From NCBI GenBank assembly GCA_025924845.1, contig JAICHN010000005.1, forward strand, positions 1 to 30,002: a stretch of DNA of 30,002 nucleotides, in the 5' to 3' direction. This document shows, one piece after another, positions 1-30,002 of this stretch (its first letter is position 1; the number at the start of each line of letters is the position of its first letter). Source of the DNA: Chloroflexota bacterium. GTDB taxonomy: Bacteria > Chloroflexota > UBA5177 > JANWHV01. The translations under genes were made by a program, and so were the position numbers. Below the pieces are notes generated by a model. That model was not told where the DNA came from. It searched no databases and worked only from the letters and a program-made list of their open reading frames with translations.

Positions 1-623
1 CATGGCCGCCGGGCAATTGCCTTGATCGTTTGCACGGCGGCGCCCCGCTTGGCGCACCACGCCGCCACGGCGTCAAACGTCGCCGTGTAATGGGCATCGT
101 GGTTAGTGATATAGCTGTAAGGGAGCAGTACTGAGTCGAAGTCGAAGCGCTCCAGGCTGCGCAGATGGGTCGCGGCGATTTGCGTGCCATGGCCCGTGAT
201 GCCGATCGCGCCGATCAAGCCTTGGTCGCGGGCCTCGATTGCCGCGTCAAGAGCGCCGCCGGGGCTCAGCGCGACGTCCCATTCAATCGGATCGGACAGG
301 TTATGGAGCTGCAGCAGATCGACATGGTCCACCTGCAGGCGCTCGAGGGAGCGATGAATCTCCTCCTTGGCATCCGCGTAATGTCGTTTGCCGGTCTTGG
401 TAGCTACGAAAAAGTGCTCGCGATAGCGGCTCATCCAGGGACCGATGCGCAGCTCGGCATCACCATAAGAGGCCGCGACATCGATATGATTTACCCCATA
501 TTGAAGGAGAACCTCAAGCGCGCGGTCGGCTTCCTCCTGCGTGGCGTTACCGAGCGCGGCGGCCCCGAAGATGGCGCGGCTGCTCTGCCGGCCAGTTCGT
601 CCGAACGATTGGGTAGCTATCAC
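1..623 (-). CDS. Aldo/keto reductase, 3' end cut by window edge
   Basis: An open frame runs from a GTG at 623 off the left edge (207 codons visible). The translation is a classic NAD(P)H-dependent aldo/keto reductase TIM barrel. The catalytic tetrad is visible: Asp48 and Tyr53 in HIDVAASYG, Lys76 in VATKTGK and His107 in LLQLHN. Later strands [10 protein letters not shown] and the SVLLPYS stretch also fit. The family reduces aldehydes and ketones or oxidises sugars in the cytosol. I chose GTG 623 because AGGGAGG sits 8 bases upstream; an in-frame ATG at 650 has no ribosome site. The C-terminal cofactor-binding part is outside the window, so the subfamily and substrate stay open. In this sugar-catabolic setting a sugar or lactaldehyde reductase role is possible, but that is inference. 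Confidence 0.9.
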
Positions 624-992
624 GGATATTGCCTCCCTGAACCATGCCATATTCTGTAACGGTCATGGTACATCAGCCGGACCGTAGCGTGCCTATTCGC
701 GACCAGGGAGGCGCTTGCTTCGGGTGCGGTTGGTCGGCAGTAGGGGCTCAAGTCGCCAGGCTCGCCGGCGCCGGCAAGCCAGCCCGGCAACTTGCGCCCC
801 AAAGACCCAAAGCGTTTCCACAAACGTGGGGGATGCCCATCAGTGCTATCATCTTGACGACCCACTGGGAGCGCGAGCGTCTCGCTCGTCCTCGTGGTTG
901 CCGCGGACGGGATCGCGCCGCGGACGCACCTGCGGGCGACTCGCGCTCCCAGGCGACTTCGTCAACAGAGTAAATGATGAGGAGAATCAGCT
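624..992. other. Intergenic region between divergent aldo/keto reductase and aldolase
   Basis: There is no convincing gene here. The open frames present have no ribosome site and no recognisable domain. The region should carry the divergent promoters, but I see no clear -35/-10 pair on either strand. It contains the palindromic element at 865-952. Confidence 0.6.
865..952. repeat. Palindromic element with 13-bp inverted terminal arms
   Basis: CTGGGAGCGCGAG at 865-877 is exactly repeated in inverse at 940-952. Inside it, GCGAGCG and CGCTCG form a further small stem (873-887), and CCGCGGACG occurs twice in direct orientation (901-909 and 918-926). The nested symmetry resembles small non-coding palindromic or MITE-like elements scattered in GC-rich genomes. 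No second copy lies in this window, so mobility is untested. Confidence 0.55.
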
Positions 993-1823
993 ATGCGGGC
1001 GAATCATGTGAAACGACGGTTGGCGGCCGGTGAGCCCTCGATCGGCACCTGGCTTGCCCTTCCCTCACCGGAAGGCGCTGAGTACGTGAGCAGGCTGGAT
1101 CTGGACTGGTTGGTGGTGGACACCGAACACAATGCCATCGACATCAATGCGCTGAGCAGGATGTTTACGGCGATGGCCGCCTCCCACACCGCGCCCATGG
1201 TACGCATTCCCTGGAACTCGGCAGAGAACTTCAAGCGGGTGCTCGACGCCGGAGCGTGGGGCGTGGTGGTGCCTATGGTCAATAGCCGCGCCGAAGCGGA
1301 GCAGGCGGTCTCCGCCCTGCTGTACCCGCCGGCAGGCACGCGAAGCGTGGGCGGCGGACGCCATGGAATCAGCTTTGACGCGGGCGCCGAGCAGTATTTC
1401 CATCACGCGAACCAGGAATTGCTGCTGGTGCTCCAGATCGAGCATATCCAGGGCGTGGAGCATGTGGATGAAATCCTTTCCGTTCCCGGAGTGGACGCCT
1501 GCTTTATCGGGCCAAACGACCTCGCGGCCTCCATGGGCATCGGTCTAGGGGTGCCCTTGGAAGGTGATCATCCTCGTCTGGTCGAGGCGATCGCCGAAGT
1601 CGAGCGCTCGTGCCGGAAGCACGGCGTTGCTCCCGGGATTCACTGTTCCAACGCGGCGGGGGTGCGACTCCGTCTCGCCCAGGGGTTCCAGTTCTGCGCC
1701 ATGGCCAGTGAACTCAGTTACATGCTGAGCGGACTGCGCGGCGAACTGGCCCAAATCGACTGGCGCCCGTCCCAAGACGCACGGATTGGCGGAGAAGAGG
1801 CCGGAGCGGCCGTGCGATACTGA
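993..1823 (+). CDS. HpcH/HpaI-type aldolase (class II pyruvate aldolase)
   Basis: This 276-residue protein belongs to the HpcH/HpaI family, metal-dependent aldolases that cleave 4-hydroxy-2-oxo acids or 2-keto-3-deoxy sugar acids to pyruvate (or its analogues) plus an aldehyde. Family landmarks are all visible: VDTEHN with the base-type His46, Arg71 in VRIP, the VPMVNS strand, the metal ligand Glu150 in QIEH, and Asp176 in IGPNDL. The start ATG follows AGGAG with 8 bases spacing. Length is normal for the family (about 250-280). It stands alone as a transcription unit between the repeat-rich gaps. Close relatives act on 2-dehydro-3-deoxyglucarate or 2-keto-3-deoxyrhamnonate. Which substrate applies cannot be told, but the sugar-acid genes nearby make such a keto-deoxy acid likely. 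Confidence 0.92.
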   Translation: MRANHVKRRLAAGEPSIGTWLALPSPEGAEYVSRLDLDWLVVDTEHNAIDINALSRMFTAMAASHTAPMVRIPWNSAENFKRVLDAGAWGVVVPMVNSRAEAEQAVSALLYPPAGTRSVGGGRHGISFDAGAEQYFHHANQELLLVLQIEHIQGVEHVDEILSVPGVDACFIGPNDLAASMGIGLGVPLEGDHPRLVEAIAEVERSCRKHGVAPGIHCSNAAGVRLRLAQGFQFCAMASELSYMLSGLRGELAQIDWRPSQDARIGGEEAGAAVRY

Positions 1824-1857
1824 TCGGGAACCCGCAGTCGGAGGCCCTCTGAACCTG

Positions 1858-1900
1858 CGACCGCGGTCGCGAGGTAGGGACGAACGGCCGCGGCCGGGTG
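1858..1900 (+). repeat. 43-base intergenic repeat, copy 1
   Basis: It starts with the palindrome GCGACCGCGGTCGC (1857-1870), followed by AGGTAGGGACGAACGG and CCGCGGCCGGGTG. A second copy at 21447-21489 matches at about 40 of 43 positions. Partial, inverted relatives occur at 29780-29806. All copies lie outside genes. Confidence 0.7.
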
Positions 1901-1985
1901 TACCGGGTCGTCCCGCTTACGCCCGCTCATGCCGGAAAAAGCTACTACAGCTTGGCCTAAATACCACGGCGGTTCCGGCTGCCAA

Positions 1986-2010
1986 GGGCACTCACAAGGG
2001 GTGCCCCTAC
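1986..2010 (-). repeat. Single arm of the GTAGGGGC...GCCC repeat
   Basis: A 25-base sequence reading GGGCACTCACAAGG then GGTGCCCCTAC. It differs by one base from the right arm of the perfect inverted repeat at 3037-3102. It appears alone here, without the mirror arm. Confidence 0.7.
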
Positions 2011-2255
2011 CAAGAACGATGTGCTCGGGATGGGGCCGGCCGGGGGCCGTCTGGGTGTTGTGGACGAGGCCGGGGCTTCTCGATCTCTCCAGATGCACCG
2101 GTCTCGCGGTATGGGTAGGATGCGCGCCCGAACCCGCCCTCCATTCCGTCCATATCATCGGTTCATCAGTGCTTCAGAACGAGTTGACCCGCCCTGCCTA
2201 TCGCGAAGGCGCCCACGCTAATCTCATCTTAGGAGATGATTTGCGCGGGGAGCGA

Positions 2256-2822
2256 TCAGGCCGGACTGCCCGCGCTGGGCACTTTGTCCGGAAGCGCGGG
2301 TGCGGTTTCGCGCTCATCGGTGAGCAGTCCAACCCCGCCCAGTCGATCCACCTCCCCGCCGTGGCGGAGGAGAATGCGGACGGCATCCTCGACCCGATCG
2401 GTGGTTCTCACCGTCACCAGGGACCGGCCCGATTCCACTTGCTCCTGAAAGTACCGCGCATCCTCTTCACTGACTCCCAATCCGCTCAGACCTCCGATGA
2501 GCCAGCCCGCCCCGCCGCCGATTAGCGTAACCAGGATACCCCCTGCGATGAAGGGGCCGATGCCCGGAATCACCAATGCGCCGGTCGCGGCGAGAAACGC
2601 GCCAAGCGCCCCGCCCAGAATACCACCCGTCACCGCACCTTCGGTCACGGTGTTCGGCTTGAGCGCCGGATCGGAGGCAATGGATTCCCCCCCGCCCCGT
2701 CCTTCCGGATCGGGCGCTATGATCCCGAGCTGATCCTCGGTGAAGCCGTTAGCCTGAAGATCACGCAGCGCGGCGTCGGCCTGCGTCCTGAGGTTGAATA
2801 GGCCCGCGACGATGTGCTCCAT
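2256..2822 (-). CDS. General stress protein 17M-like protein with glycine-rich membrane core
   Basis: The protein has 188 residues from ATG 2822, preceded by GAGAGGAAA at about 9 bases. The N-terminal 30 residues (EHIVAGLFNLRTQADAALRD, then LQANGFTEDQLGIIAP) match the start of the general-stress-protein 17M/YflT-like fold. The middle (about residues 60-115) is rich in Gly-Ala and hydrophobic residues with GGILGGALGAFLAATGA and IPGIGPFIAGG, like glycine-zipper membrane segments. A C-terminal part (RYFQEQVESGRSLVTVRT) repeats the familiar pattern of these proteins, where a short alpha/beta domain follows the glycine-rich core. Such proteins are found in stress regulons; a biochemical function is not established. 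It lies upstream of no gene on its strand and is separated from csbD by repeats. A longer in-frame extension upstream lacks a ribosome site and crosses repeat-like sequence. Confidence 0.8.
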   Translation of the reverse strand: MEHIVAGLFNLRTQADAALRDLQANGFTEDQLGIIAPDPEGRGGGESIASDPALKPNTVTEGAVTGGILGGALGAFLAATGALVIPGIGPFIAGGILVTLIGGGAGWLIGGLSGLGVSEEDARYFQEQVESGRSLVTVRTTDRVEDAVRILLRHGGEVDRLGGVGLLTDERETAPALPDKVPSAGSPA

Positions 2823-3131
2823 CGTTCGTTTCCTCTCCCCAAATGTCGGCAAGGATCCCGTGCATGTCACGCGAAGTGAGGGCACAACACCTTGCGCCCT
2901 CACTTCGTTGAACTGTGTTGCCGTGCCGGCCTGGACGGTTCTCGAAGTGCAGGTACGGCCTGGCCTACATTCCCGGGCGGTTCCGTGGGGCCCCCGGCAC
3001 CTCTACGTGACGGGCGCCCACAGTCCCGGCAGTTCCGTAGGGGCACCCCTTGTGGGTGCCCTTCGCGGCCTGACCGAGGGCACCCACAAGGGGTGCCCCT
3101 ACCTGCGCGATAAAACCTGCGCCGAAGTCTG
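2823..3131. other. Intergenic region dominated by inverted repeats
   Basis: It separates csbD from the 17M-like gene. Apart from the 25-bp inverted repeat (3037-3102) it holds two related stretches, TTCCGTGGGGC and TTCCGTAGGGGC, showing older or degenerate repeat copies. No ribosome site or coherent protein supports the open frames on either strand. Confidence 0.6.
3037..3102. repeat. Perfect 25-bp inverted repeat with 16-base spacer
   Basis: The left arm 3037-3061 starts GTAGGGGCACCCC and ends TTGTGGGTGCCC; the right arm 3078-3102 is its exact reverse complement. Each arm is itself a palindrome (GGGCACCC, loop, GGGTGCCC), so the transcript could fold in two alternative ways. It starts 30 bases beyond the csbD stop codon. 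Related arms occur at 1986-2010 and 14762-14822. Confidence 0.85.
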
Positions 3132-3407
3132 CTAAGTGTCGTCTCGGGTCGAGCGATTCGCGGTACCGCCGATGCGGTCTCCAAGATCTTCCGCTCGCCG
3201 GCCGATCGTGTCGGCATCGTCACTTACCGTGTCGGCTCCGCTGCGCACCTTGTCGCGAACGTTTCCCGCGGCGTCTCGGAGCTTTCCTTCGGCCTTGTCG
3301 TTCTGCCCCTTGGCCTTCATATCAGGGTTGTCGGTCATGTCGCCGACCTTTTCCTTGATGGTGCCTGCACCCTGCTGGACTTTCCCTTTCATCGACTCCG
3401 GGTCCAT
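3132..3407 (-). CDS. CsbD family stress-associated protein
   Basis: This is a 91-residue, highly charged protein. Its N-terminus MDPESMKGKVQQGAGTIKEK followed by VGDMTDNPDMKAKGQNDKAEGK is the hallmark of the CsbD/UPF0337 family: two short Lys/Gly-rich helical repeats, usually 60-70 residues. Here a C-terminal tail of about 40 polar, charged residues (DKVRSGADTVSDDADTIGRR...) extends it, again predicted helical. CsbD proteins are induced by general stress in other bacteria; the molecular role is unknown. ATG 3407 follows AAGGA at about 9 bases. The longer open frame upstream has neither a ribosome site nor family similarity. The gene is next to another stress-type gene on the same strand, but repeats separate the two. 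Confidence 0.88.
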   Translation of the reverse strand: MDPESMKGKVQQGAGTIKEKVGDMTDNPDMKAKGQNDKAEGKLRDAAGNVRDKVRSGADTVSDDADTIGRRAEDLGDRIGGTANRSTRDDT

Positions 3408-3550
3408 CGGTTCATCCTTCCCGCTATGGGCAGTCCGCGGCAGTCGCCGTCCGGCCTTTCGCCCGTGCTTCGGAACCTGACGTGGTTCCTCTGTCCAGTG
3501 TGGCCCGGACAGCGCCTCGGGCCATCGGCCATACGGGCCGGCCATAGCGG

Positions 3551-3578
3551 AAAAACGGTCTAACCCTTCTTGGGTCAA
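3551..3578 (-). terminator. Weak intrinsic terminator after the receiver gene
   Basis: On the minus strand, TTGACCC, a 5-base loop and GGGTTAG form a 7-bp stem with two G-T pairs. ACCG and TTTTT follow. It starts 8 bases after the stop codon at 3587. Confidence 0.4.
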
Positions 3579-3586
3579 GCGGTCGG

Positions 3587-3985
3587 CTACAGAACCATGT
3601 GATGGGAAAGGACTCTCTGGACAATATGCAAGACCTCGTCGTTCGCGGCGGGTACTTGCAGATAATCGCTGGCGCCGGCGCGTAAGCAGCCTATGATGTC
3701 TTCCGCCGCGCCAAAGCTGCTTACCACGACCATGGGCACATCAAGCTCAGCTCGGTGGACACATCCTATGACTCGTTCAGCGCCAGATCCCAGGCTCGCT
3801 TGATCCACGATGATGAGCGACGGGAGGGCCGACGCACCGGCAGTCGGGACGGCAAGGCTATGGATGGCCTCGCGATCCGAGCAGGCAAGCTGCACGATAA
3901 AGCCCGCGCGCCGGAGCAACCGAGCTAGGGTGACGCGTCGGTCCTCGTCGGCAGTGATCAACATGATCGCGGGAGTGTTTATCAC
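3587..3985 (-). CDS. Atypical stand-alone receiver domain
   Basis: A 132-residue protein with the alternating beta/alpha pattern of a response-regulator receiver and no output domain. The acidic pair (TADED) and the presumed phospho-acceptor Asp61 (SLIIVDQ) are present, as is the switch Ser89/Ser90 (VVVSSFG). The conserved Lys is missing: the usual Y-L-x-K-P is YLQVP, so Val111 occupies its place. Loss of this Lys often marks pseudo-receivers that are not phosphorylated normally. I chose GTG 3985, which has GGAGA 7 bases upstream. ATG 4021 is in frame and gives 144 residues, but its AAAGG lies only 2 bases away. No histidine kinase lies nearby. It may be a single-gene unit ended by the hairpin at 3551-3578. 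Confidence 0.8.
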   Translation of the reverse strand: MINTPAIMLITADEDRRVTLARLLRRAGFIVQLACSDREAIHSLAVPTAGASALPSLIIVDQASLGSGAERVIGCVHRAELDVPMVVVSSFGAAEDIIGCLRAGASDYLQVPAANDEVLHIVQRVLSHHMVL

Positions 3986-4140
3986 CAGTAGGTCTCCAAG
4001 GAGTCGTTGCCAGGCAACCATGGCCTTTTGACGGACGAATAGTCTGCCATGGACTATCCAATGACCGATAGTACGCGGGGCGCGTCTTCATCGCGTCTTC
4101 ACCATTTCGGGGGACGCAAAAACCTAATGGCGCTCGTTGG

Positions 4141-7134
4141 TCAAGAGCGGGTCAAGCGAGCATAGAGCGCCACGACGGATGGATCGGGCTCGACGCCCAG
4201 TTCGTCGCGCGCGACGCGGCAATGCTCGAGGTAGGTAGCGCGCACCGCTCCGCTATCCGCCATGGCGTGCGCGACCAGAAGGATCCTTCGCGCTATGGCC
4301 GGGTCGTCGGGGCTGAATTCCGCCTGTCGGCGCAGCAGCACAAGTGCCTCCTGTGCTCGGCCGGTCTGCTCCGCCGCCGTGGCGGCAAGCTGCAAGGCAC
4401 GGATCGCTTCACCGTTCCAATAGGCGCGGAACGGCGCCAGCCAATCGCCTTCAAGGTCCGCCATGAAAGGGTGCTCGAGAAGTGACAGCAATTCGGCGGC
4501 GGAGCGCTGCTCACCCGCCTGGACGCTTTTTATGCAGGCGTGCAAGCGATCAAGGTCGGACTGGTAGGAGGGGCAGAGATCGCCTGGCAGCAGCACGCCT
4601 CGGCCATCCTTCATTGGAAGTGTATGCCCCACGCCCAACTTCTTGAACATTTTCCGGAGGGCATAGAAAGTATTGCGAAGCGCCTTTCCGGCCTGCTCGC
4701 CGTCCAACTCCGGAAAAAGATCGAGGGCCAGGTCATCACGAGAAAAGCCGCGCTTGCCGTGTGCCAGGGCGTACCAAAACAGGGTACGGGCCTCCATATA
4801 GCGCCAGCCGTCTTTCCCCACCTCGGTGTCGCCGATCGTGGCGGTTGGGCCACCAAAAAAGCGGAGTACCACATGATGAGGCGGCGTGGCTGCCGCATCG
4901 TCCGCCGCGCAGCTGGTAGTATGCGGCGCAATCTGGGCGAGGATCGCCTCGTCCCACGGGGCAATAGGGTAGCGGCTCTTTCGCCTGAGTTCGGCGGCGA
5001 GATTGCGCGCCCGGTTGATGTCGCCCTCGACGGCAAGGATGCGGGCGAGGTGCGCTCGGGCATGCGCGGCAAGGGGACGGAAACCACGCGCTGATTCGGC
5101 GGCCGCCTCAAGTTGGAGGCGTGCCGATCCGATGGGCGACGAGAGCAGCGCGCGAGCGATCAGCGCGGCCGGGTGCGTGGCCGGCGCCCTGGCCAGTGCC
5201 TGATTGGCGGAAGGCATATCGTCCGCTTCCGCCAACAGCAGGCTGAGCATGGCATGAGCATGATCGCTCAGAGCGCGCGGGTCGTCGGCAGGCGCCTCGG
5301 CCAGTACCTTGTACAGCAACCTTACGGCCTCCGTACGCTCGTCGCGCGCCGCCAACACATCGGAGAGCGAGGCGAGGAGAAGCGGGCGAAGTCCGACTTC
5401 GGCTGCCCAGGGATGCCCAAGCGCTTCGCGGAGGCAGGCTGCGCTTTCGTCGTTACGGCCCAGAACGTGGAGGAGCATGGCTCGATTATTCGCGGTTTCG
5501 AGAAGGAAACCGATCTTCCCGCTTGCCCCAGCCAGCGCATACGCCTCGCCGTAGAGTCGTTCCGCGTCTTCAAGCCTGCCCATGCGTCGGCAGGCAAGCG
5601 CCAGCCCGTGCAAAGACAGTAGGCGGGTACCCGCCGCCACCAAAACTTCGGCTCCCGTCAGATTAAGCGTGGATAGGGCGCGCCGGAACGCCGCCGCCGC
5701 TCGCACCGGCTCGTCCCCCGCCAGCAAGAGTGTTCCCTCCACGGACAGTGCGTAGCAGCGCGTGCCCATCTCGAATGTGGCGTCCTCACCCCTGCTGACT
5801 CGCTTTACGCCGGCCAGTACCATTTGGAAGGCCCAGGGCCTCCGGCGGGCACGGGCGCACAGGCCCAGAAGGCGCAAGCGATCCACCTGCTCTTCCTGTC
5901 TTACCGGACGGATGGCGCGAATAGTTGCGTGGACCTTCGCGGCGCCCTCGCGGACCAGCGTACGGTTGGCCAAAAACAGAACCAACGACGGCGCGGTACG
6001 TAGGAGGGCGCCGGGGACGAGCGTCTCCATGGTCACCGCGTCGGCCTCTCGCTGATACCAGGCCGCGAGGCCCGCCCGGCCGGCGGCCCTTAGCGCCTGG
6101 TGGTACTCACGTTCGCGCGCGAACAGGACGGCGGCCGAACACGGGTCGATTGATTCCAGCGCCGCGCCCATGGCGGTGAGGGCAGCACGTCGGGCGGCGG
6201 GGTCCAACGCGGCCAGTGCGGCAATCCGGGCGTTGTCGCTGAGCCGACAGACCCCATGGTCAGCCAGTTCAAGGAGGACAGTTTGGTCGGCAAGGGTGTC
6301 GAGGGCCGTTTCTATCTCCTCCATGGGGAGGCCCGCGGCCTGAGCGAGTATGGATACGGTACAGGTCGGGGCGACGGCCAAGAGGTTGATCACCCGGCGC
6401 GGTAGGTCCGGAAGGCTCGGAAGGATTTCGTCGCGTAGCTCGGCCACCAGGGCCGAGTGGCCGCCAGGGCGGTACGATATGGGCCAGACGCCGCGGTCGG
6501 CGCCGGCGCGGGCCACAAAGCGCTCGCGCTCCTCCTCGTCGAGGCGCAACGACTCGGTGCCGAGCACCATAACCTGTCCCTGATCTTCAAGCCAGCGCCG
6601 CAACGCCGCGGGCGCGGCTCCTCCCTCACGCCCAGCCACCATCAGGCACACATGCCCTGGGAGATAACGGAGCAGCCGCCCGATCACGGCCCCAGCAGCG
6701 GCGGAGCGGTGCGCATCGTCCAGAATGAGCACCACGGGACCAGGGCGGCGGGCAAGGGCATCGATGATCGCGGCGAGCAGATGAGTTTCATCACCTGGGG
6801 GAATGTCGCCGATTACGGCGGAAGCGAGGCCCTCGAACAGCGAGCGCGTCGTTTCATCCAGCTCGTCGAGCGTATACCAGAGAATCGATCGCGGATCCAG
6901 GGATCGTGCGAACTCGGCCAGCAGGGTTGTCTTGCCGGCAAGGCCCGCCCCGATCACCTCCACCAGGCGAACGGAGCGACTAGCGCTCAGCAGTTCCGCC
7001 AAGCGTTCGGGACGGGGCACATGCCCACGCGGCAAGAGGGGGACGCGCGCCTTGGCGGCGAAGAGAGAGGCTAAACCGGTTCCGTAGTCCACGGCCGCTC
7101 CTGCAAGCACTGCACGATCTCCAAGGATGCGCAT
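4141..7134 (-). CDS. MalT-like STAND ATPase with C-terminal BTAD domain (transcriptional regulator)
   Basis: A 997-residue regulator. An N-terminal PLLPRGHVPRPERLAELL stretch (about 33-50) is typical of the linker before the ATPase in MalT/LuxR-type proteins. The NTPase follows, with Walker A GAGLAGKTT (62-70) and Walker B VVLILDD (134-140). A long alpha-helical, Ala/Leu-rich TPR-like region spans about 330-720. The end (about 745-997) has a winged-helix SARP-type DNA-binding part (GFSRDDLALDLFPELDGEQA, then KALRNTFYALRKMFKKLG), then the bacterial transcriptional activator domain with its final ARDELGVEPDPSV. There is no LuxR-type helix-turn-helix, so DNA binding must come from the BTAD-linked wing. 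Such proteins bind an inducer and oligomerise. ATG 7134 is chosen because homology begins soon after; it has only a weak ribosome site. In-frame GTG 7335 would overlap the divergent small gene. Confidence 0.85.
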   Translation of the reverse strand: MRILGDRAVLAGAAVDYGTGLASLFAAKARVPLLPRGHVPRPERLAELLSASRSVRLVEVIGAGLAGKTTLLAEFARSLDPRSILWYTLDELDETTRSLFEGLASAVIGDIPPGDETHLLAAIIDALARRPGPVVLILDDAHRSAAAGAVIGRLLRYLPGHVCLMVAGREGGAAPAALRRWLEDQGQVMVLGTESLRLDEEERERFVARAGADRGVWPISYRPGGHSALVAELRDEILPSLPDLPRRVINLLAVAPTCTVSILAQAAGLPMEEIETALDTLADQTVLLELADHGVCRLSDNARIAALAALDPAARRAALTAMGAALESIDPCSAAVLFAREREYHQALRAAGRAGLAAWYQREADAVTMETLVPGALLRTAPSLVLFLANRTLVREGAAKVHATIRAIRPVRQEEQVDRLRLLGLCARARRRPWAFQMVLAGVKRVSRGEDATFEMGTRCYALSVEGTLLLAGDEPVRAAAAFRRALSTLNLTGAEVLVAAGTRLLSLHGLALACRRMGRLEDAERLYGEAYALAGASGKIGFLLETANNRAMLLHVLGRNDESAACLREALGHPWAAEVGLRPLLLASLSDVLAARDERTEAVRLLYKVLAEAPADDPRALSDHAHAMLSLLLAEADDMPSANQALARAPATHPAALIARALLSSPIGSARLQLEAAAESARGFRPLAAHARAHLARILAVEGDINRARNLAAELRRKSRYPIAPWDEAILAQIAPHTTSCAADDAAATPPHHVVLRFFGGPTATIGDTEVGKDGWRYMEARTLFWYALAHGKRGFSRDDLALDLFPELDGEQAGKALRNTFYALRKMFKKLGVGHTLPMKDGRGVLLPGDLCPSYQSDLDRLHACIKSVQAGEQRSAAELLSLLEHPFMADLEGDWLAPFRAYWNGEAIRALQLAATAAEQTGRAQEALVLLRRQAEFSPDDPAIARRILLVAHAMADSGAVRATYLEHCRVARDELGVEPDPSVVALYARLTRS

Positions 7135-7322
7135 TCCACTACGTCGTGAATACACACTATAGCAGATGCAGGTTGGGCGGTCGATAGGGATCAACTCGTC
7201 TATACCTGAAATTGGCACCCCCCATTTCGTGAAGACGCAGTGAAGACGCGACCCCGTCATAGTAAATGGCGGCGTGACCGCATGGAGCGGCCGGCCGATA
7301 GGCAAAGGGAGTTTGGAATACC

Positions 7323-7433
7323 ATGACCCAGTCACTTCGGGCCCTTCGCGCTCTTATCTTGCTTCTGGCCCTGGTTTGCCTGGCAATCATCGTCGGTGCG
7401 CCCGAGAGCGTGCCGCTCGTTGGCCCCTTCTAA
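7323..7433 (+). CDS. Small single-pass membrane peptide (36 aa)
   Basis: ATG at 7323 opens a 36-codon frame. It has a basic N-terminus with two Arg (TQSLRALRALIL), one hydrophobic span of about 17 residues (LILLLALVCLAIIVG), and a short Pro-rich tail ending in VPLVGPF. AAGGGAG lies about 11 bases upstream. The stop is 2 bases before the ATG of the next gene, so translation could be coupled. I know no family for it. A real small protein or a coupling leader is plausible; chance is not excluded. Confidence 0.5.
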   Translation: MTQSLRALRALILLLALVCLAIIVGAPESVPLVGPF

Positions 7434-7435
7434 AA

Positions 7436-8071
7436 ATGAGGGCTACCTTGCCGCTGGTGAAACTTGCTCCCGCCGGGGTTGTCCTCGGCGGGGCAGCCCC
7501 GTCCATGCAGCGTCCCGCGTCCTCCACTCAGCTTCGCGGCTGGCGTTGGCTTGCCCTTGGCATAGGATCGGTGGCTCTGTGGTTACATACGTTATCGCTT
7601 GGGACGGGCATGGGGGCCGTGGCGCATTGGCTGCCCGGTCTGGCCATCGCCGCCGCCTTACGCTTCCTCTGGTTGAATCGGGCGCGCAAAGGACTTCGGC
7701 TGTTGGCGGCGGGTGCGGCATGCAATCTGTTGGTGATGCTACTGAACGGGGGCTTGATGCCAATCTCGCCACATACGGCGCAAGCCCTCGGGCTGCCGGT
7801 TCAGCAAGTCAATCGCGCCGGTATCGTGCAAGGCGGTTCGAAGGACCGCGTCATCCCTGATGGAGAGGCGCGCCTTGCCTATCTGGATGACCGCATCGTG
7901 TTTCAGGTTGGCAAGCGCCACACGGCGGCGAGCATCGGTGACGGCATCGTGGTGCTCGGCTGCATCGTCACCCTGATCGAGGAATTGCTCGGCGGTGCTG
8001 GGCAGTATCGGCCGGTCACGGCATCGGGCCGGCAGAGTGGATTGGCTACATCTCGTCGTCATGGAAGATAG
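7436..8071 (+). CDS. DUF5317-type integral membrane protein
   Basis: A 211-residue hydrophobic protein. It has likely membrane spans at about 38-55, 60-80, 88-104 and 172-190. The NGGLMPIS motif (104-111) after span three and the ASIGDGIVVLG stretch before the last span match my memory of the DUF5317 family (usually about 180-220 residues), of unknown function and common in Chloroflexota, Firmicutes and Actinobacteria. ATG 7436 is 2 bases after the stop of the small peptide and has no ribosome site of its own, consistent with coupling. Its last 11 bases overlap the start of the receiver gene. The N-terminal 30 residues are Ala/Pro-rich and less membrane-like. Confidence 0.75.
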   Translation: MRATLPLVKLAPAGVVLGGAAPSMQRPASSTQLRGWRWLALGIGSVALWLHTLSLGTGMGAVAHWLPGLAIAAALRFLWLNRARKGLRLLAAGAACNLLVMLLNGGLMPISPHTAQALGLPVQQVNRAGIVQGGSKDRVIPDGEARLAYLDDRIVFQVGKRHTAASIGDGIVVLGCIVTLIEELLGGAGQYRPVTASGRQSGLATSRRHGR

Positions 8072-8477
8072 GACAGCTGCCGGCTCCGATCCCCTGTCGC
8101 ACGCACGGGGGGCGGCCCAGACCGTGCTTGTGGTGGATGATGACACGGCGATAGTGGAGTTCATCGAGCTCGCCCTGGCCGCGGCCGGCTATACGGTGTA
8201 CTCCGGCCTCGGGACCGAAGCGCTCCGCATTGCAAGGGACGTGCATCCGCAGCTTATCTTGCTGGACATTATGATGCCCGAGATGGATGGGGCTGAGCTT
8301 AGCATGCGCCTGCGGGCCGACCCCGGCACGGCGGACATTCCGATTATCGCCATGTCCGCTCAGGATAGCCAGGAGTTCGCCGGGCGGAAATTGATGGTAA
8401 ATGACCGACTACCGAAGCCGTTCCGTTTGCGGGACCTGTATGGTACGGTGGCTCAGTGGTGCGCCGGCATCTCGTAA
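8061..8477 (+). CDS. CheY-like response regulator receiver
   Basis: A 138-residue, receiver-only protein. All phosphotransfer residues are present: VVDDD acidic pocket (25-29), phospho-Asp69 in ILLDIMMPEMDG, switch Ser99 in AMSA and Lys119 in LPKPF. An N-terminal tail of about 20 polar residues precedes the domain. ATG 8061 overlaps the previous gene's stop by 11 bases and has no ribosome site, so it is probably translated by coupling. Its 3' end overlaps the convergent MBL gene by 25 bases. The partner kinase is not in the window. It could relay to the BTAD regulator or to an unlinked system; nothing here decides this. Confidence 0.9.
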   Translation: MEDRTAAGSDPLSHARGAAQTVLVVDDDTAIVEFIELALAAAGYTVYSGLGTEALRIARDVHPQLILLDIMMPEMDGAELSMRLRADPGTADIPIIAMSAQDSQEFAGRKLMVNDRLPKPFRLRDLYGTVAQWCAGIS

Positions 8478-9340
8478 CGCCATTGGTAGCCGGAAGCGGT
8501 ACGCGCCACCCGTCCCCAGCCGGGAAACGGGGCGTGCGTGAAAGTCAGGACGGCGTTCGTGTCGGCCGCTTCAGCCAGCAAGCGTGTACGCGATGCCTCA
8601 GAGGCTCGGCGCTCTTCATCGGTACGCTCAAAGAGGATCCAGTCGGGGTGCTCGACCTCGCAGGGATGGTGGAAGAGGTCGCCCAGATAAAAGAAGGTGC
8701 TGCCGGCCGACCGTACGCGCATGATGCAGTGCCCCGGTGATTCGCCTGGAGTATGCATCATGGTGATACCGGGAACCACCTCGTAGTCGCCGTCAACCAG
8801 ATCGAGCAGGCCAAGCTGGTCGAGCGTGCCCAGATGCATGCCCGGCTCGGATCCTTCAAGGTCGCGCTCGGGGTTGCCTTCCCAGTCCGCCCGACCCAAC
8901 AGGTAGCGTGCTCTGGGATAGCGCGGCATCTGGGCGCCTTCGCGCTCAATCGTGGCGCCGGTATAGTGGTCGCCGTGCGCGTGCGAGATAAGCACGTGGG
9001 TGATATCCTCGGTCTGAATACCGAGGTCCAGGAGCGCAGCCTGAACGCCGGGCGATCGCCCCGCCCCCAGGTCTCTCACCAACCAGGATGACGGATCGAG
9101 TTCGCCCCATCCGGGGTCAAGCAGGACGGATGCCTGTCCCAGGCGGACATGTACCAGATTCATTCCCAGTTCCATCTCGCCCTTGGCGTTGGCCTCGGGC
9201 ATGGCGCGGCGCGCCTCGGCTTCCGGCCGACCGAGCCAGGCGATCATCGGAGCAGTGCGGAGAATGCCATCGGAAATCACCGTCACGATCGCCTCGCCCA
9301 CCCGACGCGACGCGGTTTGGGCCGGTTGCTCTTCACTCAC
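8453..9340 (-). CDS. MBL-fold metallo-hydrolase (lactonase-like)
   Basis: A 295-residue metallo-beta-lactamase-fold enzyme. The zinc motif HAHGDH lies at 120-125, a further His203 in ESPGHC, the bridging Asp220 in FFYLGDLFHH, and a late His274 in FTHAPFPG. The pattern resembles the AHL-lactonase/arylesterase branch, which hydrolyses lactones and esters. GTG 9340 is preferred because GGAGGGG lies 8 bases before it; a GTG at 9349 overlaps that ribosome site. It starts 36 bases after the gluconolactonase gene stop, in the same direction, so the two are probably one operon. A lactone substrate would make sense beside a gluconolactonase. Confidence 0.9.
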   Translation of the reverse strand: MSEEQPAQTASRRVGEAIVTVISDGILRTAPMIAWLGRPEAEARRAMPEANAKGEMELGMNLVHVRLGQASVLLDPGWGELDPSSWLVRDLGAGRSPGVQAALLDLGIQTEDITHVLISHAHGDHYTGATIEREGAQMPRYPRARYLLGRADWEGNPERDLEGSEPGMHLGTLDQLGLLDLVDGDYEVVPGITMMHTPGESPGHCIMRVRSAGSTFFYLGDLFHHPCEVEHPDWILFERTDEERRASEASRTRLLAEAADTNAVLTFTHAPFPGWGRVARTASGYQWRYEMPAHH

Positions 9341-9376
9341 GATACTCACCCCTCCGGTTGGCGCTGCCCTCCGCGC

Positions 9377-10225
9377 TTACCATGGCCGCATGAACGGCTT
9401 CAGTTCGCCCACGCCCACATCCAGACGGTAGATTGAGCCGCCCTGGCCCTCGGTCACGTAGAGGCTTCGCTCGCGAAAGGCAACATTGGTTGGAGTACGG
9501 CCGCCCGAGGGAAGACTGCTGATGACCGTGCCGTCCGGCGCCATGACCCGTACCATTCCCGTCCCATAGTGGGCGACATACAGGTTCCCGTCATCGCCAA
9601 AGACCATGCCGTCTGGGCCCGCCTCATCAGGTTCCGGCGACGCCGGAGAGAGGACGGCGAGCGGCGCCTGTTCGGCGTAGCGTCCGGCGGAGCCCAGTCC
9701 GTAGCGATGAAGAATGCCGGTATGGGTCTCGCCCACGATCAGGGTGAGGCCGTCGCCGGTGACGGCAAGGCCGTTCGGGAAAGCGAGATCCCTGGCCACC
9801 AACGCCACCCTGCCGTCGGGTGCGACGGCGTAGACGCAACCTACCGGATTGGAGAGCGAGGAACCAAATGGGTCGGTAAAATAAAGGGTGCCGTCCGGGC
9901 CGAAGTACAGGTCATTGGGTCCTGCCAGGGCGGCGCCTTGGTAGTGGTCGGCGTACACCGTATAGGTTGGTGTACGGGTAGACACGCGCAGGATGCTTCG
10001 ATTGGCGCAGTCGGCGATGAAAAGGTCGCCGTCCGGTCCGAAGCGCGAACCATTCGGCCCGCCGCCCGTATGCACCCACGCCTTGAGGGCGCCGTCGGTA
10101 TCTTGGCGGCACACGTTGCCGCCCTCGATATCCACGCAATAGAGCGTTCCATCCCGATCGAAATTGATGCCCTCGGCGAAGCCAAGGCCCCGGCCGACTA
10201 AGATTGGCGAAACGTCGGACTTCAT
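9377..10225 (-). CDS. SMP-30/gluconolactonase-family hydrolase
   Basis: A 282-residue six-bladed beta-propeller. Blade repeats such as RFGPDGDLFIADC, YFGPDGTLYFTDP and FGDDGNLYVAHYG are evident. The metal ligands expected for the SMP-30/regucalcin family are present: Glu18 (FAEG), Asn151 (FPNGLA) and Asp205 (AGPDGMVFG); NDLYF at 104-108 gives the usual substrate-side Asn. The family opens sugar lactones to aldonic acids. ATG 10225 follows GGAGAG. An in-frame upstream extension runs through a terminator-like hairpin and is rejected. It is the first gene of a pair with the MBL hydrolase. There is no signal peptide, so the protein is cytosolic. Confidence 0.92.
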   Translation of the reverse strand: MKSDVSPILVGRGLGFAEGINFDRDGTLYCVDIEGGNVCRQDTDGALKAWVHTGGGPNGSRFGPDGDLFIADCANRSILRVSTRTPTYTVYADHYQGAALAGPNDLYFGPDGTLYFTDPFGSSLSNPVGCVYAVAPDGRVALVARDLAFPNGLAVTGDGLTLIVGETHTGILHRYGLGSAGRYAEQAPLAVLSPASPEPDEAGPDGMVFGDDGNLYVAHYGTGMVRVMAPDGTVISSLPSGGRTPTNVAFRERSLYVTEGQGGSIYRLDVGVGELKPFMRPW

Positions 10226-10252
10226 GCTGCTTCTCTCCGCTGCCGCGTGGTG

Positions 10253-10272
10253 AAAAACCCCGCCTCGGCGGG
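10253..10272 (-). terminator. Intrinsic terminator / attenuator in the gluconolactonase leader
   Basis: On the minus strand CCCGCC, GA, GGCGGG is followed by G and five T. This is a compact GC stem with a T tract, ending about 27 bases before the ATG of the gluconolactonase gene. It therefore sits in that gene's leader, or ends a transcript arriving from the right. Confidence 0.55.
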
Positions 10273-10452
10273 CTAAAGGTCGCCAACCTACATCATGAGC
10301 GGCGCCCGGACTCAGTGTAACCGCACGGGGGAGCATCGTGTCTTTACCACATGGTCGGTTCGCCCGTCCTGACACCAGTGGTAACCGGGGCCTACCAGGG
10401 TCGGGTATACTGGGCGTGAGCCCCCGTGCCGCCTTACCGCTTGGATGCCGCC

Positions 10453-11346
10453 ATGTCTACCGACCCGTCCCTGTTCACCGTCCTTACCGCGTGGACGTTC
10501 GAACCGAGCGTGATCCTCGGTCTACTGCTTACCGCGGTGATCTATGTGGGCGGGGTGCGCGAGTTAAAGCGCCGTGGAAGGCTCGATCGATCGGTGGCGC
10601 CGCGTCACATGGTCTATTTTGGCCTGGGGCTTCTGGCTATTCTGGTATCGCTCGAGTCTCCAATCGACCGCTACAGCGCGCAGTTGCTCTGGATGCACAT
10701 GATTCAGCATCTGTTGCTGCTGATGATCGCCCCTCCGCTGCTGCTTCTGGGCAAACCGATTCCGGTCATGGTGGTTGGGGCGCCCCGGCCCCTGGTCCAG
10801 TGGTTGGCGCGAAGTCACGCTCGAACCGGCTGGTTTAAGGGCATTACGCATCTGTTGATCAACCCCTGGTTCGCCTGGTTTGCCTTTTCGGGCACGATGT
10901 TGGTGTGGCACATCCCCTCGTTCTATGACGCGGCCCTGAGCAGCAGCGGCACACACCTTCTTGAGCACTTCTGTTTCCTGATCACCGGCATCCTGTTCTG
11001 GTGGGTGGCCATTCAACCTTACCCGGGGCGGCCTCGCGTGGCCTACGTGTGGCGGGTGCTGTTCCTGGCGGCGGCGATGCTGCCTGAAACCTCTCTCGGC
11101 ATGCTCTACGTACTCGACGGGACGCCGCTTTATCCCTTTTATGCCGCGTTGCCTCGGCTATGGGGCATCTCCGTCCTGGACGACCAGGGCCTGGCGGGCA
11201 ATATCATGATGATTGGCGGCGACGCGATCATGGTAATCGCGGCAATCCCCCTGATTGCCCGCATGATGGAGCGCTTCGAGGAATTGGAACTGGCGCGCTT
11301 TGACCGCCGTGAACAGAGCCGGCTCGGCGTAGTTCGGGAAGATTAG
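10453..11346 (+). CDS. ctaG: CtaG, caa3-type cytochrome c oxidase assembly protein
   Basis: A 297-residue polytopic membrane protein with about seven predicted spans. WMHMIQHLLLLMIAPPLLLLG and MLVWHIPSFYDAAL with SGTHLLEHFCFL are the conserved histidine-bearing motifs of the CtaG_cd (caa3_CtaG) family. LPETSLGMLY and GGDAIM further on also fit. The family is needed for copper-dependent maturation of caa3-type oxidase in Bacillus relatives. No oxidase subunit lies nearby, so it is an isolated copy. ATG 10453 is used; GTG 10426 in frame would add nine residues. Neither has a strong ribosome site. It is unrelated to the neighbouring sugar genes by function. Confidence 0.88.
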   Translation: MSTDPSLFTVLTAWTFEPSVILGLLLTAVIYVGGVRELKRRGRLDRSVAPRHMVYFGLGLLAILVSLESPIDRYSAQLLWMHMIQHLLLLMIAPPLLLLGKPIPVMVVGAPRPLVQWLARSHARTGWFKGITHLLINPWFAWFAFSGTMLVWHIPSFYDAALSSSGTHLLEHFCFLITGILFWWVAIQPYPGRPRVAYVWRVLFLAAAMLPETSLGMLYVLDGTPLYPFYAALPRLWGISVLDDQGLAGNIMMIGGDAIMVIAAIPLIARMMERFEELELARFDRREQSRLGVVRED

Positions 11347-11502
11347 GGCCAGAGGGCGTTAGTGGGGTAGCATGCCGTCCTCACCAGATGCGGCGCCGGC
11401 GGCTCGCTCGCACCTGATACCCGGCTAACGTGCTATCTTGCACCAGTGGCGGGCTAGTTGCGGTAGGCGCGGTAGGCCGCCGTAGGTGAAGAGAGGCGTG
11501 CG

Positions 11503-13350
11503 ATGGAGACGATACCGGCCGACTTCGATCCGCCGGGCCTGCGGCGAATGAGCCGCGGTCTCTACCTCTGCGAGGATATCTGCAATGTGTATCTGATTGT
11601 GCGCGGCAAGCGGGCGATCATGATCGACAGTGGGTCGGGGCTGGCCGCCGCGACCCTGGCATCGTTGGGGATCGATCGCGTGGACTGGGTATTGCACACC
11701 CACTTTCATCGCGATCAATGTGATGGGGCGGGGCGATTGGCCGCGCTGGGGGCCCGGATCGGCGCTCCGGCGGGCGAACTGGCGTATTTCGCGGCGACGG
11801 AGTTCTGGCAGACTCGGAACATCTTTGATAATTACGATACCTACAATGACTTCGCCGCGCCGCTTTCCCGCATTAACGTTGACCATGCGCTGGTCGACTA
11901 CGAGACCTTTGCCTGGGAAGATGTGAAGCTCCAGGTCGTGCCCGCCCCCGGCCATACTAAGGGCAGTATCGCCCTGGTCGGTGAGATCGATGGGCGACGG
12001 ATCGGCTTTTCCGGCGACGCCATTCATCACTCGGGCCGCCCCTGGACGCTCTTTGACCTTGAATGGGGCTACGGCGTCCAGGATGGAGTTGCAGCGCTCT
12101 CCTTGAGTTTGAAAACGCTGGCCGGCCTATCGCTTGATGTGATTTTCCCTTCCCACGGTGACCCCCTTACCACACCGTCGGCGGCCTGCGGTGCTTTGCT
12201 GGCGCGGCTGGACGGCTACCACCAATGGCTCGCATTTTCCAACGTTCTGGAACCGATGAGCGGTGCCCCGCTGCCGTCGGGCGGCGATGTCCAGTCCCTG
12301 ACGCCCCATTTGTGGATGAACACCGGTTCATTCGCCAATACCTATGCCGTAGTCACCGACGAGGGCAGAGCGCTGTTTCTAGATTACGGCTTCCCTTCGT
12401 ACGCCCACTTTTCGGCCAATCAGCGATTTGTCGAACATTCGCTCGATCAGCTTCGTACCCTTGCCGGCCTCAAAGTCATCGATGCCGTAATGCCCAGCCA
12501 CTATCACGACGACCATGTGTGCGGCCTTCAGTATCTTTGTGAGCACCATGGGGCGCGCCTCTGGGTCTTCGAGAACCAGGAGGATCTTCTCGCTCATCCC
12601 GAAGCCTATAAGATTCCGGGCCTCTGGCGCCGGCCCATGGTGCCCAGCCGTGTCTTCGCCGATGGCGAGACATTTCGTTGGGAGGGCATCTCCTTTACCG
12701 CCGCGAAGACGCCTGGGCATACTGAATATGCCTGCGCGATCGCCTTTGAACTCGACGGGCGGCGCATTGTCCACGCCGGCGACACGATTGGCCGTGGGGT
12801 CGGGGGCGTCACCTTACGCGGCCCGGTGTTCCAGAACGGGTTCAACCCAGGCGATTTTCTGGCGAGCGTGACGAGGCTGCGTGAATTTGAACCGGACTTC
12901 ATTCTGACCGGCCATTGGGGTGCCCTGCCGGTGGATGGGCCTTTGCTGGATGAGGCTCTCCGGCGCGCCCGGTTGCTGAACGACGTCATGTGGGATCTCA
13001 TTGCCGTACCCGAAGCGGCGGGCTTCAGCTTTGACCCAAATTGGGCGACGCTTTATCCGTACCAAATGACCCTCGTGGCGGATGAGCCGACCCCGATCGA
13101 AGTGCGTATCGTCAACCACTTATCGACCAATGCCGTGGCGACGGCGTCATTGCGGCTGCCGGCAGGCTGGATCTGCGATCCCCCGGATGGAGAGGTTACC
13201 ATCGCCCGGAGCGGTCGGGCCGCGCTGCCCTTCTTGGTGACGGCGCCGCCTCGGGCCGAAGGCGAGGAACGACATATGATCGCGGCGGAAATCACCCTGA
13301 ATGGGCGGTCGTATGGTCCGGTAGCCGAGGGAATCGCGGTGCTGGGCTGA
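11503..13350 (+). CDS. Tandem MBL-fold hydrolase fusion with C-terminal Ig-like domain
   Basis: A 615-residue protein with two metallo-beta-lactamase domains. Domain 1 (about 1-245) has THFHRDQ (66-72), GHTKGS (150-155), GDAIHH (171-176) and SHGD (217-220). The last His of the HxHxDH motif is Gln72, so one metal site may be weakened. Domain 2 (about 265-500) has the complete HYHDDH (333-338), PGHTEY with His406, GDTIG with Asp427 and TGHWG with His471. The end (about 520-615) is beta-rich with LRLPAGWICDPPDGEVTI, like an Ig-like NEW3-type domain. There is no signal peptide. The start has AGAGG 7 bases upstream. Single MBL proteins are 200-300 residues, so this is a double-length fusion. The substrate is unknown. 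Confidence 0.85.
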   Translation: METIPADFDPPGLRRMSRGLYLCEDICNVYLIVRGKRAIMIDSGSGLAAATLASLGIDRVDWVLHTHFHRDQCDGAGRLAALGARIGAPAGELAYFAATEFWQTRNIFDNYDTYNDFAAPLSRINVDHALVDYETFAWEDVKLQVVPAPGHTKGSIALVGEIDGRRIGFSGDAIHHSGRPWTLFDLEWGYGVQDGVAALSLSLKTLAGLSLDVIFPSHGDPLTTPSAACGALLARLDGYHQWLAFSNVLEPMSGAPLPSGGDVQSLTPHLWMNTGSFANTYAVVTDEGRALFLDYGFPSYAHFSANQRFVEHSLDQLRTLAGLKVIDAVMPSHYHDDHVCGLQYLCEHHGARLWVFENQEDLLAHPEAYKIPGLWRRPMVPSRVFADGETFRWEGISFTAAKTPGHTEYACAIAFELDGRRIVHAGDTIGRGVGGVTLRGPVFQNGFNPGDFLASVTRLREFEPDFILTGHWGALPVDGPLLDEALRRARLLNDVMWDLIAVPEAAGFSFDPNWATLYPYQMTLVADEPTPIEVRIVNHLSTNAVATASLRLPAGWICDPPDGEVTIARSGRAALPFLVTAPPRAEGEERHMIAAEITLNGRSYGPVAEGIAVLG

Positions 13351-13455
13351 GCCGGCTTGAATGGATATCAATGATCCGGTCTTCGCCGCGGCCGGGGTAG
13401 ATGCGCTGCACTCCTACTACCAGACCGAAAATTCTAACGGCAAGGAGGAGCGAGG

Positions 13456-14301
13456 ATGAGACGTGAACACGCATTGGCGCGTTTGCGCGGGCAAGCGGCA
13501 CTGGGCCGACCGATCATCGGGGCCGGCGCGGGCACTGGCCTATCCGCCAAATGCGCCGAGGCCGGCGGGGCGGATCTGATCATCATCTATAATTCGGGCC
13601 GCTACCGCATGGCGGGGCGCGGCTCTCTGGCCGGGATGCTTCCGTACGGCGACGCCAACGCGATCGTCATGGAAATGGCGGCCGAGGTCCTGCCCGTGGT
13701 CCGCGAGACGCCGGTGCTGGCAGGAGTGTGCGGCACCGATCCGTTCCGTCTCATGCCCGTTTTCCTGAAGCAGATCAAGGAGACCGGTTTCAGCGGTGTG
13801 CAGAACTTTCCCACGGTCGGCCTGTTCGACGGCGTCTTCCGTCAGAATCTGGAGGAGACCGGGATGGGCTATGACCTTGAGGTGGAAATGATCCGCCAGG
13901 CGCATGCCATGGATCTGCTGACCTGCCCCTATGTCTTCACTGAGGATGAGGCCAGAAAGATGACTGAGGCGGGCGCGGATATATTGGTCCCGCACATGGG
14001 TCTTACTACTGCCGGTCTGATCGGAGCCAGGACGGCGCTGAGCCTGGACCAGGCAGTGCGGAGGGTTCAGGCATTATGCGACGCCGCCAGGGCGATCAAT
14101 TCCGACATTCTGGTGCTGTGCCATGGCGGCCCAATTGCCGAACCAGACGATGCGGCCTATGTATTGCAACGCACCAGGGGCGTGGTCGGCTTCTTTGGCG
14201 CTTCCAGCATGGAGCGCCTGCCCACCGAGGTAGCCATGACCGCTAACATGCGCCGCTTCAAATCCTTGCCCCTCGCGAAAAGTGGAGAGCATAAACCATG
14301 A
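13456..14301 (+). CDS. Phosphoenolpyruvate-hydrolase-like TIM-barrel protein
   Basis: A 281-residue protein of the PEP-hydrolase-like family (Pfam PF09370 as I recall it), a TIM barrel once annotated as a signal transduction or dioxygenase protein. Highly conserved blocks are visible: [88 protein letters not shown] and [14 protein letters not shown]. The fold is near that of isocitrate-lyase/PEP-mutase enzymes. A physiological reaction is not firmly known. AAGGAGG lies 7 bases before ATG. Its stop overlaps the next gene start (ATGA), so the TIM barrel and the cupin are made together. In other bacteria a Tm-1-like ATP-binding protein often sits beside it; none is here. Confidence 0.9.
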
Positions 14302-14708
14302 AGCAGATAGAGCCGAACGGCCTTGCCACGCAGACCTTTGAGTGGGGCGCCATTAAGTGGTTTGTGGCACCTGGCGTTACCAGCGGGGCGGTGATGTCCT
14401 TTGGTGAAGTGGTGCTGCTGCCCGGCCTCGGCCACGAGCGGCACAACCACCCTGGGTCGGAGGAGATTCTTTACGTACTGTCCGGTGAAGGCTTGCAGAT
14501 GATCGATGACGGTGATCCGTTTCCGATCAGGGCGGGCGATGCCATCTACGTGCCGACCGCGGTCTATCATTCCACGCTGAACACGGGTTGGGCTCCGCTG
14601 CGTCTCCTTGCGGTGTACAATCCCGGCGGTCCCGAAAAAGTGCTCGAGACACTTCCGGACTTCCGCGAACTTGCCGCCGGCGCGCCGCCTCGCTGGCAGC
14701 GCGGGTAG
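14298..14708 (+). CDS. Single-domain cupin
   Basis: A 136-residue beta-barrel protein. Cupin motif 1 is [20 protein letters not shown] with the metal ligands His, His and Glu. Motif 2 is [16 protein letters not shown] with the final His. It can bind one metal and may act as an isomerase, dioxygenase or sugar-acid-binding protein. The ATG overlaps the stop of the PEP-hydrolase-like gene by 4 bases, implying translational coupling and a shared pathway. No signal peptide. I cannot assign a substrate. Confidence 0.9.
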
Positions 14709-14761
14709 GGAGATGGTCGGACTACGCGCCCCCATCAGGGGGCGTGCGTCCGCGTGGTGGA

Positions 14762-14822
14762 AGGGGCGACCCTTGTGGTCGCCCCGGCACGGCATGAGAG
14801 TGACCACAAGGATCGCCCCTAC
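14762..14822. repeat. Inverted repeat, GGGGCGACC type
   Basis: The left arm 14762-14782 and the right arm 14800-14820 are inverted with 19 of 21 matches. The left arm alone forms a 9-bp hairpin (GGGGCGACC, 5-base loop, GGTCGCCCC, 14763-14785). It lies between the convergent cupin and dehydratase-like genes, where it may act as a bidirectional transcript end. The core differs from the 3037-3102 repeat only by GACC/GGTC in place of ACCC/GGGT. Confidence 0.75.
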
Positions 14823-14845
14823 GATGAAACCGGCACTCGCGTGTG

Positions 14846-17548
14846 TTAGGTTGAGACCCCGAGCGGACCGCGCGTAAGCTGAAAGTCCGTGTTGCCCTGA
14901 CCAAAGAGCTTGGGGACATAGCGGCGCGACGCGACACGGACCACAAGATCGAGCAACTCATTGGCCCAGTGCTCCGGTGCATCTTCAAGCACCAGATCCA
15001 GATCGACCCCGTAGCGGCGTGCCGTGGCGGCGTCGGTAGTCACTTGCAGGAGCGGCACCATGCGGTGACCAACGGCCGGATGACCGGTGATATTGGCCAG
15101 CAGCACCTGCGATCCGGTCGCCACCAATCCGGTCAGCGTCTCGACCCAGTGGTCGGTCGGCGTCTCCATAACGTGAAATCCTGGATCGGCCGCCGCCTGT
15201 CCGTAGGCCAGGGTAGGCGACAGTGGATGATCGCCTAATAGGGTGTGGCAAAAAGCCGGCATGGCAAGGAAGGTTGCGGTCTGGGGGACTACTACGGTTG
15301 CGCCGGCGCGGACCAGGGTGCCGGCCAGCGACGCCACTGCTGCCGCGGTATCGTTGCCCATCGGCCCAATTGACGATAGGCCCACGCTCAGGTAACGAAG
15401 CTCCGCGGGGGTAGGATGTAGGTCAGGCAATCCGGCGCTTGCCGCGACCGCCCAGTCCGTCGCCTTGGCCGTCACCGAGTCGATGCCGCCGTCCGCCTGA
15501 ACACTGGCCCAGCCGAAGCGGAGTGGATCGACGCCCAGATCCTGGAGGGTGAGCCGATAATAGTCGTTGTGCGTCTTCTCGCAGCCATGTTCCAGGAGGA
15601 GCGCGACCCCGACCAGGGGATTGGTAAGGTGACCCAGCACGGTGCGGGTGATGATCCCCTCGTTGGCGCCGCCCGCCGAGCCACAGCCTTCGGTATGCGG
15701 TAAGGCCACGAACCGCGAGAGGTGGCCACGGCCAACCCCCGTTTCGTTAAGGTGGTTGGCGATCTTGCGGGCAATCTGACCCGCGCAGAGACTGGTGGGC
15801 ATGATCAGTCCGAGCCGATCCGCGCTGTACCCGTCGCCTCGCCGGATGCCCTCGAAGGTCAAGCCTACCGGCATCACCCCTTGCGCGTTTACCGGCAAGG
15901 GCCGGCCCGAGGGGGCGGGCGCCTGCCGCAGGCGTTGGAGGTTGCCACGGTCACGCTGTTGCCAGTTTCGCCAGATCGAGACCTGCGAGTGGCCGGCGCG
16001 TTCGCCCACCGATCGCGTGCCCGAGGCCACCTGTACGGTCAAGTCCAGCGTGGCGGCGCCCAAGACGTCGAGCGGCGTGCCGTCCAGATAGGCGCCCGCG
16101 TTTACGTCCATTTCGCGTTCGAGCAGATGGTAGCGGCCGGATGTGGTGACGATCTTGATTGTGGGCACAAAGGGAAAATTGGTGATCGATCCGTTACCAG
16201 TGACAAAGAAAATCATGTTGCAGCCGGAGGCTACCTGGCCCGCGATACTTTCCAGGTCGTTGCCGGGACTGTCCATAAAGTAGTAGCCCGGCGCCGCCAT
16301 ACGCTCGGCGTAGTCGATCACGTAGTCCAGGCGCACCTGAGGATCGCGCTTCATGGCGGCGCCGATCGACTTAATGGCGATATTATACAGGCCGCGCAAG
16401 TTGTTCCCGCCCGAGGGATTGCCCTCGGCCGTTGCCCCGTGCCAACTTAGGCGTTCACGGAAGCGCTCGATTTTATCGAGGAACTGCCGTGCGGTGGGCA
16501 GATCGCGCACGTTCTGTAAGATGTACTCCTCGGCCCCAATTAATTCGTCGGTTTCGGCTAGATTGGCGGAGCCGCCGTAGCGAATGACTTCACGCGCTAC
16601 CCAGGCAGCCAATGGATTACCGGACACTCCGGAGAAGGCATCGGAGCCGCCACACTGCAGGGCGATCTTCAATGCGGAAAGCGGCTCCGAGCCGCGCGGC
16701 ATGGCATTGACTAACGGAACCCATTCTTCGAGAATTGCCTGGCCACGGGCCAGATTGGCCTGGAAGCCGTCGCTGAGACTGAGAAAGTAATGGGGAACGG
16801 CAGCGAGAGGATAATCGTGCTCTTCCATGAAGCGCTGGAGCCGCGCATTATTCACGGCCTCGTCGCCCTGGTCAACCGCCAATACGGCCCCGACGTTGGA
16901 GTGGACCATGAAACCGGCCAGAGTACGCAGCAGGAACTCGATGTTATTGGGCTCGGCGGCCCCGCCTCCCTCCGTGTGGGTAACGGCTACAATACCGTCG
17001 AGGTCGGCATGCCCGGCCGCCAGATGCCGAGCCTGGTCCTCGAGAGCCCTGGCAAACCCGGAACTACGCGAAGTGGTGCCAAGAATGACGATGAAGTTTC
17101 TGGTGCCTATGCCTCGGTTCGCGGGGCGGCGATATCCGGAAAAGTAGCGGGCGTCGGCATAGGGCGCCAACGGCGTGCCGGGCCGGAAGCGCGTCTCATC
17201 GAGCTGATACGTCTCCAGACGGTCGCGGAAGTTAGGGCCGTCCGGCAGATCGACGGAAACGCTGCGCTCACGGAGGGTCTGGAGGATCTTGGCGTTGCAG
17301 ACGTAAGCGCCGGGCGGGATATCGCGGCCGGCGATCCCGAACGGCAGACCCCACGACAAAACGGGTTCGCCCTTCGCAATCGGCACGATCGCAAATCGGT
17401 GTCCCTCCAGCACCGTACTGCCGAGCGTCATGGAGACGCCGTCCCGATTTACGAGGTCACCGGCTTCGAGCCGGGTGGTGGCGATGGCGGTATTGTCACC
17501 AGGGGCAGGGAGTCTGGCGACTTTCTCGAAAGCGTAATGTTCCGGCAC
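14846..17548 (-). CDS. Double-length altronate/galactarate dehydratase-like protein (UxaA family)
   Basis: A 900-residue protein; the family is normally about 500. Residues 18-100 form a SAF-like domain. Then come UxaA-type motifs: GYRRPANRGIGTRN (138-151), HTEGGG (191-196), LQCGGSDAFSGVSGNPLAAW (297-316), GNPSGGNNLRGL (376-387), MDSPGNDLESIAGQVASG (425-442), and a TIKI strand (463-466). A second lobe (about 570-900) repeats parts of the same fold: HTEGCG (618-623), LLEHGCEKTHND (651-662), GPMGNDTAAAV (728-738) and DHWVETLTGLVATGSQ (799-814). The family dehydrates aldonic and aldaric acids with a metal. GTG 17548 is the only start; AAGGA is about 11 bases upstream. It starts 36 bases after the dehydratase small subunit stop, so it is the third gene of that operon. 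The reaction is unproven; it may use an unusual sugar acid. Confidence 0.85.
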   Translation of the reverse strand: MPEHYAFEKVARLPAPGDNTAIATTRLEAGDLVNRDGVSMTLGSTVLEGHRFAIVPIAKGEPVLSWGLPFGIAGRDIPPGAYVCNAKILQTLRERSVSVDLPDGPNFRDRLETYQLDETRFRPGTPLAPYADARYFSGYRRPANRGIGTRNFIVILGTTSRSSGFARALEDQARHLAAGHADLDGIVAVTHTEGGGAAEPNNIEFLLRTLAGFMVHSNVGAVLAVDQGDEAVNNARLQRFMEEHDYPLAAVPHYFLSLSDGFQANLARGQAILEEWVPLVNAMPRGSEPLSALKIALQCGGSDAFSGVSGNPLAAWVAREVIRYGGSANLAETDELIGAEEYILQNVRDLPTARQFLDKIERFRERLSWHGATAEGNPSGGNNLRGLYNIAIKSIGAAMKRDPQVRLDYVIDYAERMAAPGYYFMDSPGNDLESIAGQVASGCNMIFFVTGNGSITNFPFVPTIKIVTTSGRYHLLEREMDVNAGAYLDGTPLDVLGAATLDLTVQVASGTRSVGERAGHSQVSIWRNWQQRDRGNLQRLRQAPAPSGRPLPVNAQGVMPVGLTFEGIRRGDGYSADRLGLIMPTSLCAGQIARKIANHLNETGVGRGHLSRFVALPHTEGCGSAGGANEGIITRTVLGHLTNPLVGVALLLEHGCEKTHNDYYRLTLQDLGVDPLRFGWASVQADGGIDSVTAKATDWAVAASAGLPDLHPTPAELRYLSVGLSSIGPMGNDTAAAVASLAGTLVRAGATVVVPQTATFLAMPAFCHTLLGDHPLSPTLAYGQAAADPGFHVMETPTDHWVETLTGLVATGSQVLLANITGHPAVGHRMVPLLQVTTDAATARRYGVDLDLVLEDAPEHWANELLDLVVRVASRRYVPKLFGQGNTDFQLTRGPLGVST

Positions 17549-17584
17549 GATATATTGAGTCCTTTTCAGCGAATCGCTCGGCCG

Positions 17585-18010
17585 TTAACCATGCTGCTCG
17601 GTACGCAGCAGATCGCCGGCCTGGTAGGCGTCGGCGGCCTGGCGCACGAAGCGAGCGTTGGCCGATGCAGAGTATGTCGTCTCCAGTTCATCGGCCAGAG
17701 TCGTGAGTTCGGCGTAGGTAGACCGCCGAGGCCGGAGCGCCTCATAGATTCGTAGCAACCGCTCATTGGGGATATCGGCCAACTCAGCGGCGCGGCGGAG
17801 ATTCTCCGCCAACTGTCCGTAGCCCGCTCCCTCGGCCACGCCGGCCTGGAGCAGCAGTGTCTCCCGATCTACCGTAAGGTCGTCTGAATCAATCTCTCCG
17901 GCACGCAGAGCTTCCAGAGTGATCTGGTCAAAGGGAATGCCGGTGCGCGAACGGAGCCGGTCGGCGGCGTGCTCGGCCAACGGGTAGCGCGTGGCATCGT
18001 GTGTACTCAT
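17585..18010 (-). CDS. pduE: B12-dependent diol/glycerol dehydratase, small subunit
   Basis: A 141-residue protein homologous to the gamma/small subunit of propanediol or glycerol dehydratase. Recognisable blocks are TRYPLAEHAADRLRSRTGIP, DQITLEALRAGEIDSDDL, LLQAGVAEGAGYGQLAENLR, RAAELADIPNERLLRIYEAL, RPRRSTYAELTTLADELE and ARFVRQAADAY. The subunit caps the large subunit and is needed for holoenzyme stability. ATG 18010 overlaps the stop of the fused large/medium gene (ATGA), so stoichiometric coupled synthesis is likely. Length is slightly below the 140-175 of enterobacterial PduE, because the N-terminal encapsulation-type extension is absent, which fits the absence of microcompartment genes here. 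Confidence 0.93.
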   Translation of the reverse strand: MSTHDATRYPLAEHAADRLRSRTGIPFDQITLEALRAGEIDSDDLTVDRETLLLQAGVAEGAGYGQLAENLRRAAELADIPNERLLRIYEALRPRRSTYAELTTLADELETTYSASANARFVRQAADAYQAGDLLRTEQHG

Positions 18011-20244
18011 GTCCAGGCCGCCTGCAACTCGACCGGCGGCGCTCCGGCTACGATCTCGCCCGTCTCGCGCAGATGCATCAGCGTAGTATGCACGATCAGG
18101 CGCAACCGCATCATGTTATCGATCGTGACCGGTACGGGGGCGGCGGGAAGCCCGGCGGCGTAGCGGGCGGCGTTCCGGCCAATCGCCCTATAGGACTGCA
18201 AGGTCAGGTTGGGCGCCTGCGGGAACAATTCCAGGTTATTGAGCGGCGCCAGGTCACGTTGGTGGATCACCGTGGTCCCCTTGGATTGGATGCCGATCGC
18301 CACTCCCGATCCGCTCAATTGCGCCGCCTGGTGCCCGATCACGGCGCAGTCGGAGGTATGGCGTAGGCGCACCACCCGTGCCTTAAGTCCCTCGTCGGCC
18401 ACGCCGGCCATCAACTCGCGGAGCACATCGGCATGGGAGAGGCCGGAGAGGGTGTACTGGATGGCGCAACCAAAGGCGGGCCCCACTCCAATCACGACCT
18501 CGCCGGATGCGCCCACGCCTGCCGTTCTGACCTCTCGCAAGGTCAGGCGTCGATCACCGGCATGCTCGGAAACCAGGTCGAGAGGCGCTTTTACCTGCGG
18601 CAGATCCTGTAGTTCGCGCCAACGTTCAGGGCTGAGTTGATAGCCGGTGCCGGGGCCATGGTACTGATTTGGATCATTGATCGCGCTGAGCACCTTGAAA
18701 TCGGCATCGAAGATTGCCGAAGGCTGAAGATAATCGCCGGCAACGCGCTGTCGCTGCAGCTCCAGAAGGCGGCCCGCGATCTCGGGGTAGCCGCGACGGT
18801 CCAGGGCGCGAATTACATCCACCACCGTTTGCGGACCGGCCAGGAATTGATCCGCCGCCGCCAGATCAGGAATCGGATCACGATCGGGCATATCGGCGCT
18901 GGAATGAGCGCAGGTGGCGGCCTCAACCTCCGCATCACTGATCGCGGGGAAGCCCAACTCCGCGTAAACAGCCTGGAGCGCGAGCGCTGCCCGACGACGT
19001 ACGTTGAGCACATCCTCCTCGCGTACCGGGCGCATTCCGCCGTCGACCTTCATGTCACGCTGGATCACCAACCAGTCGTCCAGATCCTCGGCGTCGAAGT
19101 TTCCGCCGCCGAACAGATTGTCCTCCTTAGGAATTGAACTGTAGCCGGAGGTAATGAAGTCGGTCCCCGGCAAGAGCTGGAGCATCAGTTTGGCGGCTTT
19201 GCGGAGGTCCGAGTGCGAGGACATGGCATCGTTTCCGGAGGCCACCTCGAGACCGAGCATGGCGGCCATTAGATTCTCGGCCAGCACAGCGCGAAAGCCG
19301 CCTGGCAACGAGCCGGGCAGCGCGATGCAGCTGATCGAGCCGTTCTGCACGCCCTGGCTTCCCGCCCCCTTGACCATCAGCAGGCAGCGCGCCTCCAGGT
19401 AGAGCATGGATTTGCCCTGAGCGTGGCCCATCAGCACCTCCGAGCCTGTCCCCGAGGAGAAGCGCACCTTGACGCCGCGGGAGGCATAGGCCGAGGCAAG
19501 GAATGCCTTGGACCATGGGGTGTCGTCGCCGTCATGAAATGCGGGTGCCGTCCCATACACGGAGAGCGTTTCGGCATAGGAAGTGAGGCCCTTAATCGCC
19601 AGGCGAAGGCTGACCGCCTCCTCCACGGCGCACTGGTTAAGCACCCCGCCGCGAGCGGACTGGCCACCAATCAGGACCGCCAAAGCGTTGAGCGGCGCAT
19701 TGCGGGCCACCTTTACGGTGGTTTCCTCCTCGGCAAAGCCGCGCCATGCCGCGTCGGCGGCATCGGCCGCCAGCAGGGCAGGATGCTCTTTCTGATTAGT
19801 CACGTGGGCCTGGTTGGCCGGAGTGCGACGGGCGCGCATCTTCTGCATCGCCATCATCATTTCGAGTACATTGAGCCGGCTGACTACGTCGAGCAGCTTG
19901 GCTGGGGTGCAGCCTCCCAAAAGGGAGACCAATTCGGCCCGCGGCGTCACCAGATCGACGAGCATGCGAGCGAGGTGCAGGGAATCGGTAGCCATGGCTT
20001 CGGCGGCGCGGCCGGGGTCGATAGCGTAGGCGGCGATAAAGTGGTCGATGGGTTCGAAGTCTTCGCGCCGCCGCCCATCCATCTCCACGATTCGGCCGTC
20101 CTCGATCCGTAGACTTGGCATCGGATCGAGAGGACTATCCATCGCGATGAGCCCCGCGTCCGGCAATTCATGGATGAAAGTCTCGCGGTTTATCTCGCGG
20201 TCCGCCAGAACGGCGAAGCGCTTGGAGCGCCGGCTGGGCTGCAT
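18007..20244 (-). CDS. B12-dependent diol/glycerol dehydratase, fused large and medium subunits
   Basis: A 745-residue fusion. Residues 1-545 match the large subunit: RSKRFAVLADREINRETF, EMMMAMQKMRARRTPANQAH, SYAETLSVYG, DGDDTPWSKAFLASAYASRG, GTGSEVLMGH and LPGTDFITSGYSS. Residues about 560-745 match the medium subunit (VVIGVGPAFGCAIQYTLSGL, RHTSDCAVIGHQAAQLSGSG, IGIQSKGTTVIHQRDL). From memory of the Klebsiella enzyme, the active-site residues His143, Glu170, Glu221, Gln296, Asp335 and Ser362 all map here with a constant offset of five (numbered from the first ATG, 20247). It converts 1,2-diols or glycerol to aldehydes by an adenosylcobalamin radical. Of two adjacent ATGs, 20244 has better spacing (6) from GGAGG. 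No reactivase, cobalamin or shell gene is in the window. Confidence 0.95.
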   Translation of the reverse strand: MQPSRRSKRFAVLADREINRETFIHELPDAGLIAMDSPLDPMPSLRIEDGRIVEMDGRRREDFEPIDHFIAAYAIDPGRAAEAMATDSLHLARMLVDLVTPRAELVSLLGGCTPAKLLDVVSRLNVLEMMMAMQKMRARRTPANQAHVTNQKEHPALLAADAADAAWRGFAEEETTVKVARNAPLNALAVLIGGQSARGGVLNQCAVEEAVSLRLAIKGLTSYAETLSVYGTAPAFHDGDDTPWSKAFLASAYASRGVKVRFSSGTGSEVLMGHAQGKSMLYLEARCLLMVKGAGSQGVQNGSISCIALPGSLPGGFRAVLAENLMAAMLGLEVASGNDAMSSHSDLRKAAKLMLQLLPGTDFITSGYSSIPKEDNLFGGGNFDAEDLDDWLVIQRDMKVDGGMRPVREEDVLNVRRRAALALQAVYAELGFPAISDAEVEAATCAHSSADMPDRDPIPDLAAADQFLAGPQTVVDVIRALDRRGYPEIAGRLLELQRQRVAGDYLQPSAIFDADFKVLSAINDPNQYHGPGTGYQLSPERWRELQDLPQVKAPLDLVSEHAGDRRLTLREVRTAGVGASGEVVIGVGPAFGCAIQYTLSGLSHADVLRELMAGVADEGLKARVVRLRHTSDCAVIGHQAAQLSGSGVAIGIQSKGTTVIHQRDLAPLNNLELFPQAPNLTLQSYRAIGRNAARYAAGLPAAPVPVTIDNMMRLRLIVHTTLMHLRETGEIVAGAPPVELQAAWT

Positions 20245-20306
20245 CATTCGCCTCCGCGCGGAACTGGAGTGGGTCGGATAACCGCCAGGCGTCCTGGTTG
20301 GTGTGG

Positions 20307-20336
20307 ATCATACCGCGCCTGAGGCGGCCCCAGCAA
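20307..20336 (-). promoter_or_regulatory. Possible promoter of the dehydratase operon
   Basis: On the minus strand TTGCTG (20336-20331) and TATGAT (20312-20307) are 18 bases apart, placing a start near 20300, about 55 bases before the ATG. The -35 box matches only half of the consensus. I found no cobalamin-riboswitch B12 box in the 207 bases before this gene. Confidence 0.35.
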
Positions 20337-20454
20337 GAAGAGCCGGCTCAGTACGACAAGGTGCTGCTTGGTACGATCAGCGAAGCGATGCCCCCATCGC
20401 CTCTTGGCGCCTTCTGAGCGGCATTCGGGCGGCATCGCGGGAAGGACGCGGACC

Positions 20455-21435
20455 ATGAGAGCAGTTTGGAAATATTGTCGTCCTTGCCGGTTTGTGCTAC
20501 CGGCCCTGCTACTTTTGGCTACTCTACCGGCGCGTGCCGCTGAGTCGCCGTCGCCCACTCTGCATTTCCGTGTATTCACCCGCACGGGCCTGCCGCTAAG
20601 CGGTGTCCTCTGGACAGAAACTGAGTTCGTCTATTCCATGGAAGGCCGCGACACGCTGTATGCCGACGATGCATTCGGCAAGGGAATGCATGTGTTCGCC
20701 ACGGTGCCGCTCAATAAAGGCGAGATGCGATGTATTCTGTCGCCCGTCGTCCACGGCTTTGCCGCCCAGGCCACCTACTGTCACGGGTCACAAGGCCAGA
20801 TCTACGACATTAGCGCCGATGGGCATACGGTGAAGCAGCTTGCCATGATCCCAACTCCGCATGGATCGGATGGCGCGCTCACCTACGACTCGACCGGGGC
20901 ATTCGGCTACACCTTGCTTGCCGCCACGGGCGGCTCCGATGCCGGGCCGGGAAGCGTCTATGCCATCAGCGCGAACGGAAGGGTCCGGCTGGTAGGTTCC
21001 TACAACGGTCCCGGCGGAGCCGAGAACCTGGCGATCGCCCCGCGTGGACTGGGCGCCGTGGCGGGCCAGGCGCTGATTACGGTGGACAAGCACGACCACC
21101 TGGGCCGGTCGCTTGCCATGGATGCGCACGGGCACGTGACGACGCTCGTCAAGGGATTAAGCTGGGGCCTCGACCCTATCGCGGCCATCCCAGCCGGACT
21201 GGGCACCGGATCCGGCGCGCTCTATTTGGCCGACTGGCTGACTCACAATGTGTTCGTCGCGCCCGCCGCCCCGCTGCGGCCGTTTGCCGATGACCTGTTG
21301 GTCGGCACCGAACGACATAACCAACTGTATGTGCTGGAGCCGCACGGCACGGCTTATCGACTGCTCCCTATACGGACCAACCTCCAGATGCCGGACTCCA
21401 ACTATGAGGGCGTCGAGTTCGCGCCGTCCTCGTGA
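20455..21435 (+). CDS. Secreted propeller-like protein of unknown function
   Basis: A 326-residue protein. It has a clear Sec signal peptide: basic start (RAVWKYCRPCRF), hydrophobic core VLPALLLLATL and cleavage site near ARA-AES (residue 29-30). The mature part is beta-rich with repeated turns such as GSVYAISANGRVRLVGSYNG, LAMDAHGHVTTLVKG, GALYLADWLTHNVFVAP and QLYVLEPHGTAYRLLP, suggesting a beta-propeller related in shape to SMP-30/NHL proteins. I see no catalytic motif. Several His and Cys (C in MRCILS, YCHGS) could bind metal, but that is a guess. ATG 20455 follows AAGGA at 9 bases. It diverges from the dehydratase operon, so the two may share regulation. Confidence 0.75.
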   Translation: MRAVWKYCRPCRFVLPALLLLATLPARAAESPSPTLHFRVFTRTGLPLSGVLWTETEFVYSMEGRDTLYADDAFGKGMHVFATVPLNKGEMRCILSPVVHGFAAQATYCHGSQGQIYDISADGHTVKQLAMIPTPHGSDGALTYDSTGAFGYTLLAATGGSDAGPGSVYAISANGRVRLVGSYNGPGGAENLAIAPRGLGAVAGQALITVDKHDHLGRSLAMDAHGHVTTLVKGLSWGLDPIAAIPAGLGTGSGALYLADWLTHNVFVAPAAPLRPFADDLLVGTERHNQLYVLEPHGTAYRLLPIRTNLQMPDSNYEGVEFAPSS

Positions 21436-21446
21436 GGACGTTCCCG

Positions 21447-21489
21447 CGACCACAGTCGCGAGGTAGGGACGAACGGCTGCGGCCGGGTG
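21447..21489 (+). repeat. 43-base intergenic repeat, copy 2
   Basis: It has the same order as 1858-1900: a GCGACCACAGTCGC stem, then AGGTAGGGACGAACGG, then a CTGCGGCCGGGTG end, with about three differences. A further perfect palindrome GCGACCGCGGTCGC, identical to the head of copy 1, lies at 21523-21536. Both lie between convergent genes. Confidence 0.7.
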
Positions 21490-21597
21490 CGGCCCACTGT
21501 ATCCCTCCGCGCGGCACCTCTCGCGACCGCGGTCGCATGCCCATCAGACGACCCGCCCACCTAGCTTCCCCCCTGCCCCGCGACAACGCTGCCGCGC

Positions 21598-22506
21598 CTA
21601 CCGCCCCCAGTGCAAAATGAGCGGATCCAACCGGCGGGCAATCTCCAGCAATCCGGCCCGCGCGGCGGGATGGAGCGGCGGAAAGGGATGCCGGGTGGTG
21701 TCGTGGGCGATAATGCCGCCTTCTTTCATCAGCACCTTCGCCGCGTGCAGTCCACATTGGCGGTTCTCGTAGTTAATCAGCGGTAGGTAGCGTTCGTAGA
21801 GGGCAACGGCCTCGTCGCGCCGTCCGCCGGCATACGCTGAAACGATCCGACCCAGCACCTCTGGGATCATACTGCTGGGCATGGTGCCGGTGGCCCCCGC
21901 GTCGAGATCAGCGAGCAGAGTGATGCTCTCCTCGCCATCGAACGGACCTTCGATCAGGTCGCCTGCGCGCTCCTTGAGATCGCGCAGCTTGGCCGCCGTG
22001 CCCGGCGCCTCGATCTTGAAATAGCGCACATTGGCGATTTCCCGCGCCAGCACGGCCAGCAGGGTCGGCGACAACTGCACGCCGCTTACCGGGGCATCCT
22101 GGATCAGGATTGGAATATTGATCGCCTCGGCCACCCCTCGGAAGAAGTCCAGAATGCCTTGTTCACCGGTGCGAATGGTCGCGCCATGGTAAGGAGCCAT
22201 CAACATCACCATGGCCGCCCCCAGTTCCTCGGCGCGGCGACTGCGCGCGGCGGCGACTCGCGTACTGTAGTGGCTGGTAGTAACAATGACGGGCACTCGG
22301 CCGTTCACATGCTCCAGCAACAGCGACGTAAGTTCGTCGCGCTCCAGGTCAAGGAGGGCGAACTGCTCGGAGTAGTTAGCGAGGATGCAGATGCCGTCCA
22401 CGCCCGCATCGATCAGGAAGTCGATCGCCCGTCGCTGGCTAGGCAAATCGAGGGCGCCGCTCTCGTCGAAGGTGGTGGGGGCGATTGGGAAAACGCCGGA
22501 GTACAT
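21598..22506 (-). CDS. DHDPS/N-acetylneuraminate-lyase family aldolase, atypical
   Basis: A 302-residue class I aldolase of the dihydrodipicolinate-synthase family. The Schiff-base Lys164 lies in RYFKIEAPGT, as expected (about residue 160). Other family sites differ: the usual G-T-T-G-E loop reads ANYSEQ (44-49), and the catalytic Tyr of the YNxP motif is replaced by IQDAPVSG (135-142). So it is not the lysine-biosynthesis enzyme. Relatives dehydrate or cleave 2-keto-3-deoxy sugar acids. AAGGAGA lies 6 bases before ATG 22506. It follows the permease gene by 77 bases on the same strand and is likely the last gene of the transport operon, so it probably works on a product of the imported sugar. 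Confidence 0.85.
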   Translation of the reverse strand: MYSGVFPIAPTTFDESGALDLPSQRRAIDFLIDAGVDGICILANYSEQFALLDLERDELTSLLLEHVNGRVPVIVTTSHYSTRVAAARSRRAEELGAAMVMLMAPYHGATIRTGEQGILDFFRGVAEAINIPILIQDAPVSGVQLSPTLLAVLAREIANVRYFKIEAPGTAAKLRDLKERAGDLIEGPFDGEESITLLADLDAGATGTMPSSMIPEVLGRIVSAYAGGRRDEAVALYERYLPLINYENRQCGLHAAKVLMKEGGIIAHDTTRHPFPPLHPAARAGLLEIARRLDPLILHWGR

Positions 22507-22583
22507 GGTGCTTCTCCTTGTGTGTGGGAGGCCGACATGAAGTGCCTTACACACCATGGTACCTTCCTGCCGACCTAGGCTCC

Positions 22584-23426
22584 TTACCCCTTGACCGCCC
22601 CCGCGAAAAGTCCCTCGACCAACCAGCGCTGCACCAGAGCGAAGAGGACCACCACGGGAACGATGATGATCACTGTTCCGGCGGCAATTTCGCCCCACTG
22701 CGAGATGAGGGCCTGACTGATTTGATAAATGTACACCGGCATGGTCGAGGTGCTGTTGCTGCTCGAGATAACCGACACGAACAGGTAATCGCCCCACGAC
22801 ACGATAAAGGCGAAGAACGCCGCGACGGCAAGACCGGGCAGCGATGTGGGGAGCACCACGCGAAACAGGGTGCTCAGCTTATTGCAGCCATCCACCAGTG
22901 CCGCTTCGATCAGCGCCTGCGGCACGGCGTCCATATAACTCTTGAGCATCCACACGCAAAAGGGCAAAGCCAGAATGCTGTGAGCCAGGATGATCCCGAT
23001 GTAGGTGTTAGCCATGTGGAAGTCGAGGATGAGCGCGTAGAACGGCACCAAGATCAGCACGCCGGGGAACATTTGCGAGGTGAGCAGGACGATCAGCAGG
23101 CCGCGCCGGCCCCAAATGCGGTATTTGCTCAGCCCGTACGCGGCCAGGGTCGAGACTACCAGCGAAAGGGCGGTAACCGAGACAGCGATGATCGTCGAAT
23201 TCCGTAGATACGTCTCGATCGACGAAGAGGAAGATTCCCAGATATCCTGGTACGACGCGAACGACAGATCGCTCGGACTGGGGATCAAGTTGCCGCTGAA
23301 TATGGCCGAGTTGGATTTGAAGGATTGCAGTACGAGCCAGAGAATGGGAATGAGGAAAAAGCCATAGTAGAGGAACAGCAACACGTAGGTGCCTACCAGC
23401 TTAGCCGGCGTCATGCGGTTGATCAT
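22584..23426 (-). CDS. Sugar ABC transporter permease, MalG type
   Basis: A 280-residue inner-membrane protein with six predicted spans. The cytoplasmic EAA loop is EAALVDGCNKLSTLFRVVLP (174-193), which docks the ATPase. The start overlaps the upstream permease stop by 4 bases (ATGA), with GGGAGA 7 bases before it. Together with the binding protein and the MalF-type permease it forms a CUT1-type importer for oligosaccharides or glycosides. No ATPase gene is nearby. Confidence 0.93.
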   Translation of the reverse strand: MINRMTPAKLVGTYVLLFLYYGFFLIPILWLVLQSFKSNSAIFSGNLIPSPSDLSFASYQDIWESSSSSIETYLRNSTIIAVSVTALSLVVSTLAAYGLSKYRIWGRRGLLIVLLTSQMFPGVLILVPFYALILDFHMANTYIGIILAHSILALPFCVWMLKSYMDAVPQALIEAALVDGCNKLSTLFRVVLPTSLPGLAVAAFFAFIVSWGDYLFVSVISSSNSTSTMPVYIYQISQALISQWGEIAAGTVIIIVPVVVLFALVQRWLVEGLFAGAVKG

Positions 23427-24415
23427 GTGTCGGTCTCCCTTACCGTGAGGATATAAGGGATCGTGACGATCAGCAGCATGACCAGCATGACCACGCCCGC
23501 CGAGGCGGCATAGCCTGCCGTGTAGTTGTGCCAGAACTGGAGATAGACGTAGACCGGCATAACCATCGTGGCATTGATTGGGCCGCCGCCGGTCGCGAGA
23601 TACACAAAATCAAAGTTATTGAAGGTCCAGAGTACGTGAATGATAATCATGATCATAGCGACGTAGGCGATCCCCGGCATGGTTATGTGGCGGAAGCGGC
23701 TGAACCACGATGCGCCATCGATGGCAGCCGCTTCGTATTGATCGCTGGGAATGCCCTGCATGGAGGCGAATAAGGCGATGGCGAAAAACGGTGTGTTTCG
23801 CCAGACGTGCATGATGATGATCGCGGGCATGGCCAGGCTGAGATTGCCAAACCAATAGGTGTTTCCCTGGCCCAGGCCGATGTCCCCAAGAATGATGTTG
23901 ACCAGGCCGAAGCGGGGCAGCCACATCAGGTTGAACATCATTACCGTGGCCACCACCGGGATTACCCAACTGGCCATGGTCACACTGCGAAAGAATTGGA
24001 TACCGGGCACCTTGTTGCGCAAAAGGAGCGCCAGTCCCGTGCCGAGCACCAGCTCGAGTATTACGGCGATCACGGTGAGGGTAACTGAGTTGACCAGGGC
24101 CGAGGCGCCCGGGAAGCCGTTGTAGAAGGCTGGATCGGCAAAGAGGGTCCGGAAATTCTGCAGGCCGACATAGCTTTGCTGACCTGGAGTAAGGGTGCTT
24201 GCGTTGGTGAAGGCCAGATTAATGCCCTGCGCCACCGGGTAGAGCACGACGAGGCCGATCAAGGCAAGCGCCGGTACCGCCAGGACGTAGCCGAACCACT
24301 CGCGGTCCTGGGCGCGTATCAGCCTGGCTAAGGCACGGGGAATAGGACCGGGTTGGAGCCGAAGCTCCAACCCGGTCCCCTCGGAGACGCCGGAATGGTC
24401 TGGCGGTTTGGGCAT
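23423..24415 (-). CDS. Sugar ABC transporter permease, MalF type
   Basis: A 330-residue inner-membrane protein. The first span lies at about 41-63 (FGYVLAVPALALIGLVVLYP), with five more after it. The EAA loop is EAAAIDGASWFSRFRHITMP (228-247). The N-terminal 40 residues are polar. Their codons 13-24 coincide with a perfect 15-bp hairpin. ATG 24415 lies 11 bases after the binding-protein stop and lacks a clear ribosome site. No other in-frame ATG or GTG occurs before the first span, so the start is accepted with reserve. Confidence 0.92.
   Translation of the reverse strand: MPKPPDHSGVSEGTGLELRLQPGPIPRALARLIRAQDREWFGYVLAVPALALIGLVVLYPVAQGINLAFTNASTLTPGQQSYVGLQNFRTLFADPAFYNGFPGASALVNSVTLTVIAVILELVLGTGLALLLRNKVPGIQFFRSVTMASWVIPVVATVMMFNLMWLPRFGLVNIILGDIGLGQGNTYWFGNLSLAMPAIIIMHVWRNTPFFAIALFASMQGIPSDQYEAAAIDGASWFSRFRHITMPGIAYVAMIMIIIHVLWTFNNFDFVYLATGGGPINATMVMPVYVYLQFWHNYTAGYAASAGVVMLVMLLIVTIPYILTVRETDT
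24345..24378 (-). promoter_or_regulatory. Perfect 15-bp RNA hairpin with UUCG loop at the start of the MalF-type gene
   Basis: On the minus strand GGACCGGGTTGGAGC, TTCG, GCTCCAACCCGGTCC forms a 15-bp stem closed by C(UUCG)G, one of the most stable RNA tetraloops. It begins 49 bases after the binding-protein stop and covers bases 38-71 of the permease gene. There is no T tract. The position recalls the malE-malF REP hairpin, which protects the binding-protein message. Confidence 0.7.
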
Positions 24416-24426
24416 GGGCAGGCGCG

Positions 24427-25767
24427 CTAGAGCACGTTTTGGGAAAGCAGTTGGTTTAGCTTGGTGTACAGTGCCGTACCGGCCTGCGACGGGGTGGCCT
24501 GCTTATACACCACGGTCTGCATAACGGTGAACACGGCGTCGAAGACCGCGGTCCAGTTCAGCGGATCCAGGGCGACGCCGGTGGGCACGAGCTTGCCGAA
24601 GTCCTTATGCCACCAGTCCGATGCCTGCGCATCGGTGCGCGGGGCGATGAAACCGGAATCACCGGACCAGACCTTCAGATTGTTCTTCGAGGCCAAGAGC
24701 TGGATCGCCTCCCAGCCCGCGGCCTGATTCTTGCTGTACTTGTTGAGCAAAAGCGGCTTGACTTCAAGGTAAGTGCCGCTGCCGCCGCCTGGAGCGACCG
24801 GCAAGGGCACGATCGCCGTGTCGTTCTGAATAATCTCCTTGGACTGCCCTCCGTATGACTGGTACGACAACATCCAGGGACCTTCAGGGACCATGGCGAA
24901 CTTGCCGGTGACGTAGCCGACATCGAGGAAGTTATAGTCGATGCCCAGGTACTGCGGATCCACCGCCGGCATGTTCTTGCCGGTTGCTCCGTAGAACAGG
25001 TCATGGTAAAGCTGGAAGACCTTGGTGAGTTCGGCCGCCGACGAGTTCAGACTCCACTTCTTGGTGGTCGGATTCAGCTTGAACAGGTGGTGATTGAGCT
25101 GGAAGAACCACGAAACCCATTCCTGTGGTCCGCGCACCGATGAAACTTTGGTGCAAAGCCCAAAGCCCGACATGCCCAGCACCGGGCCGAAGGACTTTTC
25201 GGTTTGGCCCTTGGTCGTGATATACGACGCCGTCTCCAGTAACTCATTCCAGGTCTTGGGAATCTTAAGCCCATAATGCTTCAGAATGCTCTTCCGCACC
25301 AACATACCGCGGGCATTCGTGTTATAGGGCACCCCATACAACTCACCGTTGTATTTCAGGGCGTTTACCGTCGAGGGGAAGAACTTCGAGTGATCCGCCC
25401 AGGCGGCAAAGTCCGAGGTCAAGGGCGAGAGCACGCCCGCGCGGACGTAGGCCACCATGTTCTCCCACAGGCCCTCTAGAATATCCGGAGACCCGGTCTT
25501 GGCCTGGGTCAGAAACTTGTCTTGCTGAATCCCGTAGTCGCCCGGACCATAATCGGAGGTGAATTCAGCGTCCGGCATGGAGTCATGCTTTTTGAACCAG
25601 GGCAGAAACACCGTGGTATCCTGACCGTTGACAAAGGGAACCGACCAGAACGTAACCGGTGTCTTGCTCGCCGCCAGCACGCGCCGCATGGCGCTTGGGC
25701 TCCCGACCGCCGCCAGGGCTGCCGCCGCTCCGGCACCTTTGAGGAATGTTCGCCGAGATGTGGCCAT
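24427..25767 (-). CDS. Sugar-binding protein of ABC transporter, Tat-exported
   Basis: A 446-residue extracellular solute-binding protein of family 1. The N-terminus has a twin-arginine signal, SRRTFLKG (4-11), a hydrophobic stretch of Ala/Val and a likely cut near VLAAS (about residue 33). The core VTFWSVPFVNGQDTTVFLPW, FAMVPEGPWMLSYQSYG and the late hinge region are typical of maltose/multiple-sugar binders, although the ligand cannot be deduced. No lipobox Cys is visible. GAGGAGG lies 7 bases before ATG. It is the first gene of the operon and has its own strong promoter at 25993-26022, within the LacI half-site cluster. Confidence 0.93.
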   Translation of the reverse strand: MATSRRTFLKGAGAAAALAAVGSPSAMRRVLAASKTPVTFWSVPFVNGQDTTVFLPWFKKHDSMPDAEFTSDYGPGDYGIQQDKFLTQAKTGSPDILEGLWENMVAYVRAGVLSPLTSDFAAWADHSKFFPSTVNALKYNGELYGVPYNTNARGMLVRKSILKHYGLKIPKTWNELLETASYITTKGQTEKSFGPVLGMSGFGLCTKVSSVRGPQEWVSWFFQLNHHLFKLNPTTKKWSLNSSAAELTKVFQLYHDLFYGATGKNMPAVDPQYLGIDYNFLDVGYVTGKFAMVPEGPWMLSYQSYGGQSKEIIQNDTAIVPLPVAPGGGSGTYLEVKPLLLNKYSKNQAAGWEAIQLLASKNNLKVWSGDSGFIAPRTDAQASDWWHKDFGKLVPTGVALDPLNWTAVFDAVFTVMQTVVYKQATPSQAGTALYTKLNQLLSQNVL

Positions 25768-25898
25768 CGTGTTGCCTCCTCGTTCAGAACGGGATAATAA
25801 CGAACCGAAAAGCTTATCCGGGAGCGAGCCCTGCTCGCACGATCGGTCGGGCCTCCTTCCTCGCCTCAGGCGCTGTACGCTTGCAAGACGCCCGCGGC

Positions 25899-25918
25899 CT
25901 GTTTCATGCCGTGTTTCA
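25899..25918. promoter_or_regulatory. Pair of LacI-type half-sites in the binding-protein leader
   Basis: CTGTTTCA (25899-25906) and GTGTTTCA (25911-25918) lie 12 bases apart, downstream of the binding-protein promoter. The same half-site recurs five times at 26028-26122. This pair could support a repressor loop. Confidence 0.5.
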
Positions 25919-25971
25919 CGACGGCCTAATCACCGGAAAGTGGTATCCCAAACCTTACCGGCCGTTAGGCA

Positions 25972-26000
25972 TGGACTAACCGAAGCGCTGCCAGTATAAT
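25972..26000 (+). promoter_or_regulatory. Promoter of lacI-type gene
   Basis: TGGACT (25972-25977), a 17-base spacer and a perfect TATAAT (25995-26000) point rightward. The start would be near 26007. Half-sites lie directly downstream at 26028-26051, which fits repression of this promoter. Confidence 0.6.
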
Positions 26001-26022
26001 GCAGCAAGTACGGAGCTGTCAA
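25993..26022 (-). promoter_or_regulatory. Promoter of the ABC transporter operon
   Basis: On the minus strand a perfect TTGACA (26022-26017) and TATACT (25998-25993) are 18 bases apart. The start would be near 25986, leaving a leader of about 220 bases. The -10 box overlaps the -10 of the divergent promoter, so the two polymerases would exclude each other. Confidence 0.65.
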
Positions 26023-26023
26023 T

Positions 26024-26060
26024 ACGGCTGTTTCCTCTGTTTCATGTTTCCATCAGCCGT
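26024..26060. promoter_or_regulatory. Operator-like cluster: three half-sites inside a dyad
   Basis: CTGTTTCC (26028-26035), CTGTTTCA (26037-26044) and ATGTTTCC (26044-26051) follow one another at 9- and 7-base intervals. They are bracketed by the inverted arms ACGGCTG (26024-26030) and CAGCCGT (26054-26060). LacI-family half-sites commonly contain GGAAAC or its complement. Confidence 0.55.
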
Positions 26061-26100
26061 GTGTTGCGCGCCTGAAATGCGGTACTATGGCTGAGCTAAT

Positions 26101-26122
26101 GGAAACAGCAACCGGGAAACAG
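26101..26122. promoter_or_regulatory. Two GGAAACAG half-sites next to the lacI-type start
   Basis: GGAAACAG occurs at 26101-26108 and 26115-26122, exact complements of the CTGTTTCC upstream and in opposite orientation. They end 10 bases before the preferred ATG, so a bound repressor could also block the ribosome site or elongation. Confidence 0.5.
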
Positions 26123-26131
26123 GACGTTCGA

Positions 26132-27181
26132 ATGCCTGCCACGCTCCGCGATGTTGCCCGCACCGCCGGAGTCTCTTTGGCAACGGTTTCACGTGCCCTC
26201 AACGGCACGGGCGGACGCCCGGTATCAGCGGAGAAGCGCACCCTCGTTCTCCAAGCGGCGGCCCAACTGAAGTACGAACCGCTGCCCGCCACGGCTCGGC
26301 ACAACGGGCCGGTTGCCGGCGCAGTGCGGCGCACGAACAACATCGGGCTCGTACTCAGGGCAACCTACCGCTTTACCGATCCATTCTGGTCGCCCGTACT
26401 GGAAGGTCTAACCGAAGAAGCTCTACGCCAGGGCTACCACATCCGCTTTGCCTTCATCGCCGAGGATCTCGCCCACGATCGACGGCGCCGACTGCTCAAT
26501 CCACGCTACATCGACGGTCTCATTCTAATCGGGGACATGGCGCTGCTGAACGATGTCGCCGAAGTAGAGGCGCCCGACCATATCGTGGTCATCGCGGGCT
26601 ATGATACGGCACGATGGGAGTCGGATGTGCGCTTCGACGTGATCACCATGGAAAAGCACGCGGCGATGGATAGCATCGTGGGACACCTCTTTGCGCTTGG
26701 AAGGCGGCGCCTCGGTTTCCTGGGGCCAACCCCGGACCACGATCGTCGTGGAGAGGCGTTCGTGCATGCCCTGGCTCGGCGGGACCTGCCGCTTGCACCG
26801 GAACTATTCGTGGAATGCGACTTTGGTACCGAAGCCGCCTATGCCGCCACCCACACCCTATTACGGAATCACGGCGGCCGACTGGACGGCCTGGTCTGCG
26901 CCTGCGATACCAACGCTATTGGCGCCATTCGGGCAGCCAAGGAGTTTGGACTGCGTCTGCCCGCGGACCTGGCGGTGGCAGGGTTCGACAACATTCCCTT
27001 TTCACGGGACCTCGACCCGCCGCTCACCACCGTGCAGGTGCCCAAGGAACTGATGGGGGCGCTCGCCGTGCGCCGCCTGATCGACCGCATCACGCACCCT
27101 GAGTGGCCGCCGATCATTCAGATGGTGCCAACGACGCTGGTTCCCCGGCTTTCTTGCGGGGAGCAGCCTACTTTAGAGTGA
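26132..27181 (+). CDS. LacI-family transcriptional repressor
   Basis: A 349-residue regulator. The N-terminal helix-turn-helix ATLRDVARTAGVSLATVSRA is canonical; a hinge helix is less clear (LPATARHNGP). The periplasmic-binding-like sugar domain runs from about residue 70 (NNIGLVLRATYRFTDPFWSP, then RRLGFLGPTPDHDRRGEAF, VCACDTNAIGAIRA, VAGFDNIPFSRDLDPPLTTV). The FDN...PPLTT ending is typical. ATG 26132 has AGGA 7 bases upstream and fits the usual N-terminus; ATG 26087 and 26099 are in frame but lack ribosome sites. It is divergent from the transport operon and 4 bases before the GH4 gene, so it probably represses both transport and glycoside cleavage. Confidence 0.93.
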   Translation: MPATLRDVARTAGVSLATVSRALNGTGGRPVSAEKRTLVLQAAAQLKYEPLPATARHNGPVAGAVRRTNNIGLVLRATYRFTDPFWSPVLEGLTEEALRQGYHIRFAFIAEDLAHDRRRRLLNPRYIDGLILIGDMALLNDVAEVEAPDHIVVIAGYDTARWESDVRFDVITMEKHAAMDSIVGHLFALGRRRLGFLGPTPDHDRRGEAFVHALARRDLPLAPELFVECDFGTEAAYAATHTLLRNHGGRLDGLVCACDTNAIGAIRAAKEFGLRLPADLAVAGFDNIPFSRDLDPPLTTVQVPKELMGALAVRRLIDRITHPEWPPIIQMVPTTLVPRLSCGEQPTLE

Positions 27182-27185
27182 AAGG

Positions 27186-28523
27186 ATGGAAATCGTGGCC
27201 AAGATAGCCTTAATCGGCGCGGGCAGCGTGGTGTTCACCCGGAACCTGATCAACGACGTACTCTCCTTCCCAGCTCTGCAGGGCAGCACGATCAGCCTGA
27301 TGGATATTGATCGCGAGCGATTGTCTCTCGCCCGCGATCTGGTCCAGGCCATGATCGATCAGCGCGGGCTGTCCACTCGCGTGGAAGCGACGCTGGATCG
27401 GGCGGAGGCGGTGCGCGGCGCCCAGTACGTGATCGTGACCATTCAGGTCGGTGGTTTGGCGGCGTTTGCTCACGATATTGAGATCCCCGCTCGCTACGGG
27501 GTGGGGCAGTGTGTCGGCGACACGCTTGGCCCAGGCGGCATCTTCCGTGGCCTGCGCACCATTCCTGTTCTCCTCGATCTTTGCCGCGAAATGGACGAGC
27601 TCTGCCCGCCCGATGCGCTGCTTCTGAACTACTCCAATCCGATGGCGATAAATTGCTGGGCCATCGCCTCGACGGGCCGGCCCCACGTTGGGCTGTGTCA
27701 TAGCGTGCAGGGCACCTCACGGATGCTCGCGGGCTGGATTGACGCGCCGTACGACGAGGTGACCTATAGGGTGGCGGGGATTAACCACCAGGCATGGTTC
27801 CTCGATTTCCGTCATCGCGGCGAGGACGCCTACCCGCGCCTCCGCGAGCGTATCCTTGACGCCGAGGTCATTGGGCAGGAGCCGGTGCGCGTGGAACTGA
27901 TGCGTCAGTTCGGCTACTTCGTGACCGAGAGCAGTGGCCATGCTTCGGAATACGCTCCCTACTTCCGTAAGTCGCCCGCAATGATCGAGGACCTAAGGAC
28001 GCGCTTTACCGCCGCGCGCGACGAATGGTTCGACTGGGGCCGCACGGGCGGCTACCTCAAGGAGTGTAGGCGGCGACTGTCCACCTACCTCGATGACATA
28101 CTGGCGCAGATCGGGGGCAGCAAGCCGCTGCCCCAACAGCGAAGCGACGAGTACGGTGCAGGGATCATCAACGCCATGGAAACCAACGAACCGTTCAAGT
28201 TCAACGGCAACATCCCGAACACCGGTTTGATCACCAATCTGCCTCAAGGATCATGCGTGGAGGTGCCCTGTTTGGTCGATGGCATGGGCGTGCAGCCGAC
28301 CGTGGTCGGCGACCTCCCTCCTCAATTGGCGGCGCTCAACCGGACCATGATCAACGTACAGAATCTGGCCACCGAGGGCGGTATACGGGGCGACCGAGAA
28401 GCGGTGGTCCATGCCGCCATGCTGGACCCCCTTACAGCGGCGGTGTGTACGCTGGACGACATTCGCCGGATGACCAACGAGCTCTTTGCCGCCGAAGCTG
28501 CGTGGTTGCCGCAATTTGCATGA
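27186..28523 (+). CDS. GH4 family glycosidase, alpha-galactosidase (MelA) type
   Basis: A 445-residue NAD- and Mn-dependent family 4 glycosidase. It shows the Rossmann start KIALIGAGSVVFTRNLINDV, the LLNYSNPMAI block (146-155), the metal-site CHSVQ (171-175) and AGINHQAWFL (197-206). In GH4 the residues after Cys-171 mark the specificity group, and CHSV is the alpha-galactosidase/alpha-glucosidase type, unlike the phospho-glycosidase or glucuronidase types. The enzyme uses a redox mechanism on unphosphorylated intracellular substrate, which fits an ABC rather than a PTS importer. It is 4 bases behind the lacI-type gene. AAAGG abuts ATG 27186, so GTG 27195 (three codons in, 8-9 bases from it) may be the true start. 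Length equals the usual 440-450. Confidence 0.9.
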   Translation: MEIVAKIALIGAGSVVFTRNLINDVLSFPALQGSTISLMDIDRERLSLARDLVQAMIDQRGLSTRVEATLDRAEAVRGAQYVIVTIQVGGLAAFAHDIEIPARYGVGQCVGDTLGPGGIFRGLRTIPVLLDLCREMDELCPPDALLLNYSNPMAINCWAIASTGRPHVGLCHSVQGTSRMLAGWIDAPYDEVTYRVAGINHQAWFLDFRHRGEDAYPRLRERILDAEVIGQEPVRVELMRQFGYFVTESSGHASEYAPYFRKSPAMIEDLRTRFTAARDEWFDWGRTGGYLKECRRRLSTYLDDILAQIGGSKPLPQQRSDEYGAGIINAMETNEPFKFNGNIPNTGLITNLPQGSCVEVPCLVDGMGVQPTVVGDLPPQLAALNRTMINVQNLATEGGIRGDREAVVHAAMLDPLTAAVCTLDDIRRMTNELFAAEAAWLPQFA

Positions 28524-28533
28524 AGGCCGTGCT

Positions 28534-28564
28534 TGAGATGCCGGCCGCTGAGGCCGGCATCTCA
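28534..28564. terminator. 13-bp hairpin between convergent genes
   Basis: TGAGATGCCGGCC, a 5-base loop GCTGA and GGCCGGCATCTCA are perfectly complementary. It lies 11 bases from either stop codon of the convergent genes and probably ends both transcripts. No T tract follows on either strand, so it is not a standard intrinsic terminator. Confidence 0.6.
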
Positions 28565-28575
28565 GGCAGAGCTGA

Positions 28576-29625
28576 TCAGGCAGGCGTGGCAGGTAGGACC
28601 ATGGCGCGCACCACGCCATCTTGATAGTTTGCCGCCGTGGCGAGGGCCTGAGCTGTTTGGTCGAGTGGGAAGCGATGAGTGGCCAGGCGTTCCAGGTTGA
28701 CCTTGCCGCGTCTCACCAGGTCGATCGACGCGGTGTAGACATGATTCATCCGCCGTGACATCAGAATAGACAGCTCCTTGCGGCGCGCCGTCGACGCCCG
28801 CATAGTCATGGCATCCTCGGCCGGGATGCCGACGATTACCACCCGGCCTCCAGGGCGAGTCGCCTCGACACACTGATCGGCGGTGTCCGCGACCCAGGCC
28901 GATTCGATCGCCACGTCCACGCCGCGCTGACCAGTAGCGTCGTGGACGTAACCGACTATATCGTCCTGGTTCGCATTTACCGTGACGTCCGCGCCAAATT
29001 CGCGCGCCATGTCCAGGCGCCATTGATGCTGGTCCGCCACGAAAATACGTCCCGCTCCGGCCAGTCGCGCCAATTGAATCAAGAGCAGCCCAATCGCGCC
29101 GCAGCCTAAAATCAACACGTCTTCGTCGATCCCGATCCTGGCCAGGCGAGTCGCGTGCAGCGCCACGCCAAGCGGTTCGAGCAGAGCGCCCGTGATCGCG
29201 TCCATGCCGTCGGGTAGAGGGACACATTGAGCGGCGGGATGAACCATTTGCGTACGGAGTGCCCCATGACGGGGGAACAGGCCGATGAATTGCATATGAG
29301 TGCAGAGGTGCTGTTGTCCGGCAAGGCAGCGCTCGCACTCGCCGCAGTGGATAGCAGGGTCAATGGCGACCGGCTGCCCAATCCTGAACGCGCCCTCCGC
29401 TCCCGCGCCGATCCGGGCCACGCGGCCCGACGCCTCGTGACCGAGGATCAGCGGGCCTGTTACCATCGTGCCGCCGATTCCGCCGTTGAGGTAGGTATGA
29501 AGGTCGCTTCCGCAGATCCCTACCGCCATCACATCCAAAAGGATCTCGCCCGGCCCCGGCTCGTGATCCGGGAGATCCTCAATCCGCACATCGAGTGGTC
29601 CATGCAAGACAGCCGCCCTGGTCAT
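28576..29625 (-). CDS. Zinc-dependent medium-chain alcohol/polyol dehydrogenase
   Basis: A 349-residue MDR-family enzyme of the sorbitol/threonine dehydrogenase branch. The catalytic zinc region has Cys38 (GICGSDLH) and His63-Glu64 (LGHEASGRV). The structural zinc Cys94, 97, 100 and 108 lie in CGECERCLAGQQHLC. LGCGAIGLLLIQLA is the NAD(P)-binding turn, and a Asp (FVADQH) after beta-2 suggests NAD preference. It oxidises a secondary alcohol of a polyol or sugar acid. GGGAGA lies 6-7 bases before ATG. It is 239 bases downstream of the isomerase-like gene on the same strand, with repeat sequence between, so a joint transcript is uncertain. Confidence 0.92.
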   Translation of the reverse strand: MTRAAVLHGPLDVRIEDLPDHEPGPGEILLDVMAVGICGSDLHTYLNGGIGGTMVTGPLILGHEASGRVARIGAGAEGAFRIGQPVAIDPAIHCGECERCLAGQQHLCTHMQFIGLFPRHGALRTQMVHPAAQCVPLPDGMDAITGALLEPLGVALHATRLARIGIDEDVLILGCGAIGLLLIQLARLAGAGRIFVADQHQWRLDMAREFGADVTVNANQDDIVGYVHDATGQRGVDVAIESAWVADTADQCVEATRPGGRVVIVGIPAEDAMTMRASTARRKELSILMSRRMNHVYTASIDLVRRGKVNLERLATHRFPLDQTAQALATAANYQDGVVRAMVLPATPA

Positions 29626-29864
29626 ATGTGTTCTCCCGCTATACTTTAGCCCCCATTAAGACCGGCACGGGGGCCCCCGGCCGCGGCCGGGTGGGCAAGA
29701 GACTCCACTGGACGCCTGCCCTCCAACAGCCAATTCCCGTACTCGCCTGGCACTATACGTATGCTCGCGATCAGCCGACAACCGGCCGCGGCCGTTTCGT
29801 CCCTGCCGGCCGGCCGCGGCCGTAGGCATCGGGTGCCGAAGCGTCCTCAAAGAAGGCTTTATAC
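29626..29864. other. Intergenic region with GC-palindrome repeats
   Basis: CCGGCCGCGGCCGG occurs at about 29677-29690 and CCGGCCGCGGCCG at 29782-29794, followed by TTTCGTCCCT. The second is the inverted relative of the AGGGACGAACGG...GGCCGG part of the 43-base repeat. A third GGCCGGCCGCGGCCG follows at 29808-29822. I see no gene or clear promoter. Confidence 0.6.
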
Positions 29865-30002
29865 CTACTGGTGATGATACACCGACCAGCCAAGGTACTT
29901 GCTAAGTGCTTCTTGCATCACGGACGCGACGCGCGTCTGGTTGACCGATACATGGTGCTCATAGCCATTCTCGCAGATGTGGGCGAGGAGTTCCTGGAAG
30001 CG
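29865..30002 (-). CDS. C-terminal end of a fucose/arabinose-isomerase-like protein
   Basis: The last 45 codons of a minus-strand gene are visible, ending at TAG 29865. The peptide has a Cys-Glu-Asn-Gly-Tyr-Glu-His-His pattern (CENGYEHHVS), then SVMQEALSKYLGWSVYHH. In L-fucose/L-arabinose-isomerase-like proteins the C-terminus similarly ends with G-[FY]-x-H-H-V-A and YLGWxVY. The identification rests on this short tail only. An isomerase would fit the sugar locus; the substrate is open. It lies upstream of the alcohol dehydrogenase on the same strand. Confidence 0.6.
   Translation of the reverse strand, partial: RFQELLAHICENGYEHHVSVNQTRVASVMQEALSKYLGWSVYHHQ

Follow-up and report, generated by a model that had tools for sequence, protein, structure and literature searches.

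Where does the active site of a UxaA/GarD-type protein lie if the protein carries two copies of the family core and neither copy retains all of the family motifs? This question is raised by a gene in a stretch of 30,002 nucleotides from a Chloroflexota bacterium (GenBank assembly GCA_025924845.1, contig JAICHN010000005.1, positions 1 to 30,002), which was analysed as a whole and is called the window below. The family and its fold are already known; the split of the motifs over two fused copies appears to be the new part.

A two-lobed protein of the UxaA/GarD family

Escherichia coli GarD (PDB 6u7l) and the D-altronate dehydratase UxaA belong to COG2721 and possess one core copy composed of PF04295 and PF20629. 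In the window protein, by contrast, a second core copy is fused to the first, and of the four cysteines one belongs to one copy and three to the other, whereas the GarD sequence in the alignment contains such a four-cysteine set within one chain. On the whole protein, the Pfam models GD_AH_second and GD_AH_C scored 140.6 and 288.3 bits (cut-offs 27.3 and 26.8) and matched two stretches each. When the lobes were cut apart, each cleared both cut-offs by itself, the C-lobe alone with 51.8 bits for PF04295 and 36.8 bits for PF20629. Both Pfam domains of COG2721, the UxaA/GarD superfamily, are present, and the three-domain GarD fold of this group was found in both lobes of the predicted models; the full-length single-chain model had a pTM of 0.91. 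The NCBIfam equivalog model for galactarate dehydratase, TIGR03248, gave 185.5 bits and thus stayed below its cut-off of 730.85, which the canonical relatives P0312 and L133 also missed. A viral fold library contained no meaningful match for the protein, and 6u7l was the sole match when newer solved structures were searched with P0312.

Full-length homologues among the matches listed have 899-904 aa and align end to end with the window protein. An assembly artefact or a frameshift was ruled out because of this alignment. The four closest relatives among the matches listed are 68-78% identical, and the named ones (P0002 and P0005) come from Chloroflexota MAGs. Database names of such proteins, again among the matches listed, are 'UxaA family hydrolase' or 'altronate dehydratase'.

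An earlier note, made from the DNA alone, had proposed an internal duplication, and the motif positions on which it relied were all correct (HTEGGG 191, DQGDE 226, CGGSD 299, HTEGCG 618, EHGCE 653, and GPMGND 728). The duplication is real, as the profiles of the N-lobe and the C-lobe match each other (HHalign prob 99.2, E 7.1e-20, 304 columns, 21% identity), with HTEGGG placed opposite HTEGCG and DQGDE opposite EHGCE. The motifs had also been described as a complementary set of three. Complementary they are, but the division concerns 3 + 1 cysteines rather than three motifs, because C588 in PTSLC, which had been overlooked, pairs with R161 of the N-lobe. GPMGND had been regarded as the C-lobe equivalent of CGGSD; it occupies the same place, where, however, part of the CGGSD columns is missing, and G728 is the sole well-conserved residue among its six (196/199). 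CGGSD and NPSGGN are gone from C-lobe domain 3, where a gap in the HHalign alignment marks the deletion of the segment around NPSGGN; the entire NPSGGNN segment of the N-lobe is missing. The features are listed in Table 1.

Table 1. Positions of the two-lobed gene, its domains and motifs, the adjacent dehydratase genes, and tandem single-lobe genes at other loci (window coordinates unless a locus is given).
Feature	Position	Strand	Remarks
Whole gene, 900-aa two-lobed UxaA/GarD-type protein	14846..17548	-	ORF, GTG start
N-terminal SAF/beta-clip-like domain, residues ~6-111	17216..17533	-	
N-lobe domain 2, residues 138-279	16712..17137	-	Pfam PF04295; degenerate, three family Cys gone
N-lobe domain 3, residues 290-529	15962..16681	-	Pfam PF20629; retains CGGSD, NPSGGN, DSPGND, TGNGS
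C-lobe domain 2, residues ~576-712	15413..15823	-	Pfam PF04295; retains PTSLC, HTEGCG, EHGCE
C-lobe domain 3, residues ~713-893	14870..15412	-	Pfam PF20629; degenerate
HTEGGG	16961..16978	-	N-lobe relic of HxxGC motif; H191 retained, Cys gone
DQGDE	16859..16873	-	N-lobe relic of GLGCE
C299 (CGGSD)	16652..16654	-	199/199; sole N-lobe Cys of the set
NPSGGNN	16400..16420	-	N-lobe domain 3; equivalent of NPxPGN in canonical enzymes
C588 (PTSLC)	15785..15787	-	199/199
C622 (HTEGCG)	15683..15685	-	199/199
C656 (EHGCE)	15581..15583	-	199/199
GPMGND	15350..15367	-	C-lobe remnant of CGGSD region
Diol/glycerol dehydratase, small subunit	17585-18010		Overlaps fused ORF
Diol/glycerol dehydratase, large and medium subunits fused	18007-20247		746-aa ORF
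Tandem A-type then B-type single-lobe UxaA genes	L128:3197-5673		Complementary motif loss
Tandem A-type then B-type single-lobe UxaA genes	L129:3027-5578		Complementary motif loss

Conservation of the split in fused proteins

Conservation was assessed in an alignment of 199 sequences (198 distinct), which combined the best 120 of 4295 matches, the window protein included, with 79 ORFs from the window and 78 of 80 loci (L038 and L057 had no ORF in the set); two members are shorter pieces of 702 and 853 aa. Cysteine is invariant in exactly four columns, and the next one, C84, is retained in 165/199. No core copy alone contains four conserved cysteines: in each of the 199 proteins one lies in the N-lobe and three lie in the C-lobe, and the set is complete solely when both copies are counted together. 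CGGSD occurs exactly once per protein (199/199), and none of the 199 has a cysteine within C-lobe residues 722-731. The complementary pattern, whose conservation in homologues the earlier note had proposed to check, is hence kept in all aligned relatives. The opposite outcome, a full set of ligands in each lobe, was not seen, as cysteine was found at N-lobe residues 161, 195, and 229 in 0/199. Judged from these sequences, the pattern is not due to chance, because all four cysteines are present in 199/199, and a cysteine at the N-lobe counterparts of the C-lobe three in 0/199.

The degree of conservation also differs among the domains of the 199 proteins. The fraction of columns conserved to at least 98% was highest in N-lobe domain 3 (0.39) and lowest in C-lobe domain 3 (0.09) of the domains compared, with C-lobe domain 2 (0.26) and N-lobe domain 2 (0.18) in between. 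H191 and the adjoining TEG remain conserved in the N-lobe, and its domain 2 is therefore still under some constraint. In a covariation analysis (mutual information with average-product correction; 199 sequences, Neff 78), pairs within the SAF domain and the C-lobe dominated. Among the top covarying pairs, those linking N-lobe domain 3 to C-lobe domain 2 were fewer than expected, and those between domains 2 and 3 of the N-lobe were even lower. Many of the best 120 matches of the C-lobe profile were located on short contigs; among nine on longer contigs, seven retain part of the N-lobe, and P0172 and P0220 start near the lobe border.

Canonical single-lobe proteins served as controls. In 20 fused and 26 canonical proteins selected for comparison, the domain 2 motifs (xxCxx, HxxGC, GxGCE) were kept in the C-lobes and gone from the N-lobes, and in the 20 fused proteins the domain 3 motifs (CGGSD, NPxxGN, DxPGxD, TGxGS) were kept in the N-lobes, apart from minor deviations in individual proteins, and gone from the C-lobes. 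Further controls, not picked by motif, came from sampled genomes of three phyla that were searched with the window protein. Fused proteins were found in 17/246, 4/194, and 4/400 genomes, some of which repeat earlier loci, and all 25 had the 1 + 3 division. The complete single-lobe controls, in contrast, carried the three domain 2 cysteines, CGGSD, and NPxxGN in one chain (27/27). They had been found by their likeness to the N-lobe (E 1e-60), so that A- and B-type proteins (see below) without the SAF-like domain tend to escape this search. A 562-aa single-lobe protein (L198_1) was left out of both counts, L212 (two pieces, in-frame TGA) was left out of the 27, and L176, a C-lobe fragment of 243 aa located where its contig ends, was left out as well. 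In a fourth phylum (249 genomes), a known Paenibacillus gene was the sole return.

The same division in separate genes

Genomes G260 and G302, which belong to the phylum of L007, a Chloroflexi contig, contain tandem single-lobe UxaA genes of 387-388 aa on the same strand, spaced by 143 and 221 bases. The first gene product (A-type) retains VVCAN, HPHGC, and GLGCE, has CGGYD, and lacks NPxPGN. The second (B-type) lacks all three domain 2 cysteines and retains CGGSD and NPTPGN, and the two are ~60% identical to each other. These tandem pairs, at L128 and L129, are the strongest parallel to the fused split: the complementary division is the same, with the three domain 2 cysteines in A and CGGSD plus NPTPGN in B, in proteins that are unfused. 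A-types retain the cysteine within CGGYD or CGGLD, and their loss in domain 3 is therefore not a loss of the cysteine itself.

The best 120 matches to the second tandem gene (P0241-P0360) comprise 56 canonical, 51 B-type, and 12 A-type proteins and one other, P0333, in which one of the three cysteines is replaced; two of the B-types have a gap at one cysteine column. As 119/120 sort as canonical, A-type, or B-type, the three domain 2 cysteines are present or lost together in 119/120. For a count in genomes, proteins with HxxGC and GLGCE that lack CGGSD and NPxPGN were classed as A-types; some of them have CGESD or CGETD. Among 41 genomes of the class that contains the tandem-pair genomes (E 1e-60), six had both types, two A only, two B only, and 31 neither; a canonical gene was present in six of the 31. 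Both types co-occur (Fisher p 1.6e-4, a value that ignores relatedness), one partner alone was found in 4/10 genomes with A or B, and the A and B genes lie on different contigs in 4/6 genomes with both. Genome G097 (L130:3231-5698) contains two tandem paralogues of another kind, with CGHSD and CGYSD and without HxxGC or GxCE, which we take to be SuyB-like.

Number of origins

For phylogenetic analyses, the types were assigned by motif before the trees were built, and the motif columns were removed. With 21 B-type, 16 A-type, and 17 canonical proteins, three changes were obtained for the B-types in all 200 bootstrap trees (5%-95% range 3-3), and likewise three for the A-types (3-3). AU tests rejected one clade of all B-types (p 4e-61), one clade of the B-types without P0300 (p 0.0013), and one clade of all A-types (p 0.0017). 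In a data set of 107 rows that included the lobes, a grouping of N-lobes with B-types was rejected (p 0.0017), and a grouping of C-lobes with A-types was not (p 0.10); placements of the C-lobes are weak because their branches are long. A branch with support 90 (not starred) separates the N-lobes and C-lobes jointly from all other rows, which agrees with an internal duplication. According to these trees, B-types and N-lobes would have separate origins. Two single proteins stand out in the tree. P0254, which has a single lobe, reads CGDSD and NPTPGT, and adjoins the A-types, perhaps represents a half-way state toward the A-type loss, and P0300, a B-type by its missing domain 2 cysteines and retained CGGSD, is placed apart from the other B-types and may perhaps reflect a further separate loss.

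Genomic context

Directly upstream of the gene, a B12-dependent diol/glycerol dehydratase is encoded (Pfam, NCBIfam); the Pfam matches of those window ORFs that were scanned name no reactivase. Still farther upstream, this strand encodes a DHDPS-family aldolase or dehydratase and components of a sugar-type ABC transporter. The wider window encodes an HpcH/HpaI aldolase, an SMP-30 gluconolactonase-like protein, a cupin, a LacI regulator, and a family 4 glycosidase, a gene content that suits carbohydrate catabolism. Other ORFs of the window code for a 615-aa protein with two metallo-beta-lactamase-fold stretches (11503-13350; two matches to Pfam Lactamase_B), a phosphoenolpyruvate hydrolase-like protein (13456-14301; PF09370) that the cupin (14298-14708) adjoins, and a 1064-aa AAA/BTAD regulator-like protein (4141-7335) with a response-regulator-like ORF nearby (3587-4021).

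The neighbours of the gene vary among loci. The neighbourhood scan covered 94/191 operon-like neighbour ORFs of the window and 78 loci; 19 of these 79 sequences have no such neighbour. The families found include aldo/keto reductases, SDRs, PhyH, amidohydrolases, enolase-type MR_MLE, FAH, and 2-hydroxyacid dehydrogenases. No Pfam family occurred in more than 6/94 ORFs, and the attempt to name a substrate from the neighbourhood was therefore dropped. The diol dehydratase of the window was in none of the 45 largest ORF clusters.

A candidate site between the lobes

In sulfolactate sulfo-lyase SuyAB, a heteromeric member of the same superfamily, the split separates the SAF-like part from the core. 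The biochemical frame for the cysteines comes from a report on D-arabinonate dehydratase C785_RS13685 (Watanabe, 2019; PMC6336799). There, Cys134, Cys173, Cys208, and Cys276 are described as the only cysteines conserved in the UxaA/GarD superfamily with the exception of sulfolactate sulfo-lyase, the protein is brown with iron-type EPR signals, rubredoxin-type iron is reasoned to need four cysteines, and Cys-to-Ser variants were made. The iron of the family is placed from EPR and conserved cysteines in this work, which also proposes abstraction of the alpha-proton followed by beta-elimination of water as the family chemistry (PMC6336799). We take this cysteine set, which belongs to a single-lobe protein with all four in one chain, as equivalent to C588/C622/C656/C299; the residues were matched to the motifs by their order and the GarD alignment, not from the sequence of C785_RS13685. 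By this equivalence, the four conserved cysteines probably bind iron.

If each site were located within one core copy, neither site would survive once one copy had lost three cysteines and its partner CGGSD. The strict complementary retention, in fused proteins as in separate genes, instead suggests that domain 2 from one copy and domain 3 from its partner make up a site together, and the two fused copies probably share one functional site to which both contribute. An ancestral homodimer would have had two equivalent iron sites, each located where domain 2 of one subunit meets domain 3 of its partner. After duplication and fusion, the site of N-lobe domain 2 and C-lobe domain 3 would have decayed and that of C-lobe domain 2 and N-lobe domain 3 would have been retained; the A-/B-type complementarity and the fused split both argue that the second, equivalent site was abandoned. 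C588, C622, C656, and C299 would then together hold one iron centre, at which the alpha-proton of a sugar acid may be abstracted and water be removed by beta-elimination. For the 900-aa protein, we infer both the inter-lobe site and the dehydration chemistry from sequence. Domain 2 is reportedly the dimer interface in the structure study of GarD, which fits a site between copies. The scenario of the earlier note, duplication with complementary loss and one site built from both lobes, gains support from the split in all aligned relatives and the predicted GarD fold of both lobes, and we consider it quite likely that the protein is a fused pseudo-homodimer of the UxaA/GarD core with one retained iron site between its lobes.

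Alternatively, the site might be shared between two molecules, one 900-aa chain contributing its N-lobe domain 3 and a second one its C-lobe domain 2, just as single-lobe A- and B-types would need to share theirs across chains. However, fusion fits a fixed pair, and the pTM of the single-chain model suggests a well-defined packing of the lobes within the chain, which makes this arrangement improbable. Improbable to the same degree is a new activity, in which the metal or cluster bound by the C-lobe cysteine trio would serve another purpose, while the chemistry of the N-lobe domain with CGGSD and NPSGGN would be metal-free. The strong divergence of C-lobe domain 3 with its missing segment, gene neighbours that point to no substrate, and a TIGR03248 score below the cut-off, which P0312 and L133 miss as well, would agree with such a change of function, but the split matches the canonical four-cysteine set exactly, without a fifth invariant cysteine, and recurs in unfused proteins of separate origin. 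That the trio binds iron with a non-cysteine ligand, and C299 serves for substrate binding only, is highly improbable in view of the invariant CGGSD and the cysteine-free matching stretch of the C-lobe, despite the A-types, whose cysteine in CGGYD or CGGLD outlasts the motif and so may act apart from the trio; even then the site would be shared between the lobes.

Implications for the family

The literature search retrieved no account of a split site in the UxaA/GarD family and no published account of A-/B-type complementary pairs, in a coverage with few subscription journals. Beyond the fused site between lobes, we lean, with less assurance, to the view that the iron site of the whole family lies between subunits and that half-site loss has evolved at least three times, once in the fused protein and at least twice in two-gene pairs, each time giving an enzyme that is obligately asymmetric, as one of its sites is live and the other dead. 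Strict complementary degeneration is repeated within this one family, as a fusion and as separate genes. For annotation, this means that lone A- or B-type genes, or one lobe of the 900-aa proteins, should not be equated with complete altronate dehydratases. The natural complementary splits amount to a genetic experiment on what each subunit contributes to the two halves of the site, and they predict an inter-subunit site for GarD and UxaA.
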